DNA from: Pseudomonas piscis
Lineage (GTDB): Bacteria; Pseudomonadota; Gammaproteobacteria; Pseudomonadales; Pseudomonadaceae
DNA length: 64,000 nucleotides
Reading direction: 5' to 3'
Assembly: GCF_009380155.1 (NCBI RefSeq)
Contig: NZ_WHUV01000001.1
Coordinates: 1,674,001-1,738,000, forward strand
Part shown: in pieces, positions 1 to 64,000 of the stretch
Numbering within the stretch: the first letter of the stretch is position 1
Layout: each line of letters begins with the position of its first letter
Translations under genes and position numbers: made by a program
Notes under the pieces: model-generated
What the model was told of the DNA's origin: nothing
What the model saw: the letters and a program-made list of their open reading frames with translations, nothing else
Databases searched by the model: none

Positions 1-801
1 ATCCGCGGGCAGCTCGAGCAGCAACGGATGGAGTGGCAGGCGCTGAGCGTGCGGCGCAAGGCGCTGCAGGAGCAGTTGCTGGCCGATGGTTATGACCTGG
101 ATGGGGTACTGGCGACCCTGGCGGCGGATGCCAGCGAGCCGGCCGCGGAAGAGGAACTGGAGCGGATTGCGGCGCGGATCCAGCGCCTGGGGGCGATCAA
201 CCTCGCGGCGATCGACGAATACCGCCAGCAGTCCGAGCGCAAGCGCTACCTGGATGCCCAGGATGCCGACCTGGTACAGGCCCTGGAAACCCTGGAAAAC
301 GTGATCCGCAAGATCGACAAGGAAACCCGGAATCGTTTCAAGGACACTTTCGACCAGATCAATGGTGGCCTTCAGGCATTGTTTCCAAAAGTTTTCGGTG
401 GCGGCAGCGCTTATTTGGAACTGACGGGCGAAGATCTACTCGATACAGGGGTGACGATCATGGCGCGCCCTCCGGGGAAGAAGAACAGCACCATTCATTT
501 GCTCTCCGGTGGAGAAAAGGCACTGACCGCACTGGCCCTGGTATTCGCCATCTTCAAGTTGAATCCGGCACCTTTCTGCATGCTCGACGAAGTTGACGCA
601 CCGCTGGATGACGCTAACGTTGGACGCTATGCAAAGCTGGTCAAGGAGATGTCGCAAACGGTGCAGTTCATCTATATCACCCACAATAAGATCGCCATGG
701 AAATGGCCGATCAATTGATGGGGGTGACGATGCACGAGCCCGGTTGTTCGCGCCTGGTGGCCGTGGACGTCGAAGAGGCCATGGCGATGGTGGACGCTTG
801 A
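1..801 (+). CDS. smc: Chromosome segregation protein SMC, C-terminal part (5' end outside window)
   Basis: The reading frame is open from base 1 and ends at 801, giving 266 residues of the C-terminal end. It contains the end of the coiled coil and the C-terminal ATPase half: the ABC signature LLSGGEKA (about 500-520) and the Walker B segment [13 protein letters not shown] (about 573-611), followed by ITHNK. SMC proteins are about 1,160 residues in Pseudomonas, so roughly the first three quarters lie upstream. It works as a dimer with ScpA/ScpB in chromosome compaction and segregation. zipA and ligA follow on the same strand, the order known from P. aeruginosa. Confidence 0.96.
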
Positions 802-1058
802 ACCAGCGGGGTTGAGGGGGCTGTCGGGGGCAGCGCAGGAGGTTTTTCGCCATTGTCGGGCCAGCCAGGCGACATATTGGCCATAAGCGTTGCGACAGAC
901 GGTGTAAAGTTGCCTTTGGTCGTGCTAGTTTAATGTCAATTTTTTCTACGCGTGAGCAAAAGGCCATTCAGAACATAGAGTTGGCGCCACGTTTTAAAGC
1001 GGTTTGCAGATTGTAAGCCCCTTATTTTTCAGCATTTTTCATAGAGGCACGGGATTAC

Positions 1059-1913
1059 ATGGAAATCGGTCTGCGCGAGTGGCTGATCGTCATCGGCATT
1101 ATTGTCATCGCCGGTATTCTTTTTGATGGCTGGCGGCGTATGCGCGGCGGCAAGGGCAAGTTGAAGTTCCGTCTTGATCGAAGTCTTTCCAACTTGCCGG
1201 ATGAGGAAGGCAATGCCGAACTGCTGGGTCCGTCCCGGGTGCTGGACAACCACAAGGAGCCGCAACTGGATGAGCATGACTTGCCTTCGGTGAGCATGCC
1301 GGCCCGCGAGCCTCGGGAAAGTTCTTCGTCCAAGCGCGGCAAGCGTGGTAGCGAGCCGCAGCAGGGCGACCTCAACCTGGACCTGGATCTGGACAACGGT
1401 CCGAGCTTCAGCAGCCGTGACGATGATTTCCCGGCCGATGAAGGCAAGGCTGCCGGCTTCGGCGACAAGGACCAGCCCCAGGCCGAGGAAGTGCTGGTGA
1501 TCAGCGTGATCTGCCGTGATGCGGCGGGCTTCAAGGGGCCGGCACTGTTGCAGAACATCCTCGAGAGCGGCCTGCGTTTTGGCGAGATGGATATCTTCCA
1601 CCGCCACGAAAGCATGGCTGGCAACGGCGAAGTGCTGTTCTCCATGGCCAACGCGGTCAAGCCCGGGGTGTTCGACCTGGATGATATCGACCACTTCAGC
1701 ACCCCGGCCGTGAGCTTCTTCCTGGGCCTGCCGGGCCCGCGTCATCCGAAACAGGCTTTCGACGTAATGGTGGCCGCGGCGCGCAAGTTGTCCCAGGAGC
1801 TCAATGGCGAGCTAAAGGACGACCAGCGCAGCGTCCTGACCGCCCAGACCATCGAACACTACCGCCAGCGCATCGTCGAGTTCGAGCGCCGTGCCCTGAC
1901 CCAGAAGCGGTGA
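1059..1913 (+). CDS. zipA: Cell division protein ZipA
   Basis: This 284-residue protein begins with a single N-terminal membrane anchor (about residues 7-24, [15 protein letters not shown]) followed by basic residues. A charged, low-complexity linker (about 30-140) leads to a C-terminal ZipA domain that starts near [11 protein letters not shown] and contains FHRHES and [11 protein letters not shown]. ZipA tethers FtsZ protofilaments to the inner membrane at the divisome through that C-terminal domain. The ATG at 1059 is preceded by a GAGG-type ribosome site about 12 bases upstream. The gene lies between smc and ligA, its usual Pseudomonas position. Confidence 0.96.
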
Positions 1914-1920
1914 CCCTCTG

Positions 1921-1980
1921 ATCGCTGGCCAGCGATTTCGCCGAAGCGGGATCTATCCTGTAGGAGTCGACTGGCCAGCC
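1921..1980. repeat. REP/BIME-like imperfect palindrome downstream of zipA
   Basis: The arms GCTGGCCAG (1924-1932) and CTGGCCAGC (1971-1979) are inverted. A compact palindrome, ATCGCTGGCCAGCGAT, lies at 1921-1936. The right part reads CTGTAGGAGTCGACTGGCC, resembling the Pseudomonas REP consensus (…GCTCCTACAG read in reverse). The 15-base core GGCCAGTCGACTCCT also occurs at 27,928-27,942, so this is probably a member of a dispersed REP family. Confidence 0.6.
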
Positions 1981-2003
1981 AAGCCTGAACACCATCTTCG
2001 ATC

Positions 2004-2025
2004 GAGCAGCCTAGGCTGCTCTTTT
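2004..2025 (+). terminator. Rho-independent terminator after zipA
   Basis: The 18-base perfect palindrome GAGCAGCCTAGGCTGCTC (2004-2021) is followed by TTTTGCTTT. It ends only about 20 bases before the ligA start, so ligA either has a promoter in that space or depends on read-through. Confidence 0.75.
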
Positions 2026-2034
2026 GCTTTATGA

Positions 2035-4416
<2,382 letters not shown>

Positions 4417-4514
4417 AGCGTGGGCCGGCCGGCGCGAGCCAGCGCCCGCCGGCCCTGCTTGGTGACACTCCAAGTGCTTGAAGCCCTTCGAGTTTTTTAT
4501 TCTGCAATGAGCGG

Positions 4515-4542
4515 TTGTATCTTCAACTCAGATAGGTACAAT
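4515..4542 (+). promoter_or_regulatory. Candidate sigma-70 promoter of the 4.5S RNA gene
   Basis: A -35-like TTGTAT (4515-4520) and a -10-like TACAAT (4537-4542) are separated by 16 bases. The predicted start falls about 25 bases before the SRP RNA, leaving a short 5' leader to be trimmed. Confidence 0.55.
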
Positions 4543-4574
4543 GGCGCGGCTCGCCATCAGGTGAGCGTCGTTAT

Positions 4575-4687
4575 GGTGGCCCCATCGGTCCCCCCGCAAC
4601 GATTACCCGTTAACCTGGTCAGGCCCGGAAGGGAGCAGCCACAGCGGGAACATTGTGTGCCGGGGTGTGGCTGGTGGGGCTGCCTCC
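4575..4687 (+). ncRNA. ffs: 4.5S RNA, small bacterial signal recognition particle RNA
   Basis: The conserved SRP RNA core is present: CCCGCAAC, then GGTCAGGCCCGGAAGGGAGCAG (4618-4639) with the GGAA tetraloop and asymmetric internal loops, then GTGTGCCGGGGTGTGGCTGG. The terminal arms GGTGGCCCCA (4575-4584) and TGGGGCTGCC (4675-4684) pair over ten positions with two G-U pairs. The RNA binds Ffh and targets membrane proteins co-translationally. The location after ligA and before dnaX matches P. aeruginosa. The exact ends are inferred from the terminal stem. Confidence 0.95.
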
Positions 4688-4704
4688 AATCATCTAGATG
4701 ATTG
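4687..4704. repeat. Perfect 18-base palindrome at the 3' end of the SRP RNA gene
   Basis: CAATCATCTAGATGATTG is fully self-complementary and abuts the mature SRP RNA. No T-tract follows it, so it is not a canonical terminator. It may be a processing or termination hairpin, or a scar at the left edge of the accessory block. The 205 bases up to the next gene hold only a short hairpin (CAGTTCG … CGAACTG, 4848-4866). Confidence 0.5.
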
Positions 4705-4909
4705 AGTCTCAACGAATTCCAAGGCTTTAGCGCGTGTTTGCCTTGTTTCGTATCTTTTCCAACCCTGCATACCCCTATCTTCGACTGCTCATCGTTGAGT
4801 CAAGTCGCAGGACTGCTTCGTTTCCATTTTAAAAGACCTCTCTGCGCCAGTTCGGAGAACGAACTGCGGAAGAATCAGCAACGGTCGCAGTTGTCCTTGG
4901 CATGGCGAC

Positions 4910-5965
4910 TCAGAGGCCGGGATCAAACAGCGATTTGCTGGAATCCAATGGTTTTCTGAGGTAGAGAGGAATGCCATCCAGTTTGCTGAAATCAGGTTTG
5001 AGCTTTTTACCTCCCTTGGGCGCAGGCGCTGCTGGCTTGGCCTCCGGAGCGGCGGCAGCCGGTCCTGTTGTACCTTCAAGACCGATCATGTGTTTGAGCT
5101 GGAGCAGGTTGGCCTGGGCGAGATTGTCATAGATCTTCGCGCAAGCGCTGTCCAATGATGGGGGCCGGCGTGCGCTGGGCAGGTTCGCATAGGCGTTGAG
5201 GCAGATGTAGAACAGGTCGTTGGTCCAGGTGGTCATTTCGGTAATGCGCTGGACCGCTTCGGCAATTGCCTGCACGTCTGCGGCAGGAAGAGTGGTGGCA
5301 GGCGCGGCACTCAGGGTTGCTGCGCTGGAGGTTTGCACCATTGCTTGCTGCGCTTGCTTGAGCTGGGCCTGCATGGCGTCGATATTGCCTTGCATGGTTT
5401 TGGCTTCTTCACTGCCAGCGGTCATTTTGGCCAATTTGTCCTGAGCGTCCTTGATCATCTTGCTCTGGTCGATCAGGTATTGGCTGTTGGCGGTCGAACT
5501 GGCGCTGGTCAGGGCCACGGCGGGGCCCTTGGCTACACCGGTGAGTTGCTCGATTGCAAGAATGGCGACGGTGTTGCGTTGGTTGCGGGTCATGTACATC
5601 TGATACATGTCGGCAGTTATCGCCCCATTGGCATAAGCCTGGCACACGGCAAACAGCTGGTCGCGCAGGAGCTGGATGGATTGGGTGCGCAGGCCAATAC
5701 TGGCTCCGGACTGCTGGTACGCGGCAGACAGCGCCGCGATATCTTCCTTGGACGCCGTGCCTGATGCTGCGAATGTCTTCAAGGCGTCGGGGCTGGGCTC
5801 GGGGCAGATGATCCGGACATCCTGAAGGACGTTGTTGACCAACTCCTTGCGCTCGATACCTGTTATGACTCGATCCTCTGCCTGGAGAGTCCGGGTCGAT
5901 AGGCGGGCGGTGGTGCAGCCCGACAACAAAGCCAGGCAAAGAGCTGCTGACAAGGCTCGTTTCAT
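4910..5965 (-). CDS. Uncharacterised lipoprotein
   Basis: This 351-residue protein has a clear lipoprotein signal: MKRALSAALCLALLSGC with the lipobox Cys at 17. The ORF runs 75 codons further upstream, but the ATG at 5965 has an AAGGGA ribosome site and begins the signal peptide, so it is chosen. After the signal come Ala/Thr/Gln-rich helical segments, a coiled-coil-like stretch (about 190-240, QSKMIKDAQDKLAKM … QAQLKQAQQAM), two scattered Cys pairs and an Ala/Pro-rich linker (about 315-330) before a basic C-terminus. I recognise no family. Base composition is slightly less GC-rich than the neighbouring core genes. An envelope role is inferred only from the lipobox. Confidence 0.8.
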   Translation of the reverse strand: MKRALSAALCLALLSGCTTARLSTRTLQAEDRVITGIERKELVNNVLQDVRIICPEPSPDALKTFAASGTASKEDIAALSAAYQQSGASIGLRTQSIQLLRDQLFAVCQAYANGAITADMYQMYMTRNQRNTVAILAIEQLTGVAKGPAVALTSASSTANSQYLIDQSKMIKDAQDKLAKMTAGSEEAKTMQGNIDAMQAQLKQAQQAMVQTSSAATLSAAPATTLPAADVQAIAEAVQRITEMTTWTNDLFYICLNAYANLPSARRPPSLDSACAKIYDNLAQANLLQLKHMIGLEGTTGPAAAAPEAKPAAPAPKGGKKLKPDFSKLDGIPLYLRKPLDSSKSLFDPGL

Positions 5966-6138
5966 CGAATTCCCTTCCGTTGGATCATGGTTTTTCATGT
6001 TCTGCCGGAGTCTAGATGCAGTCAGAAGATCGATATGGCGCTTCGCCATATTGCTGACGAGTGGCAAGTACCGAAGCACTCGCGAGGGTGTAGTAGTGCC
6101 CTGGATAATCGAAACGAACGCACATCCAAGGAGTGAAC

Positions 6139-6642
6139 ATGGCGTTGACCAGCAAGATTTCCCCCTACGACCCGCGATGGCCCCTGGCATTCGCCGCGGA
6201 GCGCGAGCGCATTGCGCCGGGTTTTGTCGGCGAGCTGCTGGACATTCATCACGTGGGCAGTACTGCGGTGGCCGGGCTTGCGGCCAAGCTGGAAATCGAT
6301 GTGCTGCTGGTGGTCGCGCAGCATCGGGACGAGGCGCTGCGCCAGGCTTTCATGGCGACCCTGGGTTATGTCCGGGGCAGCGACTTGTCTGCCGGGCATC
6401 ATTTCTATCGGCGGGACGTCGATGGGGTGCGGACCCACAAGGTGCATGTGTGCCTGGCGGGGCATGGGCAAATCCGGCGGATGCTGGGGTTTCGCGACCT
6501 GTTGCGCAGTGATCCGAACCTGCGCCAGCGCTATCAGGAACTGAAGCTGCAACTGGAAGCCAGTAACCGCGACGGTATCGGTGAGTATCTTGCACGCAAG
6601 GCGCCTTTCATTGATGCAGTGATGGAGAGCTGTCGATCGTGA
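6139..6642 (+). CDS. GrpB family protein (UPF0157 nucleotidyltransferase-like)
   Basis: The 167-residue protein carries hallmarks of the GrpB/UPF0157 family: an early YDPRWP, HVGSTAVAGLAAKLEIDVL (a polymerase-beta-like nucleotidyltransferase G-S motif with following D) and a late FRDLLRSDP. The biochemical role of the family is unsettled. The ATG at 6139 is preferred over the in-frame GTG at 6133 because AAGGAG (6128-6133) sits five bases before it. It is transcribed divergently from the lipoprotein gene with about 170 bases between them. Confidence 0.88.
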   Translation: MALTSKISPYDPRWPLAFAAERERIAPGFVGELLDIHHVGSTAVAGLAAKLEIDVLLVVAQHRDEALRQAFMATLGYVRGSDLSAGHHFYRRDVDGVRTHKVHVCLAGHGQIRRMLGFRDLLRSDPNLRQRYQELKLQLEASNRDGIGEYLARKAPFIDAVMESCRS

Positions 6643-6657
6643 CCGCTCCGGGCGCGC

Positions 6658-7524
6658 TCATGCGCCGAGTTTCTCGCGCAGCAACTGGGCGAAGGCATCC
6701 CGGGCGCGGTGCTGCTGCACGTCCTGATGCCAGACAAAACGGTTGTCCACCGGCGCCAGGTCATCGAAGCGTTGCACGGTCAGGGTCGAGGACTGCGCAT
6801 AGCGCTCCAGCACGCCTTCGGGGATCAGCGACACCCCCACACCCGCGCTGACGCAGCCGATGATGGTGCCCCAGCTGGCATAACCGGTGATCGGCAGGTT
6901 CAGGCCGTGCTTGCCGAGCCAGTTCTCCAGGGCGCGGCGATAGGGGCAACCGGCTGGCCACATGAACAGGTGCTGGCCTTGCAGGTCGCTGGCGCTGTGG
7001 ATCGGAGCGCTACCGGCACTGGAAATCAGCACCAGGGGTTCGTGGTAGAGCACGGTTTGCTGCAGTTTCGCCGGCAGGGTATCGATGGCCACCAGGGCGC
7101 CGTCGATGCGCTGGTGGCGCAATTCTTCGAAGAGTTGCGACCAGGTGCCGGTGACCAGTTCCACGCTGACTTGTGGGTAGCGCCGGTGATACTCGGCCAG
7201 CAGCGGGGGCAGGCGGCCGCCGGCGCAGGACTCGATCGAGCCCAGGCGCAGCAGGCCGCTGGGTTCGGCCTGGCTATCCACCGCGCGTCGGGCTTCATCC
7301 ACCAGGGCGAGGATGCGCTCGCTATAGCCGAGGAAGATTTCCCCGGCCGGGCTGATCCTCAGGCCGCGCCCGATGCGAGTGAACAAGGGAGTGCCCAGTT
7401 CGTTTTCCAGCTGCTTGAGGCGGTTGGTGATGTTGGACGGCACGCAGTACAGCTGCTCGGCCGCGCGAGCGATGCTGCCGAAGCGGGCCACGGCCTGCAC
7501 CATCTTCAATTGAGTCAGTTCCAT
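6658..7524 (-). CDS. LysR-family transcriptional regulator (PtrR/YneJ-like)
   Basis: The 288-residue protein has an N-terminal winged HTH (residues 1-60, FGSIARAAEQLYCVPSNITNRLKQLE) and a periplasmic-binding-protein-like effector domain (about 90-285). The sequence resembles E. coli YneJ/PtrR (VPSNxTxRxxQLExELG, FL.YS..ILALVDEAR), known from amine/succinate-semialdehyde metabolism. The effector here is unknown. It is divergent from the EamA transporter gene, so by the usual LysR logic it probably controls it from the 100-base gap, which contains the palindrome ATTGATCAAT. Confidence 0.9.
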   Translation of the reverse strand: MELTQLKMVQAVARFGSIARAAEQLYCVPSNITNRLKQLENELGTPLFTRIGRGLRISPAGEIFLGYSERILALVDEARRAVDSQAEPSGLLRLGSIESCAGGRLPPLLAEYHRRYPQVSVELVTGTWSQLFEELRHQRIDGALVAIDTLPAKLQQTVLYHEPLVLISSAGSAPIHSASDLQGQHLFMWPAGCPYRRALENWLGKHGLNLPITGYASWGTIIGCVSAGVGVSLIPEGVLERYAQSSTLTVQRFDDLAPVDNRFVWHQDVQQHRARDAFAQLLREKLGA

Positions 7525-7554
7525 CGTTCATTTCCAGTGAGCAATGGGCTCAGT

Positions 7555-7564
7555 ATTGATCAAT
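7555..7564. promoter_or_regulatory. Candidate LysR operator between the lysR and eamA genes
   Basis: The 10-base palindrome ATTGATCAAT lies in the 100-base divergent spacer. LysR proteins commonly bind T-N11-A palindromes in such spacers. The assignment rests on position and symmetry only. Confidence 0.35.
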
Positions 7565-7624
7565 TGTGGTGAGCTTTCGAGGGCGTGACACTGTAGTTCC
7601 CTACCTTGCCTGGAAGTTTGTCTC

Positions 7625-8548
7625 GTGAAGATCTCGCCCTCGCTGAAACTGGTTCTGGCCACGGCCATGGTCATCTTGTGCTGGGCCTATTCGCCGGTGG
7701 GCATCCATATCGGCCTTGAGGGCTACAGTCCCGGGCACCTGGCACTGCTGCGCTTTCTCATCGCTTCGGTATTCATGGTCGGCATTGCGCTGGTTGCAGG
7801 TATTTCCCTGCCGCGCTGGCGTGACATGCCCTGGTTGCTGGTGCTGGGGTTCTTCGCCATCGCCCTGCATCACGTCAGCCTCAACTACGGGCAGCAGGGT
7901 TTGAGTGCCGGCGCGTCCAGCGTGTTGGCGCAATCGGCACCGATCTTCAGCACCCTGATCGCGTTTTTCTGGCTCAAGGAGCCGGTCAGTGCCTGGCGCT
8001 GGAGTTGTGTGGCGCTGGGCCTGGTGGGCGCATTGCTGGTGGTGGCTGGTGATCGCGGCCTGGGTTCGATCCAGCCGCAGGGCTTGCTGGTGCTGCTGGC
8101 GGCTTTTTCCTGGGGGCTGTATTTCGTGCTGCAGCGGCGCTTTTCCGGGCGCCACGGGCTCTTGACCACCACTTGCTACATGGTCTGGGGCGGTACCTTG
8201 CTGTTGGCGGTGTATACCCCGGGCCTGGCCCAGACCGTTGTCCAGGCGCCCTTGCGGGTGAACCTGGCGGTGCTGTTGCTGGGGTTGTTTCCCAGCGCGC
8301 TGGCCTACCTGGCCTGGGCCTATGTGCTGGCGCGGGTCGAGGTCAGCCGGGCGTCGATCGCCATGTACCTGATCCCGCCGGTGGCCATGTTGTTGGCCGC
8401 GATCGTCTTGGGCGAGACGTTGCGCTCCGGGGTGGTGCTGGGGGCGGCGGTGGTGCTGGGCAGTGTGATGGCGATGCAGTTGGAGGGGCGCTGGCGCTGG
8501 AGCAAGAGCGCCAGTGCACGTGCCATGAACGACAAGGCCCCGGTTTGA
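7625..8548 (+). CDS. EamA/DMT family transporter
   Basis: This 307-residue hydrophobic protein has about ten membrane segments arranged as two EamA repeats (about 8-140 and 155-290), typical of drug/metabolite transporters such as amino-acid or metabolite exporters. Landmarks are WAYSPVGIHIGLEGYSPGHLALLRF and the second-repeat segment YLAWAYVLARVEVSRAS. The start is a GTG at 7625 with GGAAG about ten bases upstream. The substrate cannot be told from sequence. The divergent LysR gene is its likely regulator. Confidence 0.92.
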   Translation: MKISPSLKLVLATAMVILCWAYSPVGIHIGLEGYSPGHLALLRFLIASVFMVGIALVAGISLPRWRDMPWLLVLGFFAIALHHVSLNYGQQGLSAGASSVLAQSAPIFSTLIAFFWLKEPVSAWRWSCVALGLVGALLVVAGDRGLGSIQPQGLLVLLAAFSWGLYFVLQRRFSGRHGLLTTTCYMVWGGTLLLAVYTPGLAQTVVQAPLRVNLAVLLLGLFPSALAYLAWAYVLARVEVSRASIAMYLIPPVAMLLAAIVLGETLRSGVVLGAAVVLGSVMAMQLEGRWRWSKSASARAMNDKAPV

Positions 8549-8557
8549 CGGGGCCTT
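8534..8557. terminator. Hairpin between convergent eamA and DUF2167 genes
   Basis: AAGGCCCCG (8534-8542) pairs with CGGGGCCTT (8549-8557) and overlaps the eamA stop codon. No long T-tract follows on either side, so termination strength is uncertain. Confidence 0.55.
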
Positions 8558-8567
8558 GTGCAGTGGA

Positions 8568-9461
8568 TCAGCTTTTCTTCTTGAACAGTCGGCCGATGAA
8601 GGCGACGACGGCAAGCACGCCGATGACGATGAACTTCTTGCCGGCCAGGAGCAGGACCCCGAGCTTGGCGAACAGTCCGGCCTTACTGGCGATACCGCCG
8701 GCCACCAGGGCTGCCAGGCCATAGGTGGCCAGCTTGTCGGTGCTCGGGTTGTAGTCGGCGTAGCGGTTGCCGTCGGTGAAGTTGGTGAAGGCCAGCACCT
8801 TGGGAATCTCGCGCTTGATGGTGGGCAGGTCTTGCATGGAAGCGACCGCATTGAGTTCCAGCACGCCTTCACGGCCCAGCACGCGGATGCTGTAGTTCAG
8901 GGTGTTGCTTTCGGCGCCTTCGGCCTTGAGTTCGCGGGCCCAGTACATCTTGTGCGATTGCGCGTCATAGCTTGGCTGCTCGGCCCAGCCCAGCAGGTGA
9001 ATGGCGCTGTAGCCCTGTTCCTTGCGTTCTTTGTTGTCTTCCTCGTCCGCGGCCTGCATTTCTTTGAGCAGGTCCTGGTAGTCGATCTTCGCTGCATCGT
9101 CGTCGGAGATGTGGCCGTCGTTCTTGTAGCTGATGATCACTCCCCAGCCTTCGGCGGCCAGCGGGCTGACGGCGCTGGGCACGATCATGCCCAGGGTGGT
9201 GAAGCCGGGCGGGTTGCCCCAGCCTTCGGTCAGCAGCTTCTCGGTGTCCTTGGGAGTGAGGTAGTAGAACTCTTTGCTCAGGTCGAGGCTGGCGATGTCG
9301 CCAGGTAGCTTGATGTTGCCGTGGCGTGGCGAGAGCGAGGCGAGAAACTGTTCGGCAGTCTGGGTTTCGGCGTCCTTGGTGTCGGGCGTGTCGGCAGCGT
9401 TGGCCAAGAATGGGGTGGCGCAGAGCACGACCATGGCCATGAGGTGACGCAGGTACTTCAT
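8568..9461 (-). CDS. DUF2167 family membrane-associated protein
   Basis: The 297-residue protein has a cleavable signal peptide (MKYLRHLMAMVVLCATPFLA, probable cut after ANA) and a large exported domain with the DUF2167 pattern. Visible signatures are LTEGWGNPP…LGMIVP, LAAEGWGVIISYKNDGHISDDDA and LGWAEQPSYD. A C-terminal hydrophobic hairpin (about 245-290) ends in a basic tail. The family is widespread in Gammaproteobacteria and has no established function. It stands alone, convergent with eamA. Confidence 0.88.
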   Translation of the reverse strand: MKYLRHLMAMVVLCATPFLANAADTPDTKDAETQTAEQFLASLSPRHGNIKLPGDIASLDLSKEFYYLTPKDTEKLLTEGWGNPPGFTTLGMIVPSAVSPLAAEGWGVIISYKNDGHISDDDAAKIDYQDLLKEMQAADEEDNKERKEQGYSAIHLLGWAEQPSYDAQSHKMYWARELKAEGAESNTLNYSIRVLGREGVLELNAVASMQDLPTIKREIPKVLAFTNFTDGNRYADYNPSTDKLATYGLAALVAGGIASKAGLFAKLGVLLLAGKKFIVIGVLAVVAFIGRLFKKKS

Positions 9462-9571
9462 CGTATTCCCTTACATTTTGTGACAAGTGATAGGCGCGCA
9501 AGGATAGCGATGAGCCGCGTGCTGCTCAATGCAATGTTTCCATTTATTTCCGATGACTGGCAGAAGGGCAG

Positions 9572-9598
9572 CCCAAGGGCGGCGATTGCGCCCTTGGG
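9572..9598. terminator. Hairpin downstream of the VOC gene
   Basis: CCCAAGGGCG and CGCCCTTGGG form a ten-base stem between the DUF2167 promoter side and the end of the VOC gene. It lacks a T-tract on the minus strand, so it is a weak terminator candidate. Confidence 0.4.
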
Positions 9599-9609
9599 GG
9601 ATAAACGGA

Positions 9610-9981
9610 TCAGTTCGCGGTGAGGAACAGCACTCGCAGGCGGTGTCCGTCCGGGTCGAGGGCGAGCAGGGTGTAGCCGAAACCCGTCACGGTCGGCTCC
9701 TGGACGATGGGGATGCCCAGCGCCTGCCAGTGACGATGCAGTTCATCCACGGCTTCGCGGCTGTCCACGGCCCAGCCCAGTTCGCCACCGCCGGCCAGTA
9801 CCTGGGATTCGGGTCTGACGACCTGGCGGGACCAGAGCCCGAGCTTGATTCCCGAGTCGAGGATGAACAGGGTGAAATCCGCCGAAGCCTGCACCGGCGG
9901 TTTGTCCAGCAGCCGGCTGTAGAAGTCGGCGCTGGCGATGGGGCTATCCACGTAGAGCAAAAAATAGGTGTTGGTGATCAT
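9610..9981 (-). CDS. VOC (glyoxalase/bleomycin-resistance fold) family protein
   Basis: The 123-residue protein has the two-module VOC layout: ITNTYFLLYVDSPIASADFYSRLL at the start and FGYTLLALDPDGHRLRVLF at the end. Such proteins use a paired beta-alpha-beta-beta-beta fold as metal-dependent dioxygenases, isomerases or antibiotic-binding proteins; which applies here is unclear. Two ATG codons are adjacent. AGGAG is two bases from the first (9984) and five from the second, so the second is preferred. It lies downstream of the XRE gene but a terminator separates them. Confidence 0.88.
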   Translation of the reverse strand: MITNTYFLLYVDSPIASADFYSRLLDKPPVQASADFTLFILDSGIKLGLWSRQVVRPESQVLAGGGELGWAVDSREAVDELHRHWQALGIPIVQEPTVTGFGYTLLALDPDGHRLRVLFLTAN

Positions 9982-10063
9982 CATGACTCCTGGGGGGCTG
10001 GATTGGAGCGGCAGCTTATGCGCCGAGTCCGTCAGTTCCTGTCAGGAGTCGCAAGGTGAAAAA

Positions 10064-10099
10064 GAGACCTGCTCGCAAGGGGGGGCGAGCAGGCCTCTC
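10064..10099 (-). terminator. Rho-independent terminator after the XRE gene
   Basis: On the minus strand GAGAGGCCTGCTCGC pairs with GCGAGCAGGTCTC and is followed by TTTTT. It separates the XRE regulator from the VOC gene. Confidence 0.8.
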
Positions 10100-10120
10100 T
10101 TGGTTGATTGACTGCGGGGC

Positions 10121-10435
10121 TCAAGGCTTGGACAAGGCCTGGTCTACCGCTGCTATCAGCTTTCCCAGATCCTTCGGGGTGGCTTTGTGAATGACACCGA
10201 ACAAATAAGCCCGCTGTTCCTCTTCATCACCCAGATCGGCGAAGAAGGCTTTCAGCTTCACTCCCAGTACTTCGGCCAATAGAAATAGAGCTTCAACGCT
10301 GGGGGTGTAGGTGCCGGTTTCGAAGCGGCTGATGGTTTTGGGGTCAAAACCGGTTTTTTCACCTAGTTCAGCCTGAGTAAGCCCCGCTACCTTTCGATAG
10401 CGCTTGATGGCTGCACCCAAACTTGAAATTTGCAT
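10121..10435 (-). CDS. XRE-family helix-turn-helix transcriptional regulator
   Basis: The 104-residue protein has an N-terminal HTH_3 domain (about residues 5-62): LGAAIKRYRKVAGLTQAELGEKTGFDPKTISRFETG. The C-terminal 40 residues are of unknown function. The gene and its upstream region are clearly more AT-rich than the surrounding genes, suggesting recent acquisition or a regulatory region under different selection. No toxin partner is visible on either side, so a toxin-antitoxin role is not supported. The target is unknown; self-regulation is the default expectation. Confidence 0.88.
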   Translation of the reverse strand: MQISSLGAAIKRYRKVAGLTQAELGEKTGFDPKTISRFETGTYTPSVEALFLLAEVLGVKLKAFFADLGDEEEQRAYLFGVIHKATPKDLGKLIAAVDQALSKP

Positions 10436-10876
10436 CGCTCAATTCCCATTTAGAATCAAGAACTTAACGATAAATATTGGCATTAGACAACACCATGTTT
10501 CATCACCTTGCTTTGCAAAATGTGATGCATTTCGTAGAATCGGCGCTTCGGACAGGTATTTGGTGATCTAGTTTCAGAAGGCAGGTTTATGAAACAAGAA
10601 ATCATTGCATTTCCCTTGTTCACCTAAACCCAGGACTTGGCAGAGGCTCGAACGTCTCGTAATCCCGCCAACACTCCGTCCGCCGCCTCCATCTGACGCC
10701 TTACCTGATCCTAGTTGATCTATGTCGCACCGACGGTCAACCGCGGCGCAAACCCGCTGTACGGCTGCAATCAGGGCGTATCTTCCGATTGAGTCGTGCC
10801 GCCAGGAAAGTAATCGCCAATCAATTAATGCCGGCTCCGGCAACTATTGATTGCAGGCTGTCTATGGAGTTCTAAA
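10436..10876. other. Intergenic region, 441 bases, no convincing gene
   Basis: The left half is AT-rich and carries the spaced inverted repeat CATCAC … GTGATG (10,500-10,526), a possible operator of the XRE gene. An 89-codon minus-strand ORF (10,574-10,843) starts with TTG, has no ribosome site and resembles nothing. A 12-codon ATG ORF at 10,589 is too short to support. The right end holds the ribosome site of the chemoreceptor. Confidence 0.6.
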
Positions 10877-12442
10877 GTGCGTCTCAATTTGCCGGTCAAC
10901 TCTATCGAGCAGACCTTTCCCGACCAGCAGCGGCTTATCTCCGCCACCGACACCAGCAGTCACATCACGTACTGCAATGCCGAGTTCGCCGCCATGAGCG
11001 GCTTCAGCCAGGCCGAACTGATCGGCAGCACCCACAACCTGGTGCGGCATCCCGATATGCCGGCTGCGGTGTTCGAATCCATGTGGCGCTATCTCAAGGC
11101 CGGGCGCAGTTGGATGGGAGTGGTGAAGAACCGCTGCAAGAACGGCAACTTCTATTGGGTCAGCGCTTATGTCACGCCGATCCTCGAGGACGGGCGATTG
11201 GTGGGGTATGAGTCGGTGCGGGTCAAGCCGACCCGGGAGCAGGTAAGCCGTGCCGAGGCCCTGTATGCAAGGTTGCGTGCCGACAAATCACCGGTCCCGG
11301 CCTGGCGGCGCCTGGAGGCTGGCGCCCGGCCTTTGTTACTGCCCATGGCCGTAGCCACGGCCTGCCTTGCGGCATTCAATTGGTTGCCGACCCTGGCGGC
11401 CCAGGGCCTGACGCTGGCTGGCTTCCTCGGCGTCGGTCTGTTGGCTCAGCGCCGCTTGGGACGACAACTCAAGGAGATCGTCAGCAGCACACCGAACACC
11501 TTCGCCGATCCGATCTGCGCCCTGGCCTATAGCGAATCCCTTGGTCCGGCAGCGCAGCTGCAGATGATCCTGGTGAGCGAGGAGGCACGGTTGAAAACCG
11601 CCTTGACCCGCCTCAGCGACCTGGCCCGGCAGATGGCGGAAGCGGCGGCCGATTCCAGTCAGTTGTCCAGCCGCACCGAGACCGCTCTTCTGGAGCAGCG
11701 AGCGGAAACCGACATGACCGCCGCTGCCATGACCCAGATGGCCGCTTCGATCACCGAAGTCGCCGAGCATGTGCAGCACACCGCCAGCCAAGCCCATACC
11801 GCCAACCTGCTGGCACAGCAGGGCAGCGAGGTGGCAGGCACTTCCCGTGACGCCATCCAGGTGCTGGCGCGCACGGTCACCCAGATCAACCAAGCGGTTG
11901 GGGACCTGGCCGGGCAGACCCAGGACATCATGGTGGCGGCGAGCATGATCCAGGCGATCGCCGACCAGACCAACCTGCTGGCCCTGAATGCGGCGATCGA
12001 GGCCGCGAGGGCCGGCGAACAAGGACGCGGGTTCGCCGTGGTGGCCGACGAGGTGCGGGCCCTGGCCGGCAAGACCCGGGAATCCACCGAGCAGATCCAG
12101 GGCATCATCCACAGCCTGCGGGCCGGGGCCGACGAAGCGGTGCAGATCGCCAGCCTGGGGATCGAGGAGGCCGAGCAGGGGGTACAGCAGGTATTGCAGG
12201 CGCAGCAGGCCTTGCAAGGCATCGGCGCCGCGGTCGAGCGCATCACCGACATGAGCCAGCAGATGGCCGCCGCTTCGCAGGAGCAGTCCCATGTAGCCGA
12301 ATCGGTGTCGGAACAGATCAACAGTGTCGCCGCCACGGTGCAGCGCACTGCCGAGGACGCCAGCGCCGGGGTGCTGCGTGGCGCCGAGCTGGAAAACATC
12401 TCTTCCGGGCTGCATGCCCTGGTCGAGCGGTTCAACCGCTAG
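10877..12442 (+). CDS. Aer-type PAS-domain chemoreceptor (energy taxis)
   Basis: The 521-residue receptor has a PAS domain (about 15-120) matching the FAD-binding Aer type: [24 protein letters not shown], the Trp of MWRYL, the Trp of SWMG and [12 protein letters not shown] hydrophobic hairpin (about 150-190) follows, then an MCP signalling domain with the hairpin tip [23 protein letters not shown]. The C-terminus LVERFNR is shared with the second Aer-type receptor at 38,100-39,665. The start is GTG 10,877 with GGAG seven bases upstream; the upstream ATG frame (10,847) lacks a ribosome site. It lies 18 bases before a PAS-GGDEF-EAL gene, so the two are an operon. It probably senses redox state and signals through CheW/CheA. 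Confidence 0.92.
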
Positions 12443-12460
12443 CGACAGTGAGTTCGACTC

Positions 12461-14194
12461 ATGGATGAGAAATACCGCAGGGCCGTCGATGCCGCCGCCA
12501 TTTTTTCCGAAACCGACCTGGCCGGACGCATCACCTATGTCAACGACCTGTTCTGCCAGGTCTCGGGCTACAGCCGCGAAGAGCTGATCGGCGCCGACCA
12601 CAGCATGCTCAGCTCCGGACTGCATGCTCCGGAGTTCTTCGCCGGGCTGTGGAGCACCATTACCCGGGGCCAGGTATGGAAGGGCGAGATCTGCAACCGC
12701 GCCAAGGACGGTAGCCTGTACTGGGTCGACAGCACCATGGTGCCGCTGGTGGACCAGCGTTCGGGGCGCGTGGTGCGCTATGTGTCGATTCGTTTCGATG
12801 TCAGCGAAAAACGCCAGCTCCTGCATTCCCTGCAATGGCGGGTCGGGCATGACGTGCTCACTGGGCTGCCCAATCGCGCGTTCCTCTCCGACCGGCTGCA
12901 CCAGGCCCTGGAGTTCTCCCGCCAGGAGGAAATTCCCCTGGCGGTATGCATGCTCGACCTCGATGGCTTCAAGGCGGTCAACGACGGTTATGGCCATGCC
13001 TGTGGCGATCTGCTGCTGGTGGAAGTGGCCGCGCGGCTGCGCTCGATCATTCGTGGCGAAGACGTGGTGGCGCGCCTGGGGGGCGACGAGTTCGTGCTGA
13101 TCCTGCGTTACGTGCGCGACATGCTGGAGTTGCGCGCCGCGCTGCAACGGGTGCTGGCCACCATTTCCCAGCCTTATTCGATCCAGGGCAAGGACATCAA
13201 TGTCTTCGCCAGTATCGGCGTGACCCTGTTTCCTGCCGACAACCAGGATGCCGACACCCTGCTGCGCCATGCCGATCAGGCCATGTACGTGGCCAAGCAG
13301 AGCGGCCGCAACCGCTTCCACCTGTTCGATGTATTGCGCGATCGCGAGGTGATGGTCACCTACCAGACCGTCGAACAGGTGCGCCAGGCCCTGGATGGCG
13401 GGCAATTGCGGTTGTTCTTCCAGCCCAAGGTGAACATGCGCAGCGGGACCGTGGTGGGCCTGGAGGCCATGTTGCGCTGGCAGCATCCGCAGCGCGGATT
13501 GCTGGCGGCCCACGAGTTCCTGCCCCAGGTGGAAGAGACCGACCTGATCGTCGATATCGGCGAATGGGTCATGGATGGCGTGATGGACCAGTTGCAATGC
13601 TGGCAGGCCGCCGGCCAGCAATGGCCGGTCAGCCTGAATGTCGCCGCCCGGCATTTCCAGCGTGCGGATTTCGTCGAGCGGCTCAAGGGCATGCTCGATC
13701 GTTTTCCGGACGTGTCTCCAGCCCTGCTGGATTTGGAGATCGTCGAGTCGGTAGCCATCGACAACATCCGCAAAGTCAGTGATTGCCTGGATGCCTGCCA
13801 GGGTTTTGGCGTGCAGTTCTCCCTGGGCGACTTCGGCACCGGGCATTCGTCCCTGAGCTATCTCAAGCACCTGCGGACCCAGACCATCAAGATCGACCGG
13901 TTGTTCGTGCGCGACATGCTCCACGACCAGGACGACCAGGCGCTGGTCCAGGCCCTGGTGGGGCTGGCCCAGGCGTTTGGCCGCCAGGTGGTGGCCGAGG
14001 GCCTGGAAAGCCTGGCCCATGGCGAGCGCCTGATGGCCCTGGGCTGCGAGGTGGCCATGGGTGACTTCATCGCCGCGCCGATGCCGGCGGGCGCCGTGCT
14101 GGAGTGGGCCCATCGCTATCTGCCGCCGCCAGCCTGGCGCGTCGGCTCTCAGGGCGTGGCCGAGGCTTGCGCGGGCGGGGCGGAATCGACGTAG
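12461..14194 (+). CDS. PAS-GGDEF-EAL protein (c-di-GMP turnover), EAL domain degenerate
   Basis: The 577-residue protein has a PAS domain (about 5-120, ITYVNDLFCQVSGYSREELIG), a GGDEF domain (about 130-290) with an intact GGDEF active site (RLGGDEFVLIL) and an RGED inhibitory site exactly five residues before it, then an EAL domain (about 310-560). The EAL domain is altered: EAL reads EAM, the DDFGTG loop reads GDFGTG, and the usual Gln of the last motif is Met (VAMGDF). NVAAR, LEIVES, IKID and VAEGLES remain. By family knowledge the lost Asp is a metal ligand, so diguanylate cyclase activity is expected and phosphodiesterase activity is doubtful. It is co-transcribed with the Aer-type receptor and overlaps the convergent next gene by 46 bases. 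Confidence 0.93.
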   Translation: MDEKYRRAVDAAAIFSETDLAGRITYVNDLFCQVSGYSREELIGADHSMLSSGLHAPEFFAGLWSTITRGQVWKGEICNRAKDGSLYWVDSTMVPLVDQRSGRVVRYVSIRFDVSEKRQLLHSLQWRVGHDVLTGLPNRAFLSDRLHQALEFSRQEEIPLAVCMLDLDGFKAVNDGYGHACGDLLLVEVAARLRSIIRGEDVVARLGGDEFVLILRYVRDMLELRAALQRVLATISQPYSIQGKDINVFASIGVTLFPADNQDADTLLRHADQAMYVAKQSGRNRFHLFDVLRDREVMVTYQTVEQVRQALDGGQLRLFFQPKVNMRSGTVVGLEAMLRWQHPQRGLLAAHEFLPQVEETDLIVDIGEWVMDGVMDQLQCWQAAGQQWPVSLNVAARHFQRADFVERLKGMLDRFPDVSPALLDLEIVESVAIDNIRKVSDCLDACQGFGVQFSLGDFGTGHSSLSYLKHLRTQTIKIDRLFVRDMLHDQDDQALVQALVGLAQAFGRQVVAEGLESLAHGERLMALGCEVAMGDFIAAPMPAGAVLEWAHRYLPPPAWRVGSQGVAEACAGGAEST

Positions 14195-14913
14195 CGCTGG
14201 ACGATGGCATCGATTTCGCCGGATTCCTTCATTTGCCGCAGAGTGCCCAGGATCTGTTCGCCCGGTACGGCCGGATCATTGCGCACATAACAGCCCACGG
14301 CCTGGTCCTGAACCAGGGCGACCCCATGCAGCGGGTTGTCGCTGGCCTGGGTCTTGTTGAACCAGTCCAGGGTCCACTGGCTGGCGATGGCGTAGCGGTA
14401 GCGGCCCACCACCAGCTTCTGCAGTACCTGCTGCTCGTTGCGTGCGTCATCGCGGATCAGCAGGTTGGCGTCGAACAGTGGCTGCAAGGGGGCATAGGTA
14501 TAGCTAAGGACGGTGCCGATGTGCTGGCGCGGCAGGTCGCCGAGCTTGACGATGGCGGGTATCGGGCTGGTGCTCACCAGCAAGTTGCGCTGGCGGAACA
14601 GCGGGGCGCTCCACAGGTAGTCGGCGGACGGAGCCGGCAGCCAGGCCGGGGCGGCGTAGCAGCGCACGTCGACTTCGCCCTGGGCCATGGCCTTCTGTAC
14701 CCGGGCCCGGGCCAGGACATGGAATTCGGCACGCAGGCCCAGATGCCGGGCCAGGCTGTCCATGGTGTCGTAGAGAATGCCGCCGCTGGGGCGATCGTCC
14801 TCCAGCGCGACGGTCGGCATGGTCCAGCTGTCGGCGACGGCGAAGCGCAGGGGCGGTTCCGTGGCATGCAGGTTGCCGCAGAGCAGAAGCAGGGCGCCTG
14901 GGGTCCAGCGCAT
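14149..14913 (-). CDS. Periplasmic substrate-binding protein (transporter solute-binding family 3-like)
   Basis: The 254-residue protein has a signal peptide (MRWTPGALLLLCGNLHA) and a type II periplasmic-binding fold: LRFAVADSWTMP, GGILYDTMDSLARHLGL, VDVRCYAAPAW, LVVGRYRYAIAS and a C-terminal ILGTLRQMKESGEIDAIVQRY. The ATG at 14,913 is chosen over the upstream in-frame start because GGAG lies five bases before it and the signal peptide begins there. No permease or ATPase is nearby, so it may be a stand-alone ligand sensor or an orphan. Its 3' end overlaps the end of the convergent GGDEF-EAL gene. Confidence 0.85.
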   Translation of the reverse strand: MRWTPGALLLLCGNLHATEPPLRFAVADSWTMPTVALEDDRPSGGILYDTMDSLARHLGLRAEFHVLARARVQKAMAQGEVDVRCYAAPAWLPAPSADYLWSAPLFRQRNLLVSTSPIPAIVKLGDLPRQHIGTVLSYTYAPLQPLFDANLLIRDDARNEQQVLQKLVVGRYRYAIASQWTLDWFNKTQASDNPLHGVALVQDQAVGCYVRNDPAVPGEQILGTLRQMKESGEIDAIVQRYVDSAPPAQASATP

Positions 14914-15050
14914 AGAGTCTCCGGGTATCGGCGAGCGGGCAATCCTTGGCAAAAGTCAGCTTAGACAGATTAGACGAGCGCGCCGGATGCAATTTCGCCC
15001 TTGCTCCGCTAGCATTACCGGCTTCCGCTTTCCAGTTGCGACGGTTTTCG

Positions 15051-17171
15051 ATGAGTTATCAGGTTCTTGCACGTAAATGGCGTCCGCGCTCGTTCCGCGA
15101 AATGGTCGGCCAGACCCATGTGCTCAAGGCTCTGATCAATGCCTTGGACAGCCAGCGGCTGCACCATGCCTACCTGTTTACCGGTACGCGCGGGGTGGGC
15201 AAGACCACCATCGCGCGGATCATTGCCAAATGCCTGAATTGTGAAACGGGCATCACTTCCACCCCATGCGGCACCTGTTCGGTGTGCACCGAGATCGACG
15301 AAGGGCGCTTCGTCGACCTGATCGAGATCGACGCCGCTAGCCGGACCAAGGTCGAGGACACCCGCGAACTGCTGGACAACGTGCAGTACGCCCCGAGCCG
15401 CGGGCGCTTCAAGGTCTACCTGATCGACGAAGTGCACATGCTCTCCAGCCACTCGTTCAACGCTCTGCTCAAGACCCTCGAGGAGCCGCCGCCCTACGTC
15501 AAGTTCATCCTGGCGACCACCGATCCGCAGAAACTGCCGGCGACCATCCTGTCCCGCTGCCTGCAGTTCTCCCTGAAGAACATGACCCCCGAGCGGGTGG
15601 TCGAACACCTGAGCCATGTGCTGGGTGTGGAGAACGTGCCGTTCGAGGACGACGCCCTGTGGCTGCTGGGTCGCGCTGCCGATGGTTCGATGCGCGACGC
15701 CATGAGCCTCACCGACCAGGCCATCGCCTTTGGCGAGGGCAAGGTCATGGCCGCCGATGTACGAGCGATGCTCGGCACCCTCGATCACGGCCAGGTCTAC
15801 GATGTGCTCCATGGGCTGATCGAGGGCGATGCCAAGGCTCTGCTGGAGGCTGTGCGTCACTTGGCGGAGCAGGGGCCGGACTGGAACGGCGTGCTCTCGG
15901 AGATCCTCAACGTGCTGCACCGGGTGGCCATCGCCCAGGCGTTGCCCGAGGGCGTCGACAACGGCCACGGCGATCGCGAGCGAGTGCTGGCCCTGGCCCA
16001 GGCCCTGCCGGCCGAAGACGTACAGTTCTATTACCAGATGGGCCTGATTGGCCGGCGCGACCTGCCCCTGGCGCCGGACCCGCGTGGCGGTTTCGAAATG
16101 GTCCTGCTGCGGATGCTGGCCTTCCGGCCGGCGGATACCGCGGATGCACCGAGACAACCGCTAAAGCCAGTGGGGATCAGCCAGGCCACAGTTGATTCCG
16201 CCCAAGCCGTGGCGGCGCCAGCAGCGGTCGCGTCCGTTGCCGTGCCTGTGGCCAGTGTGCCGGTCGCTCCGGCTCCTGCCGCACCTCCTGCTGCGGAGCC
16301 GGTAGCCGAACCGGCCGCCGCGCCAACAGCAATACCTGCGCCAGCACCCGAGCCAGCCCCGGCCTCGGTCGAAGCCGCTCCTGAACCTGAGCCGGTGCAG
16401 GCCGAAGAAATAGTCGACCTGCCGTGGAACGACCCGGTGGAGCCACCGCTGGAACAACAGCCGGCCGTGGAGCCGATGCTGGATGTCATCGCCGAACCAC
16501 CGGAGTTGCCGGCAGTGCTGACTCCGGTGCCGGACAGCGTGGTGCCGGACGTCCCCGAGTGGGCCAGTGCGCCGATGCCCGAGCCGACCGTGGCCCAGGT
16601 GGATGCCGCGACCCCGGGGAGCGACCTGGACGACGAGCCGCCGCTGGACGAGGACTACATCGAGCCGGACATGGATTCGGCCTACAGCTACCTCGATGAA
16701 CTGGCCAGCGAACATACCGCCGAGCCGGCCCCGGAACCCGAGCCTGAGCCGGCCGCCATGCCGGCCACCGGCCTGGCCCTGGAGTGGCTGGAACTGTTTC
16801 CGAAGCTGCCTATTTCCGGGATGACAGGCAGTATTGCCGCCAACTGCACCCTGATCGCGGTGGACGGCGACCAGTGGCTGCTGCATCTGGATCCGGCCCA
16901 CAGCGCGCTGTTCAACGCCACCCAGCAGCGCCGTCTCAACGAAGCGCTGAACCAGTACCACGGGCGTACGCTGACGCTGAACATCGAGCTGATCAAGCCC
17001 GAGCAGGAAACCCCGGCCCAGGCCGCGTCCCGGCGTCGCGCCGACCGTCAGCGCGAAGCGGAGGAGTCGATTCATGGCGATCCGTTCATCCAGCGGATGG
17101 TCCAGGAGTTCGGTGCCGTGGTGCGCCACGATACTATTGAACCTGTCGAGGCCCCGGCCGCGCAGGGTTGA
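15051..17171 (+). CDS. dnaX: DNA polymerase III subunit gamma/tau
   Basis: The 706-residue clamp-loader ATPase begins MSYQVLARKWRPRSF. It has Walker A GTRGVGKTT, a zinc module (CLNCETG…TPCGTCSVC), Walker B LIDEVHML, the sensor LSRCLQFSL, then a long Pro/Ala/Glu-rich linker (about 385-575) and a C-terminal tau-like domain (about 585-700) that contacts the polymerase core. The frame extends upstream to 14,946, but homologues start at 15,051. I see no A-AAA-AAG slippery site like the one used in E. coli to make gamma. ybaB and recR lie downstream as usual. Confidence 0.96.
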   Translation: MSYQVLARKWRPRSFREMVGQTHVLKALINALDSQRLHHAYLFTGTRGVGKTTIARIIAKCLNCETGITSTPCGTCSVCTEIDEGRFVDLIEIDAASRTKVEDTRELLDNVQYAPSRGRFKVYLIDEVHMLSSHSFNALLKTLEEPPPYVKFILATTDPQKLPATILSRCLQFSLKNMTPERVVEHLSHVLGVENVPFEDDALWLLGRAADGSMRDAMSLTDQAIAFGEGKVMAADVRAMLGTLDHGQVYDVLHGLIEGDAKALLEAVRHLAEQGPDWNGVLSEILNVLHRVAIAQALPEGVDNGHGDRERVLALAQALPAEDVQFYYQMGLIGRRDLPLAPDPRGGFEMVLLRMLAFRPADTADAPRQPLKPVGISQATVDSAQAVAAPAAVASVAVPVASVPVAPAPAAPPAAEPVAEPAAAPTAIPAPAPEPAPASVEAAPEPEPVQAEEIVDLPWNDPVEPPLEQQPAVEPMLDVIAEPPELPAVLTPVPDSVVPDVPEWASAPMPEPTVAQVDAATPGSDLDDEPPLDEDYIEPDMDSAYSYLDELASEHTAEPAPEPEPEPAAMPATGLALEWLELFPKLPISGMTGSIAANCTLIAVDGDQWLLHLDPAHSALFNATQQRRLNEALNQYHGRTLTLNIELIKPEQETPAQAASRRRADRQREAEESIHGDPFIQRMVQEFGAVVRHDTIEPVEAPAAQG

Positions 17172-17186
17172 GCATTTAACTTAAAG

Positions 17187-17210
17187 GGCGCCGGCCAAGG
17201 GCCGGGCGCC
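17187..17210 (+). other. GC-rich hairpin between dnaX and ybaB
   Basis: GGCGCC (17,187-17,192) pairs with GGCGCC (17,205-17,210), extended by GGC/GCC with a bulge. There is no T-tract; it may attenuate or punctuate dnaX-ybaB read-through. Confidence 0.35.
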
Positions 17211-17241
17211 GTTCTCATCACCATACTTTGAGGTAATTACC

Positions 17242-17580
17242 ATGATGAAAGGTGGCATGGCCGGCCTGATGAAGCAGGCGCAGCAGATGCAGGAAAAGAT
17301 GGCCAAGATGCAGGAAGAACTGGCCAACGCCGAAGTCACCGGCAAGGCCGGGGGCGACATGGTCAGCGTGGTCATGACCGGCCGTCATGACATCAAGCGC
17401 GTGAGCATCGACCCGAGCCTGCTGGAAGGCGTCAGCGACGACGACCGCGAAGTGCTGGAAGACTTGTTCGCTGCAGCGGTGAACGACGCCGTGCGCAAGA
17501 TCGAAGCCAACAGCCAGGAAAAGATGTCCGGCATGACCGCCGGCATGCAGCTGCCTCCGGGCATGAAGCTGCCTTTCTGA
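17242..17580 (+). CDS. ybaB: YbaB/EbfC family nucleoid-associated protein
   Basis: This 112-residue protein matches the family length and pattern: [25 protein letters not shown] followed by [19 protein letters not shown] and [16 protein letters not shown]. YbaB dimers bind DNA without strong specificity and help organise the nucleoid. The start has GAGG nine bases upstream. It lies directly after dnaX and before recR, the conserved dnaX-ybaB-recR context, here interrupted by an oxidoreductase gene. Confidence 0.95.
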
Positions 17581-17610
17581 TTCGCTGCGGCTTATCGGAT
17601 TGCAACGAAC

Positions 17611-17640
17611 AATGCCAGGCCCGGAGCCTGGCATTTTTTT
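17611..17640 (+). terminator. Rho-independent terminator after ybaB
   Basis: AATGCCAGGC and GCCTGGCATT form a ten-base stem around CCGGA, followed by seven T. Confidence 0.92.
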
Positions 17641-17777
17641 GCCCATCGATTGGCCGGCGGGGGCCCAAGCGCCCCGTGCGCCACTGCGGCCAGGGGCAGA
17701 AACATCGAACACCGGTGCCTGGCCATGGTCTGCACCCTATACAGTCTTGTCCATTCATCGATAACGGAGTGTCTGTG

Positions 17778-18821
17778 ATGCCGCAAACAATGACCCTCAA
17801 TCAGCGTGTGGTACTGGTGTCGCGCCCCCAGGGCGCGCCGGTTCCGGAGAACTTTCGCCTGGAGCGGGTGACGCTGCCGGAGCTGGCGGACGGCCAGGTG
17901 CTGCTCAAGACCCTGTACCTGTCCCTGGACCCCTATATGCGTGGGCGCATGAGCGATGCGCCCTCCTACGCGGCGCCGGTGGAGATCGACGAAGTCATGA
18001 CCGGTGGTGCCGTGAGCCGGGTCGAGCGTTCGCTGAATCCCAAGTTCCAGGAAGGCGACCTGGTGGTGGGCGCCACCGGCTGGCAGAGCCACTGCATCAG
18101 CGATGGGCGCAACCTGGTGCCAGTACCGGCGGGCTTGCCCAGCCCGTCCATGGCCCTGGGAGTGCTGGGTATGCCCGGCATGACCGCCTACATGGGGTTG
18201 ATGGACATCGGCCAGCCCAAGGCCGGAGAGACCCTGGTGGTGGCTGCGGCATCCGGGGCGGTGGGTTCGGTGGTGGGGCAGGTGGCCAAGCTCAAGGGGT
18301 TGCGGGTGGTGGGAGTCGCCGGTGGGGCCGACAAATGCCGCTACGTGGTGGAGGAACTGGGATTCGATGCCTGTATCGATCACAAGAGCCCGGAGTTCGC
18401 CGACGAGCTGGCCCAGGCGTGCTTCAAGGGCGTGGATATCTATTTCGAGAACGTCGGCGGCAAGGTGTTCGATGCGGTGCTGCCGTTGCTCAATGCCAAG
18501 GCACGCATCCCCTTGTGTGGCCTGATTGCCCAGTACAACGCCCGGGAGTTGCCGGTGGGGCCGGATCGCCTGCCGCTGTTGCAACGCAGCCTGTTGACCA
18601 AGCGGGTACGGATCCAGGGGTTCATCGTATTCGACGACTACGGTGATCGCCAACCGGAGTTCATCAAGGCCATGGCGCCCTGGGTGCGCGAGGGCAAGGT
18701 CAAGTTCAAGGAGGATGTGGTCGAAGGCCTGGAGCAGGCGCCGCAAGCGTTCATCGGCCTGCTGGAAGGGCGCAACTTCGGCAAGCTGGTGGTCAAGGTC
18801 GCCACCGACGGCAGCATTTGA
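17778..18821 (+). CDS. NADP-dependent oxidoreductase (zinc-free MDR, CurA/leukotriene B4 dehydrogenase-like)
   Basis: The 347-residue protein has the medium-chain dehydrogenase/reductase fold. Landmarks are LYLSLDPYMRGRM, the nucleotide motif VAAASGAVGSVVGQVAKLKG, VYFENVGG-type DIYFENVGG and LCGLIAQYNA. It lacks the zinc-binding cysteines of alcohol dehydrogenases. Relatives reduce alpha,beta-unsaturated ketones or aldehydes such as curcumin and prostaglandins; the substrate here is not known. The ATG at 17,778 has CGGAG eight bases upstream; the longer ORF to 17,676 is not supported. It is inserted between ybaB and recR. Confidence 0.92.
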   Translation: MPQTMTLNQRVVLVSRPQGAPVPENFRLERVTLPELADGQVLLKTLYLSLDPYMRGRMSDAPSYAAPVEIDEVMTGGAVSRVERSLNPKFQEGDLVVGATGWQSHCISDGRNLVPVPAGLPSPSMALGVLGMPGMTAYMGLMDIGQPKAGETLVVAAASGAVGSVVGQVAKLKGLRVVGVAGGADKCRYVVEELGFDACIDHKSPEFADELAQACFKGVDIYFENVGGKVFDAVLPLLNAKARIPLCGLIAQYNARELPVGPDRLPLLQRSLLTKRVRIQGFIVFDDYGDRQPEFIKAMAPWVREGKVKFKEDVVEGLEQAPQAFIGLLEGRNFGKLVVKVATDGSI

Positions 18822-18878
18822 CGCTATCCCGGGGCGCGGGTATAAACCGCGTCTCGTCGTTTTGTCGGACCTTTGCCC

Positions 18879-19481
18879 ATGAGCTTCAGCCCCCTTATTC
18901 GCCAACTGATCGATGCCTTGCGCACCTTGCCCGGGGTGGGGCAGAAAACTGCCCAGCGCATGGCCCTGCAGCTGCTCGAGCGTGATCGCAGCGGCGGCTT
19001 GCGCCTGGCCCAGGCCCTGAGCCAGGCCATGGATGGGGTGGGGCATTGCCGCCAGTGCCGGACCCTGACCGAAGACGAGCTCTGCCCGCAGTGCGCCGAT
19101 CCGCGACGCGACGACAGCCTGCTGTGCGTGGTCGAGGGGCCGATGGATGTCTACGCGGTGGAGCAGACCGGCTATCGCGGTCGCTATTTCGTGCTCAAGG
19201 GGCATCTCTCGCCCCTCGACGGCCTGGGTCCGGAAGCCATCGGCATTCCGCAATTGCTGGCGCGGATCGAAGAGCAGGGCACCTTCAGCGAGGTCATCCT
19301 GGCCACCAACCCCACGGTGGAAGGCGAAGCTACTGCCCATTACATCGCCCAGCTGTTGACCGACAAGGGCCTGATCGCTTCGCGGATCGCCCACGGCGTG
19401 CCCCTGGGGGGCGAGCTGGAGCTGGTGGACGGCGGCACCCTGGCCCACTCCTTCGCCGGACGCAAGCCCATCACCCTGTAA
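18879..19481 (+). CDS. recR: Recombination mediator protein RecR
   Basis: The 200-residue protein has an HhH motif ([18 protein letters not shown]), a four-Cys zinc finger ([16 protein letters not shown]) and a Toprim domain ([15 protein letters not shown] … [10 protein letters not shown]). With RecO and RecF it loads RecA onto gapped DNA. The ATG at 18,879 is the conserved start ([10 protein letters not shown]); the TTG two codons earlier is not needed. A terminator follows. Confidence 0.97.
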
Positions 19482-19487
19482 CCCCAT

Positions 19488-19516
19488 CCGTCTGCCGGCC
19501 CGCCGGCGGACGGTTT
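19488..19516 (+). terminator. Rho-independent terminator after recR
   Basis: CCGTCTGCCGGC (19,488-19,499) pairs with GCCGGCGGACGG (19,502-19,513) with one T-G pair, followed by TTTCTT. Confidence 0.75.
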
Positions 19517-19527
19517 CTTGCGCTCTC

Positions 19528-19556
19528 TTGAAAACCAAGCAAGCGCTTGGTAAGTT
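19528..19556 (+). promoter_or_regulatory. Promoter with embedded TetR-type operator before the acyl-CoA dehydrogenase
   Basis: A -35-like TTGAAA (19,528-19,533) and a -10-like TAAGTT (19,551-19,556) are 17 bases apart. The spacer is almost entirely the inverted repeat ACCAAGCAAGCGCTTGGT (19,534-19,551; arms ACCAAGC and GCTTGGT). TetR-family regulators of fatty-acid or branched-chain catabolism often bind such CCAAGC…GCTTGG repeats, so repression released by an acyl-CoA is the likely mode. No tetR gene is adjacent. Confidence 0.65.
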
Positions 19557-19583
19557 CCTCCGACCCTTCAGAGGAGCTTGCCG

Positions 19584-20732
19584 ATGTCTGCCTGCCAGGA
19601 ATACTTCGATCCCAGCCACCAACTGATCCGTGACAGCGTGCGACGTTTCGTCGAGCGCGAGATCCTCCCCGACATCGAACACTGGGAGGAGGCCGAGAGC
19701 TTTCCCCGTGAGTTGTATCTCAAGGCCGGCGCGGCCGGCATTCTCGGTATCGGTTATCCGCAGGCCCTGGGGGGCAGCCATGAAGGCGACCTGTTCGCCA
19801 AGGTCGCCGCCAGCGAAGAGTTGATGCGCAGCGGTTCCGGTGGCCTGGTGGCGGGATTGGGATCGCTGGATATCGGCTTGCCGCCCATCGTCAAGTGGGC
19901 GCGTCCCGAGGTTCGCGAGCGTGTGGCGCCCCTGGTGCTGTCCGGAGAGAAGATTTGCGCCCTGGCGGTGACCGAGCCCGGTGGCGGTTCCGACGTGGCC
20001 AACCTGCAGACCCGCGCAGTGCGCGACGGTGATCATTATCGCGTCAGCGGCAGCAAGACTTTCATTACCAGTGGCGTGCGCGCCGACTTCTACACCGTGG
20101 CCGTGCGTACCGGTGAGCCGGGTTATGGCGGTATCAGCCTGCTGTTGATCGAGAAGGGCACGCCCGGCTTCACCGTGGGCCGGCAGTTGAAGAAGATGGG
20201 GTGGTGGGCGTCTGATACCGCCGAGCTGTTCTTCGAGGACTGCCGGGTGCCGGCGGGCAACCTGATCGGTGTCGAGAACATGGGGTTCGCCTGCATCATG
20301 GGCAATTTCCAGAGCGAACGCCTGGCCCTGGCGTTGATGGCCAACATGACTGCGCAGATGGCTGTGGAAGAGAGCCTGAAGTGGGCACGCGAGCGCGAGG
20401 CGTTCGGCAAGCCAGTGGCCAAGTTCCAGGTGATCAAGCATCGACTGGCGGAAATGGCCACGGCCGTGGAGGTGTCCCGGGAGTTCACCTACCGCCAGGC
20501 GGCCAAGATGGCCGCCGGCAAGAGCGTGATCAAGGAAATCTCCATGGCCAAGAACTTCGCCACCGACACTGCCGATCGCATCACCTACGATGCCGTGCAG
20601 ATCCTCGGTGGCATGGGCTACATGCGCGAGAGCCTGGTGGAGCGCCTGTATCGCGACAATCGCATCCTGTCCATCGGCGGTGGCACCCGCGAGGTGATGA
20701 ACGAAATCATCAGCAAGCAGATGGGGCTCTAG
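19584..20732 (+). CDS. Acyl-CoA dehydrogenase
   Basis: The 382-residue flavoenzyme has the three-part acyl-CoA dehydrogenase fold. Visible signatures are the FAD-contact motif CALAVTEPGGGSDVANLQTRA, the middle beta-domain YRVSGSKTFITSG, and the C-terminal VQILGGMGYMRESLVERLYRDNR with the Glu-type base in IGGGTREVMNEI. It oxidises an acyl-CoA to the enoyl-CoA and passes electrons to ETF. Homologues at this position are annotated generally, and chain-length preference is unclear. GAGGAG lies seven bases before the ATG at 19,584. A candidate operator overlaps its promoter. Confidence 0.94.
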   Translation: MSACQEYFDPSHQLIRDSVRRFVEREILPDIEHWEEAESFPRELYLKAGAAGILGIGYPQALGGSHEGDLFAKVAASEELMRSGSGGLVAGLGSLDIGLPPIVKWARPEVRERVAPLVLSGEKICALAVTEPGGGSDVANLQTRAVRDGDHYRVSGSKTFITSGVRADFYTVAVRTGEPGYGGISLLLIEKGTPGFTVGRQLKKMGWWASDTAELFFEDCRVPAGNLIGVENMGFACIMGNFQSERLALALMANMTAQMAVEESLKWAREREAFGKPVAKFQVIKHRLAEMATAVEVSREFTYRQAAKMAAGKSVIKEISMAKNFATDTADRITYDAVQILGGMGYMRESLVERLYRDNRILSIGGGTREVMNEIISKQMGL

Positions 20733-20914
20733 CCAGGTTCGGGAATCACCAGCGGGCCACGGTCTTCGTCACTGATGAGCAGCGTCAGCGACTGCGCCGG
20801 TTCAATGGCCCGGGCGGGCGTCAAACCGGTAGATGGCTGCGGCAACCGCTATCGGACTATACCTAGACGGCCAGCTGGTGGGCCCGGTGCTTGGTGTGGC
20901 TGCTGGTATGAGAC

Positions 20915-20933
20915 GCCGTCCCCGGGGGACGGC
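20915..20933. terminator. Hairpin between the convergent acyl-CoA dehydrogenase and apt genes
   Basis: GCCGTCCCC and GGGGACGGC form an inverted repeat ten bases before the apt stop. It has no clear T-tract. The rest of the 210-base gap shows no gene. Confidence 0.45.
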
Positions 20934-20942
20934 ATGCCGGGA

Positions 20943-21491
20943 TCAGCGTTCGGTCAGGGAGAACTGGGTCAGGCAGAAGGTTGGGATGCCCATGTCCTGG
21001 AGCTTTTGCGATCCGCCAAGCTCCGGCAGGTCGATGATGGCTGCGGCTTCATGGATCTTCGCGCCCATGCGCCGTACCAGGTTGGCAGCGGCGATCAGCG
21101 TGCCGCCGGTGGCGATCAGGTCATCGAACATCAGCACCGAGTCACCCTCGCACAGGCTATCGGCATGGACTTCGAGGAAGGCTTCGCCGTATTCGGTCTG
21201 GTAGCCCTCGGCCAATACATCCGCTGGCAGTTTGCCTTGTTTGCGAAACAGGATCAGCGGCTTGTTCAGCTGGTAGGCGATGATCGAACCGATCAGGAAG
21301 CCCCGGGCATCCATGGCGCCGATGTGGCTGAAGTCTTCTTCGACATAGCGCTGGGCGAAACTGTCGGCCACCAGGCGCAGGGCCCGTGGAGACTGGAACA
21401 GGGGGGTGATGTCGCGGAAGATCACGCCCGGCTTCGGGAAGTCGATGACGGGGCGGATCAGGGATTTGATGTCGAAGGAGTCGAAGGCCAT
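20943..21491 (-). CDS. apt: Adenine phosphoribosyltransferase
   Basis: The 182-residue enzyme converts adenine and PRPP to AMP in purine salvage. The PRPP-binding motif is [25 protein letters not shown] and [10 protein letters not shown] are the other family landmarks. The ORF extends 54 codons further upstream over the end of anr, but the conserved start [12 protein letters not shown] is at 21,491 with AGGA nine bases before it. It lies just downstream of anr on the same strand, as in P. aeruginosa (PA1543-PA1544). Confidence 0.96.
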
Positions 21492-21535
21492 CTGCAGGTG
21501 TCCTGGCGGGCGAAATAAGCCGCGCCAGTATACCC

Positions 21536-21561
21536 GCGACCGAGCCGCTTGGCTCAGTCGC
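21536..21561 (-). terminator. Hairpin in the anr-apt gap
   Basis: GCGAC-C-GAGCC and GGCTC-A-GTCGC form a stem with one mismatch between the anr stop and the apt start. It probably limits read-through; no T-tract is seen. Confidence 0.4.
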
Positions 21562-21573
21562 AGTGCCTGTGGA

Positions 21574-22308
21574 TCAGGCGTCCACCGAGCCGCCGGCCAG
21601 GGCGCAGAGCTGGATCGGATCGAGGATGTGGACTTCCTTGCCTTCGGCGGCAATCAGTTCGTTCTGCTGGAAGCGGGTGAACACCCGGGACACGGTTTCC
21701 ACGGCCAGGCCCAGGTAGTTGCCGATTTCGTTGCGCGACATGCTCAGGCGGAACTGGTTGGCGGAAAAACCCCTGGCACGGAAGCGCGCCGACAGGTTCA
21801 CCAGGAAGGTGGCGATGCGCTCGTCAGCGGTCTTTTTCGACAACAGCAGCATCATCTGTTGGTCGTCGCGGATCTCGCGGCTCATGACCCGCATCAACTG
21901 GCGACGCAGCTGGGGCAGCTGCAATGCCAGCTCGTCCAGGCGCTCGAAGGGGATCTCGCAGACCGAGGTGGTTTCCAGGGCCTGTGCCGAAACCGGATGG
22001 CTCTCGGTATCCATGCCGGACAACCCCACCAGCTCGCTGGGGAGGTGGAAGCCGGTGATCTGTTCTTCGCCGCTGTCGCTGAGGCTGAAGGTTTTCAGGG
22101 CGCCCGAGCGGACGGCATAGACCGAGTCGAAGCCATCACCCTGACGGAACAGGAATTCGCCTTTTTTCAATGGGCGGCCACGTTTGACGATTTCGTCCAG
22201 CGCGTCCATGTCTTCCAGATTCAGAGAAAGTGGCAGGCAGAGAGGGGCCAGGCTGCAGTCCTTGCAATGGGCCTGGTTATGAGCGCGCAGTTTAACTGGC
22301 TCGGACAT
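21574..22308 (-). CDS. anr: Anr, FNR-type oxygen-sensing transcriptional regulator
   Basis: The 244-residue regulator has the N-terminal [4Fe-4S] cysteines Cys15, Cys18 and Cys24 ([11 protein letters not shown]) with Cys117 as the fourth ligand (TTSVCEIP). A cyclic-nucleotide-type beta-barrel, a dimer helix ([11 protein letters not shown]) and a C-terminal HTH ([20 protein letters not shown]) follow. The length equals P. aeruginosa Anr. The start at 22,308 (MSEPVKL) has AAGGA seven bases upstream; the longer ORF to 22,356 is not needed. It activates low-oxygen genes at TTGAT-N4-ATCAA sites, which are present before hemN and cco2 in this window. Confidence 0.97.
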
Positions 22309-22461
22309 TCTAGAATCCTTGTGGGAAAGCACACATAAGCCGTAAGGGTAACTCACGGGAGGAGGTTCCGGCCAGTCCGTGCCGTGTTGACGATCAGTCG
22401 TAAAGCAATCCTTTAATGGGTCGATAGCCTGTTAACGAAAGCAACTTGGAGAGGCGCGGTT

Positions 22462-22941
22462 ATGTCGTCCGTTGGCGGTATTACTAATGGCAGCAATAAC
22501 TTGCAGCTGTTTTCTGAGTCCTCGAAAAGCGCTGATGGTGAAGAACTAAGGGTTTCTCCGTTAGTTGCCGAGCCGTTACCGGGGGAGGGCGTCAAAGTGT
22601 CGCTGTCCGGAGCCGGGCTGAAGAAATCCTCCAAGGCTGCCGGGGACGACAGCGACATCGAGGAAAGTGGCTTGCCCCAGACCATTCAGCAAATCCTCAA
22701 GATGATCAGGAAATTGCAACAACAGATTTCAGAGAAGATGGCCGAGCTACAGGCGGTCATGGCCGACAAGCGTTTGAGCCCCGAAGAAGCCAGGATCAAG
22801 GTCGGTGGCCTGCAAGCTGACCTGGCGACTCTGAACAGTGGCTTGCTGTCTGCCAATGCCTCCCTGGTCAAGGCGATGAGGCAGGAAAGCCTGACCCAGG
22901 AGCAAGTGATGAAGGCCGCTGCGTTGCTGATGAAATCCTAG
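22462..22941 (+). CDS. Conserved hypothetical protein between anr and hemN (PA1545-like position)
   Basis: The 159-residue protein has no signal peptide or membrane segment. The N-terminal 70 residues are Ser/Gly-rich and probably disordered. A central helical stretch (about 75-105, IQQILKMIRKLQQQISEKMAELQAVM) looks like a coiled coil and is followed by a short helical C-terminus. GGAGAGG precedes the ATG. It sits divergent from anr and convergent with hemN, the same place as the unknown gene PA1545 in P. aeruginosa (from memory). I cannot assign a function. Confidence 0.82.
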   Translation: MSSVGGITNGSNNLQLFSESSKSADGEELRVSPLVAEPLPGEGVKVSLSGAGLKKSSKAAGDDSDIEESGLPQTIQQILKMIRKLQQQISEKMAELQAVMADKRLSPEEARIKVGGLQADLATLNSGLLSANASLVKAMRQESLTQEQVMKAAALLMKS

Positions 22942-23012
22942 TGACGCTACGAAAGCGAGCCGGGCTTCGATCATGTTTTGGTGTCGATGTCCGGCAAGTT
23001 TTCGTCCCCGTC

Positions 23013-24395
23013 TTAAATTACCCGGGAAAACCGCTGGCGGTTTTGTTGGCCCAGGTAAGCGTCGAACACCATGCATACCGAACGTACCAGCAGGCGACCT
23101 GCCGGCAATACCGTAATGCCTTGGTCGTTTAGTTCGATCAGGCCATCGTCGGCCATCTCCTGCAAGTTTGCCCATAGTTCATGGAAATAACCGCGGAAGT
23201 CGATATTGAATGCCTGTTCGATGTTTTCGAACTTGAGACTAAAGTTGCATATCAGTTGTTGAATTATTTCACGGCGCAGGCGGTCATCGGCACTGCAAAC
23301 CAAGCCGCGACTTGTCGCTAGTTGTGCCCCCGCCAAAGTATTTTGATAGTGGGCCAGGTCACTGCTGTTCTGGCAGTACAGGTCGCCGATCTGGCTGATG
23401 GCCGAAACCCCCAGGCCGATCAGGTCGCAATGGCCGTGGGTGGTATAGCCCTGGAAGTTGCGTTGCAGGGTCGACTCTTCCTGGGCAATGGCCAGCTCGT
23501 CGTCGGGCAGGGCGAAATGATCCATGCCGATGTAGCGGTACCCGGCGGCGGTCAGTTGTTCGATGCTGCGTTGCAGCATCTGCAGTTTTTCTGCGGGAGC
23601 CGGCAGTTCGCTGCTGTTGATCCGGCGCTGTGGCATGAAGCGCTCGGGCAGGTGAGCGTAGTTGAATACCGAGAGCCGATCCGGTTGCAGGTTGATGACC
23701 TCGTCCACGGTCCGGGCGAAGTTCTCCGGCGTCTGCTTGGGCAGGCCATAGATCAAGTCGATATTGATGGAGCGGAACTGCAGGGTCCGGGCCGCCTCGA
23801 TCACCGCGCGGGTTTCCTCCAGGCTCTGCAAGCGGTTGACCGCACGTTGCACGGCCGGGTCCAGGTCCTGCAAGCCGATACTGACTCGGTTGAACCCCAG
23901 CTCCCGCAACAGGCCCATGGTCGACCAATCGGCCTCCCTGGGGTCGATCTCGATACCGTAGTCGCCGGAATCATCGTCGAGCAGGTTGAAGTGCTTGCGC
24001 AGCAAGGCCATCAGCTGGCGCAACTCGTCATGGTTGAGAAAGGTCGGGGTGCCGCCACCGAAGTGCAGTTGCTCGACCCGCTGGTTCGGGGCCAGGTGGC
24101 AGGCGATCAATTGCATCTCCTGCTCCAGCCGCTGCAGGTAGGGCAGCGCGCGGCTGCGGTCCTTGGTGATGACCTTGTTGCAGGCGCAGTAGTAGCAGAT
24201 GTTGGCGCAGAACGGGATGTGCACGTACAGCGACAGCGGGCGCTGGGCCTTGCGGCTGTCGCGCAGTGCGTGCAGCAGGTCGAAGGCGCCGACCTGGCTG
24301 TTGAATTGCACAGCGGTCGGGTACGAGGTGTAGCGTGGGCCCGCCAGGTCGTAGCGGCGGATCAGATCTGTGTCCCAACGAATGGCGTCGAGCAT
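23013..24395 (-). CDS. hemN: Oxygen-independent coproporphyrinogen III dehydrogenase HemN
   Basis: The 460-residue radical SAM enzyme decarboxylates coproporphyrinogen III to protoporphyrinogen IX without oxygen. The CxxxCxxC cluster motif is CANICYYC, preceded by LYVHIPFC; GGGTPTFL and the HemN C-terminal domain (about 370-455) follow. Heme made this way feeds the cbb3 oxidases encoded upstream. A perfect Anr site lies 65 bases before the start. The 3' end contains a hairpin that probably terminates the convergent PA1545-like gene. Confidence 0.97.
   Translation of the reverse strand: MLDAIRWDTDLIRRYDLAGPRYTSYPTAVQFNSQVGAFDLLHALRDSRKAQRPLSLYVHIPFCANICYYCACNKVITKDRSRALPYLQRLEQEMQLIACHLAPNQRVEQLHFGGGTPTFLNHDELRQLMALLRKHFNLLDDDSGDYGIEIDPREADWSTMGLLRELGFNRVSIGLQDLDPAVQRAVNRLQSLEETRAVIEAARTLQFRSINIDLIYGLPKQTPENFARTVDEVINLQPDRLSVFNYAHLPERFMPQRRINSSELPAPAEKLQMLQRSIEQLTAAGYRYIGMDHFALPDDELAIAQEESTLQRNFQGYTTHGHCDLIGLGVSAISQIGDLYCQNSSDLAHYQNTLAGAQLATSRGLVCSADDRLRREIIQQLICNFSLKFENIEQAFNIDFRGYFHELWANLQEMADDGLIELNDQGITVLPAGRLLVRSVCMVFDAYLGQQNRQRFSRVI
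23027..23044 (+). terminator. Terminator of the PA1545-like gene, inside the hemN 3' end
   Basis: AAAACCG and CGGTTTT form a stem around CTGG with a T-rich continuation on the plus strand. It overlaps the last codons of the convergent hemN gene. Confidence 0.55.
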
Positions 24396-24459
24396 GCGGG
24401 AATTCCCCCGGATAGGCTGGCAATGCTCGCGAGTCTAGGGGGTAGGGGCTGAAGCCATC

Positions 24460-24473
24460 TTGATTTGTATCAA
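24460..24473 (-). promoter_or_regulatory. Perfect Anr/FNR box upstream of hemN
   Basis: TTGATTTGTATCAA matches TTGAT-N4-ATCAA exactly. A -10-like TAGACT (minus strand, 24,437-24,432) lies where a class II FNR promoter with the box near -41.5 would place it. This supports direct Anr activation of hemN. Confidence 0.9.
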
Positions 24474-24513
24474 GGGTGTTCCCAGGCGGCTGGGGTAGTG
24501 CTCCGCGAAGGTT

Positions 24514-25197
24514 TCAGTGGCCCATCAACCAGTGCTGGTGCGGACCTGGCAGGGTCCAGATGCCGAACAGCATGACCAGCAGGCCGCCAGCCAGGCGCAC
24601 GCTGCGACGGCGCAGCAGGGCCGTGACCCGTTCCGCCGCCAGGCCGGTGGCCAGCAGTACCGGCCAGGTGCCCAGGCCGAAGGCCAGCATCAGCAGTGCG
24701 CTGTCCAGGGCATTGCCCTGGCTCGCCGACCACAGCAGGGTGCTATATACCAGGCCGCAGGGCAGCCAGCCCCAGAGTGCGCCTAGTACCAGGGCCCGTG
24801 GCAGGCTGGACACCGGCAGCAGGCGACTGGCCAGGGGCTGGATATGCCGCCACAAACCCTTGCCCAGGGCCTCGATACGGGTCAGGCCGCTCCACCAGCC
24901 GGCCAGGTACAGGCCCATGGCGATCAGCAACAGCCCGGCCAGGGTGCGCATGAACAGGGCCACGGGGCTGTTGGCCACCGCCCAGCCCGCCAGGCCCAGC
25001 AGCAGGCCGGCCAGGGCGTAGCTGAGGATGCGCCCCAGGTTGTAGGCCAATAGCAGGCGCAGGCGCCGCCCACGTTGTTCCTGGGGAATGGCCAGGGTCA
25101 GTGCGCCCATCAGGCCTCCGCACATGCCCAGGCAGTGGCCGCCGCCGAGGAGGCCGAGGATCACTGCGGAAACCAGCAGCGGGGCCAGCTCAAGCAT
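24514..25197 (-). CDS. TauE/SafE-like (UreH-type) membrane protein, PA1547-like
   Basis: The 227-residue protein has about six membrane segments and belongs to the sulfite exporter TauE/SafE / UreH-like transmembrane group. The first helix carries GGGHCLGMCGGLMG, a His-Cys-x3-Cys cluster that suggests metal or thiol chemistry. The conserved start MLELAPLLV is at 25,197, overlapping the ccoS end by eight bases, so it is translationally coupled to ccoS. Its place in the cbb3 assembly operon, between ccoS and hemN, suggests a copper- or redox-related role. This is inference only. Confidence 0.85.
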   Translation of the reverse strand: MLELAPLLVSAVILGLLGGGHCLGMCGGLMGALTLAIPQEQRGRRLRLLLAYNLGRILSYALAGLLLGLAGWAVANSPVALFMRTLAGLLLIAMGLYLAGWWSGLTRIEALGKGLWRHIQPLASRLLPVSSLPRALVLGALWGWLPCGLVYSTLLWSASQGNALDSALLMLAFGLGTWPVLLATGLAAERVTALLRRRSVRLAGGLLVMLFGIWTLPGPHQHWLMGH

Positions 25198-25420
25198 GGG
25201 GCGGTTCCGATTTCTTGGCTGGATCCTGCTCGGCGGCCGGTTGGCCCTTGGCGGCATCCACCGCGGCGGTGTGGCTTGGATCCTGGTCGTCGAACAGGAT
25301 GCTGTGGGCCGGGCCGTCGAGGTCGTCGTACTGGCCGCTGTCGACGGCCCAGAAGAAGATGTAGATGGCGATGGCCACGATCAGCAGGGCGGCCGGGATC
25401 ATCACGTAAAGAGCTGGCAT
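25190..25420 (-). CDS. ccoS: cbb3-type cytochrome oxidase assembly protein CcoS
   Basis: The 76-residue protein has one N-terminal membrane helix (MIPAALLIVAIAIYIFFWAV) followed by the family motif SGQYDDLDGPAHSILFDD. CcoS is needed for inserting heme and copper cofactors into CcoN. It lies 21 bases after ccoI, in the ccoGHIS order. The C-terminal tail is Ala/Pro-rich and variable. Confidence 0.95.
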   Translation of the reverse strand: MPALYVMIPAALLIVAIAIYIFFWAVDSGQYDDLDGPAHSILFDDQDPSHTAAVDAAKGQPAAEQDPAKKSEPPHA

Positions 25421-25441
25421 CTGGACTCCAGGCCCGGCGGC

Positions 25442-27892
25442 TCAGGCCAGCAGCGGGCGGGTTGCGGGGGCTTCGGCGCTGTCGGCCAGCCGCGGCATGC
25501 GGGTCAGGCGCAGGGCGTTGAGCACCACGGTCAGGGAACTGATGGACATGCCGACCGCGGCCCAGACCGGAGTGATCCAGCCAAGGGCGGCGAACGGCAG
25601 CATCAGGCCATTGTACAGCCCCGCCCACAGCAGGTTCTCGATGATCACCCGGCGAGTCCGGCGAGCCAGGCTGAAGGCCTGTACCAAGGCTTCCAGGCGA
25701 TTGGACAGCAGCACCGCATCGGCGCTGGTCTTGGCCAGGTCGGTGGCCGAGCCCATGGCCACGCTGATGTCGGCGGCGGCCAGCACCGGCACGTCGTTGA
25801 CCCCGTCGCCGAGCATCAGCACCTTGCGGCCCTGCTGGTGCAACTGCTGCAACACTTGCAGCTTGTCGTCCGGGCGCAGGCCGCCGCGGGCTTCGTCGAT
25901 CTGCAATTGTGCGGCGACGCTGGCGACCATCGGCGAGCTGTCCCCGGACAGCAGCAAGGTGTGCCAGCCACGGGCCTTGCAGGCTGCCAGCAGGGCCGGG
26001 GCATCGCTGCGCAGGCGGTCGTCGAGCACCAGCCAGGCGAGGGCACCCTGGGTATCGCCGAGCAGCAACCACTGGCCGGCTTCATCGGGCATTTGCGGTA
26101 CCGCGCAACCGCTGAGCTGGCAGACGAACGCCGGATGGCCGATACGCAGGCGCTGGCCCTGGACCGATCCTTCCAGGCCCAGCCCCGGGCTGCTGGTGAC
26201 ATCCTCGGCGGCCACCGGTGCACGGCCGAACGCCCTGGCGATCGGATGTTCGGAACGGTTTTCCAGGGCCGCGGCCAGGCTCAGGCAAGCATCGCCGGAC
26301 AGGCTGCCAAGCGGGCGGATGGCGCGCAGGGCCAGGCGGCCTTCGGTCAGGGTGCCGGTCTTGTCGAAGATCACCGTATCGATCTGGTTCAGGCCTTCGA
26401 GGACATGGCCACGGGTCAGCAGCAGGCCAAGCTTGTGCAGGGTGCCAGTGGCGGCGGTGAGGGCCGTGGGTGTGGCCAGGGACAGCGCGCAGGGGCAAGT
26501 GGCGACCAGCATCGCCAGGACGATCCAGAAGGCCCGGGGCGCGTCCAGTTGCCACCACAACAAGCCGATGGCGGCTGCGGCTATCAGCGACAACAGCAGG
26601 AACCACTGGGCGGCGCGCTCGGCCACTTCGGCCAGGCGGGGTTTTTCGGCCTGGGCCCGGTCCAGCAGGCGAACGATGGCCGACAGGCGAGTGTCCTGGC
26701 CCAGGGCCTGGACCTCCACGGTCAATGCCCCCTCGACGTTCAAGGTTCCGGCGGTGACGGTATCGCCCAGGCCTCGGGGTTGTGGCAGGTATTCGCCGGT
26801 GAGCAGCGATTCGTCGACGCTCGACTGGCCGTCGAGGATCTTGCCGTCCGCCGGCAACACCGCGCCGGGATGCACCAGTACCCGGTCGCCCAGGCGCAAT
26901 TCGCTGAGCAGGATGCGTTCGCTCTGACCGCTTGCGTCCAGGCGCAGGCAGGAGGCCGGTAGCAGGTTGACCAGTTGCGCGGTGGCCGCCGCGGTCCGTT
27001 CCCGGGCCCGGCGCTCCAGGTAGCGGCCGGCGAGGAGGAACAGGGCGAACATGCCTACTGCGTCGAAATACAGCTCGCCGACTCCGCTGATGGAGGTCCA
27101 GATGCCCGCCAGGTAGGCCCCGCCGATGGCCAGGGAAACCGAGACGTCCATGGTCAGGTGGCGAGTGCGCAGGTCACGCATCGCACCCTTGAAGAACGGC
27201 GCACAGCTATAGAAGACGATAGGAGTGGTGAGGAACAGCGCGACCCAGCGCAGGATGGTGTGCAGCTCCGGGCTCAGGTCGATGTTGAATTCCGGCCAGG
27301 TGGCCATGGTCGCCATCATTGCCTGGAACCACAGCAGGCCGGCCACGCCCAGTTGGCGTAGAGCCAGGCGGTTCTCGCCAGCCAGTTGCTCGCTGGCTTT
27401 GTCCGGCTGGTAGGGGTGGGCGGCGTAGCCGATCTGGCGCAGCTGCGCGAGCAACTGGCTCAAGGGCAGGTCGCTGTCGGCCCAGCTCACGTGCAGGCGA
27501 TGATTGGACAGGTTGAGCCGGGCTTCGGCCACTGCCGGCAGGCTGCGCAGGTGCTTCTCGATCAACCAGCCGCAGGCGGCGCAACTGATGCCTTCCATGA
27601 GCAGGGTGGTCTGCGCCAGTTCGCCCTCGTGGCGGACGAAGGGCTGTTGCACATCGGCGCGATCGTATAGCGCCAGTTCGTCCACCAGTTGTACCGGCAA
27701 GGCCTCGGGGTTGGCGGATGCTTCACTGCGGTGGCTGTAGTAGTGCTCCAGGCCGCCGGCGACTATCGCCTCCGCGACCGCCTGGCAACCCGGGCAGCAG
27801 AACTCCCTGGATTCGCCGAGCACGACGGCGGTGAACCGGCTGCCGGGAGGAACCGGCAGGGCACAGTGGTAGCAAGGCAGTGGCGTGGTCAT
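25442..27892 (-). CDS. ccoI: Copper-transporting P-type ATPase CcoI
   Basis: The 816-residue P1B-type ATPase supplies copper for cbb3 oxidase assembly. It has an N-terminal cysteine module (CYHC … CCPGC), an HMA domain with the metal motif GISCAACGW, eight membrane segments with CPC in the sixth (TCPCALSLATP), the phosphorylation site DKTGTLTEG and the hinge MLGDGVNDVPVL. The CPC and HMA motifs identify a copper transporter. It belongs to the FixI/CopA2 branch by context, between ccoH and ccoS. Confidence 0.96.
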   Translation of the reverse strand: MTTPLPCYHCALPVPPGSRFTAVVLGESREFCCPGCQAVAEAIVAGGLEHYYSHRSEASANPEALPVQLVDELALYDRADVQQPFVRHEGELAQTTLLMEGISCAACGWLIEKHLRSLPAVAEARLNLSNHRLHVSWADSDLPLSQLLAQLRQIGYAAHPYQPDKASEQLAGENRLALRQLGVAGLLWFQAMMATMATWPEFNIDLSPELHTILRWVALFLTTPIVFYSCAPFFKGAMRDLRTRHLTMDVSVSLAIGGAYLAGIWTSISGVGELYFDAVGMFALFLLAGRYLERRARERTAAATAQLVNLLPASCLRLDASGQSERILLSELRLGDRVLVHPGAVLPADGKILDGQSSVDESLLTGEYLPQPRGLGDTVTAGTLNVEGALTVEVQALGQDTRLSAIVRLLDRAQAEKPRLAEVAERAAQWFLLLSLIAAAAIGLLWWQLDAPRAFWIVLAMLVATCPCALSLATPTALTAATGTLHKLGLLLTRGHVLEGLNQIDTVIFDKTGTLTEGRLALRAIRPLGSLSGDACLSLAAALENRSEHPIARAFGRAPVAAEDVTSSPGLGLEGSVQGQRLRIGHPAFVCQLSGCAVPQMPDEAGQWLLLGDTQGALAWLVLDDRLRSDAPALLAACKARGWHTLLLSGDSSPMVASVAAQLQIDEARGGLRPDDKLQVLQQLHQQGRKVLMLGDGVNDVPVLAAADISVAMGSATDLAKTSADAVLLSNRLEALVQAFSLARRTRRVIIENLLWAGLYNGLMLPFAALGWITPVWAAVGMSISSLTVVLNALRLTRMPRLADSAEAPATRPLLA

Positions 27893-27920
27893 CGGCAGTC
27901 TTTTGGCTCTGGGAAAAACT

Positions 27921-27975
27921 CATCGCCGGCCAGTCGACTCCTGCCTGGGGGCAGGGAGGCGGCAGTCCGGCGATG
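27921..27975. repeat. REP-like imperfect palindrome between ccoH and ccoI
   Basis: The arms CATCGCCGG (27,921-27,929) and CCGGCGATG (27,967-27,975) are perfect inverted copies. The interior begins CCAGTCGACTCCT, close to the Pseudomonas REP consensus and sharing the 15-base core GGCCAGTCGACTCCT with the element at 1,921-1,980. As an intra-operon stem-loop it may stabilise the upstream ccoGH message. Confidence 0.65.
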
Positions 27976-27990
27976 TGTGGCGGGTGTCGA

Positions 27991-28533
27991 TCAATTCAGG
28001 TCTTCGGCGCCTTGCAGCGGCTCGTCGCCCAACAGCAGGTCCTTGTCGTGGCTGACCTGTTCTTCCTCGAACATGCGCCAGGTCTTGTCGCCCTCGACCC
28101 CAAGCAGCTCGACGAAGCGCCGGCCCTCGACCTTGTCGTTCACCTGGCCGATGTAGCGACCGTGTTCGGTTTCGCTGCGGGTCAGGACGATCTTGCGATC
28201 CTTCTCTGGCTGGGTCGGCGAGATCAGGTTCAGCTCAAGGCTCTTGGGCTGGCTGTCGCCGCTCAAGCGCAGTTCGACTTCGCCGGTCAGGTCGTCGAGA
28301 TGCACGCTGGCGCGCATTTTCAGCGTTTGTGCCAGCAACTCGCGGTCCAGGGAGCGGTTGATGCCTTTGCCGGCCTCGTAGTAGTTGTCGTTGACCAGGT
28401 TGTCCGGGTTGTTCACCGCAATGGTCACCATGGACAGGGTCAGGGCTACCGAGCAGGCGAGGATACCGATGATGATCCAGGGCCAGAGGTGCTTGTACCA
28501 GGGGTTTGTGGCGACGGCTGTAGGCATGCTCAT
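27991..28533 (-). CDS. ccoH: FixH family protein CcoH
   Basis: The 180-residue protein has one N-terminal membrane helix (about 13-35, WPWIIIGILACSVALTLSMVTI), then the FixH signature NPDNLVNDNYYEAGKGINRSLDR and a beta-rich periplasmic domain. CcoH is a small membrane subunit required for stable cbb3 oxidase assembly. It lies five bases after ccoG. A second in-frame ATG two codons in (MPTAV) is an alternative start. Confidence 0.95.
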   Translation of the reverse strand: MSMPTAVATNPWYKHLWPWIIIGILACSVALTLSMVTIAVNNPDNLVNDNYYEAGKGINRSLDRELLAQTLKMRASVHLDDLTGEVELRLSGDSQPKSLELNLISPTQPEKDRKIVLTRSETEHGRYIGQVNDKVEGRRFVELLGVEGDKTWRMFEEEQVSHDKDLLLGDEPLQGAEDLN

Positions 28534-28538
28534 TTCTC

Positions 28539-29954
28539 TTAACGAATTTGTGGGCCGATGAATCGGCTCTTGGCTTCGACCTGGACGCTTTCGTCATCGA
28601 TGTCCTTGAGGATGAACTTCACCTCGTTGGTGGTCGATGGCAGTTGTTCCGGAGCGATCGACAGCTCCGCGGGCATGCTGACGATGTCGCCAGCTACCAC
28701 ATGGATTTCGCGCTTGCTCTGCAGCTTGAGGTCCGGCAGGCCAGTGGCGTCCAGGACGTAGGTGTGGTCGCGCTGGTCCTTGTTCATGATCTTCAGGCTG
28801 TAGACGTTCTCGATCCGGCCTTCGGCGTTCTCGCGGTACAGCACCCGGTCCTTGCTGACGTCGAAGCCCACCAGCGAGCGCATCAGGAACGCGGTGACCA
28901 GCAGGCTGATCATGGCCAGGAGCACCAGGGCGTAGCCGATCAGGCGCGGACGCAGTTTATGGGTTTTCTGGCCTGAAAGGTTGTGTTCGGTGGTGTAGCT
29001 GATGAGGCCGCGAGGATAGTCCATCTTGTCCATGATGCTGTCGCAGGCATCGATGCAGGCGGCACAACCGATGCACTCGATCTGCAGGCCGTCGCGGATG
29101 TCGATACCGGTCGGGCAGACCTGGACGCACATGGTGCAGTCGATGCAGTCGCCCAGGCCCTGGGCCTTGTAGTCGGCGCCTTTCTTGCGCGGGCCACGAC
29201 CTTCGCCCCGGCGCGGGTCGTAGGACACGATCAGGGTGTCCTTGTCGAACATCACGCTCTGGAAGCGGGCGTAGGGGCACATGTAGATGCACACCTGCTC
29301 ACGCAGCCAGCCGGCGTTGCCGTAGGTGGCCAGGGTGAAGAACCCGACCCAGAAATAAGACCAGCCATCGGCCTGGCCGGTGAAGAAGTCGATGACCAGT
29401 TCACGGATCGGCGAGAAGTAGCCGACGAAGGTCATGCCGGTGACGAAACCGATCAGCAGCCACAGGCTGTGCTTGGCGAACTTGCGCAGGAATTTGTTGG
29501 CACCCATGGGCGCCTTGTCCAGCTTGATCCGCTGGTTGCGGTCGCCTTCGGTGACCTTTTCGCACCACATGAAGATCCAGGTCCAGACGCTCTGCGGGCA
29601 GGTGTAGCCGCACCAGACGCGGCCGGCGTAGACGGTGATGAAGAACAGGCCGAAGGCGGCGATGATCAGCATGCCCGACAGCAGGATGAAGTCCTGGGGC
29701 CAGAAGGTGGCGCCGAAGATGAAGAACTTGCGTTCCGGCAGGTTCCACCAGACGGCCTGGTGGCCGCCCCAGTTGAGCCAGACGGTACCGAAGTACAGCA
29801 GGAACAGCCCAGCACCGCCCACCATGCGCAGGTTGCGGAACAGGCCGGTGAAGGCACGGGTGTAGATTTTTTCTCTGGAGGCGTAGAGGTCGACGCTTTT
29901 GCTGGCGTTTTTGGCAGGCGGGGTTACATCGTGTACAGGAATCTGATTGCTCAT
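28539..29954 (-). CDS. ccoG: Cytochrome c oxidase accessory protein CcoG (FixG)
   Basis: The 471-residue membrane protein has about five helices and two [4Fe-4S] ferredoxin motifs (CIDCTMCVQVCP and CIGCAACIDACD), plus CGYTCPQSVWTW and a C-terminal immunoglobulin-like domain. CcoG has been shown in relatives to reduce copper for cbb3 assembly. Two ATG codons are adjacent; the second (29,954) gives better spacing from GGGA and the conserved start MSNQIPV. An Anr-like site and a GCGACC…GGTCGC palindrome lie in the upstream 370-base region. Confidence 0.96.
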   Translation of the reverse strand: MSNQIPVHDVTPPAKNASKSVDLYASREKIYTRAFTGLFRNLRMVGGAGLFLLYFGTVWLNWGGHQAVWWNLPERKFFIFGATFWPQDFILLSGMLIIAAFGLFFITVYAGRVWCGYTCPQSVWTWIFMWCEKVTEGDRNQRIKLDKAPMGANKFLRKFAKHSLWLLIGFVTGMTFVGYFSPIRELVIDFFTGQADGWSYFWVGFFTLATYGNAGWLREQVCIYMCPYARFQSVMFDKDTLIVSYDPRRGEGRGPRKKGADYKAQGLGDCIDCTMCVQVCPTGIDIRDGLQIECIGCAACIDACDSIMDKMDYPRGLISYTTEHNLSGQKTHKLRPRLIGYALVLLAMISLLVTAFLMRSLVGFDVSKDRVLYRENAEGRIENVYSLKIMNKDQRDHTYVLDATGLPDLKLQSKREIHVVAGDIVSMPAELSIAPEQLPSTTNEVKFILKDIDDESVQVEAKSRFIGPQIR

Positions 29955-30105
29955 CATTGCATCCCACGGCAGTGGAAAAATGCCTCGGCCAGTACGTGCC
30001 GACCGGGGTCAAAAAGGGGTGTTGCAGTGGCGCAATGATACGCCTGTAGCTCTAGGACAAGGGTGCGACCTTTGGTCGCGTTGGGGGAAGCCAATCGATA
30101 GTGTA

Positions 30106-30119
30106 ATGACCTGAATCAA
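30106..30119 (-). promoter_or_regulatory. Candidate Anr site upstream of ccoG
   Basis: On the minus strand the sequence is TTGATTCAGGTCAT: a perfect left half-site and a right half-site TCAT instead of TCAA. It lies about 150 bases before ccoG. Confidence 0.55.
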
Positions 30120-30265
30120 TTGACTTGTGGATTATGGACCGTTTTGCACTCCATACCGTTCGAATCTTTCATGGCGTCGGAAAAATCCCTAGGCAGTTGT
30201 CGGTCTTGCCTTAGATTTCTATGCGTCACGCAGGACGTTTTTGGCAGAGAACGGCGCCCAATGAA

Positions 30266-30299
30266 AACGGCCCCGCCAACATGCGTTGGCGGGGCCGTT
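30266..30299 (-). terminator. Rho-independent terminator after ccoP1
   Basis: AACGGCCCCGCCAAC and GTTGGCGGGGCCGTT form a 15-base stem around a four-base loop. On the minus strand the stem is followed by TTTT (AAAA at 30,264-30,267). Confidence 0.9.
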
Positions 30300-30324
30300 C
30301 GGGTATTGCCTTCAGGCCATGGGC

Positions 30325-31302
30325 TTATTCAGCATCGGCCTGCTTGTCACCGTGGGACAGGCTGTAGACATAAGCCGCCAGCAGGTGGACCTTGTCGTTG
30401 CCCTGCAGTTGCTCCTGGGCAGGCATCACGCCTTGGCGACCATGGCGAATGGTCTGCTGCAGCTGGGCGAAGCTCGAACCGTAGATGAACGCTGCCGGGT
30501 GGGTCAGGTTGGGTGCGCCCATAGCTGGGGTGCCCTTGCCTTCAGGACCGTGGCAGACCGCGCAGTTGGCGGCGAACAGCTTCTGGCCATTGGCCGGGTC
30601 GGCCTTGATGCCTTCCGGCAGCTTGCGACCATCGAGGTTGGTCAGGACATAGGCGGCAACGTCGCTGACGCCTTGTTCCTTGATTACATCCACCCAGGCC
30701 GGCATCACTGCGTGACGACCGCCCATGATGGTGGCCTTGATGGTTTCCGGCTCGCCGCCCCAGCGCCAGTCGGCGTCGGTCAGGTTAGGGAAGCCATAGG
30801 CACCCTTGGCATCGGAACCGTGGCAGACCGAGCAGTTGGAAGCGAACAGGCGGCCACCCATTTTCAGGGCTTGCGGATCCTTGGCTACTTCCTCGATCGG
30901 CATGGCTGCGTACTTGGCGAAGATCGGACCGAACTTGGCGTCGGAGCGAGCCATTTCCTTTTCCCACTCATGCACGCCGGTCCAGCCGGACTGGCCGTTG
31001 GCGAATGCAGTCTGCTTCTCGTTATCAAGGTAGTTGTAGCCAGGCAGTACGCCTTTCCAGTTGCCCAGGCCGGGGTACAGCACCAGGTAACCCAAGGCGA
31101 AGACGATGGTGCCGACGAACAGCATGAACCACCATTTCGGCAGTGGGTTGTCGTACTCCTCGATCCCGTCGAAAGAGTGGCCGACCGTCTCGTCGGTCTG
31201 CTCGGCGCGCTGGCCCTTGCGGGTCGACAGCAGCAGCCAAGTCAGGGCGAAGATGGTACCCAGACTGAGGACTGTGACGTACAGACTCCAGAACGTAGTC
31301 AT
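30325..31302 (-). CDS. ccoP1: cbb3 oxidase diheme cytochrome c subunit CcoP, proximal operon
   Basis: The 325-residue protein has an N-terminal membrane region (two helices, near 5-25 and 55-80) and two class I cytochrome c domains with heme motifs CSVCH and CAVCH. CcoP feeds electrons through CcoO to CcoN. Compared with the distal copy it carries an extra segment of about 14 residues after the second helix ([15 protein letters not shown]). The start overlaps the ccoQ stop by four bases. This copy sits next to ccoG, the position called cco1 in P. aeruginosa. Confidence 0.95.
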
Positions 31303-31484
31303 TCTTTGTTACTCCTAGAAGCTTGCTCGACGTGCTTGATGGCGTCGGGGTCATCCGCGAACGGCAGCAAGGTCGCGTCGTCAAACTCGGACTTGCGCTT
31401 GGGGCTGAACACCCAGAGTGCCAGGCCGACGAAGGCCACCATCACGACAAGGGTGCCCAGGCCACGAATCATCCCGATATCCAT
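31299..31484 (-). CDS. ccoQ1: cbb3 oxidase small subunit CcoQ, proximal operon
   Basis: The 61-residue protein has one membrane helix ([19 protein letters not shown]) followed by the CcoQ motif [19 protein letters not shown]. CcoQ/FixQ stabilises the oxidase complex. It is packed between ccoO and ccoP, with a four-base overlap with ccoP. Confidence 0.94.
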
Positions 31485-31489
31485 CTAGA

Positions 31490-32098
31490 TCACCGTTTGC
31501 TTTTGATGATGGTGCCCAGGCCTTGCAGATAGGCCACCAGCGCGTCCATTTCGGTCTTGCCCTTCACGGCATCCTTGGCACCGGCGATGTCTTCGTCGGT
31601 GTAGGGAACGCCGAGCGTGCGCAGGACTTCCATTTTCTTCGCGGTGTCCTTGCCGTCGAGCTTGTTTTCTACGAGGAACGGATAAGCCGGCATCTTCGAC
31701 TCGGGGACAACGTTGCGCGGGTTGTACAGGTGCGCACGCTGCCAGTCATCGGAGTAGCGGCCGCCAACGCGGGCCAGGTCCGGACCGGTACGCTTGGAAC
31801 CCCACAGGAATGGATGGTCCCAGACGCTTTCACCGGCTACCGAGTAGTGGCCATAGCGTTCGGTTTCGGCACGGAACGGACGGATCATCTGCGAGTGGCA
31901 GCCGACACAGCCGTTGGCGATGTAGATGTCACGACCTTCCAGTTCCAGCGCGGTGCGTGGCTTCATGCCTTCCACCGGCTTGTTGGTGACGTCCTGGAAG
32001 AACAGCGGGACGATCTGGGTCAGGCCGCCGATGCTGACGGCGATGACCATGAAGAAGGCCAGCAGGCCAATGTTCTTCTCGACTACTTCGTGCTTCAT
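31490..32098 (-). CDS. ccoO1: cbb3 oxidase monoheme cytochrome c subunit CcoO, proximal operon
   Basis: The 202-residue protein has an N-terminal membrane helix (about 10-30) and one heme motif, CVGCH. The family segments [10 protein letters not shown] and [28 protein letters not shown]-like follow. It shares long stretches of nearly identical DNA with the distal copy at 35,191-35,799. It overlaps the ccoN stop by one base. Confidence 0.96.
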
Positions 32099-33540
32099 CA
32101 GTGAGCTCCAACTACAGCGATCTGAGCAGCGGCTTCAGCTTCCGCCGGGTTCGAGGCGCGCACGGTACGGAATACGTTGTACGCCATGATCAGCATGCCG
32201 GCGGCGAAGAAAGCACCGCCCAGGGCGCGGACGATGAAGCCTGGGTGACTGGCTTGCAGCGCTTCGACGAAGGAGTAGGTGAGGGTGCCGTCGTCGTTGA
32301 TCGCACGCCACATCAGGCCCTGGGTGATGCCGTTGACCCACATCGAGGCGATGTAGAGAACGGTACCGATGGTAGCCAGCCAGAAGTGAGTGTTGATCAG
32401 GCCGATGCTGTGCATCTGCTGACGACCGAAGACTTTCGGGATCAGGTGGTACAGGGCGCCGATGGAGATCATCGCTACCCAGCCCAGGGCACCGGCGTGT
32501 ACGTGGCCGATTGTCCAGTCGGTGTAGTGGGACAGCGAGTTGACGGTCTTGATGGCCATCATCGGACCTTCGAAGGTCGACATGCCGTAGAACGCCAGGG
32601 ACACGACCAGGAAGCGCAGGATCGGGTCGGTGCGCAGTTTATGCCAGGCGCCCGACAGGGTCATCATGCCGTTGATCATGCCGCCCCAGCTTGGAGCCAG
32701 CAGGATGATCGACATGGCCATGCCCAGGGACTGGGCCCAGTCCGGCAGCGCGGTGTAGTGCAGGTGGTGCGGACCAGCCCAGATGTACAGGGTGATCAGT
32801 GCCCAGAAGTGCACGATGGACAGGCGATAGGAGTAGATCGGACGCTCAGCCTGCTTGGGTACGAAGTAGTACATCATCCCCAGGAAGCCGGTGGTCAGGA
32901 AGAAGCCCACGGCGTTGTGGCCGTACCACCATTGGATCATCGCGTCGGTGGCGCCGGCATAGGCCGAGTAGGACTTGAAGAAGCTGACCGGCAGGGAGGC
33001 GTGGTTGACGATGTGCAGCATCGCCGTGACCACGATGAAGGCGCCGTAGAACCAGTTACCCACGTAGATGTGCTTGGTCTTGCGCTTGGTGATGGTGCCG
33101 AAGAACACCAGGCCGTAGGTGACCCACACGATCGCCAGGAGGATAGCCAGGGGCCATTCCAGTTCGGCGTATTCCTTGGTGGTGGTGTAACCCAGTGGCA
33201 GGGTCACGATGGCACCGACGATCACCGCCTGCCAACCCCAGAAGGTGAAGGCCGCGAGGCTGTCGGAAATCAGTCGCGTCTGGCAGGTTCGCTGCACGAC
33301 ATAGTAAGAGGTGGCAAACAATGCACATCCACCGAAGGCGAAGATCACCAGGTTGGTGTGCAGCGGGCGCAGGCGTCCAAACGTCGTCCATGGCAGACCG
33401 AAGTTCAACTCCGGCCAGACCAGTTGCGAGGCGATGAAGACACCGAGCCCCATGCCAAGGATCCCCCAGACCACCGTCATGATGGCGAACTGGCGGACTA
33501 CCTTATAGTTATAAGCAGTCGGACTGATTGCTGTGCTCAT
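32098..33540 (-). CDS. ccoN1: cbb3 oxidase catalytic subunit CcoN, proximal operon
   Basis: The 480-residue heme-copper oxidase subunit has about 12-14 membrane helices. The CuB/heme ligand segments are [11 protein letters not shown] and [11 protein letters not shown], and [11 protein letters not shown] carries heme-ligand histidines. It reduces oxygen with very high affinity. The start at 33,540 ([12 protein letters not shown]) has GGAA eight bases upstream; the 25-codon upstream extension is not supported. In P. aeruginosa the operon in this position is the constitutive one. Confidence 0.97.
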
Positions 33541-33626
33541 TTCTAAGGTTCCACGGTTTGGGTGTTTTATTAGGGATAAAAATCGGTCGCAAGTATGGAG
33601 AAAGCAGGGGGTCATTGCAACGCGCC

Positions 33627-33640
33627 ATGACCTGCGTCAA
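33627..33640 (-). promoter_or_regulatory. Imperfect Anr-like site upstream of ccoN1
   Basis: On the minus strand the sequence is TTGACGCAGGTCAT. The left half is TTGAC and the right half ends TCAT instead of TCAA. Its form closely resembles the site before ccoG, and it is weaker than the sites of hemN and cco2. Confidence 0.4.
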
Positions 33641-33995
33641 TGCGTTCCATGCCTGATTCTGCGGCCTTTCCCTATGCCGAGTAGGGACAAAAAACGCCCT
33701 CTGACAAACTGTCGCAGTGGACAAAAAAATCGGGGGTGTCAGGTCAGTTGTAACCGGGTGTGTGGAAGCCCCTTGAACAGCTGACAGGCGGTCAGCGAGT
33801 CGACAGCCGGTATAAACCAGCCTTTGCGGCCTGTCATCGAACGAAAGCTTCGAGCGTCGCCCATACCTTTGGCCTGCGACCGGCCTTCGCCAGTCCACTT
33901 CGGGGTAAGCCTAGACCTGATTCGGATGGGTGCAAACGTGGCGGGGTAGAGGGGTGCGACACTTGGTCGCAAAGAGGCGAGGGGAACTTCAGGGG

Positions 33996-34023
33996 ACAAG
34001 CTGCGGGTAAACCCGCAGCTTGT
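33996..34023 (-). terminator. Hairpin after ccoP2
   Basis: ACAAGCTGCGGGT and ACCCGCAGCTTGT form a perfect 13-base stem with a two-base centre, 11 bases after the ccoP2 stop. No T-tract follows on the minus strand. Confidence 0.6.
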
Positions 34024-34033
34024 TGGTGTTGCT

Positions 34034-34975
34034 TTACTGACCGCTTGCAGCTTGCGGCTTGCTGCCGTGGGACAGGCTGTACACGTAGGCAGCCAGCAGC
34101 TGCACCTTGTCGTTGCCCAGCAGTTCGCTCTGCGCCGGCATGTGGCCCTGGCGACCATGGCGGATGGTCTGTTGCAGTTGGGCCAGACTGGTGCCGTAGA
34201 TGAAGCCGGCTGGCTGAGTCAGGTCCGGCGCGCCCATGATGGCGGTGCCCTTGCCATTCGCACCGTGGCAAGCCACGCAGGTGGTGCTGAAGGCTTGCTG
34301 GCCGGCTACCAGGTCGGCGTCGTTATCGGCTGGCAGCGGCAGGCCGGCCAGTTCATGACGCACATAGGCGGCGACGTTCTTCACGCCGTCTTCCTTGAGC
34401 ACTTCACCCCAGGCCGGCATCGCGGCCATGCGTCCGCCCATGATGGTGGCCTTGATGGTCTCGGCATCGCCACCCCAGCGCCAGTTGTCGTCGGCCAGGT
34501 TCGGGAAGCCGAAGGCACCCTTGGCGTCGGAGCCGTGGCAGACCGAGCAGTTGGAGGCGAACAGGCGACCACCCATTTTCAACGCTTGTGGGTCCTTGGC
34601 GACTTCTTCCACGGGCATGGCGGCGAATTTGGCGAAGATCGGACCGAACTTCACGTCCGCCTTGGCCATTTCCTTTTCCCATTCCTTGGTCTGGGTCCAG
34701 CCGTCCTCATAGCCCGGCAGGACGCCTTTCCAGTTGCCCAGGCCCGGATAGAGGATCAGGTAGCCAACGGAAAACACCAGGGTGCCGGCGAACAGCAGGA
34801 ACCACCATTGCGGCAGGGGGTTGTCGTATTCCTCGATGCCATCGAACGCGTGGCCCATGGTCTGGTCCACGCTGCCCTTGGTTTCACCCCGACGGGTGCC
34901 GACCAGCAGCCAGGTCAGGCCGATCAGGCTGCCGATGGTCAGTACGCAGATCCACGTACTCCAGAAGGTGGTCAT
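34034..34975 (-). CDS. ccoP2: cbb3 oxidase diheme cytochrome c subunit CcoP, distal operon
   Basis: The 313-residue protein has two N-terminal membrane segments and two heme motifs, CSVCH and CVACH. The middle part ([30 protein letters not shown]-type) is nearly the same as in the proximal copy, while the first and last 60 residues diverge and the insertion after helix 2 is missing. The start overlaps ccoQ2 by four bases. Confidence 0.95.
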
Positions 34976-35187
34976 GGCCGAATGCTCCTTGTTGCAGGCT
35001 CTTGAGGTTGAGCGTCATCAGATGAAGTGCTCGCCGCCGGGTCATCGGCGAAGGGCAGCAGGCGTGCCTGGGCAAACTCGGGATTGCGCTTGGTGTTGAA
35101 CACCCAGATCGACAAGCCGACGAAGGCGATCATCACTACCAGGGTCCCGAGCCCGCGGATCATGCCGCTATCGAGTGCAAAGCCCAT
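34972..35187 (-). CDS. ccoQ2: cbb3 oxidase small subunit CcoQ, distal operon
   Basis: The 71-residue protein has one membrane helix ([19 protein letters not shown]) and the motif [17 protein letters not shown]. It is ten residues longer than the proximal copy, with a Ser/Gln/Pro-rich tail. Its ATG (MGFALDSG) lies three bases after the ccoO2 stop. Confidence 0.93.
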
Positions 35188-35190
35188 GGC

Positions 35191-35799
35191 TCACCTCTTG
35201 CTCTTGATCGAAGTGCCAAGCACTTGCAGGTAGGCCACCAGGGCGTCGATCTCGGTCTTGCCCTTGAGCGAGGCGGTCGCACCGGCGATGTCTTCGTCGG
35301 TGTAAGGCACGCCGAGGGTACGCATGACCTTGAGCTTGGTTTCGGTATGGCTACTGTCCACCGGTGCGGTCACCAGCCATGGGTAGGCTGGCATCTTCGA
35401 CTCCGGCACGACGTTGCGCGGGTTGTACAGGTGCGCACGGTGCCAGTCGTCGGAGTAGCGGCCGCCAACGCGGGCCAGGTCCGGACCGGTGCGCTTGGAA
35501 CCCCACAGGAATGGATGATCCCAGACGCTTTCACCGGCTACCGAGTAGTGGCCATAGCGTTCGGTTTCGGCGCGGAACGGACGGACCATCTGCGAGTGAC
35601 ACTGTACGCAGCCTTCGCGGATGTAGATGTCGCGACCTTCCAGTTGCAGCGCGGTGTAGGGCTTCATGCCCTCCACCGGCTTGTTGGTGACGTCCTGGAA
35701 GAACAGCGGGACGATCTGGGTCAGACCGCCGATGCTCACCGCGAAGACCATCAGCAGCATGAGCAGGCCGACGTTTTTCTCAATCGTTTCGTGTTTCAT
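35191..35799 (-). CDS. ccoO2: cbb3 oxidase monoheme cytochrome c subunit CcoO, distal operon
   Basis: The 202-residue protein starts [13 protein letters not shown] and has one membrane helix and the heme motif CVQCH. The 19-codon upstream extension to 35,856 overlaps ccoN2 and is not supported. The length equals the proximal copy, and DNA around 35,451-35,600 differs from the proximal copy at only a few positions per 150 bases. Confidence 0.96.
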
Positions 35800-35809
35800 G
35801 GCGGACTCC

Positions 35810-37234
35810 TCAGGCCATCTGCGCAGCAGCGTTGACTTCGGCTGGCACCGCGGCACGCACGGTGCGCCAGGTGTTGTAAGCCATCAGGAACATGCCGCTG
35901 AGGAAGATCGCCCCACCGACCAGTCGCACGATGAAGCCTGGGTGGCTAGCCACCAGGGTTTCGACGAAGGAGTAGGTGAGGGTGCCGTCTTCGTTGACTG
36001 CACGCCACATCAGGCCCTGGGCGATGCCGTTGACCCACATCGAGGCGATGTAGAGCACGGTGCCGATGGTGGCCAGCCAGAAGTGGGTGTTGATCAGGCC
36101 GAGGCTGTACATCTGCTCGCGACCGAAGACTTTCGGGATCAGGTGGTACAGCGAACCGATGGAGATCATCGCAACCCAGCCCAGGGCGCCGGCGTGTACG
36201 TGGCCGATTGTCCAGTCGGTGTAGTGGGAGAGGGCGTTGACGGTCTTGATCGCCATCATCGGACCTTCGAAGGTCGACATGCCGTAGAACGCCAGGGACA
36301 CCACCAGGAAGCGCAGGATCGGGTCGCTGCGCAGCTTATGCCAGGCGCCCGACAGGGTCATCATGCCGTTGATCATGCCGCCCCAGCTTGGAGCCAGGAG
36401 GATCAGCGACATGATCATGCCCAGGGACTGCGCCCAGTCCGGCAGCGCGGTGTAGTGCAGGTGGTGCGGGCCGGCCCAGATGTACAGGGTGATCAGTGCC
36501 CAGAAGTGCACGATGGACAGGCGATAGGAGTAGACCGGACGTTCGGCCTGCTTGGGCACGAAGTAGTACATCATCCCCAGGAAGCCCGCGGTCAGGAAGA
36601 AGCCCACGGCGTTGTGGCCGTACCACCATTGCACCATGGCGTCGGTGGCGCCGGCGTACAGCGAGTAGGACTTGGTCAGGCTGACCGGCAGTTCCAGGTT
36701 GTTGACGATATGCAGGATGGCCACGGTGATGATGAAGCCACCGAAGAACCAGTTACCCACATAGATGTGCTTGGTGTTGCGCTTGACCAGGGTGCCGAAG
36801 AACACGATGGCGTAGGCCACCCAGACAATGGTGATCAGGATATCGATCGGCCATTCCAGTTCGGCGTATTCCTTGGAGCTGGTGTAGCCCAATGGCAGGC
36901 TGATGGCCGCCAGCAGGATCACCAACTGCCAGCCCCAGAAGCAGAACGCGGCGATTTTCGGCGCGAACAACGTGGTCTGGCAGGTGCGTTGCACCGAATA
37001 GAACGACGTGGCAAACAGTGCACAGCCACCGAAGGCGAAGATCACCGCGTTGGTGTGCAATGGCCGCAGGCGACCGAAGCTGGTCCACGGCAGATCGAAG
37101 TTGAGTTCGGGCCACACCAACTGGGCTGCGAGAAAAACCCCGAGCCCCATGCCGACGATGCCCCACACCACCGTCATAATGGCGAATTGGCGGACCACCT
37201 TGTAGTTGTAGGCGGTACTGATAGAAGTGTTCAT
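35810..37234 (-). CDS. ccoN2: cbb3 oxidase catalytic subunit CcoN, distal operon
   Basis: The 474-residue catalytic subunit has the same ligand segments as the proximal copy ([33 protein letters not shown]). The start at 37,234 ([11 protein letters not shown]) aligns with its paralogue; the frame runs open a further 272 codons upstream, but that extension is antisense to the hydrolase gene and encodes nothing recognisable. An Anr box (37,359-37,372) lies about 125 bases upstream, matching the known Anr control of cco2 in P. aeruginosa. Confidence 0.97.
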
Positions 37235-37304
37235 GGTTCCCCATCCACGGTTCAGCTGAAGTGAAAGCGACTGCGCGCGGCACGGCGCGCCCACTTCGTC
37301 TGGA

Positions 37305-37310
37305 GTTATA
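37305..37310 (-). promoter_or_regulatory. Candidate -10 element of cco2
   Basis: On the minus strand the hexamer is TATAAC. A start just after it would place the centre of the Anr box near position -67. Confidence 0.4.
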
Positions 37311-37333
37311 GGCAGACTAAAAGCGAGGCAAGC

Positions 37334-38029
37334 ATGAGCAATGAGCACAAGGCCAGTATTGACGGGGATCAATGGGCGCAGTGCGTGCGGGAGCGGGGCT
37401 GGTCGTGGGATGTCGCGGCGAGTGCGACCCCGGGCAAGTCGCCGACCTTGATCCTGGCCCACGGTGCCGGCGCACCGATGGACAGCGGGTTCATGGAACA
37501 GATCGCTGAACGCCTTGCCCGGCATGGGGTGAACGTCTTGCGCTTCGAGTTCCCCTACATGGCCCAGCGCCGCCTGGACGGCGGCAAGCGCCCTCCGAAC
37601 CCGGCGCCCAGGCTCCTGGAGTGCTGGCGCGAGGTGTATGCCCAAGTGCGACCTTATGCCACTGGGGTGCTGGCGGTGGGCGGCAAGTCCATGGGCGGGC
37701 GCATGGCCAGCTTGCTGGCCGACGAGTTGCAAGCCGATGCCCTGGTTTGTCTGGGCTATCCCTTCTATGCGGCCGGCAAACCGGAAAAGCCCCGGGTAGC
37801 GCACCTGGCCGAACTGGCCACGCCGACGCTGATCGTCCAGGGCGAGCGCGATGCCCTGGGTAATCGCCCGGCGGTGGAGGCCTATACCCTGGCGCCGGCC
37901 ATCGAGCTGGAATGGCTGGTAGCGGCCGACCACGATCTCAAGCCTCTCAAGGCCTCGGGGTACAGTCACGAGCAGCATCTGGAGTCCGTCGCGGCCAGGG
38001 TCGCCGGGTTCCTGCGGGCGGCAGGCTGA
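37334..38029 (+). CDS. Alpha/beta hydrolase (KANL3/Tex30-like family)
   Basis: The 231-residue protein has an alpha/beta-hydrolase fold: [16 protein letters not shown] near the N-terminus (oxyanion region), the nucleophile elbow [11 protein letters not shown] with Ser, [12 protein letters not shown] with the likely acid, and AADHDLKP with His. Dienelactone-hydrolase-like and Tex30 proteins share this layout; the substrate is unknown. GAGG lies before the ATG. It is divergent from cco2, and codons 9-13 coincide with the cco2 Anr box. Confidence 0.9.
37359..37372 (-). promoter_or_regulatory. Anr box of the cco2 operon, inside the divergent hydrolase gene
   Basis: TTGACGGGGATCAA matches TTGAN-N4-NTCAA, the Anr/FNR consensus. 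It lies within the first codons of the hydrolase gene and upstream of ccoN2. Confidence 0.82.
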
Positions 38030-38044
38030 ACGCCAGGTTTGGCC

Positions 38045-38090
38045 GGGCATAAAAAAACCGGAAGCACCTGCTTCCGGTTTTTTTATGCCC
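38045..38090. terminator. Bidirectional terminator between the hydrolase and aer genes
   Basis: A near-perfect palindrome: GGGCATAAAAAAACCGGAAG on the left and its reverse complement on the right around CACCTG. A- and T-tracts flank the GC stem, so it works for both convergent genes. Confidence 0.95.
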
Positions 38091-38099
38091 CTTGCTGGG

Positions 38100-39665
38100 T
38101 CAGCGGTTGAACCGCTCCACCAGCGAATACTGGGTGTGCGCGGTATGGGTCAGGGCCTCGCTGAGTTCGGCCGAATGCTGGGCCTGCTCGGAGGTCTGGT
38201 CCGCCAGTTGGGCGATGGTGCTGATGTTGCGGCTGATCTCCTCGGCCACCGAGCTTTGCTCTTCGGTGGCGGCGGCGATCTGGGTGGTCATGTCGGTGAT
38301 GTTGGCTACCGCCTCGCTGATGCCCACCAGCGCCTGGTCGGCTTCCAGCACCCGGGCCACGCCTTCTTCGGCCTGGCGATGGCCGGCATCCATGGTCTGC
38401 ACCGCACTGGCGGCGGTTTGCTGCAGCTTGGCGATCAGTGCGTGGATCTGCCCGGTGGATTCGCTGGTGCGTTGCGCCAGCTGGCGCACCTCGTCTGCCA
38501 CCACGGCAAAGCCGCGACCCATCTCCCCGGCCCGGGCCGCTTCGATGGCGGCGTTCAGCGCCAGCAGGTTGGTCTGGTCGGCGATGCCCTTGATCACGTC
38601 CACCACGCCGCCGATTTCATCGCTGTCCTTGGCCAGTTGGGTCACGGTCTGGCCGGTCTCGCCCACCACCACCGACAGGCGCTGGATAGCTTCACGGGTT
38701 TCCCCGGCGATGTTGCGGCCGCGTCCGGTAAGACGATTGGCTTCCTGGGTGGCGTCGGCGGTGCGTTGCACGTGGCTGGCCACTTCCTGGGTGGTGGCCG
38801 CCATCTGGTTGACCGCGGTGGCGACCTGCTCGGTCTCCTGGCGCTGGCGCTCCAGGCCGCTGGAACTGTTGTGGGCCAGGGTGTCGGACTGCCGGGCCTG
38901 CTCGTTGAGGTGCTCGGCGGTGTCCTGCAGGCGGGTCAGGCAGGTCTTGAGTCGTGCCTCCTGGCTGAGGATCGACATCTCCAGGCGCGCCTGGGCACCC
39001 CGGCTGTCGGTGTACATCTGCGCGATCAGCGGGTCCGAGGTGGTCTGCTCGGCCAGGCGTAGCAGCCGCTTGAGGCCACGCTGCTGCCAGGTCAGGCCCA
39101 GCAGGCCCAGCGGTACCGAGAGAGCGGCGGCCAGGACGAAGCCCCAGTGGGAGTTGAGCCAGGCACCGATCATGAAGCTCAGCTGGCTGACCAGGATGAA
39201 CGGCAGCCAGTCTTGCAGTATCGGCAGCCACTTGTCGCGCTTGGGAATGGCCGACTTGCCCTGGTTGATTCGCTTGTAGAGGGACTCGGCGCGACGCACC
39301 TGTTCGGCGGTGGGCTTGACCCGTACCGATTCGTAGCCCACCACCTTGCTGCCTTCGAACACCGGGGTCACGTAGGCGTTGACCCAGTAGTGATCGCCGG
39401 TCTTGCAGCGGTTCTTGACGATACCCATCCATGGCAGGCCTTGTTTCAAGGTGGTCCACATGTGGGCGAATACCGCCGGTGGCACATCCGGGTGGCGTAC
39501 CAGGTTGTGCGGCGCGCGAACCAGTTCTTCGCGGGAGAACCCACTGATCTCGACGAAGGCGTCGTTGCAGTAGGTGATGACGCCCTTGGCATCGGTGGTG
39601 GAAATCAACCGTTGTTGAGCCGGGAAGGTACGTTCGCGCTGAGTGACAGGCTGGTTATTACGCAT
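38100..39665 (-). CDS. aer: Aerotaxis receptor Aer
   Basis: The 521-residue receptor has an FAD-type PAS domain (about 15-120: [42 protein letters not shown]), a hydrophobic hairpin (about 155-195) and an MCP signalling domain with [23 protein letters not shown]. The residues known to hold FAD in E. coli Aer are conserved. It senses redox change and drives swimming towards favourable oxygen. The position upstream of acnA and beside the cco cluster matches P. aeruginosa Aer (PA1561). The paralogue at 10,877-12,442 has the same length. Confidence 0.95.
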
Positions 39666-39713
39666 GTTTTTTCAATCCGCAAGGCTTTGATAAGTGATCG
39701 GCCGCTTCAGCTT

Positions 39714-39738
39714 ATTATTGAAACTATTTTTCAATAAT
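39714..39738. repeat. AT-rich perfect inverted repeat upstream of aer
   Basis: ATTATTGAAA (39,714-39,723) and TTTCAATAAT (39,729-39,738) flank CTATT. It lies about 50-75 bases before the aer start and after the CPBP gene. It could be an operator or a weak terminator. The 233-base gap has no ORF of note. Confidence 0.6.
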
Positions 39739-39898
39739 TGGCATTCGGTCTCATTGGCAGAGTGTGTTGTGTCGTCGTATGCGGCGCCGGCATCCACCGG
39801 CGTTGGCGAGGGGCTAATCATTGACCTTCTTCCTTGGCAGTCAATACTTCTGAAGTACTGGTTTGGGCAATTCGCTTGCGGTTTTGCAGTGTCCGGAC

Positions 39899-40690
39899 TT
39901 ATCCGGCGAGCATCGGGTAGGTGAAAAGCCCGAAATGCAGCAGGTTCAGTCCGAAGTGGGTGGCCAGCGCGGCTCCCAGGCCCCCGAACCGATAGGCCAG
40001 ACCGTACCCGATCCCGGCGACGGTCGCCAGCAGCGTCCATTGCCAGCCGGCTCCCAGGTGCGCCAGGCCGAACAACAGGGCCGAGGCCAGCAGGGCCAGG
40101 TTCTCGCCGTAGGGCAGGTGTTTCAGGCGTCGGCTCAGGCCTCCCTGGATATAGCCCCGGAACAGCGCCTCTTCCACCAATGTCACCAGCAGCAGGTTGT
40201 TCAGTACCCATAGCCAGGCCTGTTCCGGCCATTTGGGGGCCCAGCTGATGATGCCCAGCAGCAAGGCGCCGCCCAGCGCGGTGATGGCGCACAAGAGCAG
40301 GGCCAGGGCACCGGCGTACAGCGACAGGCGCAGGGAGCGACGACCGACGATCCAGGGGCAGACCAGCAACAGCCAGAAGCCGATCAGCGGCTTGTCCTGG
40401 TTCAGGTACAGGGAAAACGGCACGGCGTCATCGGTGAGGCGTTGCGGGTCGATGGCGCGTCCGTTGTAGAAGCCGGGCAGCCAGTGCATGGCCAGGGCCA
40501 GGGCGACGACCACGAACAGGCCGTGGCCCAGGTATTGGCCGATGGGGCTGCGCTGCTGGCGTACGGCCAAGCCTGCGCACAACAACAGCAAGAGCGAGAG
40601 GGCGGCCAGCAGCCCCAGTTGTCCGTAGCTCAGGGCCAGCGCATAGCCAATGGAGAGGAGTGCCAGGTACATCCATGGCAGAGCGGTCAT
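39899..40690 (-). CDS. CPBP family intramembrane metalloprotease
   Basis: The 263-residue protein has about seven to eight membrane segments. The CPBP (Abi) motifs are EEALFRGYIQGGL (EExxxR), FGLAHLG (FxxxH) and the late THFGLNLLHF (HxxxN/H-type). Such proteins are related to Rce1 and are proposed intramembrane proteases. The substrate is unknown. It lies between aer and acnA on the same strand, with its own gap on either side. Confidence 0.9.
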   Translation of the reverse strand: MTALPWMYLALLSIGYALALSYGQLGLLAALSLLLLLCAGLAVRQQRSPIGQYLGHGLFVVVALALAMHWLPGFYNGRAIDPQRLTDDAVPFSLYLNQDKPLIGFWLLLVCPWIVGRRSLRLSLYAGALALLLCAITALGGALLLGIISWAPKWPEQAWLWVLNNLLLVTLVEEALFRGYIQGGLSRRLKHLPYGENLALLASALLFGLAHLGAGWQWTLLATVAGIGYGLAYRFGGLGAALATHFGLNLLHFGLFTYPMLAG

Positions 40691-40831
40691 GGGGAATCCT
40701 TGTTGCGAAAGAATGGATATTGCACAGACGTTGTTCGCCGCCTGATCTGTAGTCGTTGTTGTGACTGATTGGTCAGGTTTGGCGGACGGGCATTATAACC
40801 AGTCGATTTGTGTGCGTTAACCCAATGAAAA

Positions 40832-40851
40832 ACACCGCCCGAAGGCGGTGT
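40832..40851 (-). terminator. Terminator after acnA
   Basis: ACACCGCC and GGCGGTGT form a stem around CCGAA-type loop. On the minus strand it is followed by TTTTTC (AAAAA at 40,828-40,832). Confidence 0.85.
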
Positions 40852-40867
40852 CTGTGGCTGTCACGGA

Positions 40868-43609
<2,742 letters not shown>

Positions 43610-43845
43610 TGAACGACTCCTTCTGGCCCGCACGGCTACGGGCCTGTGATACGGACAGAGAGTTAACCTAGCTCTGTTTGGGTCTTATCGCTAATCACTG
43701 GACTGCTGGGTTCAGCCCAAGGTTCCTAACTCGGTTATCATGCGCCGTTTTTCGTGACAGGCTTTGCGCGTGCTCCGTTTCGTTGATCCGGGGCACTTTC
43801 GGGCAGGTTTGCGCAACGATTGATCGCCAACGCCCAGGAGATTCC

Positions 43846-44919
43846 ATGAACACCCTGTTTATCCATTGCCGTCCCGGTTTCGAAGGCGAGGTCTGCTCGG
43901 AGATCGCTGATCATGCGGCCCATTTGAATGTCGCCGGATATGCCAGGGCCAAGCCGGGCACCGCCTGCGCCGAGTTCATCTGCACCGAGGACGACGGTGC
44001 GCAACGGCTGATGCAGGGCCTGCGTTTTTCCCAGTTGATCTTTCCCCGGCAGTGGGCGCGGGGCGCTTTTGTCGAGCTACCGGAAACCGACCGCATCAGC
44101 GTGATCCTGGCCCACCTGGACGCTTTCCCGCAGTGCGGCAGCCTGTGGCTGGAAGTGGTGGATACCAACGACGGCAAGGAACTGTCGAACTTCTGCAAGA
44201 AATTCGAAGGTCCGCTGCGCAAGGCGCTCAAGGGTGCCGGCAAGCTGGTGGAAGATGCTGGCTTGCCGCGTCTGCTGCTGACCTTCAAGAGCGGACGGGA
44301 AGTCTTCGTCGGGCTGGCCGATGCCGGCAACTCGGCGATGTGGCCCATGGGCATCCCACGGCTGAAGTTCCCCCGGGAGGCTCCTAGCCGCTCGACCCTG
44401 AAGCTCGAAGAGGCCTGGCATCATTTCATTCCGCGTGAGCAGTGGGACGAGCGCCTGCACAGCGACATGACCGGGGTCGACCTGGGAGCCGCCCCGGGCG
44501 GCTGGACCTGGCAACTGGTTAATCGCGGCATGCTGGTGACCGCCGTGGACAACGGGCCGATGGCCGAGAGCCTGATGGACACCGGCCTGGTCCAGCACCT
44601 GATGGCCGACGGCTTCACCTACCAGCCCCGGCAACCGGTGGACTGGATGGTCTGCGACATCGTCGAGAAGCCGGCGCGCAATGCCGCCTTGCTGGAAACC
44701 TGGATCGGTGAAGGCCATTGCCGCGAGGCGGTGGTCAACCTGAAGCTGCCGATGAAGCAGCGCTATGCCGAGGTCAAGCGCCTGCTGGAGCGGATCGAGG
44801 ATGGATTCAAGGCCCGGGGCATCCGCGTGGCCATTGGCTGCAAGCAGCTGTACCACGACCGCGAGGAGGTGACCTGTCACCTGCGGCGCCTGGACACCAA
44901 GCCTGCCCGTTCCCGCTGA
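43846..44919 (+). CDS. rlmM: 23S rRNA 2'-O-methyltransferase RlmM
   Basis: The 357-residue enzyme methylates the 2'-OH of C2498 in 23S rRNA. It begins MNTLFIHCRPGFEGE, has an N-terminal THUMP-like region and a Rossmann methyltransferase domain with the SAM motif GVDLGAAPGGWTWQL, the catalytic-type segment WMVCDIVEKP and NLKLPMK. The ATG at 43,846 has CAGGAG upstream; the frame continues upstream to 43,678 without support. Confidence 0.96.
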   Translation: MNTLFIHCRPGFEGEVCSEIADHAAHLNVAGYARAKPGTACAEFICTEDDGAQRLMQGLRFSQLIFPRQWARGAFVELPETDRISVILAHLDAFPQCGSLWLEVVDTNDGKELSNFCKKFEGPLRKALKGAGKLVEDAGLPRLLLTFKSGREVFVGLADAGNSAMWPMGIPRLKFPREAPSRSTLKLEEAWHHFIPREQWDERLHSDMTGVDLGAAPGGWTWQLVNRGMLVTAVDNGPMAESLMDTGLVQHLMADGFTYQPRQPVDWMVCDIVEKPARNAALLETWIGEGHCREAVVNLKLPMKQRYAEVKRLLERIEDGFKARGIRVAIGCKQLYHDREEVTCHLRRLDTKPARSR

Positions 44920-44932
44920 GCCCCTCGCCACA

Positions 44933-44961
44933 TGGCCGGCATTGCGCGACAATGCCGGCCA
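44933..44961 (+). terminator. Hairpin between rlmM and tusA
   Basis: TGGCCGGCATTG and CAATGCCGGCCA form a 12-base stem around CGCGA, followed by GTTTC. It ends 16 bases before the tusA start, so it may attenuate tusA transcription from rlmM. Confidence 0.65.
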
Positions 44962-44977
44962 GTTTCAGGAGTGAACC

Positions 44978-45229
44978 ATGAGTCAGAACATCGATACGCC
45001 GGTAGACGGTACCCTCGACGCCACCGGCCTCAATTGCCCCGAGCCGGTGATGATGTTGCACCAGCATATTCGTGACCTGCCGCCGGGCGGGTTGTTGAAG
45101 GTGATCGCCACCGACCCGTCCACCCGCCGCGACATCCCCAAGTTCTGCGTCTTCCTCGACCATGAGCTGGTGGCGCAGGAGGAAGACGCGGGCACCTATC
45201 TCTACTGGATCCGCAAGAAGCTCGATTAA
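44978..45229 (+). CDS. tusA: Sulfurtransferase TusA
   Basis: The 83-residue protein carries the TusA signature [14 protein letters not shown] with the sulfur-carrying Cys20 in the CPEP motif, then [16 protein letters not shown]. It relays sulfur from IscS in tRNA thiolation and other pathways. The ORF ends TAA at 45,227-45,229, overlapping the convergent MATE stop. Confidence 0.95.
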
Positions 45230-46635
45230 CTCGCCGAGCGGCTGATGCGGATCTGCTTGCGTGCGCTGCGCACCAGGCGGATCGACAGCATCAGCGCGGC
45301 GCAGCTCAAACCGACGATCAGGCCTTCCCACAGGCCGCTCGGCCCCCGGGGCGCACCGAACCATTCGGTCAAGCCCAGGGCATAACCCACCGGCAACCCG
45401 ATGCCCCAATACGCGAACAGGGTCAGGATCATCGTCACCCGGGTGTCCTGGTAGCCACGCAGCGCGCCGGCGGCGGTCACCTGGATGCCGTCGGAGAACT
45501 GGAACAGCGCCGCATACACGATCAGCATCGACGCCACCTGGATCACCAGCGGATCGGTGGTGTAGATCGAGGCGATGGGCTCGCGCAGGAAGAACATCAG
45601 GCTTGCCGACAGGCAGGCATAGGCCAGCGCCGTCGCCATGCCGACCCCGGCGCTGAAGCGGGCGTTGCGCGGTTCCTGGCGCCCCAGGGACTGGCCGACG
45701 CGCACGGTCACGGCCATGGCCAGGGAGTAGGGAATCATGAACATCAGGGCGCTGACGTTGAGGGCGATCTGGTGCCCGGCTACCACGGTGGCGCCCAGGC
45801 TGCCGATCAGCAGTGCGATCACCGCGAAGATGCTCGACTCGGCGAACACCGCGATGCCGATGGGCAGGCCTACGCCCAGCAGGCGCTTGATCACTGCCGA
45901 TTGCGGCCACTCGAAACGGCCGAACAGCTGGATCTTGCGATAGGCCGGTGCCCAGCGGATCCAGCCGGCCATGCCCAGCATCATCACCCACATCACGATC
46001 GCCGTGGCCCAGCCGCAGCCGACGCCACCCATGGCCGGCACGCCGAAGTGGCCATAGATGAAGATGTAGTTGATGGGAATGTTCAGGGCCAGGCCGCAGA
46101 GCCCGATGATCATGCTCGGTATCGTGCGGCCCAGGCCATCGCTCAGGCAGCGCAGCACGTAATACAGGGCCACCGCCGGCAGGCCGCTGGCGATGCCATG
46201 CAGGTAGCCCATGCAGGGCTCGATCAGCTGCGGATCGACCTTCATCAAGTGCAGCACCGGCTCGGCGCTGATGAGGATCAGCATGGCCGAGATCCCGGCC
46301 GACACGGCCAGCCACAACGCCTGGCGCACCAGTGGGCCGATCTCCTCGAGCTTGTTGGCACCGAAACGCTGGGCGACCTTGGGGGTAGTGGCCAGCAGGG
46401 TGCCGGTCATCAACAGGAATACCGGGATCCAGATCGAGTTGCCCAGGGCCACGGCTGCCAGGTCGCGGGGGCTCACTCGCCCGGCCATCACGGCATCGAC
46501 GAAGCCCATGGCGGTGGTGGCCACCTGGGCGATCATGATGGGCAGGGCCAGTACCAGCAGGTCTTTCAGCTCGCGGCCAACCCGGGCGGGGCGGCTGGTG
46601 GAGAGGGTGGTGGCGGAGTCGGTCACGGAATTCAC
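45226..46635 (-). CDS. MATE family multidrug efflux transporter (NorM/PmpM type)
   Basis: The 469-residue protein has twelve membrane segments in two MatE repeats. Landmarks are [37 protein letters not shown] and the second-half [20 protein letters not shown]. NorM-type MATE pumps export cationic drugs with a sodium or proton gradient. Its stop codon shares three bases with the stop of the convergent tusA. Confidence 0.94.
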
Positions 46636-46817
46636 GGGGCGAAGCGTCCATAGGTGTGTTGCGCGGGACGCGACAGTCTACGCGTTGCCATCATGCCTGG
46701 GATAAGTCCCGTGTTGTGGATTTGTAATATGGGCCTCGATTGCTCTCGCGCCTGCAAGCCGCGCTGGTTCGCCGGGTGATCTGGGCCTAAACTGCGCCTC
46801 CCCAAGAGGAGCCTGCC

Positions 46818-47960
46818 ATGCTGATCGTTGCCGACGAAAACATTCCCCTGATCGATGAATTCTTTGCCGGGTTCGGCGAGATCCGGCGCTTTCCCGGGCG
46901 CGCCATCGATCGCGCCTGCGTGGCCCAGGCGGATGTGCTGCTGGTGCGCTCGGTAACCCAGGTCGACCGTGCCTTGCTCGAGGGCACCCCGGTGCGCTTC
47001 GTCGGAACCTGCACTATCGGCACCGATCATCTGGCCCTGGACTACTTCCAGCAGGCCGGCATTGCCTGGTCCAGCGCCCCGGGCTGCAACGCCCGCGGAG
47101 TGGTGGACTACGTGCTGGGCAGCCTGCTGACCCTGGCCGAGATCGAGGGCGTGGACTTGTCGCGCCGCTGCTACGGTGTGGTCGGCGCTGGTGAGGTCGG
47201 TGGTCGCTTGATCGAAGTGTTGCGTGGCCTGGGCTGGCAGGTGCTGGTCTGCGATCCGCAGCGCCAGGCGCTGGAGGGCGGCGACTATGTCAGCCTGGAG
47301 CAGTTGCTCGAGCGTTGCGACGTCATCAGCCTGCATACGCCGCTGACCCGTGATGGCGAACATCGCACCTGGCACCTGCTGGATCGCCAGCGCCTGGAGC
47401 GGCTGCGCCAGGGTGCCTGGCTGATCAACGCTGCACGAGGCCCGGTGGTGGACAACAGTGCCCTGCGTGAAGTGCTCCTGCAGCGTGAGGACCTGCAAGC
47501 GGTGCTGGATGTCTGGGAGCAAGAGCCGACGGTGGACAGTGCCCTGGCGGATTTATGCGTGCTGGCCACGCCGCATATCGCCGGCTACAGCCTGGATGGC
47601 AAGCAGCGTGGTACGGCGCAGATCTACCAGGCGTTCTGCCGGCACTTCGGCCATGCCGAACAGGTCCTGCTGGAGAGCCTGCTGCCGGCGCCCTGGGTGG
47701 CGCAGGTTTGCCTGGATGCCAAGGCCGACCCGGCCTGGGCCCTGGCGACGATTTGCCGGGCGGTATACGACCCGCGTCGTGACGATGCGGATTTTCGCCG
47801 GAGTTTGTCCGACGATGTCGCGCAGCAGCGCAGCGCCTTCGACGGGTTGCGCAAGCACTACCCGCAGCGCCGGGAGATCGATGGCCTGGAGGTGCGGATC
47901 CAGGGCGAGTCGGCTGATCTGCAGCGGATCGTCCGGGCATTGGGGGCCACGCTGGCCTGA
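46818..47960 (+). CDS. pdxB: Erythronate-4-phosphate dehydrogenase
   Basis: The 380-residue enzyme oxidises 4-phosphoerythronate in the DXP-dependent pyridoxal phosphate pathway. It shows the D-2-hydroxyacid dehydrogenase fold: [16 protein letters not shown] at the start, [21 protein letters not shown] for NAD binding, [14 protein letters not shown] with the catalytic Arg, LDVWEQEP and ATPHIAGYS with the His. The C-terminal PdxB dimerisation domain (about 290-375) separates it from other family members. GAGG lies upstream of the ATG. Confidence 0.96.
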
Positions 47961-47976
47961 ATCGCGGGCATAAAAA

Positions 47977-47996
47977 ACCCGGCCACCAGGCCGGGT
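47977..47996 (-). terminator. Terminator of the small 59-residue gene
   Basis: ACCCGGCC and GGCCGGGT form a stem around ACCA. On the minus strand it is followed by a T run (AAAAAA at 47,972-47,977). It can also end pdxB transcripts. Confidence 0.8.
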
Positions 47997-48018
47997 CAAG
48001 AGGACGTGAGGCTATGTG

Positions 48019-48198
48019 TCAATCTTGCCGAGCAGGCTTGACCAGTCGCTTTTCCAGTTCGCGGCAGGCGTTCTGGATCATGTCTTCAGTAATAGGTACT
48101 TCGCGGCCCTGGGCATCGATGATGGCACAACCCAGAGACTGGTTGGGCTGGGTACGGATCACTTGAATCTTGTCATTGCTGCTGTGTTGCAAGGACAT
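48019..48198 (-). CDS. Small conserved hypothetical protein
   Basis: The 59-residue soluble protein reads MSLQHSSNDKIQVIRTQPN with a later IIDAQGREVPITEDMIQNAC. The start at 48,198 has AGGAGA six bases upstream; the five-codon upstream extension lacks this. No domain is recognised. Its own terminator overlaps the pdxB end. I recall similar short proteins in other Pseudomonas genomes but cannot name a function. Confidence 0.8.
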   Translation of the reverse strand: MSLQHSSNDKIQVIRTQPNQSLGCAIIDAQGREVPITEDMIQNACRELEKRLVKPARQD

Positions 48199-48466
48199 GG
48201 CCTGTCTCCTCATCAGGTTGTGTGCTTACTTTAGAATGACCGGGTGACCGGGCTGTTACAGACCAGCGCCAGAGCAGGTCCGGTAACTTCACTCCACCAG
48301 AAATACCGCAGGAGTGCCAGTCATGGATTAGACCGATAATCTCTAGGTGCTAGCGTTACTGGTCATAATCAACCTGACTCATTGCGATTTACCAAAGTTC
48401 CTGCGAATTCATCCCGTTACCGGCGCTGCCGTGGGTCGATCGCCGGCGCGTCAATGGATGAACGGC

Positions 48467-50224
48467 ATGCTCTCTTCTCGTCATCGCCGGGCCTTGCGCC
48501 TGGCCAGTCGCTTTATCGCTCCCTACCGTTGGCAGGCGCTGGGAGCCTTGCTGGCCCTGGTGCTCACCGCGGGCATCACCCTGTCCATGGGGCAGGGCAT
48601 CCGCCTGTTGGTGGACCAGGGCTTCATGACCCAGTCACCGCACCTGCTGAACCAGACCATCGGCCTGTTCCTGCTGCTGGTACTGGCGCTGGCCGTAGGT
48701 ACCTTCGTGCGTTTCTACCTGGTGTCGTGGATCGGCGAGCGCTGCGTCGCGGATATCCGGCGCCAGGTGTTCAATCACCTGATCTACCTGCACCCGGGGT
48801 TCTACGAGAACAATCGCAGCTCGGAAATCCAGTCCCGCCTGACAGCGGACACCACGCTGCTACAGTCGGTGATCGGATCTTCGCTGTCGTTGTTCCTGCG
48901 TAATGCTCTGATGGTGCTGGGCGGCATAGTCCTGCTGTTCATCACCAATCCCAAGCTCACCAGCATCGTGGTGATCGCCCTGCCGCTGGTGTTGGTGCCG
49001 ATCCTGCTTTTCGGTCGCCGGGTGCGTAGCCTGTCGCGCTTGAGCCAGGACCGGATCGCCGATGTGGGCAGCTACGTGGCGGAAACCCTCGGGCAGATCA
49101 AGACGGTCCAGGCCTACAACCATCAGGCCGAGGACGAACGGCGCTTCGCCCTGACGGTGGAGGAGGCTTTTCATACCGCGCGCCAGCGCATCATCCAGCG
49201 TGCCTGGTTGATCACCCTGGTGATCGTCCTAGTGTTGGGCGCCGTAGGGGTGATGCTCTGGGTCGGCGGCATGGATGTGATCGCCGGGCGAATTTCCGCC
49301 GGTGAGCTGGCGGCCTTCGTGTTCTACAGCCTGATCGTCGGTAGCGCCTTCGGTACCCTGAGCGAGGTGATCGGCGAGTTGCAGCGGGCGGCAGGGGCTG
49401 CGGAGCGGATTGCCGAGCTGCTGCGGGAGCGGAGCATCATCCAGGCGCCGAGCGCCGGGTTGGTCCGTTTGCCGGTCCGAGTTAGAGGGGAACTGCAACT
49501 GGAGAACCTGCGCTTTGCCTATCCCTCACGAGCTGATCGCTACGCTCTGGATGGTTTGTCCTTGAGCATCCGCGCCGGGGAGACCCTGGCCCTGGTCGGC
49601 CCCTCGGGAGCTGGCAAGTCCACCTTGTATGACTTGCTGCTGCGCTTCTACGATCCGCAGCAAGGGCAGATCCTGCTGGATGGCGTGCCCCTGGCCAGCC
49701 TCGATCCGCAGGACCTGCGGCGTTGTTTCGCCCTGGTGTCGCAGAGTCCGGCGCTGTTCTTCGGCAGCATCGAGGAGAACCTGCGCTACGGCAATCCTGC
49801 CGCGACTGCGCAACAAGTCCGGGAGGCCGCGCGGATCGCCTACGCCCATGAGTTCATTGAGCAGATGCCCCAGGGCTATCAGACTCACCTGGGCGATGGT
49901 GGACAGGGCCTGTCCGGAGGCCAGCGCCAGCGCCTGGCGATCGCCCGGGCGCTGCTGGTGGATGCGCCGATCCTGCTGCTGGACGAGGCCACCAGTGCCC
50001 TGGACGCGCAGAGCGAACACCTGATCCAGCAAGCCTTGCCGAGCCTGATGCAGAATCGCACCACCCTGGTGATCGCCCATCGCCTGGCCACGGTGAAGAA
50101 TGCCGATCGAATCGCGGTCATGGACCAGGGCCGGCTGGTGGCGGTGGGTACGCACCAGCAATTGATCGCCGACAGCCCGCTGTATGCGCGCCTGGCGGCG
50201 CTACAGTTCAGCGATGGTTCTTGA
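48467..50224 (+). CDS. ABC exporter, fused membrane and ATPase domains (MsbA-like)
   Basis: The 585-residue protein has six membrane helices (about 20-300) fused to an ATPase domain: Walker A GPSGAGKST, Q-loop SQSPALFFGS, signature LSGGQRQRLAIARALL, Walker B ILLLDEATSALD and the switch His in VIAHRLAT. It belongs to the lipid/drug exporter half-transporter group, working as a homodimer. Starts at 48,458 (MNGM…) and 48,467 (MLSSRHRRALRLASRF) are both possible; the frame is open to 48,347. The substrate is unknown. It has a long 268-base upstream gap and its own terminator. Confidence 0.9.
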   Translation: MLSSRHRRALRLASRFIAPYRWQALGALLALVLTAGITLSMGQGIRLLVDQGFMTQSPHLLNQTIGLFLLLVLALAVGTFVRFYLVSWIGERCVADIRRQVFNHLIYLHPGFYENNRSSEIQSRLTADTTLLQSVIGSSLSLFLRNALMVLGGIVLLFITNPKLTSIVVIALPLVLVPILLFGRRVRSLSRLSQDRIADVGSYVAETLGQIKTVQAYNHQAEDERRFALTVEEAFHTARQRIIQRAWLITLVIVLVLGAVGVMLWVGGMDVIAGRISAGELAAFVFYSLIVGSAFGTLSEVIGELQRAAGAAERIAELLRERSIIQAPSAGLVRLPVRVRGELQLENLRFAYPSRADRYALDGLSLSIRAGETLALVGPSGAGKSTLYDLLLRFYDPQQGQILLDGVPLASLDPQDLRRCFALVSQSPALFFGSIEENLRYGNPAATAQQVREAARIAYAHEFIEQMPQGYQTHLGDGGQGLSGGQRQRLAIARALLVDAPILLLDEATSALDAQSEHLIQQALPSLMQNRTTLVIAHRLATVKNADRIAVMDQGRLVAVGTHQQLIADSPLYARLAALQFSDGS

Positions 50225-50357
50225 GGCGGGCCTGATGGCGACAGGTTCCTGTCGCGTCTGCCGAGCTTGTGAGGCTGCGCACGAGGGCGTAGTCCTCGCC
50301 AGCGATATATTGCTGCTGCGTCGTACCCGATCACAACGAAGTGGTGGGGGAGATACG

Positions 50358-50385
50358 AAAAAGCCCGCAATCATGCGGGCTTTTT
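50358..50385. terminator. Bidirectional terminator between the ABC exporter and slt
   Basis: AAAAAGCCCGCA and TGCGGGCTTTTT form a perfect 12-base stem around ATCA. Confidence 0.95.
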
Positions 50386-50398
50386 CTTGGGCGGGAGA

Positions 50399-52327
50399 TT
50401 AGAGATCGTCGAAGTAGCGTTCGTGCCAATCCACCAGTGGTTGCGGTGAATTGAGCTTCTGGCCGTAGATCACCGAATAGGACAGGACGTTCTGCACGTA
50501 CTGGCGGGTTTCGTCGAAGGGGATGCTTTCCACCCACACGTCGAAACTCAGGTGATCGGCGCCCTTGAGCCACTGGCGCACGCGGCCGGGGCCGGCGTTG
50601 TAGGCCGCTGAGGCCAGCACCCGGTTGCCGTTGAACTGGCTGTGGACCTGGCTCAGGTAGGCTGCGCCCAGCTGGATGTTCTTGTCCGGATCCAGCACTT
50701 GCTGCGGCGAGGCCAGGGGAATGCTGAACTTGCGCGCGGTTTCCTTGGCGGTGCCGGGCATCAGTTGCATCAGGCCGCTGGCGCCGACACCGGAGCGGGC
50801 GTCGTCCATGAACGCACTTTCCTGGCGGGTGATGGCGAACACCCAGCTGGAATGCAGGCCACGGACCTTGGCTTCGCGTACCAGGGTATCGCGGTGGGCC
50901 ATGGGGAAACGGATGTCCAGATCGTCCCAGTACTGGGCCTGGCTGATGGTGCGGATGGCCGGGAAGTACCACTTCAGGTCATAGGCCAAGCGGGCCTGGG
51001 CGACCATTTCGTCGCGGTTGAAATGCCGGCTGACGTGGTACCACTCGCGACGCCCGTCGACGATCTGTCCCCGGGCATGGAGTTCCAGGGCGCGACGCAC
51101 GCCAGGAGTGTTGCGTACCTTGTTGATCACCGCCTGGCTGAGCATCAGCGGCTGGTTGTTCAACTGATAGGGCGCCTTGGCGTGATCGGCGGCGAGGAAA
51201 CCATAGAAGTCCCGCTCCCGGGACAGGCCCTTGAACAGAGCCTGGGCCTGGGGGTTCTTCGGTTCCGCCAGTTCCAGGCTGCGTGCCTGCCAGTAGCGCC
51301 AGCGGTTGGTGCTGGCCAGCTCCTGGGGCAGCTTGCGGGTCAGTTGGTAGGCATCTTCCCAGCGCGCCAGGCGCAACAGCAGGCGCAGGCGCCATTCGGA
51401 CACGGTGTTGTCCCGCAGCTCGGGATCGTACTTGGTCATCACGTCCAGGGCGCGGCTGTCGAAGCGCCGGGCCAGGGTCAGGCCGATCTCGCGGGCAATG
51501 GCTACTTTTTCGTCACGGGAGAAGTGCATGCTGCTGGCATAACCGTCGAGCAGGGCCATGGCCTTGTCCGGGTCCTGGCGGGCCAGGCGGCGCAGGCCAA
51601 GGCCGACCACATCGGACATGGCCTCGTTGGCGGGCTGGAAGCGCGAAGGTTGGCTCAGCAGCTCCGGTTTCTGGGCCACATCCACCAGCAGGCGACCCTG
51701 GGGCGCCAGGGTGGTCATGCTGTTGACCAGGCTGTTGGCCAGGGCGTAGTTACGCGCCTCGGCCGCCAGCTTGGCCCGCTGCCAGCGCTTTTGCTCGGTC
51801 AGCTGGCCCTCGGCGGCCCACTGGCCGAATAGGCCGTCGCAGGCCGCAGGTTGGGACTTGCCGCTCAACCAGAGTTTTTCGGCGGTGGCGTAGCCCTCGG
51901 CCTTGAGGTTGTGGCCCAGTTGGTACTGGCCGTTGAGGCAGTCGAGCTCGGTGAAGTTGAGCTTGGGGTCGTAGTACTTGGCGAAGGTCGCCCAGTCGCC
52001 GCGTTCGGCCAGCCAGCGCAACCAGCGCAGCTTCATCCAGTTGGCCTGGGGCAGGTCGCCGTGTTCGGCGAGGAATTTCTCGATCTCGGCGTTGCTGGCG
52101 CTCTTCAGCCGGGCAGTGAGTTCGTCGTAGGCCAGGTAGGGCTCGAGCGGGTAGTCGCGCAGCGCATCGGCGTAACGGAAGTAGGGGCCGGAGTCACCCT
52201 TGGCCAGGGCGCGCTTGGCTTCGTCGTAGTACTGGCGTTGCAGGGTCAGGTCTGCCGCCTGGGCGGACTGGGCGGCAGCGGCGGAAAGAAGCAGGCAGGA
52301 TAAAAGGCTGAAAAGGCGACTGCGCAT
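50399..52327 (-). CDS. slt: Soluble lytic murein transglycosylase
   Basis: The 642-residue enzyme has a signal peptide (MRSRLFSLLSCLLLSAAAA, cut near AQA|AD), a long alpha-superhelical U and L domain (about 30-470) and a C-terminal lysozyme-like SLT domain (about 480-635). The catalytic Glu is in ITRQESAFMDDARSGVGASGLMQLMPGTA; AYNAGPGRVRQW is the later family motif. It cleaves glycan strands to 1,6-anhydroMurNAc in the periplasm. The start at 52,327 begins the signal peptide; the 16 extra upstream codons are not supported. Confidence 0.95.
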   Translation of the reverse strand: MRSRLFSLLSCLLLSAAAAQSAQAADLTLQRQYYDEAKRALAKGDSGPYFRYADALRDYPLEPYLAYDELTARLKSASNAEIEKFLAEHGDLPQANWMKLRWLRWLAERGDWATFAKYYDPKLNFTELDCLNGQYQLGHNLKAEGYATAEKLWLSGKSQPAACDGLFGQWAAEGQLTEQKRWQRAKLAAEARNYALANSLVNSMTTLAPQGRLLVDVAQKPELLSQPSRFQPANEAMSDVVGLGLRRLARQDPDKAMALLDGYASSMHFSRDEKVAIAREIGLTLARRFDSRALDVMTKYDPELRDNTVSEWRLRLLLRLARWEDAYQLTRKLPQELASTNRWRYWQARSLELAEPKNPQAQALFKGLSRERDFYGFLAADHAKAPYQLNNQPLMLSQAVINKVRNTPGVRRALELHARGQIVDGRREWYHVSRHFNRDEMVAQARLAYDLKWYFPAIRTISQAQYWDDLDIRFPMAHRDTLVREAKVRGLHSSWVFAITRQESAFMDDARSGVGASGLMQLMPGTAKETARKFSIPLASPQQVLDPDKNIQLGAAYLSQVHSQFNGNRVLASAAYNAGPGRVRQWLKGADHLSFDVWVESIPFDETRQYVQNVLSYSVIYGQKLNSPQPLVDWHERYFDDL

Positions 52328-52540
52328 GAGACATCCGGGCAGAGAAATCATGACAAGTGCCGACAGGGCCAACACTGATTGCTCACTAGCTTAGCCTTTT
52401 GCCAGCAACCGGCGAAAGCTTTGCCGGTCCGCTGGTATCAGTTGGCAACAAATGTCGCGCCAGGGTCGCCACCGGCGAAATAGCCGGCCTTCTGCGAGTC
52501 TAACTCAGGTAGAATGCGCGCCCGGTTTTTGGAGAAGAAC

Positions 52541-54469
52541 ATGACCCTGCTCAAATTCAGCGATGTGTCCCTTGCTTTCGGCGCCATGCCGTTGCTGGAC
52601 AAGGTGTCCTGGCAGATCGCCCGTGGCGAGCGGGTGTGCATCATCGGTCGCAACGGTACTGGCAAGTCCAGCATGATGAAGCTGGTCAAGGGCGACCAGA
52701 AGCCCGACGACGGTTCCATATGGCGCGCACCCGCCCTGAAGATCGGCGAGTTGCCCCAGGAGTTGCCGGTGGCCGACGAGCGCACAGTGTTCGATGTGGT
52801 CGCCCAGGGCCTGGCTGGGGTCGGCGAGTTGCTGGCCCAGTACCATCACCTGAGCCAGAACATCGTCACCGACGCCGACCTGGAAAAACTGATGCACGTC
52901 CAGCACGACCTTGAGGCTCGTGACGGCTGGCGCTTGCAGCAGCTGGTGGACAGCACCCTGAGCCGCCTGCAGTTGCCTGCCGACAAGACCCTCGCCGAGC
53001 TGTCCGGTGGCTGGCGCCGGCGCGTCCTGCTGGCCCAGGCCCTGGTGGCGGAGCCGGATCTGCTGTTGCTCGACGAGCCGACCAACCACCTGGATATCGG
53101 TGCGATCGCCTGGCTAGAAGAAGCGCTGAAGGATTTCCAGGGGGCCGTGCTGTTCATCACCCACGACCGTTCCTTCCTGCAAAACCTGGCCACTCGTATT
53201 CTCGAGCTGGATCGTGGCGGCCTGATCGACTGGAACGGCGACTACGCCAGCTTCCTGGTCCACAAGGAAGCGGCCCTGGCAGCGGAAGAAACCGCCAACG
53301 CACTGTTCGACAAGCGCCTGGCCCAGGAGGAAGTCTGGATTCGCCAGGGCATCAAGGCCCGTCGCACCCGTAACGAAGGCCGCGTGCGAGCGCTCAAGGC
53401 CTTGCGCGTGGAGCGTAGCCAGCGTCGCGAGCGCACCGGCAAGGCCAACATCCAGCTGGAAGCGGCGGACAAGTCCGGCAAGCAGGTGATGGTGCTGGAG
53501 AATGTCAGTTTCGCCCACCCGGAAGGGCCGTTCCTGGTCAAGGATTTCTCCATGGTCCTGCAGCGCGGCGACCGCATCGGCCTGCTGGGCGCCAACGGCA
53601 CCGGCAAGACCACCTTGCTCAAGCTGATGCTGGGCGGCCTGGTGCCCAGCAGCGGCAAGGTCGAGGAGGGGACGCGGATCGAAGTGGCCTACTTCGACCA
53701 GTTGCGCCACCAGCTGGACCTGGAAAAGACCGTGATCGACAACGTCGCCGAAGGTCGCGACTTCATCGAGATCGATGGCCAGAACCGGCATGTGCTCAGC
53801 TACCTGGGCGATTTCCTGTTCAGCCCACAGCGGGCGCGGACGCCGGTCAAGGCACTGTCGGGTGGCGAGCGTGCGCGGCTGCTGCTGGCCAAGCTGTTCA
53901 GCAAACCGGCCAACCTGCTGGTGCTGGACGAACCGACCAACGACCTGGACGTGGAAACCCTCGAGCTGCTCGAAGAGGTGCTGTCGAACTACCAGGGCAC
54001 GGTACTGATGGTCAGCCACGACCGGGCCTTCCTCGACAACGTGGTCACCAGCACCTTGGTCTTCGAGGGTCAGGGGCGCGTGCGCGAGTACGTCGGTGGT
54101 TATGAGGACTGGATCCGCCAGGGTGGTTCGCCGCGTTTGCTGGGTGTGACCGAGAACAAGTCCGGCAAGGCCGAGCTGAACTCTGCCGTAGTGCCGCCAG
54201 TGCCGGCCCAGGCGCTGGAGCCAGTACAGGAAGCCGCTGCACCTGCGGCGAAGAAGAAGCTCAGCTACAAGCTGCAGCGTGAACTCGAGGCCCTGCCGGG
54301 GCAGATCGAGGCCATGGAGCAGCAGATTGCCGCCGTCGAGGCGGAAATGGCCGATGCCGGTTTCTACCAGCGGCCCGTGGCAGAAACCACTGCGGTCATC
54401 GCGAAGCTGGAACAACTGAACGCCGAGCTGGACCAGATGGTCGAGCGCTGGGCGGAGCTGGATGCCTGA
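52541..54469 (+). CDS. uup: ABC-F family ATPase Uup
   Basis: The 642-residue soluble protein has two ABC domains: Walker A GRNGTGKSS and GANGTGKTT, signatures LSGGWRRRVLLAQAL and LSGGERARLLLAKLF, Walker B LLLLDEPTNHLD and LLVLDEPTNDLD. A C-terminal coiled-coil domain (about 570-640, KKLSYKLQRELEALPGQIEAMEQQI) marks it as Uup rather than EttA. Uup acts on ribosomes or in genome stability and transposon excision. GGAG lies six bases before the ATG at 52,541; the nine upstream codons are not needed. Confidence 0.94.
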   Translation: MTLLKFSDVSLAFGAMPLLDKVSWQIARGERVCIIGRNGTGKSSMMKLVKGDQKPDDGSIWRAPALKIGELPQELPVADERTVFDVVAQGLAGVGELLAQYHHLSQNIVTDADLEKLMHVQHDLEARDGWRLQQLVDSTLSRLQLPADKTLAELSGGWRRRVLLAQALVAEPDLLLLDEPTNHLDIGAIAWLEEALKDFQGAVLFITHDRSFLQNLATRILELDRGGLIDWNGDYASFLVHKEAALAAEETANALFDKRLAQEEVWIRQGIKARRTRNEGRVRALKALRVERSQRRERTGKANIQLEAADKSGKQVMVLENVSFAHPEGPFLVKDFSMVLQRGDRIGLLGANGTGKTTLLKLMLGGLVPSSGKVEEGTRIEVAYFDQLRHQLDLEKTVIDNVAEGRDFIEIDGQNRHVLSYLGDFLFSPQRARTPVKALSGGERARLLLAKLFSKPANLLVLDEPTNDLDVETLELLEEVLSNYQGTVLMVSHDRAFLDNVVTSTLVFEGQGRVREYVGGYEDWIRQGGSPRLLGVTENKSGKAELNSAVVPPVPAQALEPVQEAAAPAAKKKLSYKLQRELEALPGQIEAMEQQIAAVEAEMADAGFYQRPVAETTAVIAKLEQLNAELDQMVERWAELDA

Positions 54470-54487
54470 TTGCTGGGTGCCTGATGC

Positions 54488-54517
54488 AAAAAGCCCGACT
54501 CCAGAGTCGGGCTTTTT
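54488..54517. terminator. Bidirectional terminator between uup and the usp gene
   Basis: AAAAAGCCCGACTC and GAGTCGGGCTTTTT form a 14-base stem, with A and T tracts on both sides. Confidence 0.95.
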
Positions 54518-54559
54518 GTCGGTGCGGTTGTCGCTTCTTCAGTTCGGCAACGGCAAGCT

Positions 54560-54997
54560 TCAGCGCTTGGCCAGGTGTACCGCCAGCACGTCGCAAGGTG
54601 CTCCGTGCAGGACGTCGTTGGCGGTGGAACCGAGCAACAGGGCCAGGCCATGGCGACCGTGGCTGCCGACCACGATCAGGTCGCACTCCTGTTCCTTGGC
54701 TAGGTGATGGATTTCCTGGCGCGGCTGGCCATAGGTCAGGTGGCTGTATTCCTTGGTCAGTTCCGGGTACTTGTTGATCAGGCGGTCGAGGCGTTCCTTG
54801 GCCTGGTCGAATTGTTGCTGCTGCAGTTGCGAGAGATCCATGGGGACGTCGCCACCGAAGGCCATCGCCATCGGTTCCACGATGTGCACCAGCGATAGCT
54901 TGGCGCCATTGCTCACCGACAGTTCGCGGGCCCGGTGGATAACAGGATCGCACTCTTCGGTTAGATCTACGGCGACCAGAATATGGTGGTAGGGCAT
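54560..54997 (-). CDS. Universal stress protein (UspA family)
   Basis: The 145-residue protein has the Usp fold: MPYHHILVAVDLTEE at the start and the ATP-binding loop VVGSHGRHGLALLLGSTANDVL (G-x2-G-x9-GS/T). GGAGGAG precedes the ATG. Usp proteins help survival under starvation and low oxygen; in Pseudomonas several are Anr-controlled, but I see no clear Anr box in the 97-base upstream gap here. Confidence 0.93.
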   Translation of the reverse strand: MPYHHILVAVDLTEECDPVIHRARELSVSNGAKLSLVHIVEPMAMAFGGDVPMDLSQLQQQQFDQAKERLDRLINKYPELTKEYSHLTYGQPRQEIHHLAKEQECDLIVVGSHGRHGLALLLGSTANDVLHGAPCDVLAVHLAKR

Positions 54998-55094
54998 GAG
55001 GCGCTCCTCCAGAGGATTGCAATAGCTTCAAGTATGGCTGGTTTAAAGCGGGTTGGTTGCAACGGCCCGCTCATCGAGAATCGAGAGTACAGAT

Positions 55095-55532
55095 ATGACG
55101 GTCTGGATAGTGGTGTCAATCCTTGTGGTGGTCTTGAGTCCCTGGGCATGGCTACGACCTTCGCGTCGCCAGAGTGGCTTGATCGCCGTGCGCATGGAAG
55201 CTCGGCGCATGGGCCTGGCCATGCAGTTGGCGCCCCAGGAGTGGCCGCACTGGCTGGGCCAGCAGCCTCCGGACCCGTGCCCGCAATACCACCGCCCACG
55301 GCGTGGGGGGGCGGTGGCGTGCTGGAGTTATTGGCAAGTGGCCCCGGGAAGTTGGGTCAACCAATGGCGTGAGCCATGTGACGATGAGTCGCTGCTCCAG
55401 CACCTGCGAACCCTGCCGGCTGGTGTGTTCAAGGTGGAAGCCGACAAGCAGCTGATCGCCCTGTACTGGAATGAGCGGGGTGAGCCCCGGGTGTTGCAGG
55501 ATATCGCCGCGGTACTCAAGGCCCTGGCTTGA
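55095..55532 (+). CDS. Hypothetical membrane-anchored protein (PA3015/PA3016-like position)
   Basis: The 145-residue protein has one N-terminal membrane helix (TVWIVVSILVVVLSPWAWL) and a Trp/Pro/Arg-rich soluble part (SGLIAVRMEARRMGLAMQL, WSYWQVAPGSWVNQW) ending KVEADKQLIALYWNE. The start at 55,095 has GAGAG upstream; the 14-codon upstream extension is weaker. Its location between the usp gene and fadBA resembles unknown genes in P. aeruginosa. No function is known to me. Confidence 0.82.
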   Translation: MTVWIVVSILVVVLSPWAWLRPSRRQSGLIAVRMEARRMGLAMQLAPQEWPHWLGQQPPDPCPQYHRPRRGGAVACWSYWQVAPGSWVNQWREPCDDESLLQHLRTLPAGVFKVEADKQLIALYWNERGEPRVLQDIAAVLKALA

Positions 55533-55561
55533 GCGCCGAGCAAGTTGGGCGAGCCTGTGTG

Positions 55562-55657
55562 CCAGGCAATAAAAAGCCCGACTCAGCATCGGGCGGGGTG
55601 GCCAGGCAGGCCGGAAACTCTCATGAAGCCACCTTCGGGTGGCTTTTTGTTGCCTGG
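55562..55657 (+). ncRNA. 96-base RNA element with a long-range stem competing with a terminator (putative)
   Basis: CCAGGCAATAAAAAGCC (55,562-55,578) and GGCTTTTTGTTGCCTGG (55,641-55,657) pair over 17 positions with one T-G pair. Inside lie GCCCGA…TCGGGC (55,576-55,593) and the terminator hairpin AAGCCACC/GGTGGCTT. The 3' arm of the long stem includes the terminator's 3' arm and T-tract, so the two structures exclude each other. It could be an attenuator, a small RNA or a decayed element with terminal repeats. Confidence 0.45.
55626..55648 (+). terminator. Rho-independent terminator upstream of fadBA
   Basis: AAGCCACC and GGTGGCTT form a stem around TTCG, followed by a run of T. It ends transcription from the membrane-anchored protein gene. 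Confidence 0.85.
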
Positions 55658-55919
55658 GACTCGGGTTTGAGACGGCATGCAGTTCCAGCGGCCATGCATG
55701 CGGCGTTGTTCGGATTTCGTCCTGAAGCTTAGCCAGGGGTTGTCATGCCGGCGGGAGATTTAGGGCGATTTTTCTAAATATTGATCTTATGAATGACTGC
55801 AGATGCAGGGGCGTGTTGGTGGTCCGCAGCACCCGGGAATGACCGCAAAGTCGCGTTTCAAACAGCATTTCGGACGATTGACAATTAGCGGATTTTCCGT
55901 GAATGTGGCGTACCCAAAT

Positions 55920-55933
55920 CAAACGGGCGTATG
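55920..55933. promoter_or_regulatory. Candidate PsrA box upstream of fadBA
   Basis: CAAACGGGCGTATG resembles the P. aeruginosa PsrA motif CAAAC-N2-4-GTTTG with one mismatch in the right half. PsrA represses fadBA (faoAB) in P. aeruginosa, so the location fits. Confidence 0.35.
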
Positions 55934-56096
55934 AAATGAGCGTTTGTATCTCAGGCGTCTCTATACAGATTCCCGATTATCGCGTTGGCGGGTGTGCCTG
56001 GCGGATTGGCGTTAGCATCGACGGTGACGTCAGTGCCATGCCAGAAGTTAGCGTCCGACGTGTACTGTTCAGCTTCCATATCGTGGAGATCAGTTG

Positions 56097-58244
<2,148 letters not shown>

Positions 58245-58257
58245 GCGCCCACACTAG

Positions 58258-59448
<1,191 letters not shown>

Positions 59449-59466
59449 GCGTTGGGTTGATGGAAG

Positions 59467-59490
59467 CCGGGGCCCTGTGCCCCGGTTTTT
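59467..59490 (+). terminator. Rho-independent terminator after fadA
   Basis: CCGGGGC and GCCCCGG form a stem around CCTGT, followed by TTTTTG. Confidence 0.9.
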
Positions 59491-59534
59491 GTTTTTCTGA
59501 AGATTTTTAATTTTTTTTGCACGAGGGCCAGAGC

Positions 59535-59771
59535 ATGCAGTTACAACCCGGGCTCTACCAGCATTACAAAGGGCCGCAGTACCGCGTCTTCAGCGTGGCG
59601 CGGCATTCGGAAACGGAAGAAGAAGTGGTGTTCTACCAAGCCCTGTATGGCGATTACGGCTTCTGGGTGCGTCCCTTGAGCATGTTCCTGGAGTCAGTCG
59701 AAGTTGACGGCGAGCAGGTCCCACGCTTTGCTTTGGTGCAGGCCGAACCCAGTCTTTTTTCACCGGCTTGA
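59535..59771 (+). CDS. DUF1653 domain-containing protein
   Basis: The 78-residue protein matches the DUF1653 pattern: LQPGLYQHYKGPQYRVFSVARHSETEE, VVFYQALYGDYGFWVRPLSMF and a final VEVDGEQVPRF. The family is small, cytosolic and uncharacterised. The start at 59,535 has GAGG eight bases upstream; the six upstream codons begin with TTG and are not needed. It lies between fadBA and topA. Confidence 0.92.
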   Translation: MQLQPGLYQHYKGPQYRVFSVARHSETEEEVVFYQALYGDYGFWVRPLSMFLESVEVDGEQVPRFALVQAEPSLFSPA

Positions 59772-59796
59772 GCGCAGGTCGCGCAGTACCCTGCGC

Positions 59797-59825
59797 TTGA
59801 CCTCACCTTGTTGCCACTATATATA
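59797..59825 (+). promoter_or_regulatory. Sigma-70 promoter of topA
   Basis: TTGACC (59,797-59,802) and TATATA (59,820-59,825) are separated by exactly 17 bases. It is one of the best promoter matches in the window and lies about 55 bases before topA. Confidence 0.75.
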
Positions 59826-59884
59826 GCGGTGCCGCGTCAGGCGCCATCCGCCTCAACTTCTCGAATTCAGGAATTTTCCGATCC

Positions 59885-62494
59885 ATGGGCAAATCGCTGG
59901 TCATTGTGGAATCCCCGGCTAAGGCCAAGACCATCAACAAGTACTTGGGTAACCAATACGTGGTGAAGTCGAGTATCGGCCATATCCGAGACCTGCCCAC
60001 CAGCGGTTCGGCAAGTGCCGCCAAGGAGCCAGCCGCCAAGCGTGGCAAGGCCGCAGGCGAGGCTCCGGCCCTGTCGCCGAAGGAAAAGGCGCGCAAGCAG
60101 CTGGTGGCGCGCATGGGCGTCGATCCCGAGCACGGCTGGAAAGCCAAGTACGAAATCCTTCCTGGCAAGGAAAAGGTCATCGAAGAGCTGCGCCGCCTTG
60201 CCAAGGATGCCGACACCATCTATCTCGCGACGGACTTGGACCGCGAAGGGGAAGCCATTGCCTGGCACCTGCGCGAGGCCATCGGTGGTGACGACGAGCG
60301 CTACAAGCGCGTGGTGTTCAACGAAATTACCAAGAAGGCGATCCAGGACGCCTTCTCCCAGCCGGGCGAGCTGGATATCCATCGGGTCAATGCCCAGCAG
60401 GCCCGGCGCTTCCTCGACCGCGTAGTGGGCTACATGGTGTCGCCGCTGCTGTGGGCCAAGATCGCCCGTGGCCTGTCCGCCGGTCGCGTGCAGTCGGTGG
60501 CGGTGAAGCTGGTGGTGGAGCGTGAGCGCGAGATCCGCGCGTTCATCCCCGAAGAATACTGGGAGGTGCATGCCGACCTCGGTACCGCCAAGAACGCCAA
60601 GGTGCGTTTCGAAGTGGCGCGCGAGAATGGCGAGGCCTTCAAGCCGCTCAACGAGGCCCAGGCCATGGCGGCCCTGGAGAAGCTCAAGGCGTCGTCCTAC
60701 AGCGTCGCCAAGCGCGAAGACAAGCCCACCAGCAGCAAGCCTTCGGCGCCGTTCATCACTTCCACCCTGCAGCAGGCAGCGAGCAACCGCCTGGGCTTCG
60801 GGGTGAAGAAGACCATGATGATGGCCCAGCGCTTGTACGAAGCGGGCTACATCACCTACATGCGTACCGACTCCACCAACCTCTCGGCCGACGCCGTGGC
60901 AATGGCTCGTAGCTATATCGAGAGCGAATTCGGTGACAAGTACCTGCCAGCCTCGCCCAATGTCTACAGCAGCAAGGAAGGGGCCCAGGAGGCGCACGAA
61001 GCGATTCGTCCGTCCGATGTGCACACCCATCCGAGCAAGCTGTCGGGCATGGAGCGTGATGCCGAGCGCCTGTATGAGCTGATCTGGCGCCAGTTCGTGG
61101 CCTGCCAGATGCCGCCAGCGCAATACTTGTCCACCACCGTCAGCGTTGCCGCCGGCGACTTCGAACTGCGCGCCAAGGGCCGTATCCTCAAGTTCGACGG
61201 TTACACCCGGGTCATGCCCCAGGTGAGCAAGCCGGGCGATGACGATGTGCTGCCCGACATGGCCCAGGGCGAAGTCCTGAAGCTGATCAAGCTGGATCCG
61301 AGCCAGCACTTCACCAAGCCGCCGGCGCGCTACTCCGAGGCCAGCCTGGTGAAGGAGATGGAAAAGCGTGGCATCGGTCGTCCTTCGACCTATGCGGCGA
61401 TCATCTCCACCATCCAGGATCGCGGCTACGTGACCCTGCACAACCGCCGCTTCTATTCGGAAAAGATGGGCGATATCGTCACCGAGCGCCTCTCCGAGAG
61501 CTTCTCCAACCTCATGGACTACGGCTTCACTGCCGGCATGGAAGAGAACCTCGACGATGTAGCCCAGGGCGAGCGTGACTGGAAGAACGTCCTCGATGAG
61601 TTCTATGGCGACTTCAAGAACAAGCTCGAGGTCGCGGAGGGCGCAGAAAGCGGTATGCGCGCCAACCAGCCGGTCATGACCGATATCCCGTGCCAGACCT
61701 GCGGTCGGCCGATGCAGATCCGTACGGCCTCCACAGGCGTGTTCCTGGGCTGCTCGGGTTACAGCCTGCCGCCCAAGGAGCGCTGCAAGGCCACGGTCAA
61801 CCTGGTTCCGGGCGACGAGATCGCGGCGGACGACGAGGGTGAGTCCGAATCCCTGGTGCTGCGCGGCAAGCATCGTTGCCCGATCTGCAGCACGGCGATG
61901 GACGCTTACCTGCTGGATGAAAAGCGCAAGCTGCATATCTGCGGCAACAATCCGGATTGCGCCGGCTATGAGATCGAAGAGGGCAACTACCGGATCAAGG
62001 GCTATGAAGGCCCGAGCCTGGAGTGCGACAAGTGCGGTAGCGAGATGCAACTCAAGACCGGCCGTTTCGGCAAGTTCTTCGGTTGCACCAACCCGACCTG
62101 CAAGAACACCCGCAAGCTGCTGAAGAGCGGCGATGCGGCGCCGCCGAAGATGGATCCGGTGAAGATGCCCGAGCTCAAGTGCGAGAAGGTCAACGACACC
62201 TATATCCTGCGTGACGGTGCGTCGGGGCTGTTCCTGGCCGCCAGCCAGTTCCCGAAGAACCGCGAGACCCGCGCGCCACTGGTGCTCGAGCTGATCCCGC
62301 ACAAGGACGAGATCGATTCGAAGTATCACTTCCTCTGCGAAGCGCCGCAAAAGGACCCGGAAGGTCGTCCAGCGGTGGTGCGCTACAGCCGCAAGACCAA
62401 AGAGCAGTACGTGCAGACCGAAGTCGATGGCAAGCCTACTGGTTGGCGCGCCTTCTACGACGGCGGCAGCTGGAAGGTCGAGGACAAGCGCTGA
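59885..62494 (+). CDS. topA: DNA topoisomerase I
   Basis: The 869-residue type IA topoisomerase relaxes negative supercoils. It begins [22 protein letters not shown] (Toprim domain, with the DxDxE-type [17 protein letters not shown]), has the active-site Tyr in [31 protein letters not shown], and a C-terminal series of four-Cys zinc ribbons ([23 protein letters not shown] … CTNPTC). The basic insertion near residues 45-75 ([15 protein letters not shown]) is typical of Pseudomonas. Confidence 0.97.
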
Positions 62495-62537
62495 AGTCCC
62501 GTGAGTGCTGGTGGGCGACCTCCGCGCGGTGACTGAC

Positions 62538-62576
62538 AAGGCCGCATGTTCCCTTGGAACATGCGGCCTTTCTTTT
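62538..62576 (+). terminator. Rho-independent terminator after topA
   Basis: AAGGCCGCATGTTCC and GGAACATGCGGCCTT form a 15-base stem around CTT, followed by TCTTTT. Confidence 0.92.
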
Positions 62577-62654
62577 GGCTTGCGGCTGGTGGGAGCGATC
62601 CCTGAAACTGTGATACCCGCATCCGGCTCTGTTCTTATGGTGGAGGCTGCCTAC

Positions 62655-63176
62655 ATGGCCCATGAGCTCTATACCCGTACCAATCAGAAAATCTATTTCG
62701 CCGGTTTGGCCCTGGAGGCTTTGGCGCGGGCGCAAGAGGGGCGGGCGATGAATGCCCAGGCCCTGGTCCAGGCTGGTCGCGAATCGGTGTTGTTTCACCT
62801 GTACGGGGCGCTGCTCGGGTTGTGCCACGAGATTGCCGGGTTCTACCGATTGCCCCAGGCAGGTGCTTCCCGCGTGGAGCAGATCCTCAACCGTGAGGTG
62901 CTGGAAAACATCGCTATTCCCGAGCTGGCGGAGTTGGTCGAGCTGGCGCAGAGCCCGCAAAGCTGGCTGGCGCAGTTGCTGGCCGCCTATGGGGCTTTGC
63001 TCCAGCCGCCAAGGGCGCCCCACAAGCCCAAGGGCGATGTCACCCAGCCGTTGATCGTGGCGGTCAGCCTGGATGAAGAGGCGCCGCCAGAGCTGGGGCG
63101 TGAGGAGCTGGAAAGCTGGCGGCAGAATCTCAAGGCCTTGGCTATTCGTTTTCGGGACGGCTTGAACGAGTGTTGA
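62655..63176 (+). CDS. Conserved hypothetical protein (DUF6586-like), downstream of topA
   Basis: The 173-residue soluble, mostly helical protein begins MAHELYTRTNQKIYFAGLALEALARA and contains ESVLFHLYGALLGLCHEIAGFY. Short helical proteins like this follow topA in Pseudomonas. The start at 62,655 has GGAGG eight bases upstream; the frame is open 50 codons further, across the terminator, which argues against a longer form. Function is unknown. Confidence 0.85.
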   Translation: MAHELYTRTNQKIYFAGLALEALARAQEGRAMNAQALVQAGRESVLFHLYGALLGLCHEIAGFYRLPQAGASRVEQILNREVLENIAIPELAELVELAQSPQSWLAQLLAAYGALLQPPRAPHKPKGDVTQPLIVAVSLDEEAPPELGREELESWRQNLKALAIRFRDGLNEC

Positions 63177-63226
63177 GCCCGGACGCCGGCTGATCCGCCG
63201 TACGACTATTTGATCAAGGAAGATTC

Positions 63227-64000
63227 ATGCTGTTCTTCTTGCGTGACCAGGCATTGGTTCGCCTGCTGAATGACTCTCAGGTGCGGGTCGCCCGTGCCCG
63301 CTCCAACGCGGATTTGCTGGAGGTGCTCGACAGGCTCGAGGTGTTTCCCGGTGGGCTGGAGTTCGATCATGTGCAGTCGATAGTCCTTCTGGTGCTGGCC
63401 TTTGCCGCCTTCGCCACGATGTGGTTGATGGATGGCATGGGCGGGATGTTCTGGCTGGGTCTAGCCCTGATCTTTTCCAGCTACTACATCGGTAAAGGGC
63501 TTTCTGGATCGTCGACGGACCTGGCCGCCAGTATTGCTCGCAAATGTGCACTGTTCTGCAATGAGTTGAGCGAATTCGACAGTACCGCCGACTGGCGCCT
63601 GAAGAAGCTCAATAGTGAATTCATCGAATATCAGCGAGGCAATGAGCGGCGTCACATCGTCGACTCGGTCCAGGGCGTCTATCGGAGAGGTTGCCACCGG
63701 CTGGCGTTCGAATACCACCACCTGCAGTACGTTACCTCCAGCAACCAGCGTGGGCCGGGTGGCAGCTACAGGAAGGTCTTCGATACCTTCAATCGCTATA
63801 GCCTGGTGGTGGAGTTCCCTTGGGTGATGGATATCGCGGTTCGTTCCAGCCCTTTGCCGGCCCCACAGACGTTGCAGCCGTTCAAGACCGGTTGCAGCGC
63901 TTTCGATGAGACCTTCGTACTGCGAGGCAATGATCAGGCCGGTTGCGAGCGATTCGCCACGGCCGCGACCCTGGCTTTTTTGCTGGAGCTTGCGCGTCGC
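63227..64000 (+). CDS. DUF3137-like membrane protein, 5' part (cut by window end)
   Basis: The frame is open for 258 codons to the last base. It starts MLFFLRDQALVRLLNDSQVRV with AAGGA before the ATG. Two close membrane helices (about 52-88: IVLLVLAFAAFATMWL and FWLGLALIFSSYYIG) are followed by a soluble domain with HIVDSVQGVYRRGCHR and VVEFPWVMDIAV. The pattern of a hydrophobic hairpin followed by a large cytosolic domain resembles DUF3137 proteins. The C-terminus lies outside the window. Confidence 0.75.
   Translation, partial: MLFFLRDQALVRLLNDSQVRVARARSNADLLEVLDRLEVFPGGLEFDHVQSIVLLVLAFAAFATMWLMDGMGGMFWLGLALIFSSYYIGKGLSGSSTDLAASIARKCALFCNELSEFDSTADWRLKKLNSEFIEYQRGNERRHIVDSVQGVYRRGCHRLAFEYHHLQYVTSSNQRGPGGSYRKVFDTFNRYSLVVEFPWVMDIAVRSSPLPAPQTLQPFKTGCSAFDETFVLRGNDQAGCERFATAATLAFLLELARR

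Follow-up and report, generated by a model that had tools for sequence, protein, structure and literature searches.

A candidate minus-strand small RNA upstream of fadBA in Pseudomonas that may have outlived its host gene

The locus upstream of fadBA raises the question of why an inverted repeat with arms of 17 bases should stand there, and whether it is the repeat or another part of the interval that matters. The window (the whole stretch of 64,000 nucleotides that was analysed) contains two inverted repeats of at least 17 bases with loops of at most 120 bases, and none occurs in any of 20 random windows generated by a first-order Markov model, so that a repeat of this length needs an explanation. 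The stem described in the initial annotation, 17 bases pairing across 62 bases, is real, with 16 Watson-Crick pairs and one G·U pair; an attenuator, a processed small RNA and a mobile element had been proposed to account for it. We give a probability of about 0.7 to the reading that the locus encodes a minus-strand small RNA, absent from Rfam, which outlived its host gene. This reading draws on what the compared sequences establish, namely a conserved core in a fixed place, terminators that covary or are exchanged, and a host gene present in some lineages and absent from others; transcription of the unit is what we infer from them. Elsewhere in the window, at 38,045-38,090, a 21-base inverted repeat with a loop of 4 and A/T tracts on both sides is probably a bidirectional terminator.

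The features of the locus are given with their positions in the window.

54560..54997, minus strand: universal stress protein gene (Pfam Usp), a neighbour kept in relatives
55053..55532, plus strand: gene for a hypothetical protein of 159 aa (open reading frame), convergent with the small RNA, a neighbour kept in relatives
55562..55578: left arm of the stem, CCAGGCAATAAAAAGCC, tail of the minus-strand terminator
55568..55719, minus strand: predicted small RNA, about 150 nt in this strain, its extent taken from the -10-like octamer and the T-tract
55571..55594, minus strand: intrinsic terminator, hairpin 55,594-55,576 and T-tract (terminator scan; covariation)
55600..55614, minus strand: 15-nt core CCGGCCTGCCTGGCC of the candidate small RNA, adjoining the left terminator on its 5' side
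55625..55648, plus strand: terminator recognised by sequence, fold and tail pattern, absent from the listing of the promoter and terminator scan
55641..55657: right arm of the stem, GGCTTTTTGTTGCCTGG, tail of the plus-strand terminator
55726..55733, minus strand: -10-like octamer GCTAAGCT, one change from KCTAYRCT, aligned with GCTACGCT of relatives
56094..58244, plus strand: fadB (Pfam enoyl-CoA hydratase and 3-hydroxyacyl-CoA dehydrogenase domains), divergent from the small RNA

A BLAST search with 55,500-55,700 found matches in 235 of 298 genomes of the genus, and the part shared in most of the matches listed (about 55,563-55,621) is not the stem; it is the left half together with about 27 bases outside the left hairpin. 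In the minus-strand direction this conserved part consists of TTTCCGGCCTGCCTGGCCA, a short spacer and a terminator. The earlier suggestion of a small RNA is supported in kind, but the candidate would be read on the minus strand and is marked by these bases instead of by the long stem. A covariance model of core plus terminator, built from 30 fetched loci, was found at E <= 1e-8 in 206 of the 298 Pseudomonas genomes. Of the 119 model-positive loci that were fetched, each from a different genome, 116 contain at least one of fadB, the 159-aa gene, the usp gene and a gene for an exported protein, and fadB is present in all 60 model-positive loci longer than 1.9 kb; the short flanks of L184, L185 and L205 contain no gene of the fadB locus. 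No Pfam match was obtained for the 159-aa protein.

The exact 15-mer occurs in 236 of the 298 genomes, that is in 182 of the 206 model-positive ones and in 54 of the 92 others, while 38 have neither the model match nor the exact core, which indicates that the unit can be lost. Of the 54 model-missed cores, 15 and 30 were read in their surroundings, five were placed from coordinates, two (G123, G144) were unplaced, and two (G042 and G258, with model scores of 1.6e-8 and 1.4e-8) had been fetched with the model. Altogether 42 of the 50 placed cores adjoin fadB (14/15, 27/30 and 1/5, respectively). Among those placed from coordinates G076 lies beside fadB, and G091, G142, G146 and G194 lie elsewhere, as do the cores of G001 and of three of the 30 model-missed genomes; these eight exact matches are probably due to chance. 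We estimate from the sequences that the core stands at this locus in about 248 of the 298 genomes (206 + 42), a figure which assumes that model-positive genomes with unread flanks resemble those read. Since the loci are related, none of these counts represents independent events.

Named genomes were also scanned for the pattern. Among the 119 stretches listed, every one of the 74 Pseudomonas records is at this locus, including P. fluorescens, P. syringae, P. protegens, P. mosselii, P. plecoglossicida, P. mendocina and P. oleovorans; among the matches listed outside Pseudomonas it is 2 of 45, both unclassified gammaproteobacterial assemblies. When 194 genomes of the order were searched outside the genus, the model matched in 19 at E <= 0.001. 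We took these matches for generic terminators, because none of the 19 loci (L084-L102) has genes of this locus and the best E is only 3.9e-6. The reversed 15-mer, used as a control, was present in 15 genomes with one match in each (counted by eye), but this control is unfair, as hexamers such as CTGGCC are common in coding sequence, and synteny is the better one.

The core itself is nearly invariant. Across 131 loci selected to carry no more than one change, it differs at the first base alone (118 C, 9 A, 4 T); more changes occur in L160 and L184. Reading frames and upstream ATGs around the core differ between lineages (by eye). A block like CAATAGTTAGAAAAGTCGCCCTAA, at 55,760-55,786 of the window in the minus-strand reading, is likewise kept upstream of fadB in many relatives and may be a promoter of fadBA or a regulator site.

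What follows the core behaves differently. The minus-strand terminator, found by the terminator scan as GCCCGATGCTGAGTCGGGC followed by TTTTTATT, has two-sided changes in four of its seven stem pairs, with 98.2% of cells paired (100 aligned units, 90 distinct). None of 500 shuffles gave covariation as high and it was lost at slid positions; the alignment was fitted to the covariance model and is biased in its favour. The GGCC/GGCC pairs of the core, in the same 100 aligned units, show no covariation. Many of the model-missed genomes carry the exact core upstream of fadB, on the opposite strand, joined to a different terminator. In 30 P. putida-type sequences the core is invariant in all, and 10 of 23 predicted pairs, lying in different hairpins 3' of the core, have two-sided changes. 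As judged from these alignments, the core is nearly fixed, whereas the terminators covary and whole terminators are exchanged. An intrinsic terminator at the 3' end, one of the marks by which small RNAs are recognised, is present. In L143, L146 and L450 seven or eight T follow directly after the core, and in these loci GGCC-TGCCT-GGCC with its T-tract could itself act as a terminator.

The origin of the unit is suggested by those relatives in which fadB and the core are separated by a gene for an exported protein of about 270 aa that has a signal-like start. In most of the host-gene loci read, the core comes close behind the stop codon of this gene, for whose product no Pfam family was found at the cut-off. 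The host gene is present in 9 of the 74 named Pseudomonas among the matches listed, including P. mendocina, P. oleovorans, P. peli and P. segetis. When 14 whole genomes were searched, it was found in four and was absent from ten, including the present one, all ten having the free-standing core. Three genomes of another genus of the family (L145, L148, L153) have the host gene and no core within 132 nt behind it. On a FadB tree of 110 rows rooted on that genus, a tree of low resolution in which 4 of 98 inner branches are starred, the host gene requires four changes and the core seven; one cluster of 91 rows is devoid of the host gene throughout, and the core is found in 84 of them. The simplest history consistent with these sequences would place the core in the 3'UTR of the gene, followed by one major loss of the gene in which the core was kept, and by several losses of the core.

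Two groups of loci deserve separate mention. In L472, L473 and L475, which belong to the host-gene cluster, the core is just 879-939 nt from fadB, too short for the entire host gene. Of the three, L472 is the only one in which that gene was detected, and it is possibly decaying in this group. In L176 and L239, both of one genome, the sequence after the host-gene stop is unlike that of all other loci read and holds no core in 132 nt, as if something had been inserted before the core.

A small RNA of this kind would have either a promoter of its own or a place in a 3'UTR. The sigmaS -10 consensus is KCTAYRCT. Of 109 free-standing loci, 57 carry it in the 160 nt that precede the core (mean of 1.4 and maximum of 5 in mononucleotide shuffles) and the other 52 lack its exact form there; it is found upstream of the core in none of 22 host-gene loci. 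P. putida-type and similar loci carry GCTACACT in 25 of 36 cases, 24 of them at 19-21 nt (shuffles, mean 0.2), and 10 of the 11 without it have CTACACT or CTATAGT; these two sets overlap by 14 loci, and their members are related and not independent events. In the window, GCTAAGCT lies 111 nt from the core and is not an exact match to the consensus, which derives from E. coli. A start at this octamer would put the 5' end near 55,719 and give an RNA of about 150 nt, taking in the hairpin of the plus-strand terminator. The fold of this predicted RNA has z = -2.65. The motif suggests that sigmaS may drive the small RNA.

The mechanism that we propose would thus be as follows. The minus strand would encode a small RNA whose unit consists of a promoter, the 15-nt core and an intrinsic terminator, and transcription would run away from fadBA. 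In the P. mendocina/P. oleovorans type, core and terminator form the 3'UTR of the exported-protein gene; in the P. fluorescens, P. syringae and P. putida types the gene is missing and the short unit remains, often with a sigmaS-like -10. The more specific proposition, that a Pseudomonas-wide RNA arose from a 3'UTR, gained a sigmaS promoter and outlived its gene, with a partner common to the genus, either a set of mRNAs or an RNA-binding protein, holding the core nearly invariant while the terminator is freely replaced, is put forward tentatively, at slightly less than even odds.

The same core could instead work as DNA. A 15-mer of the form GGCC-N5-GGCC might be a protein-binding site upstream of fadB which merely happens to stand beside a terminator, and the core is indeed partly palindromic, nearly invariant and kept beside fadB in the long loci. 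We consider this unlikely, since it stands anywhere between about 384 and 1,338 nt from fadB, with an entire gene interposed in some lineages, and since a terminator on the same strand follows the core in both the host-gene and the free-standing state. Still less probable, in our opinion, is that only a 3' end is conserved, the core being a signal for mRNA stability or processing of the exported-protein gene which, where that gene is missing, ends incidental leftward transcription from the fadB region. The position of the core after the stop codon in host-gene lineages, and the presence of the host gene in outgroup-like genomes, are in agreement with such a role; nevertheless, the core has been kept where the gene is missing from the whole genome, even as terminators were exchanged, and the -10 motif is above chance in gene-less loci.

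There remains the long stem. The ordinary terminator hairpin with its T-tract that was initially annotated on the right-hand side does exist: the plus-strand hairpin at 55,628-55,643 is followed by TTTTTGTT, and this terminator probably serves the gene at 55,053-55,532. A further hairpin overlapping the left arm is also present (55,576-55,594), but it is terminator-like on the minus strand, and so the layout is that of two outward-facing terminators. The tail GGCTTTTTNTTGCCTG was found at 46 sites of this 6.9-Mb genome with at most one mismatch (reversed pattern, 1), and in 19 of the 20 of these sites that were fetched (L031-L050) the GGC of the tail marks the end of a stem. A common tail of intrinsic terminators reaches past the T-tract genome-wide. 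The arms match because both are copies of this recurrent tail, and two outward-facing terminators with one tail give an inverted repeat of this length. In this strain and its best-matching relative a second terminator, on the plus strand, shares the tail, and the long stem is its by-product. Neighbouring terminators with a common tail can yield long inverted repeats in this way, and such repeats should be interpreted with caution.

Pairing of the arms was compared across 117 loci, with the left arm set against the fadB side; 112 had a recognisable tail and five did not. The best 17-base pairing is 17 in the window, 16 in L002 (the second-best BLAST match, the window itself being the first), 14 in L201 and 9-13 in each of the remaining 109 loci with a tail, as compared with maxima of 12-13 in shuffled sequences (eight loci); among these loci, strong pairing is confined to the window and its best-matching relative. 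The region 55,540-55,680 folds with z = -4.95, and none of 200 shuffles was equally low. Stem and terminator had been thought to exclude each other, yet the minimum-energy fold accommodates 11 stem pairs together with a right hairpin of 9 pairs and a left hairpin of 6. In a plus-strand RNA ending at 55,652, the long stem is absent from the minimum-energy fold.

An attenuator of fadBA, acting through the long plus-strand stem, would be in keeping with a stem that is stronger than chance in this window, but we regard it as very improbable and rejected it: the pairing is not maintained in relatives, the stem can coexist with the terminator hairpin, the left hairpin is a feature of the other strand, and fadB starts about 440 nt further on with the plus-strand terminator in between. 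A 96-base mobile element is hardly credible in spite of an inverted repeat at each end, as BLAST of 55,500-55,700 places it only once in its own genome, it is syntenic in relatives (the conserved half adjoins the same genes in 116 of 119 loci) and its arms are terminator tails, so that this idea was already contradicted and was discarded.

As to function, we suppose by analogy with small RNAs of similar build, FadZ among them (PMC10703908), that it is as part of the RNA that the core would work, most probably through base pairing with target mRNAs and perhaps in stationary phase; CCGGCCUGCCUGGCC would be the RNA segment whose partners are the targets. No targets were found by examining antisense matches in fadB or by start-codon searches. 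In fadB, antisense near-matches to the core occur at A-G-Q-A-G-P-N, and at the variable alanine the codons permitting pairing (GCA, GCG) number 51 of 186 in core loci and 1 of 15 in coreless ones, against 114 of 364 alanine codons in five window genes; fadB was rejected as a target, for its choice of alanine codons shows no selection for pairing. The pattern CCAGGCAGG followed by ATG within 16 nt gave 68, 52 and 38 matches in three genomes, against 4, 3 and 0 for the reversed pattern, a control made unfair by the frequency of hexamers like CTGGCC in coding sequence. We attribute these candidates to coding-sequence noise; one seemingly shared site lies antisense in a coding frame, presumably that of pheA.

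If the unit is transcribed, a small-RNA family absent from Rfam 15 would be carried by the majority of the species sampled in a large genus of environmental and plant-associated bacteria, adjoining the main beta-oxidation operon and bearing signs of stress-sigma control. If our reading is true, the path from a 3'UTR to a free-standing RNA gene could be traced across living species, in its two states as well as in the disappearance of the gene and the gain of a promoter, and the question of how small RNAs are born would become testable.

Comparison with known RNAs begins with Rfam 15, in which this site has no match to any family at the gathering score. The two matches up to E = 5 are weak; isrB matches the plus strand with 15.5 bits against a threshold of 35. 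Being below the gathering score, the unit is not a member of a family in Rfam 15. The sole match of the window at gathering score is a small SRP RNA gene (4,583-4,679, plus strand). For strain KT2440, we take fadB to be PP_2136. A full-text literature search showed no report of this RNA among the matches listed, although it might be an unnamed table entry in a survey of KT2440 (Bojanovic 2017), and the 15-mer core was absent from the full texts searched.

In the parts cited here, PMC7937890 concerns other loci, and PMC7324555 describes a small RNA of KT2440 at PP_5401/PP_5402, which is an intergenic Pseudomonas small RNA like the present unit, but at another locus. RgsA/P16 is described in the cited parts of its reports as a Pseudomonas small RNA under RpoS (PMC3709562, PMC2375449); RpoS control was found there, whereas sigmaS control of the present unit is deduced from its motif, and the unit matches no Rfam family at gathering score. 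The closest parallel is FadZ, which, according to the relevant sections of the report (PMC10703908), is a small RNA that in Salmonella and E. coli derives from the 3'UTR of fadBA, being released from that end of the fadBA mRNA itself. The two have in common a small conserved 3'-terminal piece, an intrinsic terminator, the fadBA locus and an origin in a 3'UTR. The present unit, set apart from FadZ here by position and description, does not come from the 3'UTR of fadBA: it lies upstream of fadB, on the other strand and divergent from it, its 3'UTR would have belonged to another host gene, and it has a -10-like motif of its own.
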